The notes under the pieces are model-generated. The model did not search any database, was not told where the DNA came from, and saw only the letters and a list, made by a program, of their open reading frames with translations. Shown one piece after another: positions 1 through 64,000 of a DNA stretch of 64,000 bases. The stretch is from positions 744,001 through 808,000 of the forward strand of contig NZ_CP102826.1 of assembly GCF_025643595.1 (NCBI RefSeq), read 5' to 3'. The first letter of the stretch is position 1, and each line of letters opens with the position of its first letter. Position numbers and translations under genes: made by a program. This stretch comes from Saccharopolyspora rosea. GTDB taxonomy: Bacteria > Actinomycetota > Actinomycetes > Mycobacteriales > Pseudonocardiaceae.

Positions 1-138
1 GACATCGCCTCCTACCCGGGCAAGGTCAAGCTCATCGCCACCGGCTTCGGCGAGGCGGCCACCGCGGTGAACAACATCGCGGTCGCCCTCAACCCCGACG
101 CCCACCTGTTCCCCGGCCACTCCTCGAACATGGGCTGA
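1..138 (+). CDS. Ferredoxin--NADP reductase, thioredoxin-reductase-like type (3' end only)
   Basis: Only the last 45 codons are in the window, in frame from base 1. The residues include [19 protein letters not shown] and end FPGHSSNMG. This is the C-terminal FAD-contacting segment (GFGEAxTAVNN, then an HSS-type tail) of the homodimeric TrxR-like ferredoxin-NADP+ oxidoreductases (B. subtilis YumC type), which move electrons between NADPH and ferredoxin in the cytoplasm. The catalytic and NADPH-binding parts lie outside, so the family call rests on the tail alone. The gene is followed by a strong hairpin and converges on the protease gene. Confidence 0.7.
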
Positions 139-142
139 CCGC

Positions 143-192
143 GCGGTCGCGCGCGGAACCGCCACGGGTGGGCCGGTTCCGCGCGCGACCGC
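143..192. terminator. Bidirectional hairpin terminator, 18-bp perfect stem
   Basis: Two perfectly complementary 18-nt arms (143-160 and 175-192) flank a 14-nt loop, between the converging reductase and protease genes. There is no U-tract, as is common for GC-rich actinobacterial terminators. It can serve both strands. Confidence 0.7.
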
Positions 193-202
193 GACGAGCG
201 CG

Positions 203-997
203 TCAGCCGCCGGTGTTCTGGTTGATCCAGTCGGCGTAGGAGGAGACGTCGGTGTAGATGGACGGACCGGTGGCGCAGGTGGAGTCGCCGTTGCCGGACC
301 GGCTGGTGGCGCCGATCAACTCCCAGTTGCCCTTCGTGCCCTTGATCTGCGGACCGCCCGAGTCGCCGTAGCACGCACCCGAGTTGCCGCCCGGGTTGTC
401 CGTGCAGATCTCGCCCTTGCCGTCGATGCCCTGGCACTTGGCGTCGTCGACGATCTGGGTGTCCAGCTCCTGCAGGTTCTGCGGCGCACCGCAGCCGCCC
501 TGCTCCGGACAGGTCTGGCCCCAGCCGATGATCCGCGTCTTGGTGCCCGGGTCGCCCGACTGCGCGGCGATCTTGATCGGCTGCGCCTTCACCGCGTGGT
601 CGAGCTTGAGCACGGCCACGTCGCCGGACGGGTGCGTCTGGACGTTGGCCACCGTGGCTTCCTCGCCGCCGCTGCTGTGGTCGTTGCTGCCGACCCGCAC
701 GGTCAACTGGCCCGCCCGTGGCCCGTCCGCCGCCCCCCACTGAGGCGCGTCGCGCCGCTGACTGCCCTGCACGCAGTGCGCCGCGGTCACCACGTAGTCG
801 GGTTTGATGAGCGAGGCGCCGCAGATGTGCTGGCCCTGCTGCTGCAACGACACCATGAACGAGTACTGCTCGGTGGCGTCGTGACCGCCGACGATGTTGG
901 GGTGGACATCACCGGACGCCGCGACCGCGGGCAGGCCGAGTGCGCCGACCGCGCCGACCGCGGCGATGACCGCGGTCAGAAACGAACGCTTCCGCAT
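203..997 (-). CDS. Secreted trypsin-like serine protease (family S1A)
   Basis: A 264-residue preproenzyme for extracellular proteolysis. Residues 1-27 are a Sec-type signal peptide (MRKR, a hydrophobic core, then AVAA). A short propeptide precedes IVGG at 35-38, whose Ile would become the mature N-terminus and activate the enzyme. The catalytic triad is visible: His74 in TAAHC, Asp126 in DVAVL and Ser213 in GDSGGP. Asp at position 207 or so, before the GDSGGP, cannot be assigned to the S1 pocket with certainty, but the SGACYGDSGGP context is typical of chymotrypsin-fold actinobacterial proteases. Cysteines pair as in trypsin. It stands alone, with a 201-nt gap to glpX upstream on the same strand. 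The physiological substrate is unknown. Confidence 0.93.
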   Translation of the reverse strand: MRKRSFLTAVIAAVGAVGALGLPAVAASGDVHPNIVGGHDATEQYSFMVSLQQQGQHICGASLIKPDYVVTAAHCVQGSQRRDAPQWGAADGPRAGQLTVRVGSNDHSSGGEEATVANVQTHPSGDVAVLKLDHAVKAQPIKIAAQSGDPGTKTRIIGWGQTCPEQGGCGAPQNLQELDTQIVDDAKCQGIDGKGEICTDNPGGNSGACYGDSGGPQIKGTKGNWELIGATSRSGNGDSTCATGPSIYTDVSSYADWINQNTGG

Positions 998-1108
998 GTG
1001 CGTCGAAACCTCCCGTCTACCGGCACCTGCTGGCCGGATGGGCTCCGACGCTAGGTCGGCGCACCCGGTTCCCCGTACCTGCGAAGGGAGGCCCCCGGTT
1101 GCGCCGAA

Positions 1109-1145
1109 GGGCGGTGACGCGCCGGAAACCGGCTGGTCACCGCCC
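1109..1145 (-). terminator. Hairpin after glpX
   Basis: Perfect 10-bp stem GGGCGGTGAC / GTCACCGCCC (1109-1118 and 1136-1145) with a 17-nt loop. It sits about 50 nt past the glpX stop on the minus strand and before the protease gene. Likely rho-independent-like terminator without a U-run. Confidence 0.5.
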
Positions 1146-1198
1146 TGGTGGTGGATCAGGAGCGGAAGTGGCGGATTTTTCCCACTTTCACCGCTGCG

Positions 1199-2245
1199 TC
1201 ACGGCAGCAAACCGTGCCGCGCGGTGTCCTGTTCGGACCCGAAGTCCACGTCGGCGTACTCGCGCAACTTGGACAGCTTGTGCGAGCCGTCGATGACCCG
1301 CACGGTTCCGGACTTCGAGCGCATCACGATCGACTGCGTCGCGCAGCGGCTCTTGCGGTAGTGCACGCCCTTGAGCAGCGCCCCGTCGGTGATCCCGGTC
1401 GCGCAGAAGAACACGTTGTCGCCGCTGACCAGATCGCTGGTGGTGAGCACCCGGTCGACGTCGTGGCCCGCCTCGCGCAGCTTGGCGCGCTCGGCGTCGT
1501 CGCGCGGCCACAGCCGCGCCTGGATCTCGCCGTCCATGCACTTCAGGGCGCAGGCGGCGATGATGCCCTCCGGAGTGCCGCCGATGCCCAGCAGCATGTC
1601 CACGCCGCTGTCCGGCCGCGCCGCCGCGATGGCGCCCGCGACGTCGCCGTCGGAGATGAACTGGACGCGGGCCCCCGCCTCCCGGACCTCCTTGACGATC
1701 TGCTCGTGCCGGGGCCGGTCCAGGATGCACACGTTGACGTCGGAGACGTCGATGTGCTTGGCGTCGGCGACCCGGCGGATGTTCTCCGCCACGGGCGCGG
1801 CCAGGTCGACCGCACCGGCCGCCTCCGGACCGACGGCCATCTTCTCCATGTAGAACACCGCGGACGGGTCGAACATGGTGCCGCGCTCGGACACCGCCAG
1901 GACCGCCAGCGCGTTCGGCATGCCCTTGCTCAGCAGCGTCGTGCCGTCGATCGGGTCGACCGCGACGTCGCACTGGGGACCGGTGCCGTCACCGACCTCC
2001 TCGCCGTTGTAGAGCATCGGCGCCTCGTCCTTCTCGCCTTCGCCGATGACGACGACGCCGTGCATCGAGACGGTGCCGATGAGCTTGCGCATCGCGTCGA
2101 CCGCGGCGCCGTCCCCGGAGTTCTTGTCGCCCCGGCCGACCCACCGGCCGGCGGCCATCGCCGCGGCCTCGGTGACCCGCACGAGTTCCATCGCCAGGTT
2201 GCGGTCCGGCGCCTCGCGGCGGCGTTCCGTGCTGGATGTGCTCAT
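1199..2245 (-). CDS. glpX: Fructose-1,6-bisphosphatase class II (GlpX)
   Basis: Hydrolyses fructose 1,6-bisphosphate to fructose 6-phosphate in gluconeogenesis. The 348-residue length fits the class II, lithium-sensitive phosphatase family. Metal and phosphate motifs are present: [11 protein letters not shown] (about 70-80), [12 protein letters not shown] (about 100-111) and GIGGTPEGI. The start is the ATG preceded by GGGAGG at good spacing (CCACCGGGAGGCGCG then ATG). The frame stays open 62 codons upstream, but that part is not conserved in character. The gene heads the block whose order (glpX, xseB, xseA, ispH) matches what I recall for mycobacteria, where GlpX is the main FBPase. Confidence 0.96.
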
Positions 2246-2477
2246 CGCGCCTCCCGGTGGTGAGCGAATGTCGAGTTCCGCACTGCCCGAGACCGCCGGA
2301 GACCGTGGCGCGCTCAGGCTCGTTGCTCCAGATCTTCGCAGACCTCGGGGCCCGTCGGTGCCGTCCGTGGGGCACCCCACTCGGGCCGTTGTGGCAGGTG
2401 AGAGCATGCGGCGCCGACGGAGGCGGTGCAACGCCGCCGGTCGCAGCGCCGCGGAGACGTCCCGCGCGCCCGCCGGG

Positions 2478-2732
2478 CTACTCGTCCTCGACGGCGGCCA
2501 GCGCGCGCTCGACGCGCTCCCGGGCGCCCGCCAGGTGGCGTTCGCAGACCGCGGCCAGCGCCTCGCCGCGCTCCCACAGCGCCAGCGAGTCCTCCAGGGA
2601 CAGACCGCCTGCTTCGAGCTGCTTGACCACTTCGGCCAGTTCGTCGCGCGCCTGCTCGTAGCCGAGCTCGGCGACCTCGGGATGCGCGGCCACCGGGTCG
2701 AAGTGGTCGTCGCGCTCGGACTGCTCGCTCAC
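2478..2732 (-). CDS. xseB: Exodeoxyribonuclease VII small subunit
   Basis: An 84-residue all-helical subunit of exonuclease VII, which degrades single-stranded DNA from either end in mismatch and recombination repair. The family core is clear: [29 protein letters not shown], then a WERGEAL stretch and a final acidic VEDE. Length is normal for XseB. It is last in the minus-strand xse cluster and its start overlaps the stop of the gene upstream by 4 nt (ATGA), so it is translationally coupled to that gene rather than directly to xseA. Confidence 0.95.
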
Positions 2733-3157
2733 GGGGTCGGACTCTCCACTGTGCTCGGCACGGACACCACCGCGGTGGCGATCGCCTGGTCGTAGCCGAC
2801 GAACGCCTCGGCGAACTCGGCACCATCACCTTCGCGCACCGCGTCGTTGATGCGCAGCTGCGCTTCGGTGACCCTACGCCGGTGCACCGACCCGCCGCCG
2901 TACCACCACCCGGTGCCCACGTAGCCCGACGTCGCCTCGGCCAGCGCGCGCAGCCGGAACGGCAGGTCGCGCCGCTCCGGGGACTGGCAGCCGCCCAGCA
3001 GCGCGGCCCAGCAGCCGACGGCGGCGGCGTCCGCCTCCTCGGCGCAGCGCCGCACCTCGCCGCCCCGGGCCCGCGCCGCGGGCTCGGCCGACCACCCGGC
3101 CGACCTGGCGACGCCCACGGTCAGCGGGAGGAACGAGGGCTCCTGCTTCGGGTGCAC
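2729..3157 (-). CDS. Uncharacterised 142-residue protein between xseA and xseB
   Basis: I do not recognise a named domain. The protein is small and soluble. It starts [22 protein letters not shown] and has a Trp/Tyr/Gly-rich centre ([17 protein letters not shown]) and a C-terminal helix ([27 protein letters not shown]). There is no signal peptide or membrane segment. It lies 14 nt after xseA and overlaps xseB by ATGA, so it is co-transcribed and translationally coupled with both exonuclease VII subunits. That position suggests a link to ExoVII, but this is inference. Codon use matches the neighbours, which supports a real gene. Confidence 0.75.
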
Positions 3158-3171
3158 TGTCTCCGTCCTGT

Positions 3172-4401
3172 TCAGCCTGCTCCGTCCGGGACCACCGCGT
3201 GGACCGCTCCGTCAACGACCCGCACCCGCAGCCGAGTTCCCGGCGGGGCCTCGTCGATCGATCTGAGCACGCCGTCCACGCCGTCCGGGTCGACGCGCTG
3301 CACGATCGCGTATCCACGAGCCAGCGTGGCCGCCGGGCCCAAGGTCGTCAAGCGTGATCGCATCGCGGTCAGCGCGTGGCCCTCGGTGCCGAGCACCGCC
3401 GTCACCGCCCGCCGCGCCCGCTCGCGCAACGCCTCGACCTGCTCGGCGCGGCGTTGCAGCGGGCCGTGCGGGTCGGCCAGGACGGGGCGGCTGCGCAGCG
3501 CGTCGAGCAGCCGCCGCTCCCGGTCCACCCAGCCGTGCAGCGCGCGCCGCGCCCGGTCGCGCAGCTGGCGGATCCGCTGGGTCTCCTCGGCCACGTCCGG
3601 CACGATCCGCTTGCCCGCACCGGTCGGCGTCGAGCACCGCACGTCCGCGACGTGGTCGACCAGCGGCGAGTCCGGCTCGTGCCCGATCGCGCTGACCACC
3701 GGGGTGCGGCAGGACGCGACCGCGCGGCACAGCGCCTCGTCGGAGAACGGCAGCAGGTCCTCGACGCTGCCGCCGCCGCGCGCCAGCACGATCACGTCGA
3801 CCTCGGAGGTCCGGTCCAGCTCGGACAGCGCTTCCAGGATCTGCGGCACGGCGGTGGAACCCTGCACCGCGACGTTGCGGATCTCGAACCGGACGGCGGG
3901 CCAGCGCAGCCGCGCGTTGGTGAGCACGTCGTGCTCGGCGGCCGAGGCGCGACCGGTGATCAACCCGACCCGGTTCGGCAGGAACGGCAACGCCCGCTTG
4001 CGCGCCGGGTCGAACAGGCCCTCCGTCGCCAGCAGCTTGCGCAGCCGTTCGATGCGGGCCAGCAGTTCACCGATGCCGACCGCGCGGATCTCGTCGACGC
4101 GCAGGCTCAGCGTGCCCCGGCCGACGAAGAACGTCGGCTTGCCGTGCACGACCACCCGGCTGCCGTCGGTCAGCGGCGGATCCATCCGGCGCAGCATCGC
4201 GGCGGCGCAGGTGAGCGTCAGCGACACGTCGGCCGACGGGTCGCGCAGCGTCAGGAACGCGGTCGCCGCACCGGGCCGCAACGAGATCTGGGTGATCTGC
4301 CCCTCCACCCACACCGTGCCGAGCCGGTTGATCCAGTCGGCGATCTTGCGCGCCACGGTGCGCACGGGCCAGGGCTGCTCGGGACTGGTCGGAGAACTCA
4401 G
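3172..4401 (-). CDS. xseA: Exodeoxyribonuclease VII large subunit, probable CTG start
   Basis: Catalytic subunit of exonuclease VII. The OB-fold N-terminus ([17 protein letters not shown]), the central nuclease region ([14 protein letters not shown], then [20 protein letters not shown] and SAIGHEPD) and a C-terminal coiled-coil ending in LARGYAIVQ are all present. The frame has an in-frame TGA just upstream (the stop of the preceding gene), so only two starts are possible: a GTG giving [11 protein letters not shown], or a CTG 12 codons earlier giving [12 protein letters not shown] before it. The CTG has GAGGAG 5 nt upstream, whereas the GTG has no good ribosome site. Mycobacterial XseA as I recall it also carries residues of the ENPFPVR type before that point. 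I therefore place the start at the CTG. Confidence 0.9.
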
Positions 4402-4416
4402 GTCCGCTCCTCGGGG

Positions 4417-4854
4417 TCAGGGGTTGCGGAGCCGGTCCAGGCGGTTGGACAGCATCCGCAGGAACTCGGGTCGGCGGCCGTGCGCGCGCTCGTGTTCGAG
4501 CAGTTCGACGAGCTCGTCCTCGGTGAACGAGCGCAGCCTGCCGCGCAGCTGGGGCAACGTCAGATTGTCGTAGTCCCCGACGTCGGGCGGTCCGCCGGAC
4601 CCGGCGACCTCCTCGTCCTCGTCGAACGTCGCCCAGCCCGGCTGTTCCTCCGGGGTGCCGAGCGCGGCCAGGGCCTCGTCGCCCTTGATCGCCAGCTCGG
4701 TGATCTGCTGCTGGACCCGCATCGAGACCTGCAACGCCTGGCTGGCCACGGTGACCGGCAGGCCGAGCAGGGTGGTCGGCAGCTGGCGGGCCTGTTCGAC
4801 GGCGGTGGCCGCGACCCCGGCGGCGACCCGAACCGGGAGGGGGAACGATCGCAT
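4417..4854 (-). CDS. Lipid-droplet-associated-type protein (Rv1109c-like)
   Basis: About 145 residues. An N-terminal hydrophobic/amphipathic segment ([29 protein letters not shown], given here in parts) is followed by a helical stretch ([23 protein letters not shown]) and an acidic linker. It ends in a C-terminal motif ([33 protein letters not shown]). Actinobacterial proteins of this layout next to xseA and ispH are annotated as lipid-droplet-associated; I infer surface association with lipid rather than a transmembrane role. The start [10 protein letters not shown] is chosen because longer versions run into the divergent ispH promoter. Its stop lies 15 nt before the likely xseA CTG start, so it leads the xse operon. 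Confidence 0.75.
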
Positions 4855-4941
4855 GGCCCCAGCCTGCCCGAATCGCCGCCGAGAAGCCATCGCCGTCGAT
4901 GAGGTGGCGGGCACCGCGCTGAGTGCGTCGTGGCTGGTCCG

Positions 4942-4947
4942 TACCCT
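4942..4947 (+). promoter_or_regulatory. -10-like TACCCT, 7 nt before ispH
   Basis: TACCCT followed by 7 nt and the ispH ATG, with no Shine-Dalgarno. This fits a leaderless transcript. The same TAnnnT-to-start spacing recurs at many genes in the window. Confidence 0.45.
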
Positions 4948-4954
4948 GGGCGGT

Positions 4955-5974
4955 ATGACGAGTTCGCCTCAGGACACCGACCTCGCCGACCGGACGACCG
5001 AGCAGGGCAAGCGGGTCCTGCTGGCCAAACCGCGCGGGTACTGCGCCGGGGTCGACCGCGCCGTGATCACCGTGGAGAAGGCGCTGGAGACCTACGGCCC
5101 GCCGATCTACGTCCGCAAGGAGATCGTGCACAACCGGCACGTCGTCGACACGCTGCGGGAACGCGGTGTGATCTTCGTCGACGAGACCGACGAGGTGCCC
5201 GAGGGCGCGTTGGTCGTCTTCTCCGCGCACGGGGTCTCGCCGGCGGTCCACGAGGAGGCCCGCCGCCGCAACCTGCGCACCATCGACGCGACCTGCCCGC
5301 TGGTCACCAAGGTGCACAAGGAGGTCAACCGGTTCGCGCGCGACGACTACGACATCCTGCTCATCGGTCACGAGGGCCACGAGGAGGTCGAGGGCACCTC
5401 GGGTGAGGCGCCGGAGCGCGTGCAGCTGGTCGACAAGCCCGAGGACGTCGAGAAGGTCGAGATCCGCGACCCGTCCAAGGTCGTGTGGCTGTCCCAGACC
5501 ACGCTGAGCGTCGACGAGACGATGGAACGGGTCGACCAGCTCAAGGAGCGGTTCCCCGATCTGCAGGCGCCGCCCAGCGACGACATCTGCTACGCCACCT
5601 CCAACCGCCAGTACGCCGTCAAGGCGATGGCGCCGGAGTGCGACCTGGTCATCGTCGTCGGCTCGCAGAACTCGTCGAACTCCAAGCGGCTGGTCGAGGT
5701 GGCGCTGCAGGCCGGCGCCTCCGACGCGCACCTGGTCGACTACGCCGCCCAGATCGACGAGAAGTGGTTGGAAGGCGTGACCACGGTCGGCGTCACCAGC
5801 GGCGCCTCGGTGCCGGACGTGCTGGTCATGCAGGTCCTGGAGCACCTGTCCGAACGCGGCTGGAACCAGGTCGACGAGGTCACCACGGCCAACGAGAAGG
5901 TCACCTTCGCGCTGCCGCGCGAACTGCGCAAGGACCTCAAGGAGAACCCGGACGCCCCCAAGAGCGTCCGCTGA
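4955..5974 (+). CDS. ispH: 4-hydroxy-3-methylbut-2-enyl diphosphate reductase
   Basis: Last enzyme of the MEP isoprenoid pathway. It reduces HMBPP to IPP and DMAPP using a [4Fe-4S] cluster. The 339-residue protein has the three conserved cysteines in [14 protein letters not shown] (near the N-terminus), [13 protein letters not shown] and [11 protein letters not shown]. It also has the substrate residues [19 protein letters not shown] and [10 protein letters not shown]. Length and motif order are canonical. The ATG start gives [13 protein letters not shown] and no ribosome site is visible, consistent with leaderless expression. The gene is divergent from the lipid-droplet-type/xse operon and convergent with the DUF6542 gene. 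Confidence 0.97.
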
Positions 5975-5977
5975 GCC

Positions 5978-6904
5978 TCACCGCGGGCGGCGCGGGCGCC
6001 GCGGCGGCTCCGCCGCCGGGGGCTGCTCCGGCGGGCGCGGGCGGCCGGGCGCCTGCCGCGGAGCGGGTGCGCCGCGGCGCGGCGGGACCGCCCGTTCCGG
6101 ACGGCCTTCGCCCGCACGCGGCCTGCCCGGGGTGTCGCCGCGGCCGCGGCCGCGGCCGGGGACGTCCCCACCGCGCGGGCGGCCAGGAGTCTGGGACCGG
6201 TTGCGGCCGGTGTCCGCGGGACGGCCGCGCTGCGGTCGTCCGGCGGCGCGGTCGTCCGGCGGCGGAGTCCGGTTGGCGCCGGTGTCCCGCGGGCGCTTGC
6301 GCGGCGCGTCGCGCCCGTCGCGCTCGGGGCGCTGCCGCTCGCCCCTGGCGGGGCGCTGCCGTTCGGGGCGCTGCTGCCGTTCCGGGCGCTGCTTGCGCTC
6401 GGAGTCGGCCGGACGGCGCTTGCGGGGCGGGGCCTCGTCCTCGTGGTCCGACGCGCGCTGGGTGACGAAGATCCGGACCAGCCCGATACCCAGGGTGACG
6501 CCCGCGGTGGCCGCCATGATGGGGAAGCTGCTGATCAGCGGGTTGACGATGCCCAGGATCTTGCCGGTGAGCCCGCTGCCGCCCCCGGAGCCCGCGATCA
6601 GCACGACCACCGGCATGACCACGGCGAGCACCAGCGGCGCCTGCACCATCGGCCCGAACACGTTGCGCCGCTGCACCAGCGTGACCGCCAGCACCGCACC
6701 GACGAAGAAGCACGACTTGAACAGCAGGTCGGGTTTGGACCAGATCAACAGGTCCAGCAGGGTTCCCACGGCGGTCGGCACGCCTGCGACGAGCACCGCG
6801 GCCCACAGGGGCACTCCCCGGGTGCCGAAAGCGGAGTGTTCCGACCAGTGGGGCGCGCCGCTGTCCGGGTGTGGCGCGCGCTTTCTCTCGCGGGTGGCGG
6901 TCAC
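5978..6904 (-). CDS. DUF6542-type membrane protein with Arg/Pro-rich tail
   Basis: The N-terminal half (about residues 25-160) carries four predicted membrane helices, for example GVPLWAAVLVAGVPTAVGTL, SCFFVGAVLAVTL and ATAGVTLGIGLVRIFV. This matches the DUF6542 membrane domain that I recall beside ispH in actinobacteria (Rv1111c-like). The C-terminal half is a highly basic, low-complexity tail with short repeats of the RPERQ kind and many Arg-Gly-Arg and Pro-Arg runs, likely cytoplasmic and disordered, possibly nucleic-acid or phospholipid binding. Function is unknown. I use the GTG start giving VTATRERKR with GGGAT upstream; a start 17 codons earlier is open. The gene stops 3 nt from the ispH stop. 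Confidence 0.75.
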   Translation of the reverse strand: MTATRERKRAPHPDSGAPHWSEHSAFGTRGVPLWAAVLVAGVPTAVGTLLDLLIWSKPDLLFKSCFFVGAVLAVTLVQRRNVFGPMVQAPLVLAVVMPVVVLIAGSGGGSGLTGKILGIVNPLISSFPIMAATAGVTLGIGLVRIFVTQRASDHEDEAPPRKRRPADSERKQRPERQQRPERQRPARGERQRPERDGRDAPRKRPRDTGANRTPPPDDRAAGRPQRGRPADTGRNRSQTPGRPRGGDVPGRGRGRGDTPGRPRAGEGRPERAVPPRRGAPAPRQAPGRPRPPEQPPAAEPPRRPRRPR

Positions 6905-7064
6905 AGATCCCAACGGTAACGGTCCAGTACGTGAGGGCGAGAGACCTCTCCGCAACTTCCGCGTCGCGAGGCGGTGAACGTCTGCCCGTTCGTGCTTCCG
7001 TGACCGCTATGTGACGATCACGCCACCGAGCGGATATCCGCGTTTTCTGCGGGATCTGTGAGTC

Positions 7065-7093
7065 TTGACACAACCAGTCGGAGCACTTAGCGT
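7065..7093 (+). promoter_or_regulatory. Promoter of the sugar ABC operon (TTGACA-N17-TAGCGT)
   Basis: A consensus -35 TTGACA (7065-7070) and a TAGCGT -10 (7088-7093) are 17 nt apart. The LacI-type operator starts on the next base. The twin element before the isomerase gene has the same -35, -10 and operator order. Confidence 0.7.
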
Positions 7094-7113
7094 CCGAGCA
7101 ATCGTTTTCTCGG
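7094..7113. promoter_or_regulatory. LacI-family operator 1
   Basis: CCGAGCAATCGTTTTCTCGG is an imperfect palindrome (8 of 10 positions paired) with the central CG typical of LacI/CcpA-type operators. It lies immediately downstream of the -10 of the ABC operon, a repression position. Its reverse complement matches operator 2 (14874-14893) at 19 of 20 bases. Confidence 0.8.
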
Positions 7114-7143
7114 GATTGTCGAGACGGCGTGACCGGGGGTCCG

Positions 7144-8724
7144 ATGAACACCACGCCACCACTGGTCGACATGGCCGGCATCACGAAGCGCTACGGGGGT
7201 GTGCTGGCCTGCGACGCGGTCGACCTGACCGTGCGCGGCGGTGAGGTGCACGCCCTGCTGGGGGAGAACGGCGCGGGCAAGTCCACGCTGATGAAGGTGC
7301 TCTCCGGCGACGTCACCGACCACGAAGGCCGGATCGGCGTCGAGGGCGAACCGGTGCGGTTCGCCGGACCCGCCGACGCCCAGCGCGCCGGGATCGCCAT
7401 GATCCACCAGGAACTCGACCTCGTGCCGGGGCTGAGCGTCGCCGAGAACCTGCACCTCGGCCGGGAGCCGCGCACCCGGTTCGGCGTCGTCGACCGGCGC
7501 GGGATGGCCGAGCGCACCCGCGCGCTGCTGCGCCGCACCGGCATCGAACTCGATCCGGGGCGCCCGGTCGGCCAGCTGCGCGTCGGCGAGCAGCAGTTGG
7601 TCACCATCGCCCGCGCGCTGGCCCTGGACGCCAAGGTCCTGATCATGGACGAACCCACCTCGGCGCTGTCCAACGCCGAGGTGGAGCGGCTGTTCGCGGT
7701 CATCCGCGAACTGCGCCAGCGCGGCACCGGCATCGTCTACATCTCGCACCGGATGGACGAGATCGGCCGGATCGCCGACCGCGCCACCGTGCTGCGCAAC
7801 GGCCGCGTCGTCGCGGAGTTCGACGCGCGCGAGCTCACCGCGGAACAGGCGGCCGAGGCGATGGTCGGCCGGTCGGTGCGCACCCTGTTCCGGACCGAGC
7901 GCGCCGAAGCCGGCGAGGAGCTGCTGCGCGTCCGCGGGCTCGCGGTGCGCCCGCGCCGACCCCGCGTCGGCAGGCGCGAGCCGGACGGCATCGACCTGAC
8001 CGTGCGCCGCGGGGAGATCGTCGGCCTGTGCGGGCTGCTGGGCTCGGGGCGGACCGAACTGCTGGAGACCCTGTTCGGCGCCGGCACGCCGGGCGAGTGG
8101 GTGGGCGAGGTGCTCCTCGACGGCAGCGCGGTGCGGCCGTCGAACCCGCGTCGGGCGCTGCGCCGGGGCATCGCGTTCGTGCCCGAGGACCGGCGCGCGT
8201 CCGGTCTGGTCCTCGACCACTCGGTGCTGGCCAACACGGTCCTGTCGGTCGTCGACCGGCTCGGCGCGGCCGGCCTGGTGCGCAGGCGGGCCGAGGTGTC
8301 CGCAGCCGAGCGCAGCGTCGAGCGGCTCCGGGTCAAGCTCGGCCGGATCGTCGACCCGGTCGGCACGTTGTCCGGCGGCAACCAGCAGAAGGTCGTCTTC
8401 GGCCGGATGCTGCTCACCGAACCCCGGCTGCTGCTGCTCGACGACCCGACGCGCGGCGTGGACATCGGCGCGAAAGCGGAGATCTACCAGCTGCTCGGTG
8501 AGATCGCCGGACGCGGGATCGGGGTGCTGCTGGCGTCCTCGGAACTGCCCGAGCTGGTCGGGGTGTGCCACCGGGTCGTGGTGCTGCGCGGTGGGCGCAG
8601 CGTCGCCGAGTTCGACACCGCCGGAACCGGTGAGGCGGAGCTGCTGGCGGCGGCGATGGGAGAACGCGGCGGGTCGGATCCGGTGCTCGGGCCGAGCCCG
8701 GGTGCTGGGGGAGGAGCGCGATGA
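7144..8724 (+). CDS. Sugar ABC importer, double-ATPase subunit (RbsA/XylG/MglA class)
   Basis: A 526-residue ATPase with two fused ABC domains that energises monosaccharide import. Domain 1 has Walker A GENGAGKST (40-48), a signature LRVGEQQL and Walker B VLIMDEPTSAL. Domain 2 has the degenerate P-loop GLLGSGRTELLETL, a signature LSGGNQQK and Walker B LLLLDDPTRGVDIG. This asymmetry is typical of the ribose/xylose/galactose class. The start is the ATG after GGGGG; a GTG five codons earlier is less well placed. The stop overlaps the permease start (ATGA). The gene is first in the LacI-controlled operon. The family does not fix the sugar; the context suggests D-arabinose or a related pentose. 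Confidence 0.93.
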   Translation: MNTTPPLVDMAGITKRYGGVLACDAVDLTVRGGEVHALLGENGAGKSTLMKVLSGDVTDHEGRIGVEGEPVRFAGPADAQRAGIAMIHQELDLVPGLSVAENLHLGREPRTRFGVVDRRGMAERTRALLRRTGIELDPGRPVGQLRVGEQQLVTIARALALDAKVLIMDEPTSALSNAEVERLFAVIRELRQRGTGIVYISHRMDEIGRIADRATVLRNGRVVAEFDARELTAEQAAEAMVGRSVRTLFRTERAEAGEELLRVRGLAVRPRRPRVGRREPDGIDLTVRRGEIVGLCGLLGSGRTELLETLFGAGTPGEWVGEVLLDGSAVRPSNPRRALRRGIAFVPEDRRASGLVLDHSVLANTVLSVVDRLGAAGLVRRRAEVSAAERSVERLRVKLGRIVDPVGTLSGGNQQKVVFGRMLLTEPRLLLLDDPTRGVDIGAKAEIYQLLGEIAGRGIGVLLASSELPELVGVCHRVVVLRGGRSVAEFDTAGTGEAELLAAAMGERGGSDPVLGPSPGAGGGAR

Positions 8725-9749
8725 GCGAGACGACGCGGGAACGGCCCGCCGAGCAGCCGGCGCGGCGGCGCGCGGGCACGGTGGAGACGCTGTTCCGGTT
8801 CCAGAGCTTCTTCGGCCTGGTCGCGGTGTTCGTGGCCGCGGTGGTGTTCTCGCCTCGCACCGGGACCACGATCCTGTTCCTGACCAGCGACAACCTGTTC
8901 AACATCGTGCGCGCGGTGGCGGAGATCGGGATCATCTCGGTCGGCCTGACGTTCGTGATCCTGATCGGTGGCATCGACCTGTCGGTCGGTTCGGTCCTCG
9001 GGCTCGCCGCGGTCGGCTCGGCGGTGCTGATGGTCTCCGACGGGCTCGGCGTGTTCGCCGCGGTGGGGCTCGTGCTGCTGGCCGGGATCGTGTTCGGCGC
9101 GTTGCAGGGCGCGGCGGTCGCCGAGCTCGGCGTGCAGGCGTTCATCGTCACGCTCGCCGGCCTCCAGATCGCCCGCGGGCTGGCCCGCATGTGGTCCGGC
9201 GGCGAGACGGTGCAGATCTCCTACGGCAACGGCCCGGGGCAGGCGCCGGTGCTGTTCTCGCTGCTCGGCGAGCGCACGTTCGGCGGCGTCGTGCCGATCC
9301 CGGTGCTGATCTTCGCGGTCGTGGCGGTGGTCGCGGTGCTCTTCCTGCGCGGCAGCGCGTACTCGCGGCACCTGTACGCGATCGGCGGGAACGAGAAGGC
9401 CGCGCGGTTGTCCGGTGTCCCGGTGAACCGGGTGAAGATCATCGCGTTCGCGATCTGCGGGTTCTGCGCCGCGCTGGCCGGGATCGTGCACGCCGGGCAG
9501 CTCAACGCGGGCAGCCCGAACGACGGCATCGCCTACGAGCTCGACGGGATCGCCGCGGTGGTCGTCGGCGGCACCAGCCTCGCCGGGGGCCGCGGCTCGG
9601 TGATCGGCACCATCGCCGGCGCCCTGCTGCTGGGCATCCTCAACAACATCCTCAGCCTCAACAGCGTCGACACGGACGTCCAACTGCTGATCAAGGGACT
9701 CGTGATCGTGGCGGCGGCGGCGTTGCAGCGGCTGCGCCCCTCGTCGTGA
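8721..9749 (+). CDS. Sugar ABC importer, permease (RbsC/XylH class)
   Basis: A 342-residue polytopic membrane protein with about ten hydrophobic segments. Family signatures are visible: GGIDLSVGSVLGL after the second or third helix, GVQAFIVTLAGLQIARGLA and a late AVVVGGTSLAGGRGSVIGTIAGALLLGIL loop that contacts the ATPase (shown in parts). The N-terminal 20 residues are polar and cytoplasmic. It is translationally coupled to the ATPase (4-nt overlap) and followed 22 nt later by the binding-protein gene. It forms the channel of the importer. Confidence 0.93.
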   Translation: MSETTRERPAEQPARRRAGTVETLFRFQSFFGLVAVFVAAVVFSPRTGTTILFLTSDNLFNIVRAVAEIGIISVGLTFVILIGGIDLSVGSVLGLAAVGSAVLMVSDGLGVFAAVGLVLLAGIVFGALQGAAVAELGVQAFIVTLAGLQIARGLARMWSGGETVQISYGNGPGQAPVLFSLLGERTFGGVVPIPVLIFAVVAVVAVLFLRGSAYSRHLYAIGGNEKAARLSGVPVNRVKIIAFAICGFCAALAGIVHAGQLNAGSPNDGIAYELDGIAAVVVGGTSLAGGRGSVIGTIAGALLLGILNNILSLNSVDTDVQLLIKGLVIVAAAALQRLRPSS

Positions 9750-9771
9750 CCAACACCCGGGAGGAAGCACG

Positions 9772-10776
9772 ATGCGCAAGACGACGAAGTCAGTGCTGGC
9801 GGTGGTGTGCGCCCTGGCCGCGTTCACCGCGGCCGGTTGCGGAACGACGAGCGAGAACAGCGGTCAGGTCAAGCAGCAGAATCCGCTCGCGAAGTGCAAG
9901 GGTCCCGGCGGGCACTACACGATCGGCATGAGCCAGGCCAACCTCGCCGAGCCCTACCGGGTGCGGATGGACGACGACATCAGGCAGGCGGCGCAGCGGG
10001 TCCCGCAGTTCGACGTCCAGTTCTCCGACGCGGCCAAGGACAACTCCAAGCAGATCAGCGACGTGGAGAACTTCATCACCAAGCAGGTCGACCTGCTGAT
10101 GATCTCGCCGAACGAGGCGGCGCCGCTGACCGACGTCGTCCGGCAGGCCTACAACAAGGGCATCCCGGTGATCGTGCTGGACCGCAAGGTCGACGGCGAC
10201 GCCTACACCACGTTCATAGGGGCGGACAACACCGACATCGGCCGCCGGGCCGGCGAGTACTTCAAGACCGCGGTGCTGCCCCAGGGCGGCAAGATCGTCC
10301 AGATCAAGGGCTTGTCCGGCTCGACCCCGGCGGCCGAGCGGGAGAAGGGTTTCGAGCAGGGCATCGCGGGCTCGGGAATCCAGGTCGTGGCCACCGCGGA
10401 CGGCGAGTGGGAGCGGTCGGTCGCCCAGCAGAAGATGGACGCGATGCTCAAGGCCCACCCCGACATCCAGGCGGTGTACTCGCAGAACGACCCGATGGCC
10501 GAAGGCGCCTACCTCGCCGCGCAGGCCGCGGGCAAGCGCGATCTGAAGATCACCGGGATCGACGGCCTGCCCATCCCGTCCGGTGGCATCAAGGCCGTCG
10601 AGGACGGCCGGTTGCAGGCGACGTTCGTCTACCCCACGGGCGGTGCGGAAGCCGTGGCGGCGGCCAAGAGCTTGCTCGTCGACTGCAAACCGGTGCCCAA
10701 GACGCAAACGCTCGGCACCGAGCGGGTCACCCGGGACAACGCCGTCGAGGTCTACGACCGGTTGAACCACCGCTGA
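9772..10776 (+). CDS. Sugar-binding lipoprotein of the ABC importer (RbsB-like)
   Basis: A 334-residue extracellular solute-binding protein of the Peripla_BP_4 (ribose-binding) type. The signal peptide ends in the lipobox FTAAGC with Cys23 for lipid attachment. The mature fold shows the usual segments: YTIGMSQANLAEPYRVRM, an ISPNEAAPLTDVV stretch, VIVLDRKVDGD, a QIKGLSGSTPAAEREKGF loop, YSQNDPMAEGAYL and ITGIDGLPIPSGG. Conserved Asp/Asn/Arg residues in these loops fit monosaccharide ligands. GGAGG precedes the ATG. It closes the import operon and is followed by a hairpin. The ligand is not readable from sequence. Confidence 0.93.
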   Translation: MRKTTKSVLAVVCALAAFTAAGCGTTSENSGQVKQQNPLAKCKGPGGHYTIGMSQANLAEPYRVRMDDDIRQAAQRVPQFDVQFSDAAKDNSKQISDVENFITKQVDLLMISPNEAAPLTDVVRQAYNKGIPVIVLDRKVDGDAYTTFIGADNTDIGRRAGEYFKTAVLPQGGKIVQIKGLSGSTPAAEREKGFEQGIAGSGIQVVATADGEWERSVAQQKMDAMLKAHPDIQAVYSQNDPMAEGAYLAAQAAGKRDLKITGIDGLPIPSGGIKAVEDGRLQATFVYPTGGAEAVAAAKSLLVDCKPVPKTQTLGTERVTRDNAVEVYDRLNHR

Positions 10777-10783
10777 GCGCGTC

Positions 10784-10812
10784 GGGTGAGCGGTCGCGCG
10801 CCGCGCTCACCC
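10784..10812 (+). terminator. Hairpin after the ABC operon
   Basis: GGGTGAGCG / CGCTCACCC, a perfect 9-bp stem with an 11-nt loop, starts 8 nt after the binding-protein stop. It separates the importer from the GH172 gene. Confidence 0.6.
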
Positions 10813-11172
10813 GTCCGCACCACGCCGGACGCGGTCCGGAGTTTCCACAGTGGAAGTCGGCTTTCGCCGCCCTTTTCCGACTGTTCGTTTTCCGCTTGGT
10901 GAATGCCGATAACACCTGGTTGGTGGTTGTCGAAAGGTCGTCTTCCCGGGAACCATCTCATTGTGTGAATTCGCATTGCGGATTCGCTTCGACACCGCCG
11001 AGGTCCTTGGAGCAGAAAGGCCGATTTCTTTACGCTGCGCACGGCTCGGCGAGCGATCTTCGCGCCGTGGCCGGGAAACAAGCAGTCCCCCGCGAATCGC
11101 GCGCCGTCGGTTTCGGTCGACATGCGCGATCGTGTTCGCTGCGGACGAATGGGGTGTGGGAGGGGCGAGCAC
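10813..11172. other. Gene-free stretch upstream of the GH172 gene
   Basis: The region is noticeably less GC-rich than its surroundings. Short open frames on both strands lack ribosome sites and a coherent codon bias, so I see no gene. It holds one copy of the over-represented word (TTCCACAGTGGAA) and, near 11126-11140, a degenerate match to the LacI-type operator. It probably contains the promoter of the GH172 gene, but I cannot place a clear -35/-10 pair. Confidence 0.5.
11126..11140. promoter_or_regulatory. Possible degenerate LacI-type operator before GH172
   Basis: CGATCGTGTTCGCTG matches the right-hand part of operator 1 at about 11 of 15 positions, including the central ATCGT, and lies roughly 35 bp before the GH172 start. 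Symmetry is poor, so this is tentative. Confidence 0.3.
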
Positions 11173-13737
11173 ATGAAAGACGGCTCAGAACGAGAAAGAC
11201 CGGTACCCGGCCGCCGGCGTTCGCGGCGTCTCGGCGCCTGCCTGGGCGTCGCCTCGCTCGCCGCGGCCGGGTTGGTCGCCGACGCCGGGTTCGCCCCGGA
11301 GCGGGCGCTCGGTCAACCTCCGGCGGCCGCGCGCAAGGGGCCGACCGGTTGGGACACCTACCGGAATCTGGACGGGCTGGCGCAGCTGCGCGGATCCGAG
11401 CAGTCCCGCCAGTTCTCCAGCTTCGACCGCACCGGCGGGAACAACGACGGTTTCCAGGGCACCTACTCCTGCCTGCGCACCACCGACCAGGGCTGCGTCA
11501 TCGCCGAGCACTCCGGACCGGGCGAGATCTCCTCGATCTGGTCCACCCGCGAACCGCTCGGCGACGTGACCGGGACCGGCAACATCATCGTCGAGCTGGA
11601 CGGCCGGGTGGTGCTCAACGCACCGCTCATCGACGTGGTCAGCGGTCGGGTCGGCGGCCCGTTCCAGTGGCCGCTGGTCGGCAACGCCGACGACGCCGCG
11701 GGCGGAGCGGTCGTCAAGGTGCCGATGCCGTTCCGCAGTTCGATGCGGGTGACCGTGCAGCACAACCCGGACTTCTACCACGTCGACTACCGCGCCTTGC
11801 CCGACGCGGACGGGGTGCGCACCTTCAACCCGGCCGATCCGGCCACCGACGTGCTCGACCGGCTGCGCCGCTTCGGCGTCGCCGACCCCAAGCCGCCCGC
11901 CCCCGGCGCCACCCCGACCCGCCGGGACTTCCAGCTGCCCCCGGGAGCCTCGACGACCGTCGCCGACCTGAGCGGACCGGCGCAGATCAGCCAGTTGCGG
12001 CTGCGGATCCCGCAGATCGTGGCCAGCCCCCGGGTGGTCGACGACGGGCGGGCCTTCGGCCAGGGCGGCGGCAGCCGGTTCACCATGCGCATCGATCCGG
12101 CCAACCAGGGCGTGCGGCTGATCCGGCGGTTCGACCCGCAGGTGGCCGACCAGGTCGCCGACGTGTTCGTCGACGGCCGTCCGGCCGGGCGGTGGCAGAG
12201 CGGCCCGGCCGCTCCCGGGCGGTGGGGCGTGCAGGTCATCGACCTGCCGCCGGAGCTCACCGCCGGGAAGTCCTCGGTGGAGATCTCCAACCGGTTCGTC
12301 TCGTCCTCGCTGGACGTCAACGAGTTCCGCTACGACGTGCACAGCAAGGTCGGCGGCGACTGGAACCGCACCGACGTGCTCGACCTCGGCCCCGCCCACC
12401 CCGGCGAGGAGAGCGCGCACGGCTACCGCATCGACAACCCGGTCTTCGCCCGCACCAAGCTGATCGCCCGCTACCCGTCGAACCCCGACCAGGTGGCCGC
12501 GTCCGACTCGGTGCTGCAGAACACCCGGCTGCGCATCACCTTCGACGGCAACACCACGGTGGACGCGCCGATCGGGGAGTTCTTCGGTTCCGGGCTCGGC
12601 GAGTACGACGTGCGCAACCTGATGAGCTCGATGGACCCGGGGCTGGACGGCTGGTACACGGCGTGGTGGCCGATGCCGTTCAGCAAGGGCGCCAAGGTCG
12701 AACTCGTCAACGACGGCAACGTGCCGATCAACGCGGGCACCGCCGAGGTGACCAGCGCCCCGGCTGAGATCGGCACCAACACCGGCTACTTCCACGCCAC
12801 GCACCGCCGGGCCCGCACGGCGCAGGGGCAGGACTACACCTTCCTGGACGCCAAGGGCTCCGGCACGTTCTACGGCGTCACGCACAGCATGCGCGGGCTG
12901 ATCCCGCCGGGTGCGGCGGTGCGCAAGGACCAGCCGCACTCGCTGGCCGACCGCCAGGCCAACCAGCGCAACTACCTGGAGGGCGACGAGCGGTTCTACA
13001 CCGACGGCTCGTCCAGCCCGGCGTGGCACGGCACCGGGACCGAGGACTTCTACGAGTCCGGGTGGTACTTCCGGGACGGCACCACGTTCTCCATGCCGCT
13101 GGCCGGGAACCCCGCCTACGAGGTCAACGGCGACGGGTGCGAGTACGACTGCACCGGGGCCTACCGGCTGATGGTCAACGACGCCGTCCCGTTCTCCGAC
13201 GGCGGGTTGTTCGGCATCGAGCACGGGCCGACCAACGACGAGCCGGGGGACTACAGCTCGACCGCCTACTGGTACGGCGGGCACCCGGCGGCGGTCCGGC
13301 AGACCGACGAGCTGGACCTGACCAACCGCGGCAGCAGGGACCAGCACGGCTACCAGGCGGTCGGGGAGACGACCGGGCCGCTGGACTCGACCTTCGAGGG
13401 CGGGCGGAACCCGGCGCCGCTGAGCCGCCAGGTGTCCGCGGCGACCGGCCGGGTCAGCTTCCGGGCCGCGGTCGACGCGGGCAACACCGGTGTCCGGCTG
13501 CGGCGGCTCTCCGACCAGGAGAAGGCGTACCAGCAGGTCGACGTGCTGGTCGACGGACGACCGGCGGGCCGCTGGATGCAGCCGCTCGGCAACGCCCAGC
13601 ACCGCTGGTTGGAGGACGCCTTCGACATCCCGCCCGCGCTGACGCAGGGCAAGTCCTCGGTCCGCGTCGAGTTGGTCCCGGTCCAGGGCGCACCGGCGTG
13701 GACGGCGTCCCGGTACCAGGTGTTCTCGCAGCGGTAG
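11173..13737 (+). CDS. Secreted GH172 (DUF2961) glycoside hydrolase with duplicated beta-domain
   Basis: An 854-residue exported protein. Residues 1-50 form an Arg-rich signal (RRRSRRLGA then a hydrophobic core), Sec or Tat. DUF2961/GH172 hallmarks are present: FDRTGGNNDGF and SGPGEISSIW early, then NTRLRITFDG and PIGEFFGSG, and later WHGTGTEDFYESGWYF with the candidate catalytic Glu624. GH172 enzymes known to me act on furanosides, either D-fructofuranosides or D-arabinofuranosides of mycobacterial arabinan. An inserted module (about 255-425) and the C-terminal module (about 745-854) share the pattern GVRLxR, VDVLVDGRPAGRW, then PPxLTxGKSSV. The start has GGGAGGGG upstream. The neighbouring pentose genes favour D-arabinofuranosidase activity, but this is inference. 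Confidence 0.85.
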   Translation: MKDGSERERPVPGRRRSRRLGACLGVASLAAAGLVADAGFAPERALGQPPAAARKGPTGWDTYRNLDGLAQLRGSEQSRQFSSFDRTGGNNDGFQGTYSCLRTTDQGCVIAEHSGPGEISSIWSTREPLGDVTGTGNIIVELDGRVVLNAPLIDVVSGRVGGPFQWPLVGNADDAAGGAVVKVPMPFRSSMRVTVQHNPDFYHVDYRALPDADGVRTFNPADPATDVLDRLRRFGVADPKPPAPGATPTRRDFQLPPGASTTVADLSGPAQISQLRLRIPQIVASPRVVDDGRAFGQGGGSRFTMRIDPANQGVRLIRRFDPQVADQVADVFVDGRPAGRWQSGPAAPGRWGVQVIDLPPELTAGKSSVEISNRFVSSSLDVNEFRYDVHSKVGGDWNRTDVLDLGPAHPGEESAHGYRIDNPVFARTKLIARYPSNPDQVAASDSVLQNTRLRITFDGNTTVDAPIGEFFGSGLGEYDVRNLMSSMDPGLDGWYTAWWPMPFSKGAKVELVNDGNVPINAGTAEVTSAPAEIGTNTGYFHATHRRARTAQGQDYTFLDAKGSGTFYGVTHSMRGLIPPGAAVRKDQPHSLADRQANQRNYLEGDERFYTDGSSSPAWHGTGTEDFYESGWYFRDGTTFSMPLAGNPAYEVNGDGCEYDCTGAYRLMVNDAVPFSDGGLFGIEHGPTNDEPGDYSSTAYWYGGHPAAVRQTDELDLTNRGSRDQHGYQAVGETTGPLDSTFEGGRNPAPLSRQVSAATGRVSFRAAVDAGNTGVRLRRLSDQEKAYQQVDVLVDGRPAGRWMQPLGNAQHRWLEDAFDIPPALTQGKSSVRVELVPVQGAPAWTASRYQVFSQR

Positions 13738-13757
13738 GCGTCGTCGTGTCCCGGCGG

Positions 13758-13791
13758 CCGGGGGCCGATCTCCGCGGAGATCGGCCCCCGG
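13758..13791. terminator. Bidirectional terminator between GH172 and lacI-type genes
   Basis: Perfect 15-bp stem CCGGGGGCCGATCTC / GAGATCGGCCCCCGG with a CGCG loop lies exactly between two converging genes. It can end transcription from both sides. Confidence 0.8.
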
Positions 13792-13797
13792 TTCGCG

Positions 13798-14793
13798 TCA
13801 GGAGCGGCGGGTGCTGCCCCGGGGGACGAGGTGCGCCGAGAGGGTCGTGGTGCTGGCCTTGCCGCGCTCCCCGGAGATGCGGCCGAGCAGCATGCGGGCG
13901 GCCGCGGCGCCCATGTCGTAGGCGGGCTGGGAGACGACGGTCAGCGGCGGATCGAGCAGCGTGGTCCACGGCGCGTCGTCGAAGGCCACCACCCCGACGT
14001 CGCGTCCGGGCCGCAGCCGCAGCTCCACCAGGGTTTCCAGGACGCCGACGGCCATCGCGTTGTTGGCGACCAGGATGCCGTCCGGCGGGGCCTGGCGGGC
14101 CAGCAGGGAACGGGCCGCCTCCCTGGCACCCGCGGCCCGGAACTCCGAGCGGCGCACCAGGTCGGGGGAGTCGTCCAACCCGGCCTCCCGGACCGCGTCC
14201 CGGTAGCCGTTGAGCCGGTCGTCCGCGGTGAGCACCCCGCTCGGCCCGGTCAGGCAGCCGATCCGGCGGTAGCCCTGCTCCACGAGGTGCAGGGTGGCGT
14301 CCCGCGCGGCGCGCCGGCTGTCGACCAGCACGGTGTCCCCGTCGGAGTCCGGCAGCGGGCGGTCCACCGCGACGACCGGCGTGCGGTGCCGCCGCAGCAG
14401 CTCGGCGCTGTCACCGCGCCCGGTGGGCGACAGCAGCACCCCGGCGACCCGCTCCTGGAGGGCGACGTCGACGTACTCGTGCTCCTTGTCCGGTTGGTCG
14501 TCGGAGTTGCACAGCACCACCGAGTACCCGGCCTCGTGCGCGACGTCCTCGGCGCCGCGCGCGATCGCCGTGAAGAACGGGTTCTCCACATCGGAGATGA
14601 TCAACGCGAGCACCGCGGTCTCCTGCCTGCGCAGGTTGCGGGCCGGTCCGTTCGGGCGGTAACCGAGCTCCTCCGCGGCGGTCAGCACCCGGGAGGCGAG
14701 GACCGGGTCCACCGTGCTCTTGCCGTTGAGCGCGCGGGAGACCGTCGCGGTGGAGACTCCGGCGCGGGCCGCCACATCACTGATCGTCGCCAC
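13798..14793 (-). CDS. LacI-family transcriptional regulator of the sugar locus
   Basis: A 331-residue repressor. The N-terminal helix-turn-helix reads ATISDVAARAGVSTATVSRAL (in part), with the hinge-helix motif PNGPARNLR that inserts into the central CG of operators. The periplasmic-binding-protein-like core follows: VLALIISDVENPFF, AGVLLSPTGR, VVAVDRPL, a GVLVANNAMAVGVL-like stretch and VGVVAFDDAPW. It lies between GH172 and the isomerase gene, and is divergent from the latter. Two near-identical palindromes at the ABC and isomerase promoters are its likely operators. The inducer is probably the imported sugar or a pathway intermediate. Confidence 0.93.
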   Translation of the reverse strand: MATISDVAARAGVSTATVSRALNGKSTVDPVLASRVLTAAEELGYRPNGPARNLRRQETAVLALIISDVENPFFTAIARGAEDVAHEAGYSVVLCNSDDQPDKEHEYVDVALQERVAGVLLSPTGRGDSAELLRRHRTPVVAVDRPLPDSDGDTVLVDSRRAARDATLHLVEQGYRRIGCLTGPSGVLTADDRLNGYRDAVREAGLDDSPDLVRRSEFRAAGAREAARSLLARQAPPDGILVANNAMAVGVLETLVELRLRPGRDVGVVAFDDAPWTTLLDPPLTVVSQPAYDMGAAAARMLLGRISGERGKASTTTLSAHLVPRGSTRRS

Positions 14794-14843
14794 GTCTTCT
14801 CCTCCGGGTCGTCCGCTGCCCGCGTGATCGCGGGCGAGCCGCC

Positions 14844-14873
14844 TTGACAGCGCGTGTCCTGCCAGAATAGCGT
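14844..14873 (+). promoter_or_regulatory. Promoter of the isomerase-kinase operon (TTGACA-N18-TAGCGT)
   Basis: TTGACA at 14844-14849 and TAGCGT at 14868-14873, 18 nt apart, followed directly by the operator. The order is the same as in the ABC operon promoter. Confidence 0.65.
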
Positions 14874-14893
14874 CCGAGAAAACGATTGCTCAG
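14874..14893. promoter_or_regulatory. LacI-family operator 2
   Basis: CCGAGAAAACGATTGCTCAG equals the reverse complement of operator 1 at 19 of 20 positions. It begins on the base after the -10 hexamer, so bound repressor would block promoter clearance. Confidence 0.8.
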
Positions 14894-14987
14894 CTGCGCC
14901 AAGGGCGTTTTCCGCCACCTCCGCCGGGGCTCCGGCGCCCCGGTCGGTCCGCAGTCAACGTCGCCTGTGACGAATTCGGGAGGAACC

Positions 14988-16403
14988 ATGGCCCGCATCG
15001 GTGTCATCAGCATCTCCGACGGCCGTGACCACGTCCACGCGCGCAACGCGGACTTCATCCGGTCCAAGCAGGACGGCCTGGTCGAATCCCTGCGCCGCGC
15101 GGGCCACCAGGTCGTGGTGGGCGACGACCTGGTGGCCACCAACGTGCTGGCGACCTCGGTGGCCCGCAAGGTCGCCGCCGCGGATGTCGACATCACCGTT
15201 CTCTACTACTCCGTGTGGGCATTCCCGCACTTCACCATGCTCGCCGCCGACGCCACGCGCAGCCCCCTGGTGTTGGTGGCCAGCACCGACCCCACCGAAC
15301 CCGGCCTGGTGGGCATGCTCGCCGCGGGCGGTGCGCTGGACCAGATCGGCCGGCGGCACACCCGCGCCTGGGGCGCACCCGACGACGCCGAGCTGGTCGA
15401 GCGGATCGGCGTGCAGGCGGCCGCCGCCGCGGCGGCGAAGTCGTTGCACGGATCGACGTTCGGCCGGTTCGGCGGGCGTCCGATGGGGATGAACACCGCG
15501 GTCGCCAACACCGACCAGTGGCAGCGCAAGTTCGGCATCGACGTCGAGGAGATCGACCAGTACGAACTCGTGCTCCGGGCGGAGAAGGCCGACCAGGCCG
15601 AGGCCGCGAAGGCCCGCGAGTGGATCGAGCGGCACGCCGCCGGGGTGCACTACGACGGCAAGAAGCTCACGCCCGAGCTGCTGGAGCGGCAGATCCGCTC
15701 CTACCTGGCGATCCGGGACATCATCGCCGAGCGCAACCTGGATTTCTCCGGGATCAAGGCGCAGCCCGAGCTGACCGAGAACTTCGCGACCATGGACGTC
15801 ACCGAGGCGTTCCTCAACGACCCGTACGACTGGAACGGTCCGAAGGAGACGCACGTGTGCGCCACCGAGGCCGACATGGACGGTGCGCTGACGATGCAGC
15901 TGTTCAAAGCGGTCGCGGGGACTCCGGTGCTGTTCGCCGACGTGCGGCACTACCACGCCGACCGGGACATCTGGGACCTGTGCAACTCCGGCCAGCACGC
16001 CACCTGGTTCGCCGCGCGCAGCGATGACCCGGCGGAGAACCTGGCGAAGGTCAACTTCTACCCGGAGGTGTTCTTCTTCCCGGCCGGAGGCGCGTCGGTG
16101 CAGCACATCGCTGCTCCGGGGGCGATGACGCTGGGGCGGCTCACCCGCGAGGACGGCGAGTACCGGTTGCAGCTCATGCTCGGCGACTTCGAGAGCTACG
16201 ACGCGGCGACGAACAAGCTGCTGGTGGACCAGTCCACTCCGGAATGGCCGCACGCCTTCGCGCGGCTGGACGCGCCGGGGGAGCTGTTCCTGTCGAAGTT
16301 CGGCGCCAACCACATCCACGCGGTCCCGGGCGACCACCGGCCCGCGCTGCGCGCCCTCGCCGACCAGCTCGACATCCGCCTCGACGAGTGGACCCGCGGC
16401 TGA
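14988..16403 (+). CDS. FucI-fold ketose isomerase, probable D-arabinose isomerase
   Basis: A 471-residue member of the L-fucose/L-arabinose isomerase superfamily, which interconverts aldoses and ketoses with Mn2+. FucI of E. coli binds metal through Glu337, Asp361 and His528. Here Glu294 (CATEADMDGALTMQLF) and Asp318 (LFADVRHYH) keep exactly the same 24-residue spacing, and His442 or His444 (GANHIHAVPGDH) supplies the third ligand. It is about 120 residues shorter than FucI, a difference seen in less studied branches. FucI itself converts D-arabinose to D-ribulose as well as L-fucose to L-fuculose. No aldolase gene is present, so a pentose route fits better. GGGAGG precedes the ATG. The kinase follows downstream. 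Confidence 0.82.
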   Translation: MARIGVISISDGRDHVHARNADFIRSKQDGLVESLRRAGHQVVVGDDLVATNVLATSVARKVAAADVDITVLYYSVWAFPHFTMLAADATRSPLVLVASTDPTEPGLVGMLAAGGALDQIGRRHTRAWGAPDDAELVERIGVQAAAAAAAKSLHGSTFGRFGGRPMGMNTAVANTDQWQRKFGIDVEEIDQYELVLRAEKADQAEAAKAREWIERHAAGVHYDGKKLTPELLERQIRSYLAIRDIIAERNLDFSGIKAQPELTENFATMDVTEAFLNDPYDWNGPKETHVCATEADMDGALTMQLFKAVAGTPVLFADVRHYHADRDIWDLCNSGQHATWFAARSDDPAENLAKVNFYPEVFFFPAGGASVQHIAAPGAMTLGRLTREDGEYRLQLMLGDFESYDAATNKLLVDQSTPEWPHAFARLDAPGELFLSKFGANHIHAVPGDHRPALRALADQLDIRLDEWTRG

Positions 16404-16415
16404 CCGCACCCGCGG

Positions 16416-16460
16416 CCCGGTGCGGCGTGCCGCGGAAGTTCCGCGGCACGCCGCACCGGG
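16416..16460. repeat. 45-nt near-perfect palindrome between isomerase and kinase
   Basis: Two 22-nt arms (16416-16437 and 16439-16460) are perfectly complementary around a single central base. It begins 13 nt after the isomerase stop and ends 60 nt before the kinase start. RNA would form a stem of about 20 bp. It could be a terminator/attenuator or an mRNA-processing or stability element within the operon. Confidence 0.85.
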
Positions 16461-16519
16461 CGGGGTGGGCATCGGTGTCAGAGTGGGTGCGACGCGGCCG
16501 GCTGGGAGGAGTTTCGTCG

Positions 16520-18013
16520 ATGAGCGACGTGGTGCTGCTCGGGATCGACATCGGAACGTCGAGCTCGAAGGGGGTGCTGGTCAGCGCGGACGGGCGGGTG
16601 CTCGCCCGGGCCGGCCGGCCGCACGAGACGTCGTACCCGCACCCGGGGTGGGTCGAGCACGACGCCGAGGCGGTGTGGTGGGCGGACTTCACGGCGCTGG
16701 TGCGGGAGCTGCTGCCCGCCGCGGAGGGCCGCACGATCGGCGGGCTCGGCGTCAGCGGCATCGGACCGGTGCTGCTGCCCGCCGACGGTGACGGCAACCC
16801 GCTGCGCCCGGCGATCCTCTACGGCGTCGACACCCGCGCCACCGCGGAGATCGCCGAGCTGACCGAGGAGTTCGGCGCCGACGAGATCCTCGCGCGCGGC
16901 GGTTCGGCGCTGAGCAGCCAGGCCGTGGGCCCGAAGGTGCGGTGGCTGGCCAAGCACGAGCCGGACGTCTACCGGCGCACCGAGAAGCTGCTGATGTGCA
17001 GCTCGTACCTGGTGCACCGGCTGACCGGCCGCTACGTGCTGGACCACCACTCGGCCAGCCAGTGCGACCCGCTCTACGACCTCGGCGCCCGGGACTGGGC
17101 GCGGGACTGGGCTGAGCGCGTCGCGCCGGGCCTGGAGCTGCCCGAGCTGAGCTGGCCGACCGAGGTCGTCGGCCGGGTCGGTGCGCGGGCGGCGGCCGAG
17201 ACGGGGCTGCCCGAAGGGCTGCCGGTGACCACCGGCACGGTCGACGCGTGGGCGGAGGCCACCAGCGTCGGCGTCCGGGCGCCCGGCGACGTGATGCTGA
17301 TGTACGGCACGACGATGTTCTTCGTGCAGGTGCTGACCGATCCCCGGCCGCACCCGGTGCTGTGGGGCACTTGCGGTGCTTTCCCGGACACCTACACGCT
17401 GGCGGCCGGCATGGCGACGTCCGGTGCGGTCACCGAGTGGCTGCGCGACCTGGTCACCGGGGACTTCGCCCAGCTCGTCGCCGAGGCGGCCAAGGCACCG
17501 GCGGGCAGCCGCGGCCTGCTGCTCCTGCCGTACTTCGCGGGGGAGCGGACGCCGATCTTCGACCAGGACGCGCGCGGTGTGCTGGCCGGGCTGACCACCG
17601 GTCACGGACGCGCCGAGCTGTACCGGGCGGCGCTGGAAGGCATCGGCTACGGGGTCCGGCACAACCTGGAGGCGATGAGCGCGGCCGGTGGCACCGCTGG
17701 TCGGCTGGTGGCCGTGGGCGGCGGTACGCAGGGCGGGCTGTGGACGCAGATCGTCTCCGACATCACCGGGCAGGAGCAGCAGATCCCGGCGGAGACGGTC
17801 GGTGCGGCCTACGGCGACGCGCTGCTGGCCGGCGTGGGCACCGGCACCGCGGTCGACCCGGACGGCTGGAACCCGGTGACCGAGACGGTCCGGCCGAACC
17901 CGGTGAACACCGAGCGCTACGACGCGTTCTACCGGCACTACCGGGACCTGTACGAGTCGACGGTGCGGATCCAGCACTTCCTCGCCGAGCAGCAGCGCGC
18001 TGCCGACGAATGA
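16520..18013 (+). CDS. FGGY-family pentulose kinase (probable ribulokinase)
   Basis: A 497-residue ATP-dependent sugar kinase with the actin-like fold. The N-terminal phosphate loop GIDIGTSSSKG (8-18), the substrate-domain motifs YPHPGWVEHDAEAVW and GTVDAWAEA, and the C-terminal nucleotide site (VAVGGGTQGGLW, then PAETVGAAYGDALLAG) are in order. FGGY members phosphorylate xylulose, ribulose, fuculose, glycerol and others, and sequence alone does not fix the substrate. After a D-arabinose isomerase the logical reaction is D-ribulose to D-ribulose 5-phosphate, which enters the pentose phosphate pathway. GGAGG lies about 9 nt before the ATG. A 45-nt palindrome separates it from the isomerase gene. 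Confidence 0.85.
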   Translation: MSDVVLLGIDIGTSSSKGVLVSADGRVLARAGRPHETSYPHPGWVEHDAEAVWWADFTALVRELLPAAEGRTIGGLGVSGIGPVLLPADGDGNPLRPAILYGVDTRATAEIAELTEEFGADEILARGGSALSSQAVGPKVRWLAKHEPDVYRRTEKLLMCSSYLVHRLTGRYVLDHHSASQCDPLYDLGARDWARDWAERVAPGLELPELSWPTEVVGRVGARAAAETGLPEGLPVTTGTVDAWAEATSVGVRAPGDVMLMYGTTMFFVQVLTDPRPHPVLWGTCGAFPDTYTLAAGMATSGAVTEWLRDLVTGDFAQLVAEAAKAPAGSRGLLLLPYFAGERTPIFDQDARGVLAGLTTGHGRAELYRAALEGIGYGVRHNLEAMSAAGGTAGRLVAVGGGTQGGLWTQIVSDITGQEQQIPAETVGAAYGDALLAGVGTGTAVDPDGWNPVTETVRPNPVNTERYDAFYRHYRDLYESTVRIQHFLAEQQRAADE

Positions 18014-18023
18014 CCCGCGCACT

Positions 18024-18074
18024 CCTCCCGACCTTGCTACGCTCACTCGTTCGAGTGAAGACGAGGTCGGGAGG
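18024..18074 (+). repeat. Nested inverted repeats before the esterase gene
   Basis: Outer arms CCTCCCGACCT (18024-18034) and AGGTCGGGAGG (18064-18074) are perfectly complementary. Inside them lies the palindrome CACTCGTTCGAGTG (18044-18057). The right outer arm contains the only GGGAGG ahead of the downstream ATG, so folding would hide it. Confidence 0.7.
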
Positions 18075-18085
18075 CTGGCGAACTG

Positions 18086-19018
18086 ATGGACGTGCGACGT
18101 GCCCTCCTCGCCGGTCTCGCGGGGATGTCGCTGCTGGTCTCCGGCTGCGCGCGGACCCCGGACGCGGATGCCGCCCGGTCCGCGGTCGCCGCGCGTGATC
18201 TCGGCGCCGCGCAGGTGGTCCGGGGGTTGGTGTACGCCCGGCGGGACAGCGGGCCGCTCGCCCTCGACCTCTACCTGCCGCGCCGCGCCGGGACGCGCAC
18301 GCCGTTCCTGGTGTACGCGCACGGCGGGGGGTGGGACGCCGGGGTCCGGACGCTGGACGCGGACCGGGGCGCGACCGAGGCGTTGACGACCCAGCGGCTG
18401 GTGGAACGCGGTTACGCGGTGGCGACCGTGGACTACCGGCTCACCGGCGTCGCGAAGGCGCCCGCCCAGGTCGTCGACGTCGCCGACGCCGTCCGGTGGC
18501 TGCAGGCCAACGCGGGCCGGTGGCACCTCGACCCCGACCGCGTGGGGCTGTGGGGCGCCTCGGCGGGCGGCCACCTCGTCGCGCAGCTCGGGGCGGTGGC
18601 CGGGGATCCGGCGAAGCCGGGCGGCGGGCTGCGCGGGATCCGCGCGGTGGTCGACTGGTTCGGCCCGACCGATCTCAGCGCCGAGGCGCAGACGGCGCAC
18701 CCCGAGCTCACCGGTTACGCGAAGCGCGTGATCACCGAACTGCTCGGATGCCTGCCGGTCGACTGCCCGGCCGTGGCGGACGCGTCGAGCCCGATCAAGA
18801 ACCTGTCCGGGGACGAGCCGCCGTTCCTGCTCCAGCAGGGCACGGCGGACTCGCTGGTGCCGGTGGTGCAGAGCCTGGACTTCGCCGCGGAGCTGCGGCG
18901 TCGCGGTGTGCCGGTCGAGATGCACCCGTACGAGGGGCTCGACCACGGCTTCGGTCGCGGTCCGCGCACCGAGGCGATCGCCGACACCGCCACGGCCTTC
19001 GTCGCCGGCCACGTGTGA
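18086..19018 (+). CDS. Lipoprotein alpha/beta-hydrolase (acyl esterase-like)
   Basis: A 310-residue lipid-anchored hydrolase on the outer face of the membrane. The signal peptide ends in LVSGC with Cys21 as the lipidation site. The alpha/beta-hydrolase fold shows the oxyanion motif HGGGW (His79 onwards), the nucleophile elbow GASAGG with Ser159, a late Asp in GTADSLVP and the catalytic His in GLDHGFG. The HGGGW/GxSAGG pairing is typical of the hormone-sensitive-lipase/acetyl-esterase branch. It follows the kinase by 72 nt and may belong to the sugar locus, for instance removing acyl groups from a polysaccharide, but that is inference. It converges on rmuC. Confidence 0.85.
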   Translation: MDVRRALLAGLAGMSLLVSGCARTPDADAARSAVAARDLGAAQVVRGLVYARRDSGPLALDLYLPRRAGTRTPFLVYAHGGGWDAGVRTLDADRGATEALTTQRLVERGYAVATVDYRLTGVAKAPAQVVDVADAVRWLQANAGRWHLDPDRVGLWGASAGGHLVAQLGAVAGDPAKPGGGLRGIRAVVDWFGPTDLSAEAQTAHPELTGYAKRVITELLGCLPVDCPAVADASSPIKNLSGDEPPFLLQQGTADSLVPVVQSLDFAAELRRRGVPVEMHPYEGLDHGFGRGPRTEAIADTATAFVAGHV

Positions 19019-19024
19019 GCGGTG

Positions 19025-19939
19025 TCAGCCCGCGAGGTTCTCCTCGTCGCGGCGGACGTCGCCCGGGGTGCCGGTGCCCGCCGTCTCGGCCAGCGGTTGC
19101 ACGGCGCTGCGGAAGGACTCCAGGGCGTCGAGCTCGCGGCGGCGCGCCGAGACGAAGCGTTGCAGGTGGGTGCTGGAGAGGTTCACCGCCTCGACGGCGT
19201 TGGTGGCGCAGCGCTGCGCCCGGACCGCCTGGCTGCGCACCCGCTCGATGTCCTCGGCGATGGTGCGTTCGGTGGCCGCGAACATCGCCGCCGAGGCCAG
19301 CACCGCGAAGCCGGTGGGACCGCAGAGGAAGATCCGCTTGTCCAGCAGCCAGGTCAGCAGTTGCGGATCGGTGTCCAGGGCGGCGATGACGGCCGCGTCG
19401 GAGGGGACGAACATGATCGTCCCGTAGATCGCGTCCGCCCACTTCTGGTAGCCCTTGCCCGCGAGTTCGGCGGCTCGCGAGCGGATGTTGCGCACGTGCA
19501 CCCGCAGCGCGTCGGCGCGCTCGGCGGGGTCGTCGGTCTCCATCGCCTCGGCCCAGACCGCGAGGCTGGCCTTGGCGTCCACCGGGACCTGGCGACCACC
19601 GCCGACGGTGAGCACCATGTCCGGCCGGGCCGCGCCCCCGCCCGCGAGGTCGGTCTGCAGGCTGAAGTGGACGCCCTCGCGCAGGCCCAGCGAGCGGGCG
19701 GTCTCCACGAGCACCTGCTCGCCCAGTTCGCCGCGGCCGGTGATGGAGGCGAAGGCCACCTCGTAGCGGCGCAGCGCCGCCTGCTGGTCGGCGGTGCGCC
19801 TGCGTTCGGCCTCGACCATCCGCAGCGCCTCGTCGGCGCGGCGGGCGCTGTCGGTGTAGAGCCGCCAGATCAGCAGCAACGCGGCGGCGAACACCAGGAC
19901 CAGCACGATGACGAGGATGACCAGGACACCGGTACTCAC
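19025..19939 (-). CDS. rmuC: RmuC-type DNA recombination protein
   Basis: About 304 residues. The N-terminus is a single membrane helix (VLVILVIVLVLVFAAALLLIW in part), followed by a coiled coil (RRADEALRMVEAERRRTADQQ). The RmuC core has VPVDAKASLAVW, GKGYQKWADAIYGTIMFVPSDAAV and FLCGPTGFAVLAS. RmuC proteins limit inverted-repeat and homologous recombination and are predicted nucleases. The GTG giving VSTGVLV is chosen because CGGAG sits 6-8 nt upstream; an ATG 12 codons earlier is possible. It is divergent from sbcD, and both deal with unusual DNA structures. Confidence 0.85.
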   Translation of the reverse strand: MSTGVLVILVIVLVLVFAAALLLIWRLYTDSARRADEALRMVEAERRRTADQQAALRRYEVAFASITGRGELGEQVLVETARSLGLREGVHFSLQTDLAGGGAARPDMVLTVGGGRQVPVDAKASLAVWAEAMETDDPAERADALRVHVRNIRSRAAELAGKGYQKWADAIYGTIMFVPSDAAVIAALDTDPQLLTWLLDKRIFLCGPTGFAVLASAAMFAATERTIAEDIERVRSQAVRAQRCATNAVEAVNLSSTHLQRFVSARRRELDALESFRSAVQPLAETAGTGTPGDVRRDEENLAG

Positions 19940-20110
19940 ATGCGCTCCGTCGGGTAGGGGGCCGATGCCGTGCATGGTGGCCGACCGGTCCGACAAGGTC
20001 GTCGCGATCCGCGTGAACGTCATATCACTGCGCGGTCGAGCGTGTACGACACGCCGAAGCGATGTGGGGGGTCGGCAACGGCGATCGGCGTCGTCGCTAG
20101 CTTGTGGCGC

Positions 20111-21271
20111 ATGCGGGTTCTGCATACCTCCGACTGGCACGTCGGCCGGACGTTCCACGGCCGCGACCTGCTCGGAGATCAGGAGGCCGTCCTGTCCGGG
20201 CTGGCCGACCTGGTCGCCGAGGAGCGCGTGGACGTCGTGGTGCTCGCCGGTGACCTCTACGACCGCGCCGTCCCCTCCGGCGAGGCCGTGGAGATGTGCA
20301 TGCGCGTGCTGTCCCGCATCCGCGAGGCGGGCGCGCAGCTGGTGGTGACGCCGGGCAACCACGATTCGGCGGCGCGCGTCGGCGCGTTCGCCGAGTTCGC
20401 CGCCGCGGGCGGCTTGCACCTGCGGACCAGGATCGCGCGGTTGCACGAACCGGTGCTGCTGCCGGACGAGCACGGCCAGGTGGCGTTCTACGGGATCCCG
20501 TACCTCGAACCCGATCCCGCGCGCCACGCGCTGCGGGCCCGCGCCGACGTGCCCGGGGCCGGCGAGGTCGCCGAGCGCGGCCACACGGCGGTGCTCACCG
20601 AGGCGATGAACCGGATCCGGGCCGACCTGGCCGGCCGCGACGCCCGCTCGGTGGTGCTGGCGCACGCGTTCGTCACCGGCGGTGAACGCGGCGACTCGGA
20701 GCGCACGATCGCGGTCGGCGGTGTCGAGCAAGTGCCCGGGTCGGTCTTCGACGGCGTCGACTACGTGGCGTTGGGGCACCTGCACGGCCCGCAGCGGTTG
20801 GCCGAGCACCTGCGGTACTCGGGGAGCCCGCTGGCGTACTCGTTCTCCGAGGCGGCGCAGCGCAAATCGGTGTGGCTGGTGGACTTCGACGCCGCCGGGC
20901 TGGCCGAGGTGCGACGCCGGGAGCTGCCGGTACCGCGACGTCTGGCCACTGTGGAGGGACGGTTGGCGGAGCTGCTGTCCGCACCGGAGTACGCCGAGTA
21001 CGAGGACTGCTACCTGTCCGCGACGCTGACCGATGAGGTGCGCCCGCTGGAGGCGATGCGCCGGCTCCAGGAACGCTTCCCGCACGCGGTCCACCTGGAA
21101 TGGCGGCCGGAGGGCGGCCGGGCCACGTCGCCCCTGCGGTACGCCGAGGCGGTGCGCGGCCGCGACGACCGGGAGCTGGCCGCGCGGTTCGTCGCCGACT
21201 GCCGGGGTGCCGAACCGAACGAGTCCGAACGGGAGTTGCTGGACCGGGCGTTGCGGGAGGTGGCCCGATGA
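20111..21271 (+). CDS. sbcD: Exonuclease SbcD (Mre11-like)
   Basis: A 386-residue metallophosphoesterase that with SbcC cleaves hairpins and processes DNA ends. The phosphoesterase motifs are in order: HTSDWHVGRTF, VVLAGDLYDRA, TPGNHDSAARV, VLAHAFVTGG and VALGHLHGPQ. Lengths are normal. The ATG is preceded by TAGCTT and 7 nt without a ribosome site, consistent with a leaderless message. The stop overlaps the sbcC start (ATGA). Confidence 0.95.
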   Translation: MRVLHTSDWHVGRTFHGRDLLGDQEAVLSGLADLVAEERVDVVVLAGDLYDRAVPSGEAVEMCMRVLSRIREAGAQLVVTPGNHDSAARVGAFAEFAAAGGLHLRTRIARLHEPVLLPDEHGQVAFYGIPYLEPDPARHALRARADVPGAGEVAERGHTAVLTEAMNRIRADLAGRDARSVVLAHAFVTGGERGDSERTIAVGGVEQVPGSVFDGVDYVALGHLHGPQRLAEHLRYSGSPLAYSFSEAAQRKSVWLVDFDAAGLAEVRRRELPVPRRLATVEGRLAELLSAPEYAEYEDCYLSATLTDEVRPLEAMRRLQERFPHAVHLEWRPEGGRATSPLRYAEAVRGRDDRELAARFVADCRGAEPNESERELLDRALREVAR

Positions 21272-24219
21272 GGCTGCACCGGCTGGAAATCACCGCGTTC
21301 GGTCCGTACCGGAACCGCCAGGTCGTCGACTTCGACGCGCTCGGCGGCGACGGTCTCTTCCTGCTGCACGGCGACACGGGCGCGGGGAAGACGACGCTGC
21401 TCGACGCGGTGGCCTTCGCGCTGTACGGGTCGGTGCCCGGTGCGCGCAACGACGCCAAGCGGCTGCGCTGCGACACCGCCGACGACGACGTGGCGACGAA
21501 GGTCGTGCTGGAACTGACCGTGCAGGGGCAGCGGCTGCTGCTGGAGCGCAGCCCCGAGTACCAGCGACCGAAGAAGCGCGGGGAGGGCTTCACCACCCAG
21601 CAGGCGAAGGCGTCGTTGACCTGGCTCGACGGCGTTCCGACCGGCCAGCCGCCGGAGGGGTTGACCCGCATCGACGAGGTCGGGCGCACCGTGCAGCGGT
21701 TGCTGGGGATGAGCGTCGAGCAGTTCTTCCAGGTCGTGATGCTGCCGCAGGGCGAGTTCGCGCGGTTCCTGCGCGCGGACACGGCCGAGCGCGAGAAGCT
21801 GCTGGAGCGGCTGTTCGGCACGCAGCGCTTCGCCGACGTCGAGACGTGGTTCGTCCAGCGGCGGCGGGAGCGCGGCCGGGAGGTCGAGGCGCAGACCCTG
21901 GAGGTCCGCGACCTGCTGGCGCGGGTCGCCCAGGTTTCGGCCAGCGAACCGGGGGAGGACGAGCAGGGCTGGTTGGAGGAGGTCGAGAAGCGGGCCGTCC
22001 GGGAGTGGGAGGGCGCGCAGGCCGAGCACTCGCGCCTGCGGCGGGAACGCGACGCCGCCGAGACCGCGCTCGCCGAGCGCCGGGAACTCGCGGACAGGGT
22101 GCGGCGGGTGCGGCAGGCGAACGCCACCCTCGCCGAGCTCGAAGAGCGCAAACCCCAGCACGACGCCTGGCGCGCGGAGCGCGAAGCGGCGCAACGCGCC
22201 GTGCCGGTGCTCGCCGCCCGCCAGGCCGTGCAGCGCGCCGAACAGGCGCGGGAGCGGGCCGGGGCCGACGTCGTCGCCGCGGCGCAGCGGTGCTCGGACG
22301 TCGACGCCGAGGCGCCGCTGGACGAGCTGCGCGCCCTGGCCGGGCGCGACCGCGAGTCGGCCGGTGCGCTCGCGCAACTGGTTCCCGAGGCGCAGCAACA
22401 GGAATCCGACCGCGAGCGGCTCGCCGGCCTCGCCGAGCGCATCGCCGCGGACGAACGCACCGAGGCGGAGCTGGCGCAACGGCAGCAGGCGTTGCCGGAG
22501 CGCATCACCGCCGCCCGGCAGCAGGTCGACGAGGCCAAGCACGCCGAGGTCCGGCTGGAGACGGTGGTGTCCCGGGTCGAGGAGCTGAGCGCGCTGTTGC
22601 AGGCGGCGCGCGAACTGCCCCGTCACGAGCGGGAATTCGCCGATGCGACGACGCGCGCCCAGCAGGCCGTCGACGCGCACCAGCAGGCGCGGGACCGGTT
22701 GCAGGACCTCCGCGCGCGGCGGCTGGCCGGGATGGCCGCCGAGCTGGCCCGGCGGCTCGCTCCCGGCCAGCCGTGCCCGGTGTGCGGGTCGGCCGAGCAC
22801 CCCGCGCCCGCCGAACCCGTCGACGACCAGGTCAGCGCCGATGACGAGGACGCCGCCCAGCAGGAGGAGCAGCGCGCGCAGGCCCGCCGGGAGCAGGCCG
22901 CCACCGAGGCCCAGCGGGCCCGGCAGGCGCGGGACCGCCTGGCGGAACGGCTCGGCGAGCACACCGAACAGGGGCTGGCGACCGAACTCGCCGAGCTCAC
23001 CGCCGAGCGCGACGCGTTGCGGCGCACCGCCGGGGAACTGCGGCAGCGCACCGAGCTGTTGGCGGAACTCGAAGCGTCCACCGAGCGGATTTCGGCCCAG
23101 TTGACCGACGTTCGCTCCCGACTGGCCGCGTCCCGCAGCGAGCGGACCAGTCTTGAGACCACAGTGGACGAAAGGGAGCTCCGGCTGCGCGAGGCGCGCG
23201 GTGACCACCCGAGCATCGCCGCCCGGCGGGAGCACCTGCTCGGCGCCGCCGCGAACCTGGACCGGCTCGTCGACGCCCGGATCGCCCGCGACGACGCCGA
23301 CGGCCGCCTCGCCGAACAACGGCAAGCGCTGCGCGACGCGGCAGCCGAGGCCGGTTTCGAGTCCGTGGAGGCGGCCTTGGCCGCCGAGCGCGGCGAAGCA
23401 CGGCTCGCCGAACTGGCCGATGCGCTCGCCGAGGCGGAACAGCGCGCCGCGGGCGCGCGGGACGCCCTGGCCAGCCCTGAGCTGTTCGGCGTCGACGCGG
23501 ATGCCGAGGTCGGCCTCGAACAGGCCACCGAGGCGGCCACGCTGGCGCGCGAGGCGGCCGAGCGGGCCGCGGCGATGGCGCACCGCGCCGAGCAGCGGCA
23601 CCGCGACATCGCGCAGCTCGCCGAGCGACTGCGCGCCGCGTGGGCGCGGCTCGGGCCGGTGCTGGCCGAGTTCGCCGAGCTGGAAGCGCTGGCGGACGTG
23701 GTCAACGGCCGCGGGCAGAACGCGCGCCGGATGTCGCTGCGCTCCTACGTGCTCGCTGCGCGGCTGGAAGAGGTCGCGGTCGCGGCCACGCGCCGGTTGC
23801 AGCGGATGAGCGACGGGCGCTACTCGTTCGTGCACTCCGACGCCGCCGGGGCGCGCGGGACGCGCGGCGGGCTCGGTCTGGACGTCCTCGACGACTACTC
23901 GGGCAAGGTGCGCCCCGCCAAGACGCTGTCCGGCGGCGAATCGTTCCTCGCCTCGCTGTCGCTCGCGCTGGGCCTCGCCGACGTGGTCGCCGCCGAGACC
24001 GGCGGAGCGCTGCTGGACACCCTGTTCATCGACGAGGGTTTCGGCACCCTCGACGCGGACACGCTCGACCTGGTCATGGACACCCTCGACGAGCTCCGGG
24101 CGGGCGGCCGCGTCGTCGGCCTGGTCTCGCACGTCGAGGAGATGCGCCAACGCATCGGAGTCCGCCTCCGCGTCCGCAAATCCCGCGAGGGCTCCACCCT
24201 CGAACTCCGGACGGCGTGA
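21268..24219 (+). CDS. sbcC: Exonuclease subunit SbcC (Rad50-like ATPase)
   Basis: A 983-residue SMC-like ATPase. Walker A GDTGAGKTT is at 35-43. Long coiled coils rich in Glu, Arg, Ala and Gln flank a zinc hook CPVC at 503-506 (QPCPVCGSAEHPAP), through which dimers join. The C-terminal lobe holds the signature TLSGGESFLASLSLALGL and Walker B DTLFIDEGFGTLD. The layout is complete. It is translationally coupled to sbcD. The coding sequence contains one copy of the over-represented CCACAGTGG word. Confidence 0.95.
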   Translation: MRLHRLEITAFGPYRNRQVVDFDALGGDGLFLLHGDTGAGKTTLLDAVAFALYGSVPGARNDAKRLRCDTADDDVATKVVLELTVQGQRLLLERSPEYQRPKKRGEGFTTQQAKASLTWLDGVPTGQPPEGLTRIDEVGRTVQRLLGMSVEQFFQVVMLPQGEFARFLRADTAEREKLLERLFGTQRFADVETWFVQRRRERGREVEAQTLEVRDLLARVAQVSASEPGEDEQGWLEEVEKRAVREWEGAQAEHSRLRRERDAAETALAERRELADRVRRVRQANATLAELEERKPQHDAWRAEREAAQRAVPVLAARQAVQRAEQARERAGADVVAAAQRCSDVDAEAPLDELRALAGRDRESAGALAQLVPEAQQQESDRERLAGLAERIAADERTEAELAQRQQALPERITAARQQVDEAKHAEVRLETVVSRVEELSALLQAARELPRHEREFADATTRAQQAVDAHQQARDRLQDLRARRLAGMAAELARRLAPGQPCPVCGSAEHPAPAEPVDDQVSADDEDAAQQEEQRAQARREQAATEAQRARQARDRLAERLGEHTEQGLATELAELTAERDALRRTAGELRQRTELLAELEASTERISAQLTDVRSRLAASRSERTSLETTVDERELRLREARGDHPSIAARREHLLGAAANLDRLVDARIARDDADGRLAEQRQALRDAAAEAGFESVEAALAAERGEARLAELADALAEAEQRAAGARDALASPELFGVDADAEVGLEQATEAATLAREAAERAAAMAHRAEQRHRDIAQLAERLRAAWARLGPVLAEFAELEALADVVNGRGQNARRMSLRSYVLAARLEEVAVAATRRLQRMSDGRYSFVHSDAAGARGTRGGLGLDVLDDYSGKVRPAKTLSGGESFLASLSLALGLADVVAAETGGALLDTLFIDEGFGTLDADTLDLVMDTLDELRAGGRVVGLVSHVEEMRQRIGVRLRVRKSREGSTLELRTA

Positions 24220-24247
24220 ACGGCCGACCCCGCCCGGGGTCGGCCGT
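24220..24247. terminator. Bidirectional terminator between sbcC and ogt
   Basis: Perfect 12-bp stem ACGGCCGACCCC / GGGGTCGGCCGT with a 4-nt loop (GCCC), between converging genes. Confidence 0.75.
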
Positions 24248-24256
24248 CCAGGGCGG

Positions 24257-24757
24257 TCAGCGCCCGGTCGACTCGTGGTCGAGCAGCCAGCGCTTGACGT
24301 CGAGGCCCCAGCGGAAGCCGCCCAGGGTGCCGTCGCTGCGCAGCACGCGGTGGCAGGGCACGAACAGCGCCGCGGCGTTGCGGGCGCAGGCCGCGGCCGC
24401 CGCGCGGATCGCCTTCGGGCGTCCGGCGAGGGCGGCGTACTCGGTGTAGCTCACCGGTTCTCCGGCGGGGACCTTGCGCAGCACGTCCCAGGCGTGTTCG
24501 AGGAACTCGCCGGAGCGCTGGCGGACCGGGATCGCCTCGACGGCGTCGAGCTCGCCTTCGTGGTAGGCGAGGACGGCGCGCGTCACCGGGCCGAGGTCGG
24601 CCGCGTGGCGCGGGGTCGCGCGCAGCAGGACGGGGGCGACCTGCGGCGTCAGTTCGTCGAGCCGGGCGGTCCAGCCCGAGGCGAGCACCGCGCCGTCGTC
24701 GTCCACGACCGCGGTGAACGGTCCGACAGGTGTGTCCACAGTGGACCAGGTAGTCAT
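24257..24757 (-). CDS. ogt: Methylated-DNA--protein-cysteine methyltransferase
   Basis: A 166-residue suicide repair protein that moves the methyl group from O6-methylguanine to its own cysteine. The active site is VPCHRVL with Cys135, followed by GGFRWGLDVKRWLLDHE. The helix-turn-helix region PVSYTEYAALAGRPKAIRAAAAACARN is also clear. The ATG has GGAGG 4 nt upstream and overlaps the stop of the Ada-AlkA fusion gene (ATGA), so the two alkylation-repair enzymes are translationally coupled. Together they form an adaptive-response operon. Confidence 0.95.
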   Translation of the reverse strand: MTTWSTVDTPVGPFTAVVDDDGAVLASGWTARLDELTPQVAPVLLRATPRHAADLGPVTRAVLAYHEGELDAVEAIPVRQRSGEFLEHAWDVLRKVPAGEPVSYTEYAALAGRPKAIRAAAAACARNAAALFVPCHRVLRSDGTLGGFRWGLDVKRWLLDHESTGR

Positions 24758-26220
24758 GGTTCCTCCAAGTTCCGGGTGGCCGCGGACCACAGCAGCACGC
24801 CCGCGTAGGAACGCCACGGGCTCCACTGCCGCGCGCGGGTGCGCAGCGCGGCCGGTTGGGTCGACAGTCCGAGTGCGGCGGCCCCGCGGCGCAGCGCCAG
24901 GTCGCCGTCGAGCAGCACGTCGGGAGATCCGAGCACCCGCATCGCGACGTAGTCCGCCGTCCACGGGCCGATCCCGGGGATGTTCACGAGTTCTTCGCGC
25001 AGTTCCGCCGCTTCCCGGCCGGGGTGCAGCCGCAGCCGCCCCTCGGCCACGGCCTCGCCGACCGCGCGCACCGTCTCCGCGCGGCGGCGCGGGCCGGCGA
25101 GCGCGTCGAGCACGCCCTCGGCGAGTGCTTCCGCGGTGGGGAAAAGCCTGGTCACGGTGCCGTCCGAGTGGGGGAGCGGGGTGCCGAGCGCGGCCGCGAG
25201 CCGTTCGGTCGTGCGGCGCGCCGCGGCGACGGAGATCTGCTGGCCGATCACCGCCCGCACCAGGATCTCCAACCCGTCGACGCTGCCCGGCACCCGCACC
25301 CCGGGGTTGCGGGCCACCTCGGGCGCCAGGACCGGGTCGGAGCCGAGCGTCTCGGCGACCGCGACCGGATCCGCGTCCAGGTCGAGCAGTCGGCGCACCC
25401 GCGCCACCGCGCTGCCGAGATCCCGCAGGTCCGTCAGGGCGAGCGTGCAGGCGACGTGGTCGCGCTGCGGGACCAGGCGCACCACGCCGGTGCCGTGCGG
25501 GAGCCGCAGCGCGCGGGCGTAGTGGGCGGGGCCCGCGTCCTCCACCCCCTCCAGCGCCCGCTCGCCGAGGAACCGCAGCAGCCCGCTGAGATCGCACGGC
25601 GCCCGGAACGGCAGGCGGAGCCGGATCGCGCCCGCCCCCGACGGCTCGTCCGCGCGGCGACGGGCGCGTCCGCGCAGCGCGGTCGGCGTCGTGGCGAACA
25701 CCTCCCGCACCGTGTCGTTGAACTGCCGGAGGCTGGAGAACCCGGCCGCGAACGCCACGTCGGTGAACGGCAGGTCGGTCGTCTCGATCAGGATCCGCGC
25801 CGAGTGGGCGCGGTGCGCCCGCGCCAGGCCGATCGGCCCCGCGCCGAGTTCGGCGGTCAGCACCCGCGTCAGGTGCCGGGGCGAGTAGCCGAGCTGCGCG
25901 GCCAACCCCTCCACACCACCGCGGTCCACCGCGCCGTCGGAGATGAGGCGCATCGCACGACCGGCCAGGTCGGCGCGCATGTTCCACTCCGGCGAGCCGG
26001 GCACCGCGTCCGGCAGGCACCGGCGGCACGCCCGGAACCCCGCCGCCTGCGCCGCGGCGGCCGTCGGGAAGAACAGGCTGTTGTCGCGCTTCGGCGTGCG
26101 CGCCGGGCACGACGGGCGGCAGTAGATCCCGGTCGTGCGCACGGCGTGCACGAAGCAGCCGTCGAAGCGCGCGTCGCGCGAGGCCACTGCCCGGTACGCC
26201 TCTTCCGTTCCCACCAACAC
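24754..26220 (-). CDS. Ada-AlkA fusion: methylphosphotriester sensor, AraC HTH and 3-methyladenine glycosylase II
   Basis: A 488-residue fusion. Residues 1-75 are the Ada zinc domain: Cys34, Cys38, Cys65 and Cys68 keep the E. coli Ada 38/42/69/72 spacing, and Cys34 would accept the methyl group from phosphotriesters. Residues 80-185 are an AraC-type helix-turn-helix (LAAQLGYSPRHLTRVL, then FAAGFSSLRQFN). The rest is AlkA: an N-terminal beta domain, then the HhH-GPD glycosylase (VNIPGIGPWTADYVAM and the DGD segment with the catalytic Asp). It senses damage, activates transcription and excises 3-methyladenine. The first GTG is listed; a GTG two codons on is better spaced from GAGGG. Confidence 0.93.
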   Translation of the reverse strand: MLVGTEEAYRAVASRDARFDGCFVHAVRTTGIYCRPSCPARTPKRDNSLFFPTAAAAQAAGFRACRRCLPDAVPGSPEWNMRADLAGRAMRLISDGAVDRGGVEGLAAQLGYSPRHLTRVLTAELGAGPIGLARAHRAHSARILIETTDLPFTDVAFAAGFSSLRQFNDTVREVFATTPTALRGRARRRADEPSGAGAIRLRLPFRAPCDLSGLLRFLGERALEGVEDAGPAHYARALRLPHGTGVVRLVPQRDHVACTLALTDLRDLGSAVARVRRLLDLDADPVAVAETLGSDPVLAPEVARNPGVRVPGSVDGLEILVRAVIGQQISVAAARRTTERLAAALGTPLPHSDGTVTRLFPTAEALAEGVLDALAGPRRRAETVRAVGEAVAEGRLRLHPGREAAELREELVNIPGIGPWTADYVAMRVLGSPDVLLDGDLALRRGAAALGLSTQPAALRTRARQWSPWRSYAGVLLWSAATRNLEEP

Positions 26221-26345
26221 GCCCTCGATGCTTCCAGCGGCAGCGGCCCGGGACTAGCGGAAATCGGACGTACTGGTGTGGCTCGCGCCGCGTCGCCCGC
26301 GACCGGGGCCGTTGGCGGTGCGGCCCGGCCCCTAGACTTCCGGGT

Positions 26346-27425
26346 GTGAGTCTCACCCTCGGAATCGTCGGGCTGCCCAACGTCGGCAAGTCCACCCTGT
26401 TCAACGCGCTGACCAGCAACGAGGCGCTCGCGGCGAACTACCCGTTCGCCACCATCGAGCCGAACGTGGGCGTGGTGCCGCTGCCGGACCAGCGGCTGGA
26501 CAAGCTCGCCGAGATGTTCGACTCCGCTCGGACGATGCCCGCCACCGTCTCGTTCGTCGACATCGCGGGCTTGGTCAAGGGCGCCTCCGAGGGGCAGGGG
26601 CTGGGCAACAAGTTCCTCGCCAACATCCGCGAGGCCGACGCGATCTGCCAGGTCATCCGCGTCTTCGACGACCCCGACGTGGTGCACGTCGACGGCCGGG
26701 TGGACCCGTCCAGCGACATCGAGACGATCAACACCGAGCTCGTCCTGGCCGACCTGCAGACGCTGGAGAAGGCGCTGCCCCGGCTGGAGAAGGAGGCGCG
26801 CACCCACAAGGACCGGCGCGCCACCCTGGAGGTCGTGCAGCAGGCCAAGGAGGTCCTGGACTCCGGCCGGACCCTGTTCGCGGCGGGCATGGGCCGCGAC
26901 ACCGCCGAACTGCGCGACCTCAACCTGCTGACCACCAAGCCGTTCCTGTACGTGTTCAACGCCGACGAGGGCGTGCTGGGCGACGAGACCCGGCAGAAGG
27001 AGCTGCGCGAGCTCGTCGCCCCCGGTGACGCGGTCTTCCTGGACGCCAAGGTCGAGGCCGAGCTGATGGAACTCGACGAGGAGTCCGCCCGGGAGCTCCT
27101 GGAGTCCATCGGGCAGCACGAACCCGGCCTGCACGCGCTGGCCCGCGCGGGTTTCCACACCCTCGGCCTCCAGACGTTCCTCACGGCCGGTCCGAAGGAG
27201 GCCCGCGCCTGGACGATCCGGCAGGGCTGGACCGCCCCGCAGGCCGCGGGGGTCATCCACACCGACTTCGAGCGCGGCTTCATCAAGGCCGAGATCGTCT
27301 CCTACGACGACCTGGTCGAAGCGGGGTCGATGGCCGCGGCCAAGTCCGCGGGCAAGGTCCGCATGGAGGGCAAGGACTACGTCATGGCCGACGGCGACGT
27401 CGTGGAGTTCCGCTTCAACGTGTGA
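26346..27425 (+). CDS. ychF: Ribosome-associated ATPase YchF (OLA1 family)
   Basis: A 359-residue P-loop protein of the Obg-like family that binds ribosomes and hydrolyses ATP. The P-loop is GLPNVGKSTLFNAL (9-22), the switch region has DIAGLVKGASEGQGLGNKFL, and the TGS-type C-terminus has TAPQAAGVIHTDFERGFIKAEIV. Length is canonical. The GTG start lies 7 nt after TAGACT, a leaderless arrangement. In mycobacteria, as I recall, this gene follows ispH and the DUF6542 gene directly, so the 19 kb between them here are accessory. Confidence 0.97.
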   Translation: MSLTLGIVGLPNVGKSTLFNALTSNEALAANYPFATIEPNVGVVPLPDQRLDKLAEMFDSARTMPATVSFVDIAGLVKGASEGQGLGNKFLANIREADAICQVIRVFDDPDVVHVDGRVDPSSDIETINTELVLADLQTLEKALPRLEKEARTHKDRRATLEVVQQAKEVLDSGRTLFAAGMGRDTAELRDLNLLTTKPFLYVFNADEGVLGDETRQKELRELVAPGDAVFLDAKVEAELMELDEESARELLESIGQHEPGLHALARAGFHTLGLQTFLTAGPKEARAWTIRQGWTAPQAAGVIHTDFERGFIKAEIVSYDDLVEAGSMAAAKSAGKVRMEGKDYVMADGDVVEFRFNV

Positions 27426-27610
27426 TCGGGCTCGCCCTCGGTCCACTCGCCGCCGACGCACTCCGAGCTCCGCTCGCCGGTGCGCGTGATGTCGCCGGCC
27501 ACGCGGTAGACCTCGGCCTGCCACCCGGCCGTGGCCCGATCGCGGTTGCCCGGGGGGCGCGCTCCGACGTCGGACGCCGCGTCGGAAGCCGTTGCGGCCG
27601 GGCCCGGAGC

Positions 27611-28033
27611 TCAGAGGTTTTCCTCGCGCCTCGGGCGTTCCAGGTAGGTGTGGTCGGCGGGAACGGTGAAGCCGTGGGCGCGGTAGAGGCCGTGGGCGTC
27701 CTCGGTGTGCAGCATCCAGCGGAAGTCGCGACCCGGGCCCTCGTCGACCATGGTGCGGACCAGGGCCTTGCCGACGCCGTGGCCGCGCGCCTCGGGGACC
27801 ACGAAGACGTCGGCGAGGTAGGCGGAGGCGACCCCGTCGGAGAACGCGCGGGCGAAGCCGATCATCCGGCCGGACGGCCTCGCGTACGCGCCGACGACGC
27901 GCCAGGCGCGGTCGATCTGGCGCTCCACGTGCTCGCGCCTGCGCCAGCGGCCCCAGTACGCCTGCGTGGACAGGAACTCCCACACCGCGTCGCGGTCGAT
28001 GCGAGAGGGCGAGTCGTCGGTCTCGAAATCCAT
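27611..28033 (-). CDS. GNAT-family N-acetyltransferase
   Basis: A 140-residue acetyltransferase. The acetyl-CoA site is visible as the beta4-alpha3 motif ADVFVVPEARGHGVGKALVRTMVDE. The preceding strand is MIGFARAFSDGVASAYLADV and the C-terminal part GLYRAHGF is also typical. The substrate is unknown. It has its own start 61 nt upstream of bioF on the same strand but lies downstream in transcription, so it may ride on the bioF transcript. Confidence 0.88.
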   Translation of the reverse strand: MDFETDDSPSRIDRDAVWEFLSTQAYWGRWRRREHVERQIDRAWRVVGAYARPSGRMIGFARAFSDGVASAYLADVFVVPEARGHGVGKALVRTMVDEGPGRDFRWMLHTEDAHGLYRAHGFTVPADHTYLERPRREENL

Positions 28034-28094
28034 GAAAACAGGCTAGTGACGCGCGCATCCCGATTTTCGCCGCGCGAGGCCCCACCGGGAGGTC

Positions 28095-29225
28095 TCACCG
28101 CACGGCGGCGATGACCTTGACGGCGCGGGTGACGTCCTGGTGCGTCAGGTCGGCGCGGGAGGTCAGGCGCAGCCGGGAGGACGAGTCCGGTACCGAGGGC
28201 GGTCTGAAGCAGCCCACGACGACCCCTTCGTCGCGGCACCGGGCCGCCCAGGCCACCGCGTGCTCCGGCGAGTCCGCGGGCAGCGACAGCACCGCACCGC
28301 CCGGTCGGCGCACCGGCAGGCCCGATGACGCCAGCCCGTCGTGCAGTGCCGAGGCGGTGTTCCGGACCGCCTCGGCGCGTTCCGGTTCGGCGCGCAGCAC
28401 GTCCAGCGCCGCCAGGGCGGCTCCGGCGCAGGACGGGGCGAGCCCGGTGTCGAAGATGAAGGTGCGGGCGGTCTGCGTCAGGTGCTGGATGACGCGGTGC
28501 GGGCCGAGGACCGCGCCGCCCTGCGAGCCCAGCGACTTCGACAGCGTCGCGGTCACCACCACGTCGGGCTCGTGGGCCAGGCCCGCGGCGTGCAGCGCAC
28601 CGGCGCCGCGCGGGCCCGTGGTGCCCAGCCCGTGCGCGTCGTCGACGAGCAGGGCCGCGCCGTGCTCCCGGCACGCCTGGTGCAGGGCGCGCAGCGGTGC
28701 GGTGTCGCCGTCGACGGAGAACACCGACTCCGTGACGACCAGGGCGGGCCCGTCGTGCCCGGACAGGACCTCGTGGACGGCCGCGACGTCCCGGTGCGGG
28801 ACGATCCGCACCTCGGCCCGCGACAGGCGGCAGCCGTCGATCAGCGAGGCGTGGTTGTGCCGGTCCGAGACGATGAGGGTGTCCGAGCCGGTCAGCGCGT
28901 TGGTCGCGGCCAGGTTCGCGGTGTAACCGGACGAGAAGACCAGCGCGGACTCGGCGCCGCAGAACCCGGCGAGCCGCTCCTCCAGATCCCGGTGCAGCTG
29001 GGTGGATCCGGTCACCAGCCGCGATCCGGTCGACCCCGTGCCCCACTCGCGAGCCGCGCGGACCGCCCCGCGCACGACCTGCGGATGACGGGTCAGACCG
29101 AGGTAGTCGTTGCCCGCCAGGTCCAGCGCGTCGTCGTCGGCGCGGCGCACCCGCGGGGTCCGGTGCAGCCCGGCGCGTCGGCGCTGCTCCAGCCGCCCGT
29201 CGATCCAGTCGAAGACCGTGGACAT
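28095..29225 (-). CDS. bioF: 8-amino-7-oxononanoate synthase
   Basis: A PLP enzyme that condenses pimeloyl-ACP/CoA with L-alanine in biotin synthesis. The 376-residue protein has NDYLGLTRHP near the start, GSTGSRLVTG, the aspartate in VDDAHGLGTTG and the PLP lysine in TLSKSLGSQGG. The start MSTVFDWIDGRL is preferred over an upstream alternative because it matches the usual N-terminus. The gene is divergent from bioA-bioD, and the shared intergenic region carries a BioQ-like half-palindrome. Confidence 0.93.
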   Translation of the reverse strand: MSTVFDWIDGRLEQRRRAGLHRTPRVRRADDDALDLAGNDYLGLTRHPQVVRGAVRAAREWGTGSTGSRLVTGSTQLHRDLEERLAGFCGAESALVFSSGYTANLAATNALTGSDTLIVSDRHNHASLIDGCRLSRAEVRIVPHRDVAAVHEVLSGHDGPALVVTESVFSVDGDTAPLRALHQACREHGAALLVDDAHGLGTTGPRGAGALHAAGLAHEPDVVVTATLSKSLGSQGGAVLGPHRVIQHLTQTARTFIFDTGLAPSCAGAALAALDVLRAEPERAEAVRNTASALHDGLASSGLPVRRPGGAVLSLPADSPEHAVAWAARCRDEGVVVGCFRPPSVPDSSSRLRLTSRADLTHQDVTRAVKVIAAVR

Positions 29226-29272
29226 GGTCGTCGACTCTGGCACGGTGCGTAGCGGGCCAGCACTGTCCGAAG

Positions 29273-29285
29273 TGAACAAGGTTGC
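29273..29285. promoter_or_regulatory. BioQ-like operator between bioF and bioA
   Basis: TGAACAAGGTTGC fits the TGAAC-N3-GTTnn layout recalled for the TetR-type biotin regulator BioQ of actinobacteria. It lies in the divergent bioF/bioA promoter region. The second half-site is imperfect. Confidence 0.45.
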
Positions 29286-29347
29286 CCGCGCGACGTTGTG
29301 CGTGGCGGGTCTGAAGTCCCCGCGACGGCCGCGGCCATGATCACCGC

Positions 29348-30607
29348 ATGGACGACGCGAGACGGCTGTTGGAACTGGACCGCGCGCACGTGTGGCACCC
29401 CTACGCGGGCGTGCCCGCGGACGCGGAACCGTTCCTGGTGGAATCCGCGAGCGGCGTGCGGCTGCGGGTCTCCGGCGTGGGCGACCTCGTGGACGGGATG
29501 TCCTCGTGGTGGGCGGCGATCCACGGCTACCGGCACCCGGTGCTCGACGCGGCCGTGCGGGACCAGCTCGACCGGATGAGCCACGTGATGTTCGGCGGGC
29601 TCACGCACGAACCCGCCGTGCGGCTGGTCCAGCGGCTCGTGGAGATCACCCCCGAGCCGTTGCGGCACGTCTTCCTCGCCGACTCCGGATCGGTGTCCGT
29701 CGAGGTCGCCATCAAGATGTGCCTGCAGTACTGGCGCGGGCGCGGCAGGCCGGAGAAGCGGCGGCTGATGACGTGGCGCGGCGGCTACCACGGCGACACC
29801 TGGCACCCGATGTCGGTGTGCGACCCCGAAGGCGGCATGCACCACCTGTGGTCGGGGGCGCTCGCCGAACAGGTCTTCGCCGCCGCGCCCCCGGACCGGT
29901 ACGAGCAGTCCTATGTGGACCACCTGGCGGACGTGCTGGGGCGGCACGCGCGGGAACTCGCCGCCGTGATCGTCGAACCCGTGGTGCAGGGAGCCGGCGG
30001 GATGCGCTTCCACAGCCCCGCCTACCTGCGGGCGCTGCGGGAGCTGTGCGACGCCCACGACGTGCTGCTGGTCTTCGACGAGATCGCCACCGGGTTCGGC
30101 CGCACCGGCGAGCTCTTCGCCGCCGACCACGCGGGGATCAGCCCCGACGTCATGTGCCTCGGCAAGGCCCTCACCGGTGGATACCTCACGATGGCCGCGA
30201 CGCTGTGCACCGGGCGGATCGCCGCCGGGATCCCGCTGCTGGCGCACGGACCGACGTTCATGGGCAACCCGCTGGCGTCCGCCGTGGCCAACGCGTCCCT
30301 GGACGTGCTGCTCGACCAGGACTGGCGGCGCGAGGTCGAGCGGATCGAGGACGGGCTCCGCCGCGGGCTCGAACCGGCGCGGGCGCTGCCCGGGGTGGCC
30401 GACGTCCGGGTGCTCGGCGCCATCGGCGTCGTCCAGCTCGACCGGGCCGTGGACACCGCGGCAGCCACCCGCGCGGCGGTGCGGCACGGCGTGTGGCTGC
30501 GGCCCTTCCGCGACCTGATCTACACCATGCCGCCGTACGTGACCAGCGATGACGACGTCGCGCGCATCGCGTCCGCCGCGGTGGCCGCGGCGGGGGGAGG
30601 GCACTGA
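29348..30607 (+). CDS. bioA: Adenosylmethionine--8-amino-7-oxononanoate aminotransferase
   Basis: A 419-residue class III PLP aminotransferase that converts KAPA to DAPA with SAM as amino donor. It has the BioA N-terminus [10 protein letters not shown], the residues [28 protein letters not shown], the PLP aspartate in [15 protein letters not shown] and lysine in [15 protein letters not shown]. The C-terminal [14 protein letters not shown] is also diagnostic. Its stop overlaps the bioD start (TGATG). Confidence 0.96.
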
Positions 30608-31305
30608 TGTCCGTCCTGTTCGTCACCGGTACCGGAACCGATGTCGGCAAGACCGTCGTCACCGCCGCCGTCGCCGCGGCGGCCGGAGGGTCGGTCGCCG
30701 TGCTCAAGGCGGCGCAGACCGGCGTCGCGGACGGCGAAGCCGGCGATGCCGACACCGTCGCGCGACTCGCGCGGGTCACCGCGCGGGATCTCGCGCGGTT
30801 CCCGGAGCCGCTGGCGCCCGCGACCGCCGCGCGACGCGCGGGTGCGCCGCCGGTGCGGCCGAAGGCCGTCGCCGACGCGGCGGCGGCGCTCGCCGAGGAG
30901 CACGACCTGGTGCTCGTCGAAGGAGCCGGCGGGTTGCTCGTCCGCTTCGACGACGAGGGCGGCACGCTCGCCGACGCCGCCGCCCAGCTGTCCGCGCCGG
31001 TGCTGGTCGTCGCGCATCCCGGCCTCGGCGCGCTCAACGCGGCCGCGCTGACCGCCGAGGCGTTGCGGGCGCGCGGACTGCGGTGCGCGGGCCTGGTCCT
31101 CGGCAGCTGGCCGGTGCGACCGGACCTGGCCATGCGGTGCAACGTCACCGACCTGCCGGAGGTCACCGGAGCTCCCCTGCTCGGGGCCCTGCCGGAAGGC
31201 GCCGGACGCGCCGATCCGGCGGCGTTCCGCGACATCGCGCGGGCCGGACTGGCCCCCGAACTGGGCGGGACGTTCGACGCTGACGAGTTCGCGCGCGGCC
31301 GGTAG
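30607..31305 (+). CDS. bioD: Dethiobiotin synthetase
   Basis: A 232-residue ATP-dependent ligase that closes the ureido ring of dethiobiotin. The P-loop is VTGTGTDVGKTVVTA, and the catalytic-site lysine appears in VLKAAQTG. LVEGAGGLLVRF and VVAHPGLGALN also follow the family. It is coupled to bioA by a one-base overlap. No bioB is in the window. Confidence 0.95.
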   Translation: MSVLFVTGTGTDVGKTVVTAAVAAAAGGSVAVLKAAQTGVADGEAGDADTVARLARVTARDLARFPEPLAPATAARRAGAPPVRPKAVADAAAALAEEHDLVLVEGAGGLLVRFDDEGGTLADAAAQLSAPVLVVAHPGLGALNAAALTAEALRARGLRCAGLVLGSWPVRPDLAMRCNVTDLPEVTGAPLLGALPEGAGRADPAAFRDIARAGLAPELGGTFDADEFARGR

Positions 31306-31308
31306 CGT
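31303..31308 (+). promoter_or_regulatory. -10-like TAGCGT, 7 nt before the DAAO-like gene
   Basis: TAGCGT overlaps the bioD stop codon and is followed after 7 nt by GTG (31316). It suggests a leaderless internal promoter, and it decides between three possible starts. Confidence 0.4.
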
Positions 31309-31315
31309 GATGCGG

Positions 31316-32293
31316 GTGAGCGCGTCCGGGAAGCCGGTGCTGGTCGTCGGTGCGGGAGTGGTCGGCCTGACCACCGGTGTCGTGCTGGCCGAGTCCGGCC
31401 GTCCGGTCCGGATCCGCACGGCCGACCGCCCGCGCGACACGACCTCGGCGGCGGCCGGGGCGATGTGGGGCCCGGCGCTGCTCCGCCCGGCCGACCGGGT
31501 GCTGCGGTGGGCCACCCGCTCGCACGCCGAGTTCACCGCGCTCGCCGAGGACCCGGAGTCGGGCGTGCACCTGGCCGCCGGGACGATGGCTTCCCGCGCG
31601 GTCCTCGGCGACGTGGTTCCACCGGAGGCCCGGCTGATCCCCGACCTGCGCCGGTGCACCCGGGACGAACTGCCCACCGGGTTCGCCGACGGCTACCGGG
31701 GCACCGTGCCGCTCATCGACATGCCCCGCTACCTGGACCACCTGGTCGACAGGTTCCGGGCGGCGGGCGGTGAGCTCCTGCTCAGCCCGGTTCCGATGCT
31801 GGCGGACGCGGTGGCCGAGTCGTCGATCGTGGTGAACTGCACGGGAGTCGGGGCGCACCTGTTCGGCGACCCGACCGTGCGCCCGGTGCGCGGACAGGCG
31901 CTCGTGGTGCGCAACCCGGGGATCGACGAGTACTTCGTCGAGCTGACCGCCTCGGACGAGTTCGCCGCGATCATGCCGCACGGCGACCGGGTGGTGCTCG
32001 GCGGCGTCGCCGTCGAGCACGACTGGAACGCGACCCCGTTGCGCGGCGTCGGGGCCGGAATCCGCCGCCGCTGCGCGGAGATCGACCCGCGGTTGGCCGA
32101 CGCCGAGGAAATCGGCGAACTCGTCGGCCTGCGCCCCGGCCGGGAGTCGGTGCGCGTCGAGGTGGAGCGGTACGAGGGTGCGCGGGTGGTGCACAACTAC
32201 GGGCACGGCGGCTCCGGGGTCGCCCTCTCGTGGGGCTGCGCCCGCGAAGCCGCCGAACTCGCGGTCGGCGCGGGGGAACGCACCGCCAGCTGA
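31316..32293 (+). CDS. FAD-dependent oxidoreductase, D-amino-acid oxidase family
   Basis: About 325 residues. The dinucleotide-binding motif VLVVGAGVVGLTTGVVLAE is at the N-terminus. Further DAAO signatures are TTSAAAGAMWGP, VVNCTGVGAHLFGD, VRPVRGQALVV and VHNYGHGGSGVALSWG at the end, with the Arg in GLRPGRESVRVE. It likely oxidises D-amino acids (or glycine-like substrates) to imino acids with release of peroxide. I take the GTG giving MSASGKPVLVVG because a TAGCGT hexamer sits 7 nt upstream; starts two and three codons earlier are possible. It lies 10 nt after bioD but has no evident biotin role. Confidence 0.88.
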   Translation: MSASGKPVLVVGAGVVGLTTGVVLAESGRPVRIRTADRPRDTTSAAAGAMWGPALLRPADRVLRWATRSHAEFTALAEDPESGVHLAAGTMASRAVLGDVVPPEARLIPDLRRCTRDELPTGFADGYRGTVPLIDMPRYLDHLVDRFRAAGGELLLSPVPMLADAVAESSIVVNCTGVGAHLFGDPTVRPVRGQALVVRNPGIDEYFVELTASDEFAAIMPHGDRVVLGGVAVEHDWNATPLRGVGAGIRRRCAEIDPRLADAEEIGELVGLRPGRESVRVEVERYEGARVVHNYGHGGSGVALSWGCAREAAELAVGAGERTAS

Positions 32294-32392
32294 TCGCGCC
32301 ACGGCTTTTCGCGAGCGGCGGCGGATTCCCCTTCGGCGGCGCCGCTTCCCCCTCCGGTGGGTACGCGCGCCGGTCGGGTTCGAGGACCGGCC

Positions 32393-32698
32393 CTAACCCC
32401 GGAGCTGTTCGACGACGCCGTCGATCTCCTGCGCCAGTGACGTGTCGTTCGCCGTGATGCCGCCCTGGGAGTGCGTGGTGCAGGCGAACGTCACCGCGTT
32501 GTAGCGGACGTCCATGTCCGGGTGGTGGTTCTCGCTCTCGGCGATCTCCGCTACCCGGTTCACGGCCTGGATGGCCTGCGGGAAGCCCGCGAACTCGACG
32601 GTGCGCACCAACCGCGCGCCCTCCTGCCGCCATTCCGGGAGGTGCTGCAACGCCTCGGAGACCTGGTTGTCGGTGAGAAGTTCGGTCATGACCGCCAT
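32393..32698 (-). CDS. Pterin-4a-carbinolamine dehydratase
   Basis: About 101 residues, the normal size. The family signature is clear: LPEWRQEGARLVRTVEF, then ENHHPDMDVRYNAVTFACTTHSQGGIT, with the catalytic His-His-Pro cluster, and ending DTSLAQEID. It dehydrates 4a-hydroxytetrahydropterin, recycling the cofactor of aromatic amino acid hydroxylases. A start three codons later is equally possible. It lies beside a decayed beta-lactamase-family gene. Confidence 0.93.
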   Translation of the reverse strand: MAVMTELLTDNQVSEALQHLPEWRQEGARLVRTVEFAGFPQAIQAVNRVAEIAESENHHPDMDVRYNAVTFACTTHSQGGITANDTSLAQEIDGVVEQLRG

Positions 32699-32730
32699 GG
32701 TGGCCGCTCGCCCCGGCTCGCGCGAGGCAG

Positions 32731-33401
32731 TCAGAGGCAGGCGTGCAGGGCGGTCAGCAGGCGCTGGGCGCGTCCGTCGTGGCCTTCGGCGCGCATCGTG
32801 CACGGGGTGTGGGAGAAGGCGACGCCCAGGCGCGGCCAGCAGCCGTGCACCGAGCCGCCCGCGCCGCTGTGCCCGAAACCGATCCGCCCCGGACCGCAGG
32901 TGCCGAGGTCGTCCTGCAATTCGGAGCCGAGGCCGAAGACCAGCGGACGTCCCGTTCCCGGGTCGGTGCCGCGGCTCTCCTCGCGGTGCACGCGTTCGAG
33001 TAGTCCGGGGCTCGTCGGCACCGGCCGGTGCGGTCGGAGTGCTCCGCGGGCGGCCCCAGCCACCCGTCGGCCGGGATCCGCTCGGTGATCTCGGCGCGCA
33101 CGTAGTCGGTGATGGACCGGCCGTCCACCTGGCGCACCAGCTCGGCGGCCAGCCACCCGGACGTCAGGGCGTGGTAGGCGACGCGGCTGCCGACCGGCCA
33201 CAGTGGAGCCTGCTCGGCGAGCAGCGCGGCCACCGCCGGGTGGTCCGCGGCCATCTCCCGGGACACCGCGCGCTGCGGGTACGGCAGCCCGGCCGCGTGC
33301 GGGAGCAACTGGCGCACCCGGGACAGCCCGATCGCCTCGGCGGACTTGGCGAAGTCGCGCTCGGCCACCGACAGCGTCGCGGCCCGCACCACCCGCATCA
33401 C
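32731..33401 (-). pseudogene. Beta-lactamase/esterase-family serine hydrolase, truncated and frameshifted
   Basis: One frame (from about 33401 to 33010) encodes RQLLPHAAGLPYPQ and SRVAYHALTSGWLAAELVRQV, typical of the class C beta-lactamase-like (EstB/PBP) family. The family's C-terminus, RPLVFGLGSELQDD and GFGHSGAGGSVHGCWP, lies in a different frame (about 33010 to 32731). The N-terminal part with the SxxK nucleophile is missing, and the middle looks shortened. So the gene has lost its 5' end, probably an internal piece and at least one frame. It abuts the promoter of the two-component system, where a rearrangement may have removed the front. Confidence 0.75.
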
Positions 33402-33537
33402 CCGGAGGTGCGGCGCCGCGCGTCCCGCCGACCGAGATCACGGCGGATCGGCGGCGCGACGTGGAACCGGTCACGTCGTCCAATTCGGACGGTCGAGGTG
33501 CGCCGCCGCGCCGTGTCCGGACGGCTCCGCGGCGTAG

Positions 33538-33584
33538 CTGAGATCGCGCTGAGAATGCGCTGTTCAGCTGAGAACCTCCTGAGA
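33538..33584. promoter_or_regulatory. Four CTGAGA repeats: response-regulator boxes before the two-component operon
   Basis: CTGAGA occurs at 33538, 33549, 33568 and 33579. These form two pairs with an 11-bp period, the pairs starting 30 bp apart. Tandem sites one helical turn apart are typical for OmpR/PhoB-family dimers. The same paired word precedes sigE at 63869-63885. Autoregulation is likely. Confidence 0.7.
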
Positions 33585-33625
33585 GGTCGTGGTCGCCGGG
33601 GTCGGGCCCCGGCATCCTGGAGGGC

Positions 33626-34312
33626 ATGGCGCCGCGGGTGTTGGTGGTCGACGACGAGCCGGGAGTCCGGACCGCGCTGCGCCGCGGGCTCACCGCCGAG
33701 GGCATGGAGGTCGCCGTCGCCGGTGACGGAGTGGAGGCGCTCCGGCTGGCGGGCACCGGCGCCTTCGACGTCGTGGTGCTCGACCTGATGCTCCCGGGGC
33801 TGTCCGGGTACCGGGTGCTGGAACGCATGCGCGCCCAGGACGTGACCACGCCGGTCCTGCTGATCTCGGCGAAGAACGGCGAGGTCGACCAGGCCGACGG
33901 CCTCGACCTCGGCGCGGACGGCTACCTCGTCAAACCCTTCTCGTTCCTGGTCCTGGTGGCGCAGGTGCGCGCACTGCTGCGGCGGCGCGACGCGGCGGCT
34001 CGGCAGACCGGCCTGCGCGTCGGCCGGCTGGAGATCGACCGCACCGCCCGCGAGGTCAGCTGGAGCGGCCGACCGGTCGCGCTCTCGCCGCGCGAGTACG
34101 ACCTGCTGGTCGCGCTGGCCGGTCACCCGGAGTCCGTGGTGCCCAAGGACGACCTGCTGCGCATGGTGTGGGGCGAGGAGCAGTTCGTCACCCGCAACGT
34201 CGTCGAGGTCTACATCGGCTACCTGCGGCGCAAGCTCGCCTCGGCCGGTGCCGGGCACCTGGTGCGGACCGTGCGTGGACAGGGCTACCGGGTCAGCGAC
34301 GAGCCCGCATGA
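33626..34312 (+). CDS. OmpR/PhoB-family response regulator
   Basis: A 228-residue regulator. The receiver domain has the acidic pair in VVDDEPG, the phosphoacceptor Asp53 in VVLDLMLPG, the SAK motif and the conserved YLVKPFS. The C-terminal winged helix (about 130-225) ends VEVYIGYLRRKLASAGAGHLVRTVRGQGYRVSD (shown for motif identity in part: VEVYIGYLRRKL, TVRGQGYRV). GGAGG lies just before the ATG. Its stop overlaps the kinase start. The CTGAGA repeats upstream are its probable own sites. Its relation to MprA of mycobacteria is suggested by the boxes, not by close sequence identity. Confidence 0.94.
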   Translation: MAPRVLVVDDEPGVRTALRRGLTAEGMEVAVAGDGVEALRLAGTGAFDVVVLDLMLPGLSGYRVLERMRAQDVTTPVLLISAKNGEVDQADGLDLGADGYLVKPFSFLVLVAQVRALLRRRDAAARQTGLRVGRLEIDRTAREVSWSGRPVALSPREYDLLVALAGHPESVVPKDDLLRMVWGEEQFVTRNVVEVYIGYLRRKLASAGAGHLVRTVRGQGYRVSDEPA

Positions 34313-35655
34313 CCGCCCGCCTGCGCCGGTGGTGGTTCCGCCGCACGATCCAGTTCCGGACCAGCGCGGTCGCCGCGGTCGTCGCCCTGATCGGCCTCGG
34401 CGTCATCGCGCACGCCAGCACCGGGTTCGTCGGCTGGCTGCTCATCCAGTCCGTGGACACCGACCTGGAGCGCACCGCGACCGCCACCGCCCAGCGGCTG
34501 TCCCGCGGATCGGCCCCCTCCGCGCTGGCCGACGCCGACGTCCGCGTGCTCGACCTTTCTGGGCATCCGGTGGACGGATTGCCCGACCCCGGCCTGCGCC
34601 ACGGGCAGCTCGCCGAACTCGTCGCCGGGCAGGGCGTGCTCCGGTTCGACCCGCCCGCGGCGGTCTACCGGTGGCGGGCCGGAGTCGCCCGCGACGCGGC
34701 GGGCCAGCCCCGCGTGGTGCTCGCGGGCGCGCGCCTGGTCGGGTTCGCTGAAACGCTCGGCACGGCCGGTCAGGTGCTCGGCGTCGGTTCGGTGCTGGCC
34801 GCGGGGCTCGTCGGGCTGGCGACCTGGCTCGTCGTTCGCCGGTCCCTGCGCCCGGTCGAGCGGATGCGCCTGGCGGCGGGGGAACTGCCCGAAGGGCAGC
34901 GGCTCCCGGTGCCGGAAGCGAACGACGAGATCCGCGCACTCGCCGAGGAGCTCAACGCCATGCTGGCCCGGCGGGACGCCGACACCGAACGGCTGCGCCG
35001 GTTCACCGGCGACGCCGCGCACGAACTGCGCAACCCGGTGACCGCCATCCGCACGCAGGCCGAAGTGGCGGTCGTGCACCCCGATCCGGCCCTCGCCCAG
35101 GAAACCCTCCAGGACGTCGCCCACGAGGCCCAACGGCTGTCGGACCTGGTGGAAAGCCTGCTCACGCTGGCCCGCGCCGAGCGGGACACGCCGTCCCCGG
35201 CCCGGCCGGTCGACCTGGTGGCCGCGGTCCGCGCCACGGTCGACCGCCTCGAACAGCACGGGGTGCGCCCCGAGGTCGCGATCGATGTGCCCGACGCGCC
35301 GACCGCGGTCCCGGCCGACCCGACCGAGGTGTCCCGGGTGCTGGACAACCTGGTCAGCAACGCCCTGCGCTACGCGAAGGCGCTGGTCCGCGTCTCGGTG
35401 GTGGCGACTCCGGGGATGGTGCGCCTGGTCGTCGACGACGACGGACCGGGCATCCCGGCGGAGCACCGCGAGCGGGTGTTCGACCGGTTCTACCGCGTCG
35501 AGTCGGACCGGGCCCGCACCAGCGGCGGTGCGGGGCTCGGCCTCGCCCTCGTCGCCGAGGCGGTGCGCCGACGGGGAGGAGCGGTCCGCGCCACCGAGTC
35601 TCCGGAGGGCGGCGCCCGCGTGGAAGCCGTCTGGCCCCGGTACGCGCCGTCCTAG
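34309..35655 (+). CDS. Sensor histidine kinase
   Basis: A 448-residue membrane kinase. The first membrane helix is about residues 18-45 (AVAAVVALIGLGVIAHA), followed by an extracytoplasmic sensor of about 100 residues and a second helix (VLGVGSVLAAGLVGLATWLVV). HAMP follows, then the H box DAAHELRNPVTAIR with His238. The ATPase domain has the N box DNLVSNALRYA, G1 DDDGPGIP and G2 GGAGLGLAL. It phosphorylates the response regulator encoded immediately upstream (ATGA overlap). The signal is unknown. The extracytoplasmic location would fit envelope stress, given the shared boxes at sigE. Confidence 0.94.
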   Translation: MTARLRRWWFRRTIQFRTSAVAAVVALIGLGVIAHASTGFVGWLLIQSVDTDLERTATATAQRLSRGSAPSALADADVRVLDLSGHPVDGLPDPGLRHGQLAELVAGQGVLRFDPPAAVYRWRAGVARDAAGQPRVVLAGARLVGFAETLGTAGQVLGVGSVLAAGLVGLATWLVVRRSLRPVERMRLAAGELPEGQRLPVPEANDEIRALAEELNAMLARRDADTERLRRFTGDAAHELRNPVTAIRTQAEVAVVHPDPALAQETLQDVAHEAQRLSDLVESLLTLARAERDTPSPARPVDLVAAVRATVDRLEQHGVRPEVAIDVPDAPTAVPADPTEVSRVLDNLVSNALRYAKALVRVSVVATPGMVRLVVDDDGPGIPAEHRERVFDRFYRVESDRARTSGGAGLGLALVAEAVRRRGGAVRATESPEGGARVEAVWPRYAPS

Positions 35656-35710
35656 TGCGCACCGAGGTCCCGGCGACCGGGCGTGGCGGAGTGCGGCAAG
35701 ATGTGTGCAC

Positions 35711-36559
35711 GTGCCGGTATTGCGGAGTACGGGACTGATCAACGCGCCGCTCACCACAGCGGCGGCGGCGCTGCGGCACACCCGGACCGCGGAGCTGGGC
35801 CTGCGGCACGTCGGCGTCACGGGTCACGCCGCGACGCGGCCCGACGTGCTGCTGACCCCGGGCGACGAGCTCGCGTTCCGGGCCCGGATCGCGCGCCTCC
35901 CGGTGTCGCTGACCACCAGGATCGTCCGCGCGGACGCCGGCGGGCTGAGCTCGGTGCTCGTCGCCGGGCCGCTGCCCGGGCTGCGCCACGAGTCGGTGCT
36001 GGCCGACGCCGGTCCGCGCACGCTGCTGACGGATGCGGTGCACTGGGAGGCGCCGCTGGGTGTCGCGGGGCGGATCGCGAACGTCGTGCTGATCCGCCGA
36101 TTCGTGCTCCGGGTGCTGGCGGCGCGCATCGCCGCGGTTCGACGGCTGGCCGAATGCTGGGAGGGGCGCCAGGTCGTGGTGGGCACCGCTATCGTCCACA
36201 ATGGACGGCTGCTGGCCCAGCAGCGCCGCTACCCCGCGAAGGACGCCGGGCGCTGGGAACTGCCGGGCGGACGGGTCGAACCCGGTGAGACCGAACAGGA
36301 CGCCGTCGCGCGGGAGTGCAAGGAGGAACTCGACGTCGAGGTGCGCCCCACCGGTCGCGTCGGCACCGACGTCCCGCTCGACAACGGGATGTTGCTGCGC
36401 ACCCACACCGCCGAACTGCTCGACGGCGAGGCGGAGCCGAAAGCGGTCGAACACCACGACGTCCGCTGGGTGGCCGCCGACGAACTGTCCGATCTGGACT
36501 GGCTCCCGGCCGACCGGGTGCTCGTCCCGGCGCTGCGCGAACTCCTCAGCGCCCCTTAG
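35711..36559 (+). CDS. SRPBCC (START-like)–Nudix hydrolase fusion
   Basis: About 282 residues. The N-terminal half (1-140) has a polyketide-cyclase/SRPBCC pattern: INAPLTTAAAALRHTRTAEL, then LLTPGDELAFRARI, a VTLLTDAVHWEAPLG-like strand and the long C-terminal helix. The C-terminal half is a Nudix hydrolase with the box GRVEPGETEQDAVARECKEELDV (G-x5-E-x7-REUxEE). It follows VVGTAIVHNGRLLAQQRRYP and probably acts on a nucleoside diphosphate derivative such as an oxidised nucleotide (MutT-like). The GTG start gives VPVLRSTGLINAP. It stands 55 nt after the kinase gene and ends by overlapping the Uma2 stop region on the other strand. Confidence 0.82.
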   Translation: MPVLRSTGLINAPLTTAAAALRHTRTAELGLRHVGVTGHAATRPDVLLTPGDELAFRARIARLPVSLTTRIVRADAGGLSSVLVAGPLPGLRHESVLADAGPRTLLTDAVHWEAPLGVAGRIANVVLIRRFVLRVLAARIAAVRRLAECWEGRQVVVGTAIVHNGRLLAQQRRYPAKDAGRWELPGGRVEPGETEQDAVARECKEELDVEVRPTGRVGTDVPLDNGMLLRTHTAELLDGEAEPKAVEHHDVRWVAADELSDLDWLPADRVLVPALRELLSAP

Positions 36560-37161
36560 GGTTCGAGCAGCTCGGCCGGGTCGAGCGACAGCGGGAACGG
36601 TAGCTCGGTCTCGAAGGTCTGGCCGTTGCGAGCCGTCGCCTGCCGCTTGTACTCGCCGTCTTCGAGCCGGAGCAGTTCGACGTCGACCCGTTGCCCCGTG
36701 TAGGAGACCTCGACGCGCATGAAGTACGGGATCGCCGACTCGGCGCACAGAGCCGACTTGTCGATCTTGTCGCGTCGTTCGCTGGACGGCGAAACGCACT
36801 CCCCCACGAGCAGGGCCTCGTTGGCGGGAATCCACGTGCGGCCTCGGCCCGGTCGCGTCAGCACCGCGAAGTCCGGCTCCATCCAACGCTTGACATCGAG
36901 CTGGAGGCTGACGGTCAGATAGAAGAGGAACCCGCTCTCGGCTGCGGCTCGTTCCAGGCGCTTGCCCAGCGTCCAGACGGCGAACATGTTCGCCGTCCCC
37001 TCACGTGGACTCATGATCAGCTTCCCGTCCAGGCACTCGTACTTGGCCGGGGGCATCCCCGGGATCGGTAGGTACCTGTCGGCGAGCTCCGGGGTCCACA
37101 GGCCGTTCAGCTCCACGAGGGGGTCGAACGAGGAATTCGGCTCGATCGCCGGTGCAGCCAT
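36556..37161 (-). CDS. Uma2-family (DUF820) PD-(D/E)XK nuclease-like protein
   Basis: About 201 residues. Uma2 proteins have a restriction-endonuclease-like fold. Motifs seen are YECLDGKLIMSPREG near the N-terminus, MEPDFAVL (the metal Asp) and LLVGECVSPSSERRDKIDK (the E-x-x-S segment), then IPYFMRVEV. The family is abundant in cyanobacteria and some actinomycetes and its role is unknown. The start has GAGGAG 7 nt upstream. It overlaps the end of the Nudix gene by 4 nt in a convergent arrangement, and stands alone. Confidence 0.88.
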   Translation of the reverse strand: MAAPAIEPNSSFDPLVELNGLWTPELADRYLPIPGMPPAKYECLDGKLIMSPREGTANMFAVWTLGKRLERAAAESGFLFYLTVSLQLDVKRWMEPDFAVLTRPGRGRTWIPANEALLVGECVSPSSERRDKIDKSALCAESAIPYFMRVEVSYTGQRVDVELLRLEDGEYKRQATARNGQTFETELPFPLSLDPAELLEP

Positions 37162-37273
37162 GACGACACTCCTCTCGACCAGGAACCCGGCCGGACCGCG
37201 GTACCCATGAACCCAGGTTGGCGGCACTGATCATGACCTTGCCAGGTAGTCCACTCGAACTGGTGAACGAACG

Positions 37274-37312
37274 GGCGGGCGTTCCGGCAGCGCTCGGGCC
37301 GGGACGCCCGCC
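37274..37312 (-). terminator. Terminator after trpS
   Basis: A 15-bp stem (arms 37274-37288 and 37298-37312, one wobble pair) with a 9-nt loop begins 12 nt past the trpS stop on the minus strand. Confidence 0.6.
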
Positions 37313-37323
37313 GCGTTCGGTCG

Positions 37324-38289
37324 TCAGCGCAGTCCGGCCATGCGCATCGCGGCCTGCAGGCGCGGTTGGGCGCGGTCCGCGGCGTGCTTGGCGCCGTGGG
37401 CCCGGATGCGGTCCAGCTCGGCGGGGTCGTCCAGCAGCTCCCGGGCGCGTTCCCGCACCGGGCCGAGGACCTCCACCACCGCCTCGGCCGCGATCTCCTT
37501 CAGCGCCGCGTACGAGTCGGCCGCCGACGCCGCGGTGTAGGGGCTGGTACCGCGGCACGCGCCGAGGATCTCCAGGAGGTTCGCGACGCCGGGCTGGTTC
37601 TCCGGGTCGTAGCGGACCTCGCCCACGTCGTCGGTCACGGCGCGGCGGAACTTGCGGCGGATGACGTCGGGCTCGTCCAGGACGAACACCACGCCCGCGG
37701 ACTGCTGGGTGGACTTGGCCATCTTGCGCGCGGGGTCGGACAGGTCGCGCACCCGCGCCGCGGTCTTGGGCACGACCGCCTCCGGGACGGCGAAGACCTC
37801 CCCGTAGGTGGCGTTGAACCGCCGGGCGAGCACCCGGGCCAGCTCGACGTGCTGGTCCTGGTCGCTGCCGACGGGCACCTCGGTGGCGCCCTGCAGCAGG
37901 ATGTCGGCGGCCATCAGGACCGGGTACGTGAGCAGGCCCACGCGCACCGAGTCCTGGCCCGCGCCCCGCTCCTTGAACTGGATCATCCGCGCGGCCTCGC
38001 CGTAGGAGCAGGTGCACTCCAGGATCCAGTTCAGCGCCCCCAGCTCGCAGGCCAGGTCGGACTGCACGAACACCGACTCCGGGCCGATGCCCGCGGCCAG
38101 CAGCACCGCGAACTGCTCCCGGGTGAGCGCGCGCAGCCGTCCCGGCTTGTGCGGCGTGCTCATGGCGTGCATGTCGGAGACGAAGAACAGGTCCGCGGGC
38201 TCGCGCTCGGTCGCCCAGCGCCGCACGGCGCCGAGGTAGTTGCCCAGCTGGACGTGGCCGGACGGAGTGATGCCGGACAGTCGGGTCAT
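37324..38289 (-). CDS. trpS: Tryptophanyl-tRNA synthetase, attenuator-controlled
   Basis: A 321-residue class I synthetase that charges tRNA-Trp. The HIGH-equivalent is TPSGHVQLGNYLGA and the KMSKS loop reads KMAKS. Other family segments are FFVSDMHAMSTPHKP, GLLTYPVLMAADILLQ and VPVGSDQDQHVELARVLARRFN. The N-terminus (MTRLSGITPSGHVQLGN) differs from the housekeeping actinobacterial form as I recall it. It resembles the auxiliary, indolmycin-tolerant TrpRS of Streptomyces, which is known to be controlled by ribosome-mediated attenuation. A Trp-Trp leader peptide and competing hairpins lie in the 5' leader here. Whether a second trpS exists elsewhere cannot be seen. Confidence 0.93.
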   Translation of the reverse strand: MTRLSGITPSGHVQLGNYLGAVRRWATEREPADLFFVSDMHAMSTPHKPGRLRALTREQFAVLLAAGIGPESVFVQSDLACELGALNWILECTCSYGEAARMIQFKERGAGQDSVRVGLLTYPVLMAADILLQGATEVPVGSDQDQHVELARVLARRFNATYGEVFAVPEAVVPKTAARVRDLSDPARKMAKSTQQSAGVVFVLDEPDVIRRKFRRAVTDDVGEVRYDPENQPGVANLLEILGACRGTSPYTAASAADSYAALKEIAAEAVVEVLGPVRERARELLDDPAELDRIRAHGAKHAADRAQPRLQAAMRMAGLR

Positions 38290-38374
38290 CGTGGTCGCTC
38301 CCGGTGTCGTCGAGCCGCCCCCAGGATCGACCACGTCGCGCTCGGCCGCCTGGTGGCGGCCGGTTGCTGCGTCG
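38290..38374 (-). promoter_or_regulatory. trpS attenuator hairpins
   Basis: On the minus strand, GGCCGC and GCGGCC around the leader's Trp codons can form an early hairpin. A later hairpin pairs CGGCCGCC with GGCGGCCG around ACCA. The GGCGGCC of the first can instead pair with the GGCCGCC of the second, giving an antiterminator. This is the layout of a transcription attenuator; a U-run after the last stem is lacking. Confidence 0.6.
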
Positions 38375-38428
38375 TCAGTGCGCGCGCTCGCGGGGCCGCC
38401 TCGCAGCGGCCCACCAGTTGTTCGACAT
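38375..38428 (-). CDS. Leader peptide of trpS with tandem Trp codons
   Basis: A 17-codon frame, MSNNWWAAARRPRERAH, whose codons 5 and 6 are adjacent TGG Trp codons. In a random 17-codon frame two adjacent Trp codons are very unlikely. It lies between a promoter (TTGACC and TAACAT) and trpS, and the Trp codons fall on one arm of the first hairpin. Ribosome stalling at these codons when charged tRNA-Trp is scarce would favour the antiterminator and raise trpS transcription. Similar leaders with consecutive Trp codons precede trp genes in other actinobacteria. The start has no clear ribosome site (GTGCACGCG before ATG), which is its main weakness. Confidence 0.7.
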   Translation of the reverse strand: MSNNWWAAARRPRERAH

Positions 38429-38443
38429 CGCGTGCACGCGGCA

Positions 38444-38474
38444 ATGTTACCGCTTGGTGATCGGCAGTGGTCAA
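38444..38474 (-). promoter_or_regulatory. Promoter of the trpS leader
   Basis: On the minus strand, TTGACC (38474-38469) and TAACAT (38449-38444) are 19 nt apart and precede the leader peptide. The region is shared with the divergent YciI gene. Confidence 0.45.
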
Positions 38475-38496
38475 GGCTCGGAGTTACCGTGAAAAT

Positions 38497-38808
38497 ATGT
38501 TTGTGGTGCTGCTGGAATACACTGCCCCGGAATCGGACATCGACGGCCGTCTGGTAGATCACTACGAATGGATCACCCGGCATTACGATGCGGGCGACTT
38601 CATCGCCGCCGGGCATCGGCACCCCCGCAACGGGGCCGTGATCATCGCGCGTGCGATGTCCCGCGGCAGGCTGGACGCGATCTTGGCGACTGATCCGTTC
38701 CTGCTGCACAAGCTGGCCCGTTACGACGTGATCGAGTTCCAGGCCAGGCGCACCATCCCAGAGCTGGCCAAGTACGCCGACCCGCTGACGCCGGTCGCCG
38801 GCCAGTAG
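38497..38808 (+). CDS. YciI-family protein
   Basis: A 103-residue dimeric alpha/beta-barrel protein. Family features are VLLEYTAPESDID at the start, HYEWITRHYDAGDFIAAGHRHPRNGAVI with the conserved His, and a DPFLLHKLARYDVIEFQA end. YciI-like proteins are mostly uncharacterised; some act as small hydrolases or dechlorinase-like enzymes. The gene is divergent from trpS with overlapping promoter regions. The sequence before the ATG (GTGAAAAT) is AT-rich and lacks a good ribosome site. Confidence 0.88.
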   Translation: MFVVLLEYTAPESDIDGRLVDHYEWITRHYDAGDFIAAGHRHPRNGAVIIARAMSRGRLDAILATDPFLLHKLARYDVIEFQARRTIPELAKYADPLTPVAGQ

Positions 38809-38827
38809 CGGCGGAGAAGATCGCGAA

Positions 38828-38845
38828 CCTCGGCGGGCGCCGAGG
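38828..38845. terminator. Small hairpin between YciI and the Cys/Lys-rich gene
   Basis: CCTCGGC / GCCGAGG, 7-bp stem with a GGGC loop, between two converging genes. Confidence 0.4.
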
Positions 38846-38850
38846 TGAGG

Positions 38851-39021
38851 TCAATTCGCGTCCTTTTTCTTTGCCTCTTTCTTGGTCTTCTTTTGCTTTT
38901 TCTTGACCTCCTGCGCCTTGGCCTCCCGCAGGGCTTCGCGCAGGACCACGATCGGGCAGCGCTTGCACGGGGGTCGCGAGAGGCAACATTTCCTTTTGAC
39001 CTTGATTGTGTCTTTGCCCAC
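38851..39021 (-). CDS. 56-residue Cys/Lys-rich protein behind an iron box
   Basis: A small basic protein from a GTG start. It begins MGKDTIKVKRKCCLSRPPCK, continues RCPIVVLREALREAK and ends in a lysine-rich tail (KKKQKKTKKEAKKKDAN). The cluster C-C-x5-C-x2-C fits a metal or Fe-S site. I recall similar small actinobacterial proteins with a CCxSxPxCKRCPVV core, all uncharacterised. The use of AAA/AAG and lower GC reflects the Lys content. An IdeR/DtxR-type box lies 34 bp upstream of the start, suggesting iron control. No operon partner is seen. Confidence 0.75.
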   Translation of the reverse strand: MGKDTIKVKRKCCLSRPPCKRCPIVVLREALREAKAQEVKKKQKKTKKEAKKKDAN

Positions 39022-39054
39022 GGTTCGTCTTTCCGCTGCCGGGGTCGGTCGCGC

Positions 39055-39073
39055 TCAGGGTAGGCGAACCTAA
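39055..39073. promoter_or_regulatory. IdeR/DtxR-like iron box
   Basis: TCAGGGTAGGCGAACCTAA matches the 19-bp consensus TTAGGTTAGGCTAACCTAA at 16 of 19 positions. It lies upstream of the Cys/Lys-rich gene on the minus strand and also within 230 bp upstream of typA. Confidence 0.65.
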
Positions 39074-39296
39074 CCGCAGAAGGCGAACCCGATGTTGGTC
39101 GGCGCCCGGCTCGATGTTGCGCTCAGCACGTGCCGGTGGGCAGCGCCCGCCGTTGCACTACGCTGGACCGAGCCGCGCGTCGACCTTCGCGTGCCCGAGG
39201 CACGCACAGCTCCGCAGCAGCGGCGTCGTGGAGCCGCGGCCACTCGTCGACGAACACCGCCGTGCCCGCTTGTCGCGTAGAGCCAGGAGTACCCGC

Positions 39297-41210
39297 GTGT
39301 CCGCCACCAGTGTCGCCGCCCCCATCCGCAGTGATCTGCGCAACGTCGCCATCGTCGCGCACGTCGACCACGGCAAGACCACGCTGGTGGACGCCATGTT
39401 GCGGCAGTCCGGTGCGTTCTCCGAACGCGCCGAGCTCGTGGACCGCGTGATGGACTCCAACGACCTGGAGCGCGAGAAGGGCATCACGATCCTCGCCAAG
39501 AACACCGCCATCCGGCGCGAGACGCCGGGCGGCCCGGTGACCATCAACGTCGTCGACACCCCCGGGCACGCCGACTTCGGCGGTGAGGTGGAGCGCGCAC
39601 TGTCCATGGTGGACGGTGTGTTGCTGCTGGTCGACGCCAGCGAGGGGCCGCTGCCGCAGACCCGGTTCGTGCTGCGCAAGACGCTGGCCGCCGGACTGCC
39701 GGTGATCCTCGTGGTCAACAAGGTGGACCGGCCCGACGCCCGGTGCGCCGAGGTCGTCGACGAGACCCACGACCTGCTGCTCGACCTGGCCGCCGAGCTC
39801 GACGACGACGGGGTCGACATGGAGGCCATCCTCGACCTGCCGGTCATCTACGCCTCGGCCCGCGCCGGCCGGGCCAGCCTGGCGCGTCCGGTCGACGGCG
39901 AGCTGCCCGCCGACGAGGACCTGTCGTCGCTGTTCGACGTGCTGCTCAAGCACGTGCCCGCCCCGGTCGCCGACGCCGAGGCCCCGCTGCGCGCGCTGGT
40001 CACCAACCTCGACGCCTCGTCGTTCCTGGGCCGCATCGCGCTGTGCCGGATCCACTCGGGAACGCTGCGCAAGGGGCAGACCGTCGGGTGGTGCAAGGCC
40101 GACGGCAGCGTCGAGAAGGTGCGGCTCACCGAGCTGCTGATCACGCAGAACCTCGACCGCGTGCCGTGCGCCGAGGCGTCCGCGGGTGACCTGGTCGCCA
40201 TCGCGGGCATCCCGGACATCACCATCGGCGACACCCTCGCCGACCCGGACGCCCCCGAGCCGCTGCCCCGGATCACCGTCGACGACCCGGCCATCTCGAT
40301 GACCATCGGCGTCAACAACTCGCCGCTGACCGGCCGCAACGGCGGCACCAAGATCACCGCCCGGCTGGTCAAGAACCGGCTGGACGCCGAGCTGATCGGC
40401 AACGTGAGCATGCGGGTGCTGCCGACCGAGAAGCCCGACGCCTGGGAGGTGCAGGGCCGCGGCGAGCTGGCGCTGGCCGTGCTCGTGGAGACCATGCGCC
40501 GCGAGGGCTTCGAGCTCACCGTCGGCAAGCCGCAGGTCGTGACCAGGACCATCGACGGGAAGCTGTGCGAGCCGTTCGAGCGGCTGACCATCGACGCGCC
40601 GGAGGAGCACCTCGGTGCGATCACCCAGCTGCTGGCCGGTCGCAAGGGCCGGATGGAGACCATGGACGGCCACGGCACCGGGCGGATCAAGCTGGAGTAC
40701 GTGATCCCGGCGCGCGGGCTGATCGGGTTCCGCACCGAGTTCCTCACCGAGACCCGGGGCACCGGCATCGCCAACCACGTCTTCGAGGGCTACTTCCCGT
40801 GGGCTGGGGAGCTGCGCACCCGGCACACCGGGTCGCTGGTCGCCGACCGGGCCGGTGCGGCGACCACCTACGCGCTGCTCCAGCTGGCCGACCGCGGCAC
40901 CTTCTTCGTCTCGCCCGGTGACGAGGTCTACGAGGGCATGGTCGTCGGGGAGAACCCGCGCGCCGAGGACCTCGACGTCAACATCAGCAAGGAGAAGAAG
41001 CTGACCAACATGCGCTCGTCCACCGCCGACGAGCTGGAGCGGCTGGCCAAGCCGCGCACGCTCGCCCTGGAGGAGGCGCTGGAGTTCTGCTCCGGCGACG
41101 AGTGCGTCGAGGTCGGCCCGGAGGCGATCCGGGTGCGCAAGATGACGCTGGACGGCACCACCCGCGCCCGCGAGCGGGCCCGTTCGAAGGCCCGCGACAA
41201 CCAGTCCTGA
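39297..41210 (+). CDS. typA: Translational GTPase TypA/BipA
   Basis: A 637-residue ribosome-binding GTPase. G1 is [18 protein letters not shown]2/switch [13 protein letters not shown]3 [17 protein letters not shown] and G4 [11 protein letters not shown]. The EF-G-like domain V and the TypA-specific C-terminus ([25 protein letters not shown], then [13 protein letters not shown]) follow. The GTG start has AGGAG 7 nt upstream; a longer frame is open but not conserved in character. It heads the typA-lpqW-mshB order found in mycobacteria. Confidence 0.96.
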
Positions 41211-41337
41211 CCGGCGTCACCGATACCCCGGTGTCGGAACCTCGCACGGCGGACGCAACCATGGATGGCTCCCGCGCGTCCAGCGGTCGTACGCCCGTGC
41301 GCGGGTCCGGATCATCGACTCCGAGGGGAGGTTGGGC

Positions 41338-43083
41338 GTGTTCCAGGGTCGGCGCCGCCCGTTCGCCGCGGCCTCCCTGCTGGTGACAACCCTGAGCGTG
41401 GTGGCGGCGTGCACCAACGCGCCACCGCCGCCGCTGGTCCCGCCGCAGGAGAGCCCGACCACGACCACCAGCGCCCCGCCCACCCAGCCGATGCCGACCG
41501 AGGTCGTCGTGGGCGTGGACAAGCTGGAGGGCGGGTTCAACCCGCACACCCTGGCGGACCTGTCCCCGACCAGCTCGACGCTGGCCAGCCTGATGCTGCC
41601 CTCGGTGTTCCGGCCCGGTCCGGACGGCAGCCCGCAGCTGGACACCACGTTGATGGAGTCCGCCGAGGTGGTCCCGGACGCGCCGAAGTTCACCGTGCGG
41701 TACCGGATCCGGCGGGAGGCCAGCTGGTCGGACGGTGCGCCGATCGCCGCCGAGGACTTCGTCTACCTGTGGGAGCAGCTGCGCTCGCAGCCCGGGGTGG
41801 CCGATCCGGCGGGTTACCGGTTGATCGACGACGTGGCCTCCCGGTCGGGCGGCAAGACCGTCGAGGTGACCTTCTCGCAGCCGTTCCCCGGCTGGCGGAG
41901 CCTGTTCAACAACCTGCTGCCCGCGCACCTGCTGCGCGACGCGCCGCGCGGCTGGGCGAACGCGCTCGACGACGGCTACCCGGCCTCCGGGGGACCGTTC
42001 GCGATCCGGCAGGTCGACCTCGCGCGCGGCGAGATCACCCTGGAGCGCAACGAGCGCTACTGGGGACCCCCGGCGGTCTCCGACCGGATCGTGCTGCGCG
42101 CCCTGGACCCGACGCGGCAGGTCGAGGCGCTGCGCAGCGGGGACAGCCACCTCGCGGTCTTCAGCCCGGACAGCGACACGCTCAAGGCGCTGCACGACCT
42201 GGGCGACCAGGTGCAGCTGATCAACGTGCCGCGCCCGGCGACCATGCAGGTCCTGCTGCGGCCGGACAGCCGCGCGCTGTCCGACGCGCGGGTGCGGGGC
42301 GCCGTCACCGCGGCGCTGGACCGCGGCGCGCTGGTCGACGCGGGCACCGGCGGCGGGCCGGGCGAGCAGCTCCCGGCCCACGCCCAGGTGCTCGCCCCGT
42401 CCGAGCCCGGCTACAAGCCGACCGAGCCGCCGGGGCAGCTGGCCGAGCACCCCGACCCGGCGAAGGTCGAGCAGCTGCTCACCGAGGCCGGTTACCAGCG
42501 CTCCGGCGGGACGTGGCTGCGCGACGGCCGCCCGCTGAACCTGGTCATCGCCGCGCCGTTCGAGCACCAGTCCTACGTCCGGATCGCGGAGACCGCGGCC
42601 AAGCAGCTGCGCGACCAGGGCATCCAGGCCACGGTCGTCACCCCGACCGGGCACCAGCTGTTCGGCGAGATGCTGCCGGTGGCGCCCAAGGCGACCGGCG
42701 GGGCCAGCTCGGTGGACATGGCGATCGCGCCGCGCCCGGCCGGGGACGACCCTGCGGCGATGCTGGCGTCGCAGTACGGCTGCGCGGGCACCGCCAAGGA
42801 CAGCGAGCAGCCGTTCCCGCCGAACGACTCCGGGTTCTGCGATCCGCTGCTGCAACCGACGATCGACGCCGCGCTGACCGGGCGGCTGCCGTTCCCGGAC
42901 GCCTCGACCAAGATCGAGTCGACGTTGTGGAACCAGGCCATCGCGGTTCCGCTCTACCAGCAGTCCCAGGTCATGGCGGTGCGGCGGGGCGTCGGGGGGA
43001 TCCAGGTGGGCAACGGTCTGGCCGGGCCGTTCTCGACCGCCGCCCAATGGGTCGGCACCCCGGCCGACAACGACGGCTACTGA
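41338..43083 (+). CDS. lpqW: LpqW-like lipoprotein, SBP family 5 fold
   Basis: A 581-residue lipoprotein. The lipobox is LSVVAAC and a Pro/Thr-rich linker follows. The family 5 extracellular solute-binding fold (oligopeptide-binding type) is shown by GGFNPHTLADLSPTSSTLASL, YRIRREASWSDGAPIAAEDFVYLWEQL in part, FVRDGEITLERNERYWG-like segments and a late IESTLWNQAIAVPLYQQ. Its place between typA and mshB is that of LpqW in M. tuberculosis, which controls PIM/LAM branching rather than transport. No ABC permease genes are adjacent, consistent with that. The GTG has GGGGAGG 7 nt upstream; an earlier TTG abuts that site. Confidence 0.85.
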   Translation: MFQGRRRPFAAASLLVTTLSVVAACTNAPPPPLVPPQESPTTTTSAPPTQPMPTEVVVGVDKLEGGFNPHTLADLSPTSSTLASLMLPSVFRPGPDGSPQLDTTLMESAEVVPDAPKFTVRYRIRREASWSDGAPIAAEDFVYLWEQLRSQPGVADPAGYRLIDDVASRSGGKTVEVTFSQPFPGWRSLFNNLLPAHLLRDAPRGWANALDDGYPASGGPFAIRQVDLARGEITLERNERYWGPPAVSDRIVLRALDPTRQVEALRSGDSHLAVFSPDSDTLKALHDLGDQVQLINVPRPATMQVLLRPDSRALSDARVRGAVTAALDRGALVDAGTGGGPGEQLPAHAQVLAPSEPGYKPTEPPGQLAEHPDPAKVEQLLTEAGYQRSGGTWLRDGRPLNLVIAAPFEHQSYVRIAETAAKQLRDQGIQATVVTPTGHQLFGEMLPVAPKATGGASSVDMAIAPRPAGDDPAAMLASQYGCAGTAKDSEQPFPPNDSGFCDPLLQPTIDAALTGRLPFPDASTKIESTLWNQAIAVPLYQQSQVMAVRRGVGGIQVGNGLAGPFSTAAQWVGTPADNDGY

Positions 43084-43163
43084 TCGGCGGCGTCGCGCTG
43101 GGGCGTTCGGCGCAACCGGCCACCGTCCGCTTGTCGCCCGGCCGGGGAGATTAGGCTGGACCG

Positions 43164-44075
43164 GTGACGCTGACGGCTCCACCGCGGTTGTTGCTGGTAC
43201 ACGCACACCCCGACGACGAGACCCTCTGGACCGGCGGCACGATCGCCCGCTACGCCGCCCGCGGCGTGCAGGTGGTCGTGGTCACCTGCACCCTCGGCGA
43301 GGAGGGCGAGGTCATCCCGGAGAGCCTGCGCGGTCTGGCCGCCGACCAGGCCGACCAGCTCGGCGGCTACCGGGTCGGCGAGCTGCGCTCGGCGTGCGCC
43401 GCGCTCCGGGTCGCCGACCACCGCTTCCTCGGCGGCGTCGGGCGCTGGCGCGACTCCGGGATGTTGTGGGAGGAGCCCGGCCGGGCCGGCGCGGTGCCGG
43501 ACGCGCACCCGCGCGCGTTCGCGGTCGGCGACCTGCAGGCCCAGACCGAGGCGTTGGAATCGGTGTTGCGCGAGGTGAAGCCGCAGGTGGTGGTCAGCTA
43601 CGCGGCCGACGGGGGCTACGGGCACCCGGACCACGTGCGCGCCCACGAGGTGACGGTGGCCGCCGCGGCGAACGTGGCCGACGTGCACCGCGTGTTCTAC
43701 GCGGTTCCCTCGCGCAGCGCGATCAGCGCCGGGCTGGAGGCGTTGGCGCAGGCGCCGGACCTGCCGTTCGAACTCCCCAGCCAGCACGAGCTGCCCGGGG
43801 TGGACGACGCGGAGATCACCACCGCCGTGGACGTCTCCGAGCACCTGCCCGCCAAGATCAGCGCGTTGCGGGCGCACGGCACCCAGGTGCGGGTGTGGCT
43901 GGACCACTGGGACAACGGCGCCGGGGTCGCCGCGTTCGCGCTGTCCAACGGGGTCGCGCAACCGGTCGTCGCGGCCGAGCACTACGTGCTCGCCAGCGGC
44001 GAACCCGAGGGGTGCGAGACCGACCTGTTCGGCGGGCTGGGCGTGATCGGAACCGAACCTGCGGGGAACCGTTGA
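43164..44075 (+). CDS. mshB: Mycothiol biosynthesis deacetylase MshB
   Basis: A 303-residue zinc deacetylase that removes acetyl from GlcNAc-Ins in mycothiol synthesis. The LmbE/PIG-L motif AHPDDETLW is at the N-terminus, with YAADGGYGHPDHVRAHEV carrying the third zinc ligand. The family's TCTLGEEGEV and residues near YAVPSRSAI also appear. The GTG start follows TAGGCT by 6 nt. Its presence shows that the organism makes mycothiol, the actinobacterial thiol. Confidence 0.95.
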   Translation: MTLTAPPRLLLVHAHPDDETLWTGGTIARYAARGVQVVVVTCTLGEEGEVIPESLRGLAADQADQLGGYRVGELRSACAALRVADHRFLGGVGRWRDSGMLWEEPGRAGAVPDAHPRAFAVGDLQAQTEALESVLREVKPQVVVSYAADGGYGHPDHVRAHEVTVAAAANVADVHRVFYAVPSRSAISAGLEALAQAPDLPFELPSQHELPGVDDAEITTAVDVSEHLPAKISALRAHGTQVRVWLDHWDNGAGVAAFALSNGVAQPVVAAEHYVLASGEPEGCETDLFGGLGVIGTEPAGNR

Positions 44076-44437
44076 GCGCCGGTGACCGCGTGGTGTTCGG
44101 CTTCCTGCTGCTGGACGCCGTGCTGCTGGCGCTGATCGAGCTGTTCTTCCTACCCGCCCGCATCGGCACCGTGCAGTTCCCGGTCACCGCGGCGCTGGCG
44201 GTGGTGAGCACGCCGCTGCTGGTGTCCGAGGCGGGCCGGTTGTCGAAGCGGCGGGCCGTGGCGGTCGCGCCGCTGGTGGTGTGGTTCCTGACGGTGTTCG
44301 TGTTCGGGATGTTCGGGCCGGGCGGTGACGTCGTGCTGCTGGGCAACGACTGGCGGACGCTGCTGCTCATCGGCGGCGGCACGCTGCCGAGCGCGATGAT
44401 GCTCGGCGTGGTCGCCGCGCGGAACGCCCAGCGGTGA
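44072..44437 (+). CDS. Small four-helix membrane protein
   Basis: About 121 residues with four hydrophobic segments: VVFGFLLLDAVLLALIELFF, FPVTAALAVVSTPLLV, AVAPLVVWFLTVFVFGMFG and LLLIGGGTLPSAMMLGVVA. I know no function. A similar small membrane gene follows mshB in mycobacteria (Rv1171-like) as I recall. The TTG start overlaps the mshB stop (TTGA), implying coupling; a GTG six codons later is possible. Confidence 0.75.
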   Translation: MSAGDRVVFGFLLLDAVLLALIELFFLPARIGTVQFPVTAALAVVSTPLLVSEAGRLSKRRAVAVAPLVVWFLTVFVFGMFGPGGDVVLLGNDWRTLLLIGGGTLPSAMMLGVVAARNAQR

Positions 44438-44605
44438 CCCGCACCGCTCCTGTGTTTACCGCGTTTACCCCGCCACGTAGAGTCAGGCGGCCTCTCGCGC
44501 TGTGGGACCAGTTACGCGTCCCGGGTGGGTAGGGGAGATACTGTCAGCAGTCGCGTCAGGAGAGTCCTGCGCGATCAGGACAACGCTTCGAGCAGGAGAG
44601 CAACC

Positions 44606-44926
44606 GTGACCTACGTGATCGCCGAGCCCTGCGTGGACGTGCTCGACAAGGCGTGCATCGAGGAGTGCCCTGTCGACTGCATCTACGAGGGTGGGCGGAT
44701 GCTCTACATCCACCCGGACGAGTGCGTCGACTGCGGAGCCTGCGAGCCGGTGTGCCCGGTGGAGGCCATCTACTACGAGGACGACGTGCCGGAGGAATGG
44801 GCCGCCTACACCAAGGCGAACGCGGACTTCTTCGACGAGCTGGGCTCTCCGGGCGGGGCGGCCAAGGTGGGCAAGGTCAACAAGGACGTCGAGCCCGTCA
44901 CCAGCCTGCCCCCGCAGGGCGAATGA
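44606..44926 (+). CDS. fdxA: Seven-iron ferredoxin
   Basis: A 106-residue ferredoxin with one [3Fe-4S] and one [4Fe-4S] cluster. The cysteine patterns are CVDVLDKACIEECPVDC and CVDCGACEPVCPVEA, and the tail VPEEWAAYTKANADFF is typical of the actinobacterial FdxA/FdxC type. AGGAG precedes the GTG start. It is coupled by ATGA overlap to the aminotransferase gene, an order shared with mycobacteria. Confidence 0.96.
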   Translation: MTYVIAEPCVDVLDKACIEECPVDCIYEGGRMLYIHPDECVDCGACEPVCPVEAIYYEDDVPEEWAAYTKANADFFDELGSPGGAAKVGKVNKDVEPVTSLPPQGE

Positions 44927-46047
44927 GCTCCGCAACAGGCCCGGACGCCGCGGCGTCCGGGCGCCGGGGCCCGGCACTGCCGGACTTCCCGTGGGACTCG
45001 CTGGCGGAGCACAAGGCGACCGCCGGCGCGCACCCGGACGGCATCGTGGACCTGTCCGTCGGGACCCCGGTGGACCCGGTGCCCGCCAACCTCCAGCAGG
45101 CCCTGTCGGCGGTCGCCGACGTGCCCGGGTACCCGGCGACGCACGGCACGCCCGCGCTGCGGGAGGCGGCGGTGGACGCGCTCCGGCGGCGCTTCGGGGT
45201 GACCGGGGTGCGACCCGACGCGGTGCTGCCGACCATCGGGTCGAAGGAACTGGTGGCCTGGCTGCCGACGCTGCTGGGCGTCGGTCCCGGCGACGTGGTG
45301 GCGATCCCCGAGCTGGCCTACCCGACCTACGAGGTCGGCGCCCGGCTCGCCGGTGCGGACGTGGTCCGGCTCGCGCCGGGGCAGGCGCCGCCGCCCGGGA
45401 CCGCGCTGGTGTGGCTGAACTCGCCGTCGAACCCGACCGGGCGCGTGCTGGACGGGTCCGAACTGGCCGCCGCGGTCGGCGCGGCCCGCGAGGTCGGCGC
45501 GGTCGTGGCCTCCGACGAGTGCTACCTGGCGCTCGGGTGGGACGCCGAGCCCGTGTCGGTGCTGCACCCCTCGGTCTGCTCGGACTTCACCGGTGTGCTC
45601 GCGGTGCATTCGCTGTCGAAGTCCTCGAACCTCGCGGGGTACCGGGCGGGTTTCGTCACCGGTGATCCCGAGCTGGTCGCGCAGCTGCTGGAGCTGCGCA
45701 AGCACGCCGGGATGATCGTCCCGCGCCCGGTGCAGGAAGCGGTGACCGCCGCGCTCGCCGACGACGCGCACGTGAGCGCGCAGCGCGAGCTGTACGCGGG
45801 TCGGCGCGCCGTGCTGCGGCCCGCGCTGGAAGCGGCGGGATTCACCGTCGAGCACTCCGAAGCCGGGCTGTACCTGTGGTCGACCCGGGGCGAGGACGCC
45901 TGGGCGACCGTGGACTGGTTGGCGCAGCGCGGCATCCTCGTCGCTCCCGGCACCTTCTACGGCCCCGCGGGCGGGCGGCACGTGCGCATCGCCCTGACCG
46001 CCTCGGACGAGCGCATCGCGACGGCCGCCAAGCGGTTGGCGGAGTGA
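44923..46047 (+). CDS. dapC: Succinyldiaminopimelate aminotransferase DapC
   Basis: A 374-residue fold-type I PLP aminotransferase for lysine and meso-diaminopimelate synthesis. The start region FPWDSLAEHKATAGAHPDGIVDLSVGTPVDP is characteristic in part. WLNSPSNPTGRVL, the DECYLALGW segment and the PLP lysine in HSLSKSSNLAGYRAGF are present. Its stop region converges on the CHAD gene. dapD and dapE lie just beyond, so three steps of the succinylase branch are clustered. Confidence 0.93.
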   Translation: MSSATGPDAAASGRRGPALPDFPWDSLAEHKATAGAHPDGIVDLSVGTPVDPVPANLQQALSAVADVPGYPATHGTPALREAAVDALRRRFGVTGVRPDAVLPTIGSKELVAWLPTLLGVGPGDVVAIPELAYPTYEVGARLAGADVVRLAPGQAPPPGTALVWLNSPSNPTGRVLDGSELAAAVGAAREVGAVVASDECYLALGWDAEPVSVLHPSVCSDFTGVLAVHSLSKSSNLAGYRAGFVTGDPELVAQLLELRKHAGMIVPRPVQEAVTAALADDAHVSAQRELYAGRRAVLRPALEAAGFTVEHSEAGLYLWSTRGEDAWATVDWLAQRGILVAPGTFYGPAGGRHVRIALTASDERIATAAKRLAE

Positions 46048-46069
46048 CCCGGCGCGCCCCCAGGCCGGG

Positions 46070-47008
46070 TCAGAGGGATTCGGCTGCCGCGGCGAGCGCT
46101 TGCCACGCTTCGGGCCACTGGGCGCGGCGTTCGGCTCGGCGGGTCGCTTCGCGTTCCACGAGGCGGCCCGCCACGAAGGCCACCGCCGCGTCGGCGTCGT
46201 CGTCGAGGTCGCGCAGCAGGCCGCGGACGCGGTGCGCGGCGACGCAGGCGTCCTGGTGTTCGCCGAGGACGTCCTGGAACCGCTTCGCCGCCTTGATCAC
46301 GTCCCGCATCGGCGCGCCGAACGCGGGCTGCGCGAGTTCTGCCGTGTAGCGCAGGCGTTTCCCGCTGATGCGCAGCGCGTGCAACTGGGCGTCGACCGGT
46401 GCCTCCGGGAGCTGCTGAACCGCCTTCCGGAGCTTGCGGAACTGCTTGCGCACCAGGCCCCGCAGCGCTCCCGATCCGTCCACTTCGGACCCGATCGGGG
46501 TGTTGACTGCCTCGGCCAGCGCGGTCAGCAACCGCAGGTAGCGGTCGCTGTCCAGGGCGGCGAGCAGTTCGAAGCGGGCTTCGCCGTGCTCGACCTCCAG
46601 CCCGGCGATCAGGCGGGCGGCCGCGGCGCGTTCGTCGTCCGGGAAATCGGCGCTCTCCTGCCGCAGCCGCTCCAGCAGCACGTCCAGGTCCCGGACCGGG
46701 CCGAGCGCCCGGCCCAGCCAGCCCAGTTCGGCGCGCAGCGGCTCCGACCGACTCCGGTCGAGGAACGGCCGGGCGGATCGCAGCATCGCCCGAATGCGGC
46801 GCACCGAGACGCGCATCTGGTGCAGTTCTTCGGGATCCTCGCCGCGGCGCGTGCCCGGGTCGTGGGCGAGCAGCGCGCGCAGGCGGGTGTCCAGACCGGC
46901 GCGGACGTGTTCGGCGACGGAGGAGTTCTCGTCGGCCACCACGGGATCGGCGGGCAGGTCCACGACGGCGGCGACGTCCCGGTCGCGCCACGATCCGGTG
47001 GAAGCCAT
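46070..47008 (-). CDS. CHAD-domain protein
   Basis: A 312-residue all-helical protein. CHAD features are the conserved His/Arg pattern ELHQMRVSVRRIRAMLRSARPFL, then LGPVRDLDVLLERL, LRKQFRKLRKAVQQLP-like basic helices, LHALRISGKRLRYTAELAQPAF and FQDVLGEHQDACVAA. CHAD proteins bind polyphosphate and localise to polyP granules. A TACAAT hexamer lies 5 nt before the ATG. It is downstream of dapD behind a terminator. Confidence 0.9.
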   Translation of the reverse strand: MASTGSWRDRDVAAVVDLPADPVVADENSSVAEHVRAGLDTRLRALLAHDPGTRRGEDPEELHQMRVSVRRIRAMLRSARPFLDRSRSEPLRAELGWLGRALGPVRDLDVLLERLRQESADFPDDERAAAARLIAGLEVEHGEARFELLAALDSDRYLRLLTALAEAVNTPIGSEVDGSGALRGLVRKQFRKLRKAVQQLPEAPVDAQLHALRISGKRLRYTAELAQPAFGAPMRDVIKAAKRFQDVLGEHQDACVAAHRVRGLLRDLDDDADAAVAFVAGRLVEREATRRAERRAQWPEAWQALAAAAESL

Positions 47009-47042
47009 ACCGAATTGTAGGGCGGGATCGCGGGCCCGATCC

Positions 47043-47071
47043 GGGGGCGCCCCGCCGGGCGGGACGCCCCC
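47043..47071 (-). terminator. Terminator after dapD
   Basis: Arms 47043-47056 and 47058-47071 pair at 13 of 14 positions, immediately after the dapD stop. Confidence 0.6.
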
Positions 47072-47078
47072 GCGAGCC

Positions 47079-48068
47079 TCAGTCGTTGGCGTGCAGGGCC
47101 GCGTTCAGCTCGACCTTGCCGCCGGTGCGGGCGGTGACCTCGACCGCGCCGGTGGCGGAGTTGCGGCGGAACAGCAGGCCGTCCGAGCCGGACAGCTCCA
47201 GCGCCTTGGTGATCGTGCCGTCCGGCAGCGCCACCTTGGTCCCCGCCGTCACGTACAGCCCGGCCTCCACGACGCAGTCGTCGCCGAGCGAGATGCCGGT
47301 ACCGCCGTTGGCGCCGATCAGGCAGCGCTCGCCGATGGAGATGACCTCCTTGCCGCCACCGGACAGGGTGCCCATGATCGACGCACCGCCGCCCACGTCG
47401 GAGCCGTCGCCGACGACGACGCCCGCGGAGATCCGGCCCTCCACCATGGACGCGCCGAGCGTGCCCGCGTTGTAGTTGACGAAGCCCTCGTGCATCACGG
47501 TCGTGCCGCTCGCCAGGTGCGCGCCGAGGCGGACCCGGTCCGCGTCGCCGATGCGGACGCCGGACGGCACGACGTAGTCGACCATGCGCGGGAACTTGTC
47601 GACGCCGTAGACCGTGACGGAGCCGCGGGCGCGCAGCCGCAGGCGGGTGGCCTCGAAGCCCTCCACCGGGCACGGCCCGTGGTTCGTCCACACCACGTTG
47701 GACAGCAGGCCGAAGATGCCGCCGAGGTTCACGCCGTGCGGGCGCACCAGGCGGTGCGACAGCAGGTGCAGCCGCAGGTACACGTCGTGCGCGTCGACGG
47801 GTTCGTCGGCGAGCCGGCCGATGGTGGTGCGCACCGCGACGACCTCGACCCCGCGGGCCTCGTCGCGACCGAGCAGTGCGGCCCCTGCCTCGCCCAGGGA
47901 CTCGGCGGCCTGCTCGGTGGTCAGCCGGCTGGTGCCGGACTGGCCCGGCTCGTCGAGCCGGACGGTCGGGAACCACGTGTCCAGCACCGTGCCGTCGTCG
48001 GTCACGGTGGCCAGGCCCACCCCGTGGGCCCCGGTCGTCTGCGGGTCGGGAGTCTGTGCGCTGCTCAT
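47079..48068 (-). CDS. dapD: Tetrahydrodipicolinate N-succinyltransferase DapD
   Basis: A 329-residue left-handed beta-helix acyltransferase that succinylates tetrahydrodipicolinate. The hexapeptide repeat region runs from [20 protein letters not shown] through [42 protein letters not shown] and [20 protein letters not shown]. This is the actinobacterial DapD subtype with an extended N-terminal domain. TACCGT lies 7 nt before the ATG, so it may be leaderless. It is divergent from dapE. Confidence 0.94.
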
Positions 48069-48186
48069 GCCGGAAACGGTAATCGCCCCAGGCCAGCCGG
48101 GTCCGGCAGGGGTGCTCGCGGTCACCGGTCGACCCGGGTGCGGCGGTTCGCGGTCCGGCCGGTCGCGGGCGAGTAGCCTGCCAGGC

Positions 48187-49263
48187 GTGACTGCGTCGTT
48201 GGATCTCACCGTGGACCCCGTGGAGCTGACCGCCGCGCTGGTGGACATCCCGAGCGTCTCGGGAGGTGAGAAGGCCATCGCCGACGCGGTGGAGCAGGCG
48301 TTGCGCGACCGGTGCCCGCACCTGGAGGTGGTCCGCAACGGCGACGCGGTGCTCGCCCGCACGCACCTCGGCCGCGACACGCGGGTGGTGCTGGCCGGGC
48401 ACCTGGACACCGTGCCGATCAACGACAACCTGCCGTCCCGGCGCACCGGGTCCGGCGAGGACGAGCACCTGCACGGCTGCGGCACCGTCGACATGAAGGG
48501 CGGCGACGCGGTGATGCTGCACCTCGCCGCGACCCTGACCGAGCCGCGCTACGACCTCACGTTCGTCTTCTACGACTGCGAGGAGGTCGAAGCCGAGCGC
48601 AACGGCCTCAACCGCATCGAGCGGGAACTCCCCGAGTGGCTGGACGGCGATCTCGCCGTGGTGTGCGAACCGTCCGACGCCGCGATCGAGGCGGGATGCC
48701 AGGGCACCATGCGCGTCGAGGTCCGCACGTCCGGCAAGCGGGCGCACACGGCTCGCGCGTGGATGGGGGAGAACGCGATCCACGCGGCCGAGCCGGTGCT
48801 GCGGCGGCTGAGCGAGTACGCGCCCCGGGAGCCGGTCATCGACGGGTTGCAGTTCCGGGAGGGGTTGCAGGCCGTGCGGGTCGAGGGCGGTGTCGCGGGC
48901 AACGTCGTCCCGGATTCCTGCGTGGTGGCGGTCAACCACCGGTTCGCCCCGGACAAGTCGCTGGCCGACGCCGAGGCCCACCTCCGGGAGGTCTTCGACG
49001 GCTTCGAGGTGACCGTGGTCGACGGCGCGGCCGGGGCGCTGCCGGGTCTGACCGCCCCGGCCGCCGCGCGGCTGGTCGAGGCATCGGGTGCCGCGCCGGT
49101 GGCCAAGCTGGGCTGGACCGACGTGGCGCGCTTCGCCGCGCGCGGGCTCCCGGCGGTGAACTTCGGCCCCGGCTCACCGGCGCTGGCGCACACCCAGCAG
49201 GAGAACGTGCGCACCGCCGACATCCGCCGGTGCGCGGACGTGCTGCGCCGCTTCCTGGGCTAG
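48187..49263 (+). CDS. dapE: Succinyl-diaminopimelate desuccinylase DapE
   Basis: A 358-residue M20-family zinc hydrolase. Metal ligands appear in [24 protein letters not shown] and [14 protein letters not shown], with the general-base Glu in the CEE motif. The dimerisation domain begins near [26 protein letters not shown], and a C-terminal HTQQENV completes the site. The GTG start follows TAGCCT by 7 nt. It is divergent from dapD. Confidence 0.95.
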
Positions 49264-49295
49264 GAAGTGTTGCCGGAGTGCTCTGCGTGGTGGCG

Positions 49296-49322
49296 CCGGT
49301 CGGGTGACCGCTCACCGACCGG
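49296..49322. terminator. Hairpin between dapE and the SPFH gene
   Basis: CCGGTCGGGTGA and TCACCGACCGG pair over 11 bp with one bulged G, between two converging genes. Confidence 0.55.
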
Positions 49323-49352
49323 GAAAGCGGCTACCGCGGCTCGTGAAACGCC

Positions 49353-50261
49353 CTAGGCGATGCCGACCTGCGTCTCCCCGGTCTCGCTGTCCGGGGTGCG
49401 CGGTGTCGGCGTGCCGGCGATCTCCGGTGTCTCCGCGTCCGGGATCTCGGACGCCCGGACCGGTTCGGCCGGCTCCGGCTCGGCCGGTTTTTCCGCGGAG
49501 CCCTTCGCCGCGCCCTTCACGTTGTCGACGAACTGCAGCAGTTCGACCGGGAACGGCAGCACCAGCGTCGAGTTCTTCTCCGCCGCGACCTCCACCACGG
49601 TCTCCAGCAGCCGCAGTTGCAGCGCGGCCGGGGTGTCGGCCATGACGTCGGCGGCCTGGGCGAGCTTGCGGGACGCCTGGAACTCGCCGTCGGCGGAGAT
49701 GACCCGGGACCGCCGCTCGCGTTCGGCCTCGGCCTGCCGGGCGATCGAGCGCTTCATCGACTCCGGCAGCGAGACGTCCTTGATCTCCACCCGGTCGATG
49801 TGCACGCCCCAGCCTAGCGCCGGGCTGTCGATCATCAGCTCCAGGCCCTGGTTGAGCCGTTCCCGGTTGGACAGCAGGTCGTCGAGGTCGCTCTTGCCGA
49901 TGATCGACCGCAACGAGGTCTGCGCGACCTGCCCGACGGCGAACAGGTAGTCCTCGACGTTGACCACGGCGCGCGCCGGGTCCTCCACGCGGAAGTAGAC
50001 GACCGCGTCCACCCGCACGGTCACGTTGTCGCGGGTGATGCCCTCCTGCGCGGGCACCGGCATGGTGACGATCTGGAGGTTGACCTTCCGCATCCGGTCG
50101 ACGGCCGGAACGATCATGGTGATGCCGGGACCGCGGGTCTGCTCCTGCAGCCGGCCGAAGCGGAACACCACGCCGCGCTCGTACTGCTTGACGACCTTGA
50201 CCGAGGAGGCCACGTAGAGGACACCGAGCACGACGACGAGGATGAGCAGGTCGATGAGCAT
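49353..50261 (-). CDS. SPFH/stomatin-like membrane protein (slipin)
   Basis: A 302-residue band-7 protein. A single N-terminal membrane helix (LIDLLILVVVLGVLYVA) is followed by the SPFH domain: KVVKQYERGVVFRFGRL, GPGITMIVPAVDRMRKV, NVTVRVDAVVYFRVEDP and VGQVAQTSLRSIIGKSDLDD. A coiled-coil helix (RQAEAERERRSRVISADGE) and a Pro/Glu-rich tail end it. Slipins scaffold membrane microdomains. No NfeD partner is adjacent. The ATG has GGGAG upstream. It is not seen at this site in the mycobacterial order I recall. Confidence 0.93.
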   Translation of the reverse strand: MLIDLLILVVVLGVLYVASSVKVVKQYERGVVFRFGRLQEQTRGPGITMIVPAVDRMRKVNLQIVTMPVPAQEGITRDNVTVRVDAVVYFRVEDPARAVVNVEDYLFAVGQVAQTSLRSIIGKSDLDDLLSNRERLNQGLELMIDSPALGWGVHIDRVEIKDVSLPESMKRSIARQAEAERERRSRVISADGEFQASRKLAQAADVMADTPAALQLRLLETVVEVAAEKNSTLVLPFPVELLQFVDNVKGAAKGSAEKPAEPEPAEPVRASEIPDAETPEIAGTPTPRTPDSETGETQVGIA

Positions 50262-50485
50262 GGTCGGCTCCCGGGCTCGATACTGCATCGGCCCGACGAC
50301 CCGTCCTCGCGCGCCTGCGCAGGTCGCTGCGATCCGCGTGGTGTGCGTGCCGACGGCCGTCGGCACCACTCGATCTTTCCCTTCATCGTACGCCGCCACA
50401 CGCGCGTGTGAATCCCTCCTGAACAGGCATTTCGTCCCTGGCACCGGAGGTCGGCGACGCGGCGGCGATGCGTAGGCTCGACCGC

Positions 50486-51271
50486 ATGACAGTCGAACGC
50501 CCGTGGGGCACTCCGGACGGTGCCGATCATCCCCAGGAGAAGCAACGCGGACCCGTCGTGCTGCGGCGGTCGCGGCTGGGCGAGCCCACCACCACCGACC
50601 AGCGGCTGCTCGACTCCCGAGGCCCGTCGGACTGGGTGCACACCGACCCGTGGCGGGTGCTGCGGATCCAGGCGGAGTTCGTCGAGGGGTTCGGCGCGCT
50701 GGCCGAGGTGCCGCGCGCGGTGACCGTCTTCGGGTCGGCGCGCACGCCGCGCGAGCACCCCGAGTACGCCACCGGGGTCCGGCTCGGCGCCGCGCTGGCC
50801 GGGACCGGCTGCGCGGTGATCACCGGCGGTGGGCCGGGTGCCATGGAGGCGGTCAACCGGGGCGCGTCGGAGGCGGGCGGCCTGTCCATCGGCCTCGGCA
50901 TCGAGCTGCCCTTCGAGCAGGGGCTCAACCCGTGGGTCGATCTCGGGGTGAACTTCCGGTACTTCTTCGTGCGCAAGACGATGTTCATCAAGTACGCGCA
51001 GGCGTTCGTCTGCCTCCCGGGCGGGTTCGGCACGATGGACGAGCTGTTCGAGTCGCTGACCCTGGTGCAGACGAAGAAGGTCACGAAGTTCCCGGTGGTG
51101 CTGTTCGGCCGGGACTACTGGCAGGGGCTGTACGACTGGATCCGGGACACCATGCGGGGAAGCGGCAAGATCGGCGACAAGGACCTGGCGCTGCTGCACC
51201 TCACCGACGACGTGGACGACGCGGTCGGCATCGTGCAGGAGGCTTACGAGGCTTGGGAGGCCACGCATTGA
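50486..51271 (+). CDS. LOG-family protein (TIGR00730-type), long form
   Basis: A 261-residue Rossmann-like protein. LOG motifs are VFGSARTPREHP, VITGGGPGAMEAVNRGASEAGG and CLPGGFGTMDELFESLTLVQT. The N-terminal 60 residues are an extension. LOG enzymes release cytokinin bases from riboside 5'-monophosphates or more generally cleave nucleoside monophosphates. TAGGCT lies 7 nt before the ATG, without a ribosome site. The stop overlaps a second LOG gene. Confidence 0.9.
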   Translation: MTVERPWGTPDGADHPQEKQRGPVVLRRSRLGEPTTTDQRLLDSRGPSDWVHTDPWRVLRIQAEFVEGFGALAEVPRAVTVFGSARTPREHPEYATGVRLGAALAGTGCAVITGGGPGAMEAVNRGASEAGGLSIGLGIELPFEQGLNPWVDLGVNFRYFFVRKTMFIKYAQAFVCLPGGFGTMDELFESLTLVQTKKVTKFPVVLFGRDYWQGLYDWIRDTMRGSGKIGDKDLALLHLTDDVDDAVGIVQEAYEAWEATH

Positions 51272-51822
51272 GAAGTGAGTCCACTGTGGACGTCGCGGTC
51301 TGCGTGTACTGCGCGTCGCGCCCGGTGCCGCAGCAGCACCTCGACCTGGCCGCCGAGGTCGGGCGCGGCATCGCCAAGCGCGGGTGGACGCTGGTCTCGG
51401 GCGGTGGCCGGGTGTCGATGATGGGGGAGGTCGCCCGCGCCGCCCGCGCCGGCGGAGCGCGCACCGTCGGCGTCATGCCGCGCGCCCTGGTGGACCGCGA
51501 GGTCGCCGACACCGACGCCGACGAGCTGCTCGTCGTCGAGACGATGCGCGAGCGCAAGGGGCTGATGGACGCGCACGCCTCGGCGTTCCTGGCGCTGCCG
51601 GGCGGGATCGGGACCTGCGAGGAGCTGTTCGAGGTGTGGACCGCCCGCTACATCGGCATGCACGCCAAGCCTGTCGTCGTGCTCGACCCGGACGGGCACT
51701 ACCGGGGTCTGCTGGACTGGCTGCACGACCTGGTCGCCAGCGGCTTCGCCTCGCAGCACTCGCTCGACGCGCTGACCGTGGTCGGCGACGTCGACGCCGC
51801 GCTGGACGCGTGCGTGCCGTGA
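51268..51822 (+). CDS. Second LOG-family protein, short form
   Basis: About 184 residues and close to the classical LOG size: VAVCVYCASRPVPQQHLDL, TLVSGGGRVSMMGEVARAA, the PGGIGTCEELFEVWTARYIG active-site segment and HAKPVVVLDPDGHYRGLLDWL. The TTG start overlaps the stop of the previous LOG gene and has GGGAGG 7 nt upstream; a GTG six codons later lacks that. It ends by overlapping the DHPS-like gene. Compared with the first LOG, the motif PGGxGTxxE is kept in both, so neither looks degenerate. Confidence 0.9.
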   Translation: MRSESTVDVAVCVYCASRPVPQQHLDLAAEVGRGIAKRGWTLVSGGGRVSMMGEVARAARAGGARTVGVMPRALVDREVADTDADELLVVETMRERKGLMDAHASAFLALPGGIGTCEELFEVWTARYIGMHAKPVVVLDPDGHYRGLLDWLHDLVASGFASQHSLDALTVVGDVDAALDACVP

Positions 51823-52703
51823 CCGCGCAGGCACTGCCGCCGCTGCGGTTCCGCGACAAGGACGTCGCCGGAGACCGCCCGCTGGTGATGGCGATCGTGA
51901 ACCGCACCCGCGACTCGTTCTTCGACCGCGGCCGCACCTTCGCCGCCGACGCCGCCCTCGCCGCGGTGGACCGCGCGGTCGCCGACGGTGCCGACATCGT
52001 CGACATCGGCGGGGTGCGCGCGGGCGCGCAGGGCGAGGTGGTGGACGCCGACGAGGAAACCCGCCGGGTCGCGCCGTTCGTCGCCGCGGTGCGCGAGCGC
52101 CACCCGGACCTGGTGATCAGCGTCGACACCTGGCGGCACGAGGTCGCCCGGCAGGTGTGCGAGGCGGGCGCCGACCTGCTCAACGACACCTGGGCCGGGG
52201 CCGATCCGAAGCTCGCCGAGGTGGCCGCCGAGTTCGGGGCCGGACTGGTCTGCTCGCACACCGGTGGTCTGCCGCCGCGCACCGACCCGTACCGGGTCCG
52301 TTACACCGACGTGGTGGCGGAGGTGGCCGCCGAGCTGGTCGAGCGGGCCGAGCGCGTGGTGCGGCTCGGCGTCCCGGCGCGGGGCGTGCTCATCGATCCG
52401 ACCCACGACTTCGGCAAGAACACCTGGCACGGGCTGGAACTGCTGCGCCGGGCCGGCGAACTCGTCGACACCGGCTGGCCGGTGCTCATGGCGCTGTCGA
52501 ACAAGGACTTCGTCGGCGAGACCCTCGACGCCGCCGTCGACCAGCGGCTGGAGGGCACGTTGGCGGCCACCGCGGTCGCCGCCCGGGTCGGGGCGCGGGT
52601 CTTCCGGGCCCACCACGTCGTCGAGACCCGCCGCGTCGTCGACATGGTCGCCGCCATCAGCGGGACCCGGCCGCCGCACCAGGTGCTCCGCGCCCTGGCG
52701 TGA
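51819..52703 (+). CDS. Dihydropteroate-synthase-like protein (FolP2 type)
   Basis: A 294-residue TIM barrel of the DHPS family. The pterin-site motif usually read as NVTPDSFSDGG is here VNRTRDSFFDRG. Other motifs are VDIGGVRAGAQ, SVDTWRHEVARQ, LLNDTWAGADP, GVLIDPTHDFGKNT, LMALSNKDFVGE and the late RVFRAHHVVETR. The mycobacterial FolP2 at the same locus lacks DHPS activity, and the altered first motif suggests the same here. It overlaps the LOG gene by 4 nt (GTGA). The real substrate is unknown. Confidence 0.88.
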   Translation: MTAQALPPLRFRDKDVAGDRPLVMAIVNRTRDSFFDRGRTFAADAALAAVDRAVADGADIVDIGGVRAGAQGEVVDADEETRRVAPFVAAVRERHPDLVISVDTWRHEVARQVCEAGADLLNDTWAGADPKLAEVAAEFGAGLVCSHTGGLPPRTDPYRVRYTDVVAEVAAELVERAERVVRLGVPARGVLIDPTHDFGKNTWHGLELLRRAGELVDTGWPVLMALSNKDFVGETLDAAVDQRLEGTLAATAVAARVGARVFRAHHVVETRRVVDMVAAISGTRPPHQVLRALA

Positions 52704-52770
52704 ATCCCCCGAACGGGCCATTATGGCAGAGCTTCGTGTGATGGAGATCATCGGGCGTCCGGATCGCGAA

Positions 52771-52784
52771 AGGACCTAGGTCCT
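52771..52784. promoter_or_regulatory. Perfect 14-bp palindrome upstream of padR gene
   Basis: AGGACCTAGGTCCT, 51 bp before the PadR start. A possible operator; no second copy noticed in the window. Confidence 0.4.
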
Positions 52785-52834
52785 CTTGTCGATGACGGTG
52801 ACATGTGTCGCGAATAACCGTAGAGTCGCTACTT

Positions 52835-53167
52835 GTGAAGGCTGATGCGCTACGGGGTCACCTGGACGCCCTCCTGCTCGCCACGCTCGACGGCAGGGCG
52901 CTGCACGGTTACGCGATCATCGAGGCGCTGCAGGAGCGGAGCGGCGGCGCCCTCGATCTGCCCACTGGAACCGTCTACCCGGCGCTGCGCAGACTGGAGC
53001 GCGCCGGCTACGTGCAGAGCTCGTGGAGCACGGTCGGCGGTCGGCAGCGCCGCACCTACCGGCTGACCCAGGCCGGGATGCGGACCCTGCAGTCCGAACG
53101 GCGGGCGTGGCGCGAGTTCACCACGGCCATCGAAGGGGTCCTGGAGGCCGCGCCGGCCAAGGCGTGA
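52835..53167 (+). CDS. PadR-family transcriptional regulator
   Basis: A 110-residue winged-helix regulator. The family pattern reads LDALLLATLDGRALHGYAIIEAL, then LDLPTGTVYPALRRLERAGYVQSSWS and RRTYRLTQAGMRTL. The C-terminal helix for dimerisation is short. The GTG start follows TAGAGT by 8 nt. No obvious effector or target is beside it, though the downstream small genes could be read from it. It occupies the place where mycobacteria carry gpgS. Confidence 0.9.
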   Translation: MKADALRGHLDALLLATLDGRALHGYAIIEALQERSGGALDLPTGTVYPALRRLERAGYVQSSWSTVGGRQRRTYRLTQAGMRTLQSERRAWREFTTAIEGVLEAAPAKA

Positions 53168-53211
53168 CGCCGCTCGGCACACCCGTCGGCGGTCCGTGCC
53201 ACGATGACGGC

Positions 53212-53556
53212 GTGGCTAGTGCGCTCATCTACCTGTTCGTCGTGCTGGTGGTCGCCGCGGTGATCTACCTGCTGGCCTCGTGGGTCTTCGGCCGCGGTGA
53301 ACAGCTCGAACCACTGCCGCCCGGCTCCACCCCGACCCGTCTGCCGCCGTCGGGCATCGAGGGCTCCGACGTCCGCGAGCTGCGATTCCAGCAGGTGGTG
53401 CGCGGGTACAAGGCGTCGGAGGTGGACTGGGCGCTGGACCGGCTGGCGGGGGAGATCGACGAACTGCGCGGCCGGATCGCGGTGCTGGAACGGCAGCTCG
53501 ACGTCGCCGGGGAGCAGCTCGCGAAAGCCAAGCAGGGCGGTGACCGGGAGGACTGA
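53212..53556 (+). CDS. Membrane-anchored DivIVA-domain protein
   Basis: A 114-residue protein. A single N-terminal helix (LIYLFVVLVVAAVIYLLASWVFG in part) is followed by a Pro-rich linker. A DivIVA-type segment, LRFQQVVRGYKASEVDWALDRLA, leads into a coiled coil (EIDELRGRIAVLERQLDVAGEQL). It matches the Rv1209 position and type. A role in polar growth or cell-wall synthesis at curved membrane is plausible, not shown. Confidence 0.85.
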   Translation: MASALIYLFVVLVVAAVIYLLASWVFGRGEQLEPLPPGSTPTRLPPSGIEGSDVRELRFQQVVRGYKASEVDWALDRLAGEIDELRGRIAVLERQLDVAGEQLAKAKQGGDRED

Positions 53557-53561
53557 GGCCG

Positions 53562-54005
53562 GTGCAGCCCGTGGAGATCCGGATCGGCGTGCCGGTCGAC
53601 GCGCCGCCCGAAGTGGTCTGGGCGGCGGCGACCGACTGGGACCGGCAGGGCGAGTGGATGCTGGGCACCGAGGTGCAGGCGTCCGCCGGTTCCGGCGGGC
53701 TCGGCACGCGGCTGGTCGCCGTGACCGGGATCCGCGGCATCGGCGTGGTCGACCGCATGGAGGTCGTGGAGTGGTCCCCGCCCCGCCGCTGCCGGGTGCG
53801 CCACGTCGGCGAGATCGTCTCCGGCGAGGGCGGGTTCGACGTGATCCGCTGCGGCAACGCCGCATCGACGTTCGTGTGGTGGGAACGGCTGGTCCCGCCG
53901 TTCGGCGCGGGCGTGCTCTGGCCGGTCGTGCGCCCCGCCTTCGCGTGGGGCCTGCGGCGTTCCCTCGACGCCTTCGCGGAGTTCTGCCGCGAGTACGACC
54001 AGTGA
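53562..54005 (+). CDS. SRPBCC-family protein
   Basis: A 147-residue START-like protein. The pattern VEIRIGVPVDAPPEVVWAAATDWDRQGEWM is followed by LGTRLVAVTGIRGIGVVDRME and a long C-terminal helix (WGLRRSLDAFAEFCREY). It binds a hydrophobic ligand or acts as a cyclase-like enzyme; the ligand is unknown. It starts 5 nt after the DivIVA-domain gene and 13 nt before tag, so it sits in a small operon. Confidence 0.88.
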   Translation: MQPVEIRIGVPVDAPPEVVWAAATDWDRQGEWMLGTEVQASAGSGGLGTRLVAVTGIRGIGVVDRMEVVEWSPPRRCRVRHVGEIVSGEGGFDVIRCGNAASTFVWWERLVPPFGAGVLWPVVRPAFAWGLRRSLDAFAEFCREYDQ

Positions 54006-54018
54006 GCAGGAGGAGCAG

Positions 54019-54597
54019 GTGGCCGAATCCGGTGCCGTGATCGGCGCGGACGGGCGGGCGCGGTGCCCGTGGGGCGCGGGTCCCGCGGACTACACCCGGT
54101 ACCACGACGAGGAGTGGGGCGTCCGGTTGCACGGCGACCAAGCGCTGTTCGAGCGGATCACCCTGGAATCCTTCCAGTCCGGCCTGTCCTGGCTGACGAT
54201 CCTGCGCAAGCGGGACGCGTTCCGCGAGGCGTTCGCCGGGTTCGACCCGGCGCGGGTCGCGCGGTTCGACGAGACCGACCGGGCGCGGCTGCTCGCCGAC
54301 GCCGGGATCGTCCGCAACCGGGCGAAGATCGACGCGGCGATCCGCAACGCGCGGGCCGCGCTCGACCTCGACCGCCCGCTCGACGAGCTGTTGTGGTCCT
54401 TCGCCCCGGACCACGGCGACCGCAAGCGCCCCCGCGCGCTCGCGGACGTGCCCGCCACGACCCCGGAGTCCACGGCCATGGCCAAGGAGCTCAAGCGCCG
54501 CGGCTTCGTCTTCGTCGGCCCCACGACCTGCTACGCCCTGATGCAGGCCACCGGCATGGTCGACGACCACCTCGCCGACTGCTGGCGGGCCTGCTGA
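54019..54597 (+). CDS. tag: 3-methyladenine DNA glycosylase I
   Basis: A 192-residue HhH glycosylase that removes 3-methyladenine. Family motifs are RCPWG, YHDEEWGVRLHGDQALFERITLESFQSGLSW, FDPARVARF, RNRAKIDAAIRNARA and the C-terminal zinc region GPTTCYALMQATGMVDDH. Cys and His zinc ligands are kept. The GTG start has GGAGGAG upstream. It adds to the Ada-AlkA and Ogt genes as the third alkylation-repair enzyme in the window. Confidence 0.95.
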   Translation: MAESGAVIGADGRARCPWGAGPADYTRYHDEEWGVRLHGDQALFERITLESFQSGLSWLTILRKRDAFREAFAGFDPARVARFDETDRARLLADAGIVRNRAKIDAAIRNARAALDLDRPLDELLWSFAPDHGDRKRPRALADVPATTPESTAMAKELKRRGFVFVGPTTCYALMQATGMVDDHLADCWRAC

Positions 54598-54645
54598 GCG
54601 CCCGCCCCCGGGCTCCTCTCACCGCCCCGGATCGGGCGATTCGGG

Positions 54646-55434
54646 TCAGTGGCCGGTGAAGCGGGGGGTGCGCTTGGCGACGAAGGCGGCGACCGCTTCG
54701 GCGTGGTCGGCGGTGCGCCCGGCCTCCGCCTGGGCTCCGGCCTCGACCGCGAGCGCCTCGGCGAGCCCCTCGCTGGCGGCGGCGAGCATGGTCTCCTTGA
54801 TCCGCGCGTAGGCGCTGGTGGGGCCCGCCGCCATGCGGGTCGCCAGCTCGGTGGCCGCGTCCACGGTCGCCCCGCCGTCCACGACGCGGTTGACCATGCC
54901 GATGCGCAGCGCCTCCTCGGCGCCGACCGGTTCGGCCAGCAGCAGCATCTCCATGGCGCGGCCGTAGCCGATCAGCCGCGGCAGCGTCCAGGAGGCCCCG
55001 GAGTCGCTGGACAGGCCCACGTTGGCGAAGGCCATCAGGAATTTCGCGTCGGAGGCGGCGATCCGCAGGTCGCACGCGTACGCCAAGGACGCCCCCGCCC
55101 CGGCGGCCATCCCGTTCACCGCGGCGATCACCGGCTTCGGCATGGTCGTCACCGCGCGGATGATCGGGTTGTAGTGCTCCTCGACGGTGCGCAGCGGCGC
55201 GGGATCCTCGGCTTCGAGCAGCGCCACGTGCTCCTTGAGGTCCTGCCCGGCGCAGAACGCCTTGCCCGCGCCCGTGATCACCAGCGCGCGGACCGAGTCG
55301 TCGGCCGCCGCCTCCCGCAGCGCGGTGATCAGGCGCTGCTTGAGCTCGACGTTGAGCGAGTTGAACGAGTCGGGCCGGTTCAACGTGAGCAGGCGCACAC
55401 CTTCGGCGTCGTGGGTCAGCAGTACCTCGGTCAC
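54646..55434 (-). CDS. Enoyl-CoA hydratase/isomerase (PaaG-like)
   Basis: A 262-residue crotonase. The oxyanion-hole regions are VITGAGKAFCAGQDLKEH and AVNGMAAGAGASLAYACDLRIA. The catalytic loop reads GLSSDSGASWTLPRLIGYGRAMEML, with Asp where classical hydratases have the second Glu. That Asp pattern is typical of PaaG-type isomerases acting on ring-epoxy phenylacetyl-CoA. A true assignment needs the other paa genes, which are absent here. It is a single gene. Confidence 0.88.
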   Translation of the reverse strand: MTEVLLTHDAEGVRLLTLNRPDSFNSLNVELKQRLITALREAAADDSVRALVITGAGKAFCAGQDLKEHVALLEAEDPAPLRTVEEHYNPIIRAVTTMPKPVIAAVNGMAAGAGASLAYACDLRIAASDAKFLMAFANVGLSSDSGASWTLPRLIGYGRAMEMLLLAEPVGAEEALRIGMVNRVVDGGATVDAATELATRMAAGPTSAYARIKETMLAAASEGLAEALAVEAGAQAEAGRTADHAEAVAAFVAKRTPRFTGH

Positions 55435-55816
55435 TTCTCGCTCCTTCGTCGGCGCTTGCCGTGTCGGCGGATCCGGCGGCAGATCTCTCCACAGTGGACG
55501 TCTGGTGCGGTGGTCGGGCCGTCCCGGGTGGACAGTGTCGCGGCTGGTAGCCCGGCTGGCGGGCGATCATGCCGAGCCGCCGCGCGCGGTCCGGCGTTCC
55601 GGCCGCCGCGGAGGGCTTCCGGGCGCTCGGTGGATGCTGCCGAAAGAGCCCGCACGCCGGGTCAGTCTGCCAGCCGTCACCCGCATTCGACCAGCGCACG
55701 ACCGACACGAGTTGATCGGTTCGGTTTCGTGCACACCTCGGGATGGGGGACAATGGGGGAGGACCCGAGCTGGTTGTGGCGACCAGCGGGGGAAGAGTTC
55801 ACGGAGGGAGCACGCT
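55435..55816. other. Intergenic region between the crotonase and DUF3117 genes
   Basis: 382 bases of divergent promoter region. Short frames are present on both strands but lack ribosome sites. It contains one copy of the over-represented word (CCACAGTGG at 55489-55497). The end has GGAGGGAG before the DUF3117 ATG. I see no RNA gene or hairpin of note. Confidence 0.5.
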
Positions 55817-55984
55817 ATGGCGGCCATGAAGCCCCGGACCGGTGACGGTCCCCTCGAGGTGACGAAGGAGGGGCGCGGAATCGTGATGCGCGTCCCGCTC
55901 GAGGGCGGTGGGCGGCTCGTCGTCGAAATGTCGGTCGAGGAGGCCAAGAACCTGGGTGACGCCCTGGAGTCGGCCACCGGCTGA
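55817..55984 (+). CDS. DUF3117 small conserved protein
   Basis: A 55-residue protein conserved throughout actinobacteria: MAAMKPRTGDGPLEVTKEGR, then GIVMRVPLEGGGRLVVEMSV and EEAKNLGDALESATG. Function is unknown. A strong GGAGG lies 9 nt before the ATG. Short, highly conserved and well translated genes of this type are usually abundant proteins. The same gene follows tag in mycobacteria (Rv1211). Confidence 0.93.
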   Translation: MAAMKPRTGDGPLEVTKEGRGIVMRVPLEGGGRLVVEMSVEEAKNLGDALESATG

Positions 55985-56188
55985 GGCCGCCAGCAGGTGG
56001 TCGGCGGACGGCCCACCGGGCGGAGGCGAACCGGTGGGACGACCCGATCGCCGAGGCGACAACTCAACACGCCGACGGAGGGTTCCGAGCGCTCTCCGCA
56101 GCGGTCCCGGTGCCGTCGGGTGCCGGGACCGCCGACGGTCCAGGTTTCGAGTCGCGTGGGCGGGCAGCCCGTGCAGGAAGGTCTTTTC

Positions 56189-57790
56189 GTGTCCGGTGCC
56201 TCAGTGTTCCGTTCCCCGGGTCGCACCGACCGCTCCTCGCGGGCGGGTCGTGACGTGGACCCGACACTGCCGGTGATCCCCACGTCACTGGTCGAAGTGG
56301 ACATCGTGCAGCAGTGGCGGGACGGCGTCCCCGGTGCCGTGCCGGTCCACGACGGCGAGTCGGGGCCGGACCTGGCGTCCGCCGCCGAACGGTTCGAAGT
56401 GGACATCTCCGTGCTGCGGGCGGTCGGCGCGTCCGCCTCCGCCGGTGAGGTCCGCGCCCTGCCGCTGTCCGACGGCCGCTTCGGCTGGGCCGTCGGCGTC
56501 GGCGCCGGCTCGGCCGCGCAGTGGCGGACCGCGGGTGCCGCGCTGGCGCGCGCCGTCCGCGGGAGGCTGGACCAGGTCGCCGACAGCGAGGACGAGACCG
56601 GTGATCTCGGCGAGGCCGGGGATTCCGACTACCTCCAGGTGCGGCTGCCCGCCGAGGTGGACGGCGACGTGGTCACCGCGCTGACGCTCGGGCTGTCCCT
56701 CGGTGGCTACCGCTTCCGGGTCACCTCCCGCCCACGGCCCCCGCGACTGCGCAAGGTGCTGCTGGTGGCGCCGGACGGCGCGGACCGCGACGAGCTCGCC
56801 GAGCACGTGCGCCGGGCCGCGGAGTGGTCCGCGGCGACGGCGCTGGCGCGCGACCTGGCCAACGCCCCCTCGAACATCAAGGACCCGGCCTGGTTGACCG
56901 GGGTCGGTGCCGAGCTCGCCACCGACGTGCCCGGGCTGTCGGCCACCGTGCGCGACGAGAAGTGGCTGGCCGACCGCGGCTTCGGCGGTGTCCTCGCCGT
57001 CGGCGGCGGATCCGCGCGTCCACCCAGGTTGCTGGAGCTGAGCTACCGGCCGGAGCACCACGACGGGCCGCACCTGGTGCTGGTGGGCAAGGGCATCACC
57101 TTCGACACGGGCGGGATCTCGCTGAAGCCCGCCGAGGGCATGCACCTGATGCGCACCGACATGTCCGGCGGCGCGGCGGTCATCGCGGCGCTGCTGTCCA
57201 TCGCCCGGCTGCGGCTGCCGGTCCGGGTGACCGGTCTGGTCCCGGCCGCCGAGAACCACGTGTCCGGCTCCGCCTACCGGCCCGGCGACGTGGTCCGGCA
57301 CTACGGCGGCAAGACCACCGAGGTCGGCAACACCGACGCGGAGGGGCGCATGGTGCTGGCCGACGCGATGGCCTACGCCGTCGAGCAGCACGAGCCCGAC
57401 CTGCTGGTGGACGTCGCGACGCTGACCGGCGCGATGAAGGTCGCGCTCGGCCTGCGCACCGGCGGCTTCTTCGCCACGGACGACGAGCTGGCCGGGCGCG
57501 TGAGCGCCGCGGGCGAGCGGGTCGGCGAGGCGTGGTGGCGGATGCCGCTGCTCGACGCGCACGCCGAGGACGTCAAGGGCACCCTCGCCGACGTCAAGCA
57601 GACTCCGCCGGGACCGGGCGGGGTCACCGCGGCGCTGTTCCTGCGCGAGTTCACCGGTGGGCTGCCGTGGGCGCACCTGGACATCGCCGGTCCGGCGCGC
57701 GCGGAGTCCGACTACGCCGAGGTCGTCGCGGGCGCCACCGGCTTCGCCGCCCGCAGCCTCGTCGAACTCGCCGCCGGCTTCACCGGCTGA
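56189..57790 (+). CDS. pepA: Cytosolic leucyl aminopeptidase (M17)
   Basis: A 533-residue M17 aminopeptidase with two metal ions. The metal and catalytic segment is VGKGITFDTGGISLKP with the general Lys and Asp, then TDMSGGAAVIAAL, and NTDAEGRMVLADAMAY with the Asp/Glu ligands and catalytic Arg. The N-terminal domain is divergent as in the family. The GTG start follows AGGAAGG by about 8 nt; a later GTG (VDPTLPV) is the alternative. Confidence 0.92.
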   Translation: MSGASVFRSPGRTDRSSRAGRDVDPTLPVIPTSLVEVDIVQQWRDGVPGAVPVHDGESGPDLASAAERFEVDISVLRAVGASASAGEVRALPLSDGRFGWAVGVGAGSAAQWRTAGAALARAVRGRLDQVADSEDETGDLGEAGDSDYLQVRLPAEVDGDVVTALTLGLSLGGYRFRVTSRPRPPRLRKVLLVAPDGADRDELAEHVRRAAEWSAATALARDLANAPSNIKDPAWLTGVGAELATDVPGLSATVRDEKWLADRGFGGVLAVGGGSARPPRLLELSYRPEHHDGPHLVLVGKGITFDTGGISLKPAEGMHLMRTDMSGGAAVIAALLSIARLRLPVRVTGLVPAAENHVSGSAYRPGDVVRHYGGKTTEVGNTDAEGRMVLADAMAYAVEQHEPDLLVDVATLTGAMKVALGLRTGGFFATDDELAGRVSAAGERVGEAWWRMPLLDAHAEDVKGTLADVKQTPPGPGGVTAALFLREFTGGLPWAHLDIAGPARAESDYAEVVAGATGFAARSLVELAAGFTG

Positions 57791-57899
57791 CCCGCGCGGG
57801 CAGGAGTCCGTCCCCGAGCGCCTGGTTCTGGCGGTGGCGAGACCGCGCACCGAGGAGCGGCTGACGCCGCCCGCCGGGACCGGGTTCGGGCGAAGGTGC

Positions 57900-58847
57900 T
57901 CACGGGAACCGGGACTCCGGCCCGCGCACCGGGTGGTCGAGGGCGAAGTCGCGGAACGCCCGCACCGCGGGCGGAAGCGGGTGCTGCGCGGGCCAGGCCA
58001 GGCCGATCGTCCGGTGGGCAGCGGGTCGGATCGGCACCTCGACCGTGCCGGGGATCGGGCCGTTGTCGGCGGGCGGGAGGAGCGCGACCCCGAGCCCGGC
58101 GGCCACCAGACCCCGCACCGTGTCGACCTCCTCGCTCTCGAAGGCCAGGCGCGGTTCGAAGCCCGCCCGTTCGGCGAGCCCGGCGAAGATCCGGCGCAGC
58201 CCGTAACCGCGGCGGGTCGCCACGAAGTCGTCCCCGGCCAGCTCGGCGAGCCGCAGCGCGCGGCGGCGGGCCAGCCGGTGACCGGTGAACAACACCGCGA
58301 CGAGCGGTTCCTCCTGCAGAGCCCGGACCTCCCAGCGCGGTTGGTCGTGCGGCAGCGGGGAGATCAGGCACAGGTCGACCTCGCCGGCGTCCATCCGCGC
58401 CAGCAGGTCGTCGCGAGGCCCCTGGACCAGCCCGAACCGCACGTGCGGTCGTGCGGCGCGGAAGCCGCGCAGCAGCGGCGGGACCAGGGTGCTGCCCATG
58501 GTGTGCTGGAAGCCGAACGTGACCTGGCCGCGCTCCGGGTCGACCTCCTCGACGACCGCGCGGCAGCCCGCTTCGAGGCTGCGCAGCGCCCCGTCGGCGG
58601 CCTCGGCGAGCAGCGAGCCCGCTCGGGTCAGGTGGACGCCCCGTCCCTGCCGGGCGATCACCGGGGCCCCGATCTGCTCGCTCAGCCGGGCGAGCGCGCG
58701 GCTGACCGTGGGCTGCGGCATGCCCAGCGTTTCCGCAGCTCGTGTGAGATGCCCCTCGGACGCGACGGCGCGCAGCAGGGCGAGCGTGGGGCTCAACCGG
58801 GCCGCTAGCTGGGCCGCTTCGTCGGACCGCGGTGATTCATGCGTCAT
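57900..58847 (-). CDS. LysR-family transcriptional regulator
   Basis: A 315-residue regulator. The winged HTH is LALLRAVASEGHLTRAAETLGMPQPTVSRALARL, given in parts, and the effector domain follows with VTFGFQHTMGSTLVPPLLRGF, VDLCLISPLPHD and DDFVATRRGYGLRRIF. It is divergent from an MFS exporter with only 63 bases between the starts, the classical LysR-target layout. E. coli YnfL/YnfM is a similar pair. Confidence 0.93.
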   Translation of the reverse strand: MTHESPRSDEAAQLAARLSPTLALLRAVASEGHLTRAAETLGMPQPTVSRALARLSEQIGAPVIARQGRGVHLTRAGSLLAEAADGALRSLEAGCRAVVEEVDPERGQVTFGFQHTMGSTLVPPLLRGFRAARPHVRFGLVQGPRDDLLARMDAGEVDLCLISPLPHDQPRWEVRALQEEPLVAVLFTGHRLARRRALRLAELAGDDFVATRRGYGLRRIFAGLAERAGFEPRLAFESEEVDTVRGLVAAGLGVALLPPADNGPIPGTVEVPIRPAAHRTIGLAWPAQHPLPPAVRAFRDFALDHPVRGPESRFP

Positions 58848-58862
58848 TGCATCAATCTACAG

Positions 58863-58872
58863 TCAAATTTGA
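58863..58872. promoter_or_regulatory. AT-rich palindrome in the lysR/MFS interval
   Basis: TCAAATTTGA is a perfect 10-bp palindrome in the short AT-rich interval between the LysR and MFS starts. This is a plausible core of a LysR-type box, although the classic T-N11-A spacing is not certain. Confidence 0.4.
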
Positions 58873-58910
58873 ATTGGACGCATTATTTCGCCCTGCTTAC
58901 TTTCGTTGGC

Positions 58911-60143
58911 GTGAATGCTGTTGACTCCACTCGGGTGCGCAAGATCCGCATCGCCCTGCTGGTCGGCGCGCTGGCGCTGTTCGCGTTGCTCTACGCGCCG
59001 CAACCGGTGCTGCCGCAGCTGGCGCACACGTTCCAGCTGAGCCCGGGAACCGCGGCGCTGCTGGTCTCCGCGAGCACGCTCGGCCTGGCTGTCGCGGCGA
59101 TCCCGCTGGGCACGCTGTCCGAGGCGGTCGGGCGCCGCCGGACGATGGTGACGTCGCTGCTGATCGCCGAAGTGCTCGGCCTGCTGCTGCCGTTCGTGTC
59201 GTCGTTCCCGCTGATGGTCGGGTTGCGGCTGGTGCAGGGCGCGGCGGTCGCCGGGCTCGCCGCGGTCGCCGCCGCCTACCTGGCTGACGAGACCGGTGGC
59301 AGGCAGCTCGGCACCACGATGGGCCTCTACGTCGCCGGGACCACCATCGGCGGGATGTCCGGCCGTCTCCTCGGCGGCATCGTCAGCGACTTCGCGGGCT
59401 GGACCGGGGGCGTGCTCGCGGTGGCGCTGCTCGCCGCGGTGTGCACGGTCCTGTTCGTGGTGCTGCTGCCGACCGAGCGGAACCACCACCGCCAGGCGTT
59501 GAGCTGGGCACCGCTGCTCGGCGGGCTGCGCGCCGCGCTGCGCGACCCGGTGCTCTACGCGCCCTACCTCGTCGCCGCCATGGGCATGGGATCGTTCGTC
59601 GCCGTCTACAACGTGCTCGGCTTCCGGCTCACCGCGCCGCCGCTGCTGGTGTCCCCGGCGCTCGCCGCGCTGGCGTTCCTGGCCTACGCCGCGGGCACCG
59701 TCACCTCCGCCTTGGCGGGCCGCGCCGCCGACCGCTGGGGGCGGGCCCGCGTGCTGCTGACCGGTCTGGTGCTCGCGGTCCTCGGACTGCTGGTGATGCT
59801 CGCCGACGACCTCGTGCTGATCGTCCTCGGGCTCGTGGTGTTCACCGGCGGGTTCTTCGCGGCGCACTCCGTGGCCAGCGGTTGGGTCGGTGCGCGCGCC
59901 TCGGCATCGGCCCGCGGCCAGGCGTCCGCGCTGTACCAGTTCGCCTACTACGGCGGCAGCAGCGTCGGCGGCGTGCTGGGGGGCACGGCCTACGGCGCGT
60001 GGGGCTGGTCCGGGATGACGGTGCTGCTGTGCTGCTGGCTCGCGGTGGCGGCCGTCGGCGTGTGGATCACCCGCTCGCACGCGGGCGGAGCCGTCGTGGC
60101 GCCGGCGCAGGCGCGCGAGCCTCAGGTGGCGTCGGAGTCGTAA
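58911..60143 (+). CDS. MFS transporter (YnfM-like)
   Basis: A 410-residue permease with twelve predicted membrane helices. The first loop reads [35 protein letters not shown], matching the D-x-x-G-R-R motif A of exporters. Motif C-like [19 protein letters not shown] follows. The drug/arabinose efflux group (YnfM) fits, but the substrate is unknown. The GTG start gives [11 protein letters not shown]. The gene overlaps tatB by 22 nt tail to tail and is under the divergent LysR regulator. Confidence 0.88.
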
Positions 60144-60520
60144 GGCGGGCGCTCGCCCGGGGACAGCGGGCGCGGCTGCTCGGCGGGCGGCTTCGGCGCC
60201 TCCGGGCGGTGCCCGTTGGTCGCGGTGTCGTCGAAGATGCCGTCCAGCGGGTTCTCCCCGTCGAACAGGTGCTTGGTGACCGCCGTCCGCGGGTTGAAGT
60301 TGCGGATGCCGCGCAGGTCTTCGAGCGGTTTGCGCAGCTCGTCGAATTCCGGGCCGAGCTCGGAACGGATCTGCTCGCGGGCGCCCGTCGCGTACTCCTT
60401 CACCTGCCGCACCGTCCGACCGAGCCACGCGGCGGCCTGCGGGAGCCGTTCCGGACCGAGGACGAACAAGCCGACGACGACCAGGATCAGCAGTTCAGGC
60501 CAGCCGACGGAATCGAACAC
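60122..60520 (-). CDS. tatB: Sec-independent translocase TatB
   Basis: A 132-residue Tat component. The N-terminal helix is [23 protein letters not shown] with the conserved Pro-hinge, then the amphipathic helix [34 protein letters not shown] in part. The C-terminal tail is Pro-rich. The GTG start has GGAGG upstream. It follows htrA with 112 nt between them. The order sigE-rseA-htrA-tatB is as in mycobacteria. Confidence 0.95.
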
Positions 60521-60632
60521 CTGCCTACCTCCGGATCCTCGGGCAGCGCCCCCGCTGCCGCCGACCAGGGTACCGACCGCCGCAGTGCGGCAGGAGGGGG
60601 AAGCCCACCCCGCGCGGAGGCGGGCGCCCGGT

Positions 60633-62225
60633 TCAGCGCAGGGGGACGTCGAGCACCAGATCGCGGCCCTGTCGCACCACGGTGACCGGCACGTGCTCGC
60701 CGGGCTGGTGCCGGTCCACGGCCACGATCAGCTCGTCGGCGCTGCCGACCCGGCGGTCGCCGACCTTGGTGATCACGTCGCCCTCGGCCATCCCCGCGGC
60801 CGCCGCCGGGCTGCCGTCGCGCACGTTCTGCACCTGGGCGCCGTCGGCGAGGCCGTCGCTGACGGACTTGGCGTTGACGCCCAGGTCGGCGTGCTGGGCA
60901 CGGCCGGTGCGGATGAGTTCCTGGGCGATGCGCCGGGCGTCGTCGATCGGGATCGCGAAGCCCAGACCGATGGATCCGCCCTCGCCGCTGGTGGAGCCGA
61001 GCGTGCGGATCGCGCTGTTGATGCCGACCACGGCGCCGTTGGCGTCGACCAGCGCGCCGCCCGAGTTGCCCGGGTTGATCGCCGCGTCGGTCTGGATCGC
61101 GTCGATGACCGCGTTGGTGTCGGTTCCCTCGCCGGCCAGCCGGACCGGGCGGTGCACGGAGCTGACGATGCCGGTGGTGACGGTGCCCGCCAGGCCCAGC
61201 GGGGAGCCGATGGCGATGACGTCGTCCCCGACGGTGAGGTCGTGGGAGTCGCCCAACTGCGCCACGGTCGGGTTCGCCACCTCGACCTTGAGCACCGCCA
61301 GGTCGGTTTTGACGTCCCTGCCGACGATCCGCGCCGGAGCCCGGGTGCCGTCGTGGAAAACCGCGGAGACCTGCGCGTTCGGGCTGTCGGAGGCCATCGA
61401 CACCACGTGGTTGTTGGTGAGGACGTAGCCGTTGCCGTCGATGACCACGCCCGAACCGCTGCCGCCCTGGGAGCCGAGCCGGACCTCGACGGACACCACC
61501 GCGGGCACCACCCGCTTGGCGACCGCGGCGGTCGTGCCCTTCGGGCGCGGCTTGCCCTGTTCGACGTCGGCGAGGGTGACGTCCGGGTTGGTGAGCGGGT
61601 TGCCCTCCTCGGCGGTGATGCGCCCGATGAACCCCCCGACCACGGCCAGCAGCAGCGCCGCCGCGCCGAGCGCCACCAGGGCGCGCGGCCGCACGCGGCG
61701 GCCGAACAGCACTTCGCGGGCGCTCAGCAGCGGCCCCTGCTCGGTCGGCTCCCCGCCGTCGGACCGGTCCTCCGGGACCGCGGGCGGGCCGAGGACGGCA
61801 CCGGCCGCCGGGTCGCGCCAGGGGGTCTGCTCGTCGGAGTCCCAGAGCAGCGGCTCCTCGGGCGGTTCCGGGGTCATCGGCCGTTCGCCGGGTGCGCGCT
61901 GCAACCGCTGGTCGTCGCCGGCGGGACGGCCGAACGCCTGGACGAGCGGTTCGGCAGGCGGCCGGGTCCGCTCGGTGGAGCCGCGGTGCGGGGACGGGCG
62001 GTCGGGGTCGAAGCTGCCGGACACGCCGGCGGGACGGCCGAACGCCGTGGCCTGGGCCGGATCGACCGGGGGACGGTGCAGCGGGCGGGGCCGCAGCCGG
62101 GGCGGATCGCCGTCCGCCGGGACGTCCCGCGTGCGAGTCGAACCGTCCGGGTGCGGCGGTTCGGCGTCCCCGTCCTGCCGTCCGCGGTCGGGACCCTGCG
62201 CGGGCGTTCCAGGCTGCTCGCTCAT
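60633..62225 (-). CDS. htrA: HtrA/DegP-like serine protease with long cytoplasmic N-tail
   Basis: A 530-residue membrane protease. Residues 1 to about 175 are a hydrophilic, Pro-rich cytoplasmic tail with two FGRPAG motifs. A membrane helix follows ([20 protein letters not shown]). The S1C protease has His in LTNNHVVSM, Asp in [10 protein letters not shown] and Ser in [14 protein letters not shown] domain ends it ([24 protein letters not shown]). It handles misfolded envelope proteins under sigE control. The ATG has GGGGAG just upstream. Confidence 0.95.
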
Positions 62226-62339
62226 CGCTCCCCGGGCATGCGGTCGTGACTCTCTCGGGCGAGTGGATCACACGGGCACGACGCCCGCATCAACGGGTCA
62301 ATCCTGCCGCGCCGGGGGTGAAGTTCGTGTGGGAGGTGG

Positions 62340-63071
62340 TCAGTTCCGCGGCGCCGAGGTCGTCGGCAGCGGCGCGGCCGACGACGTCGGCAACCCCGTC
62401 GGGCGCGCCGCGACCTGCGGTTCCGCTGCCGAGGTCGGGGCCTCGGGAGTCGTGGGGCGCGGATCGTGCGCCGATACGGGCAGCACGGCGTTGTCGAGGT
62501 AGCCGTCGGGCACGGGGGACGGGCCCGGGGCGGGTTGGCCACCGCCATTGCCGGGCATGTTCATCAGTGCCAGGGCACCGAGCACCAGGCCGGAGAACAC
62601 CACTCCGGCGCCCTGGCGGGTGCGGCGGCCGACTCCGCGGGACCGGCTCGGTGGCGCGATCTCGGCGGAGTCACCCGGAAAAGGGGAGCCGCTGCCCAGG
62701 GGTCGGTGCCCGAGCGGCCGACTGGAACCGAGCGCGGCGCTGGTGCCGAGGGCGTGGGTGCGCTCCGTGGTGACCAGTTGCCCGTCCTCGGTGAGGGCGA
62801 GTCCCTCCGGCTGGGCGGGCAGCTCCGCGCAGCCGGGGATGGCGCGCAGGGCCTGCAACAGGCTCGGGGAGATCGACGGTGTTCCCGCCGCCCGGACCGC
62901 CGCGCGGGCCTGCCGCTGGGCGGCCGCGTCCGACGCGCACGCTGGGCAACGGGCGAGGTGGGCGGCGGCGCGATCGGTGGCGTTCGGGCTCAGTTCACCG
63001 TCCACGAACGCGACGATCGCGTCCAGCGCGAGGTGCTGCTCAGGCAGCCCCCACCCTCGCAGAACCGTCAT
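62340..63071 (-). CDS. rseA: Anti-sigma factor RseA-type (zinc-finger)
   Basis: A 243-residue protein. The anti-sigma zinc domain is [30 protein letters not shown], with the H-x3-C-x2-C motif. A membrane-proximal hydrophobic segment ([18 protein letters not shown]) and a Pro/Thr-rich C-terminus follow. It would bind and silence the ECF factor encoded upstream, with which it overlaps by ATGA. In mycobacteria RseA is a cytosolic zinc-binding protein released by phosphorylation; the present protein has a plausible membrane segment. Confidence 0.9.
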
Positions 63072-63859
63072 TCGGCAACCTCCCGGGCCTGCTCGCGGCG
63101 AGCTTCCAAGGTGGCCTTCAGCATCTGCCGACCGCGATGGATCCTGCTGCGCACAGTACCCAGCTTCACTCCGAGGGTGGCCCCGATCTCCTCGTACGAG
63201 AGACCTTCGACGTCGCAGAGCACGACCGCCGCCCGGAACTCCGGGGGCAGCTCGTCCAACGCCGCCTGCAGATCGGGGTCGAGGTGGGTGTCGTGGAACA
63301 CCTGCTCCGGCGTCGGGCCACCGCCCGGCAACCGGTCGGTGTCCTCGGGCAGGCCCTCCATCCGCAGCCGCGAACGACGACGGGCCATGTCCAGGAACAG
63401 GTTCGTGGTGATGCGGTGCAGCCAGCCCTCGAAGGTTCCCGGCTTGTAGGACGCGAGCGACCGGAACACCCGGATGAACGTCTCCTGCGTAAGGTCCTCG
63501 GCGTCGTGCTGGTTGCCGGTCAGCCGGAACGCCAGGCGGTAGACCCGGTCGGCGTGCTGGCGCACCACCTCGTCCCAGGACGGAGGAGTCCAGGTGACCT
63601 CCTCCTGCGCGGGTGAGACGGGGCGTTGGGCTCCGGCGGGGGCGGGCGCCTGCGCGCCGCGCACCGTGATGTCGGGGGCCACACTCATCGGCTGTGTTGC
63701 CATCGGGCGGTAAGCCACCTCCTGTGCGGTCGCACCTACGACAACGTCCGCGACCGAGCGGTTGTTCCCGCAGCGCCGTGCGCCTGGCCGTGCGCGTGGC
63801 GCGGACGACGCTGCCGGGTATGACGCCTCCAATATCGTCCTCGCTGGTGAGGGAGTCAT
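63068..63859 (-). CDS. sigE: ECF sigma factor SigE
   Basis: A 263-residue sigma factor. Region 2 has [19 protein letters not shown], then [18 protein letters not shown] and [20 protein letters not shown]. Region 4 has [45 protein letters not shown]. The core is very like M. tuberculosis SigE, including a long N-terminal extension. The ATG start has AGGAGG 6 nt upstream. In the extension, an internal ATG (63703) follows an ECF-type promoter, so a shorter form may also be made. The anti-sigma gene overlaps it. Confidence 0.95.
63743..63769 (-). promoter_or_regulatory. ECF-type promoter within the sigE reading frame
   Basis: On the minus strand, GGGAAC (63769-63764), 17 nt, then CGTT (63746-63743), the usual ECF sigma promoter layout. 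It points into sigE and could drive the shorter form from the ATG at 63703. Confidence 0.55.
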
Positions 63860-63868
63860 GAAAGCCTC

Positions 63869-63885
63869 CTGAGAACAGCCTGAGA
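63869..63885 (-). promoter_or_regulatory. Response-regulator box before sigE
   Basis: On the minus strand the sequence reads TTCTCAGG CTG TTCTCAGG: an 8-bp direct repeat separated by 3 bp. In plus orientation this is a CTGAGA pair with the same 11-bp period as the boxes before the two-component operon. The second repeat overlaps the Shine-Dalgarno of the long sigE form. Confidence 0.65.
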
Positions 63886-63991
63886 AGGCGGATGTGTCCT
63901 CCGTCGCGCCCGCTCTCGCCAGGAAACGGCCCTCTAACGATGTCGGCCGCGCCGGTCACGCGCGAGGCGGCCGCCGATAGCCTGTCCGGCT

Positions 63992-64000
63992 GTGATACCC
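63992..64000 (+). CDS. Possible start of a divergent gene, cut by the window end
   Basis: A GTG 8 nt after TAGCCT at the very end of the window resembles the other leaderless starts here. Three codons only are visible (GTG ATA CCC). In mycobacteria an O-methyltransferase gene lies divergent to sigE at this place, but nothing in the bases shows that. Confidence 0.2.

Follow-up and report, generated by a model that had tools for sequence, protein, structure and literature searches.

What governs expression of the auxiliary trpS gene of Saccharopolyspora rosea? The genome carries three trpS genes in total, and the copy at 37324-38289 of the window (the whole 64,000-nt stretch of DNA analyzed here, to which unlabeled coordinates refer) is the auxiliary one. 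A short reading frame with two adjacent Trp codons lies ahead of it, followed by segments that can pair in alternative ways. A leader with two Trp codons and four competing strands very probably forms a ribosome-mediated attenuator, which on folding models and comparison would permit trpS expression during a shortage of charged tRNA-Trp. The hairpin that would switch the gene off is followed by no U-tract, and the form that the output of such a switch might take is the second part of the question.

Promoter, leader and start codon

The genes and signals concerned are these:

37324..38289, minus strand: auxiliary trpS (tryptophan--tRNA ligase, 321 aa), ATG at 38289 (TIGR00233, 249.3 bits, cut-off 176.75)
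38375..38437, minus strand: leader ORF VHAMSNNWWAAARRPRERAH, GTG start at 38437, 20 codons, probably leaderless
38411..38416, minus strand: adjacent Trp codons TGG TGG (TGGTGG in orthologue leaders)
38444..38449, minus strand: putative -10 box TAACAT, 6 nt before the leader GTG (TANNNT conservation)
38469..38474, minus strand: putative -35 box TTGACC, 19 nt spacer (by sequence; fits S. lividans nTGACn)
38497..38808, plus strand: divergent YCII-domain gene, its start abutting the trpS promoter region (PF03795, 34.5 bits, cut-off 24)

Of the 390 family genomes, 225 have a TrpS orthologue (E<=1e-100), spread over 26 of 46 genera, and the presence of this trpS is therefore not peculiar to S. rosea; within its own genus, 14 of 22 genomes have such an orthologue. 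Upstream DNA was read for 114 of 226 TrpS matches, covering all 26 genera, and 112 upstreams were parsed. Left out before all counts of 112 were L160 (leader W-Q) and L195 (match starting at residue 32; this locus, though dropped, has a WW leader), while L156, mislocated by the script, was kept and enters the start-motif and 1:2 counts as one miss. Two observations concern the sample itself. L183 and L196 (contigs C7 and C22 of genome G246, genus g26) have equal scores and the same leader, and represent either a duplicate contig or a real duplication. L013, titled Rhodococcus rhodnii NRRL B-16535, has leader DNA near-identical to that of Kibdelosporangium aridum (L012), and its TrpS scores like one from Kibdelosporangium; the name given to the strain or record is probably mistaken.

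The leader opens GTG CAC GCG ATG TCG AAC AAC TGG TGG and ends with a stop codon at 38377-38375. A first-pass annotation of this DNA had described a 17-codon leader starting at the ATG; the reading frame stands, and the start moves upstream. In 108 of 112 leaders (all but L101, L103, L105 and L156) a TANNNT motif is found 5-8 nt upstream of an in-frame ATG or GTG, compared with 5% in shuffles, and in 101 of those 108 the distance is 6 or 7 nt. By this spacing rule GTG 38437 is the leader start in the window, giving 20 codons, and the inner ATG is not conserved (TTG in L009, ACG in L015). The leader mRNA is probably leaderless, with its 5′ end at or beside GTG 38437. A promoter had been named in the same annotation; the putative one, TTGACC-19 nt-TAACAT, is weak by E. 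coli rules and was absent from a consensus scan restricted to 16-18 nt spacers, but it fits the nTGACn / TAnnnT motifs given for S. lividans promoters in the accessible part of a published study (PMC8079986).

The Trp-codon site was present in all 112 parsed leaders, as TGGTGG in 104 and TGGCGG in 8 according to the script; the true site of L156 is TGGTGG, which brings that form to 105 overall. Given the TGGCGG leaders, a single Trp codon seems sufficient in some genera. Beyond the Trp codons and a few neighbors the leader peptide is highly variable between genera, while the RNA helices are kept.

YCII-like genes (MFVVLLQYTAPES / MYIVMLAYKAP) lie beside trpS in three (L004, L010 and L012) of seven named loci examined, which were Saccharopolyspora and Kibdelosporangium-type. 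On the other side a Uma2-family gene (PF05685) follows trpS immediately downstream, at 36556-37227 on the minus strand. The first-pass annotation had suggested that the organism makes or meets a TrpRS inhibitor, an idea that the present results do not support. No signs of a biosynthetic cluster were seen in 33000-43500, where Pfam was applied to two proteins.

Competing helices and their modeled states

The pairing segments, in order of transcription, are as follows:

38429..38437, minus strand: P0 5′ arm, start codon region GTGCACGCG, pairing with the leader tail
38406..38412, minus strand: strand 1 GGGCCGC, overlapping the second Trp codon (1:2 hairpin conservation)
38393..38400, minus strand: strand 2 GGCGGCCC, pairing with strand 1 or 3 (2:3 pairing in alignments)
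38378..38386, minus strand: P0 3′ arm, leader tail, pairing with the leader 5′ end
38355..38362, minus strand: strand 3 CGGCCGCC (3:4 hairpin, covariation)
38343..38350, minus strand: strand 4 GGCGGCCG, no U-tract following (3:4 hairpin, covariation)

GC helix 1:2 joins 38412-38406 with 38399-38393, GC helix 3:4 joins 38362-38355 with 38350-38343, and strand 2 is also complementary to strand 3. These mutually exclusive pairings (1:2, 2:3 and 3:4) are placed so that a Trp stall would free strand 2. The region 38250-38474 folds with a z of -2.91, and 1 of 200 shuffles was as low. Sequence, fold and covariation thus agree with the earlier claim of adjacent TGG codons and two mutually exclusive GC hairpins before a minus-strand trpS, and the anatomy of a trp-operon-type attenuator, also proposed then, recurs throughout 26 genera and at the 28 best-scoring auxiliary loci examined outside the family. 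Rfam covariance models gave no match at gathering threshold in the window and none at E<=1 for 38200-38520, and identity with a T-box or an Rfam trp leader was set aside on that ground.

Among the parsed upstreams the 3:4 hairpin occurred in 112 of 112, across all 26 genera, the 1:2 hairpin (at least 5 pairs) in 108 (misses L156, L162, L163 and L164) and the 2:3 complement (at least 6) in 110, L087 and L104 having 5. Two alignments were used. A1 holds the 23 sequences of the window's U-less clade (genera g1, g36, g37 and g10; tree support 100/99), and A2 holds 54 relatives outside it, 56 having been picked from 89 (similarity below 0.88, at most 6 per genus) and L156 and L172 removed. For the whole structure in A1, 95.2% of cells were paired and the covariation score was reached by 0 of 500 shuffles; the covariation score of 3:4 in A2 was likewise reached by 0 of 500. 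Strands 2 and 3 were paired in 99.5% of cells in A2 and 99.4% in A1, with a covariation score reached by 500 of 500 shuffles; both 2:3 and 1:2 are near-invariant, so that covariation cannot test either.

The P0 helix, between the leader's start codon region and its tail, reached -14.7 kcal/mol in the window, with 0 of 100 shuffles as low. Its median over 108 sequences was -12.2 kcal/mol, compared with -6.4 for shuffled tails; 71% of sequences were at p<=0.05 and 25 of 26 genera lay below their shuffles. It also reached p<=0.05 in 26 of 28 top-scoring other-family loci, which have different leader sequences. The P0 covariation score in the 54 relatives was reached by 0 of 500 shuffles, the number of pairs changed on both sides was 2 (reached by 214 of 500 shuffles), and P0 slid by -2 columns scored nearly equally because the arms are GC-repetitive. 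On the modeled fold, P0 would close the leaderless start once the tail has emerged.

In folding models of the RNA before strand 4 exists, strand 3 was paired upstream with a median of 0.81 when the ribosome was stalled and 0.04 when it stood at the stop codon; the corresponding values for the window were 0.88 and 0.0001, and 78 of 112 sequences passed both limits (>0.5 stalled, <0.2 at stop). Strand 3 also pairs upstream at this stage when no ribosome is present (median 0.68, window 0.67), and the ribosome-free state is therefore not cleanly off. At equilibrium 3:4 won in every modeled state in 23 of 26 genera, the exceptions being g9, g25 and g39. Since 3:4 wins at equilibrium even when the ribosome is stalled, the switch must rely on co-transcriptional kinetics. 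Classical attenuators are likewise kinetic.

A course of events can be proposed from these models. Transcription would begin at or beside the GTG, and the leader would be translated as a leaderless mRNA. When Trp-tRNA is short, the ribosome would stall at TGG-TGG, sitting on strand 1; during the stall 2:3 would form ahead of the emergence of strand 4, and RNA polymerase would proceed into trpS. When Trp-tRNA is ample, the ribosome would reach the stop codon and block 2:3, 3:4 would form, and expression would be cut. An RNA with no ribosome may be clamped off by P0 together with 1:2. The output of this attenuator would be transcription termination; since 3:4 has no U-tract, the off step would require a U-less or factor-aided terminator.

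The missing U-tract and the P5 hairpin

Downstream of 3:4 the window reads AGCGCGAC, with 0 U in 8. Counts of 3 or more U among the 8 nt that follow strand 4 occur in 0 of 23 sequences of the window's clade vs 69 of 89 others; of these 89, 7 have 0 or 1 U. A terminator scan found none; in the window 3:4 is present without the U-tract that completes an intrinsic terminator, and the idea of an ordinary intrinsic terminator is not supported. Because the U-tract is absent, the element was filed as a U-less variant working like an attenuator and not as a canonical member of the class; the attenuator kind of which it is a variant is that known from Streptomyces. For mycobacteria, U-less termination of an "I-shaped" kind is described in the accessible part of a review (PMC12288462).

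A further hairpin, P5, lies between strand 4 and the trpS start codon:

38321..38335, minus strand: P5 5′ arm (anti-Shine-Dalgarno), from the predicted fold
38315..38319, minus strand: "strand 5" GGCGG in the P5 loop (GGYGG conservation)
38290..38304, minus strand: P5 3′ arm, holding the Shine-Dalgarno GGGAG (Shine-Dalgarno accessibility vs shuffles)

In the window P5 is a long interrupted hairpin, and its Shine-Dalgarno is unpaired at 0.20 compared with 0.34 in shuffles, a difference that alone is not significant (p 0.17). Across the sample, 92 of 112 sequences had Shine-Dalgarno bases less accessible than those of their shuffles, and the genus medians showed the same in 23 of 26 cases (all but g17, g25 and g40; Wilcoxon 8e-6, the genera not being independent). 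Among 27 control genes with script-chosen starts, 17 lay below their shuffles (medians 0.34 vs 0.44), and the mean difference was -0.02 (Wilcoxon p 0.32) vs -0.14 for the trpS leaders; trpS genus medians compared with controls gave p 8e-4. On these predicted folds, P5 probably holds basal trpS translation low by covering the Shine-Dalgarno. The spacing from strand 4 to the start codon has a median of 51 nt (middle half 48-53), and some 31 nt upstream of the trpS start a GGYGG occurs in 85% of sequences (genus-weighted), compared with 32% of dinucleotide shuffles; g9, g24 and 4 of 6 g36 sequences lack it. In the 54 relatives outside the window's clade, 93.4% of cells have strand 5 complementary to strand 3. 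Three candidate relationships were tried and set aside. Pairing of strand 3 with strand 5 could not be told from covariation, the score being reached by 40 of 500 shuffles and the strands being too conserved. A state-dependent P5 found no support, as Shine-Dalgarno accessibility was about equal across modeled states, and neither did the idea that a weaker U-tract is offset by a stronger P5 (Spearman 0.32, p 0.12).

Is transcription the step that is switched? The main rival keeps the Trp sensing and supposes that the full transcript is always made, with P5 gating the trpS Shine-Dalgarno in the U-less clade. Such translational control is unlikely, although several features speak for it: the U-tract is missing in every one of the 23 clade members, the Shine-Dalgarno is more paired than in shuffles in nearly all genus medians, unlike in the control genes, the GGCGG near the P5 loop complements strand 3 in the relatives outside the clade, and the spacing between strand 4 and the start is near-constant. 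Nevertheless, modeled Shine-Dalgarno accessibility is about the same with and without the stall, a near-constancy that counts against the attenuator switch as well. P5 is also found in genera with a U-tract and is not stronger in the U-less clade (median Shine-Dalgarno unpaired 0.50 in g1), its strength is not significantly correlated with U content, and strand 5 is lacking in most sequences of the clade member g36. Moreover, U-less termination, disputed as it is, has been reported in mycobacteria (PMC12288462, accessible part). A rather speculative extension, which we consider improbable, joins the two outputs in one history: a single ancient Trp sensor RNA would have persisted ahead of auxiliary trpS in several actinobacterial families, P0 would admit only the pioneer ribosome, and the Saccharopolyspora clade, having lost the U-tract, would now switch trpS through P5 and the GGCGG strand, its output shifting from transcription to translation. 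On U-less termination itself, a paper in that review's reference list is titled to the contrary, and for actinobacteria the matter is disputed.

Loss of the U-tract could also mean that the attenuator has decayed, the leader and hairpins persisting while trpS has become constitutive in Saccharopolyspora. The 8 of 22 same-genus genomes with no TrpS match at E<=1e-100 are in keeping with decay, yet it is very unlikely, for strands 1-4, the Trp codons and P0 are all retained in the U-less clade, which decay is not expected to do, and the A1 pairing and covariation results, together with the near-complete 2:3 pairing there, show the same retention. An action of the leader peptide in trans and not only in cis, like that of Sinorhizobium peTrpL, has in its favor the conservation of a small ORF and a precedent for trans action of a trp leader peptide (PMC7298713, accessible part). 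With a peptide that varies so widely between genera while the helices are kept, we give this idea hardly any credence. A ribosome-mediated attenuator, probably acting on transcription, is the reading that we retain.

Relation to known attenuators and to other TrpRS copies

In the E. coli trp attenuator the same 1:2 / 2:3 / 3:4 logic operates and the leader initiation region pairs with a distal segment, but the leader has a Shine-Dalgarno sequence and the terminator has a U-run; the window probably has a leaderless leader mRNA, and its 3:4 hairpin is U-less. Closer parallels come from auxiliary trpS genes. All of the 28 top-scoring auxiliary trpS loci taken from three other families have the same design, and 24 of these loci are Streptomyces-type; the group concerned (f21/g71) was taken as Streptomyces because its leaders match trpL2 MMTRTCTQLWRAA, for example VMTRTCTQLWWAA in L203. 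The closest known system is the attenuator of the Streptomyces auxiliary TrpRS (TrpRS1), and these 24 loci share with the window the leaderless-type Trp leader, P0, 1:2 and 3:4. In contrast, their leader peptide differs outside the Trp codons, their TrpRS is 52-57% identical to that of the window, and they have 2-6 U in the 8 nt after strand 4, whereas the window has none. A 2010 paper by Vecchione and Sello is said, by its title, to describe ribosome-mediated transcriptional attenuation of an auxiliary TrpRS gene. In S. lividans, trpL2 precedes trpS and is leaderless by RNA-seq, and in the accessible part of that study the authors report two hairpins and no uridine-enriched sequence (PMC8079986). 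For S. avermitilis, a 2005 paper predicted a candidate attenuator ahead of trpS2; from what is accessible of the same paper, the trp operon attenuators of Corynebacterium and Streptomyces likewise have repeated UGG codons and complementary triples gGCC-rGCy-GGCC, but they precede biosynthetic operons and all their terminators have poly-U tracts (PMC1262725). Among the titles and abstract starts listed, a set that leaves most subscription journals uncovered, no trpS attenuator in this family (Pseudonocardiaceae) was found.

A design of attenuation that had been reported for a resistance gene of Streptomyces is thereby extended to another family, in 26 of its genera. The present results add two conserved parts that are unnamed in the literature compared, P0 as a putative clamp at a leaderless-type start and P5 over the Shine-Dalgarno, and the orthologues form a natural series with and without a U-tract in which attenuator termination in GC-rich actinobacteria could be tested. 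A spare TrpRS under the predicted Trp-starvation control would serve as a ready-made sensor of TrpRS inhibitors.

The search for a second, housekeeping trpS proposed in the first-pass annotation was successful. A housekeeping-type copy lies at C1:5835379-5836326 (49% identity to the window TrpS over the matched part), in addition to a third TrpRS at C1:911658-912647 (35% identity), and no ORF with WW or WxW was found in the 400 nt upstream of either. In a TrpRS tree of 51 rows the C1:5835379-5836326 copy grouped (99/98) with copies from other genomes that we labeled housekeeping, and the window TrpS fell within a family-wide auxiliary clade (100/100), its closest named orthologues being from Saccharopolyspora (81-84% identity). 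Judged by the tree, the window TrpS is distinct from the housekeeping-type TrpRS of the same genome. As to the hypothetical indolmycin resistance of the enzyme, raised in the first-pass annotation, the Gln of the SGIQPT motif in housekeeping-type copies is Thr in the window TrpS and mostly Lys in Streptomyces-type copies. A second auxiliary clade (99/97) united Streptomyces-type copies with those from f19 and f29, two further families. The best tree joined the two auxiliary clades with support of 58/4, too weak to establish a common origin.

The third TrpRS formed a very long branch in this tree. It is of PRK12556 type (G000:C1:911658-912647 = L245:14653-15735; NF009207, 556 bits, cut-off 479), with a third-position GC of 0.76 vs 0.86-0.97 for the called genes around the window trpS. 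It adjoins a glycosyltransferase-4 gene and a short gene resembling trpD (TIGR01245, 76.9 bits, under the cut-off of 199). The trpD-like gene ends at a transposase-like gene, which by eye looks IS630-like, and a gene for a serine recombinase lies farther along. From its third-position GC and its neighbors, this copy looks horizontally acquired.
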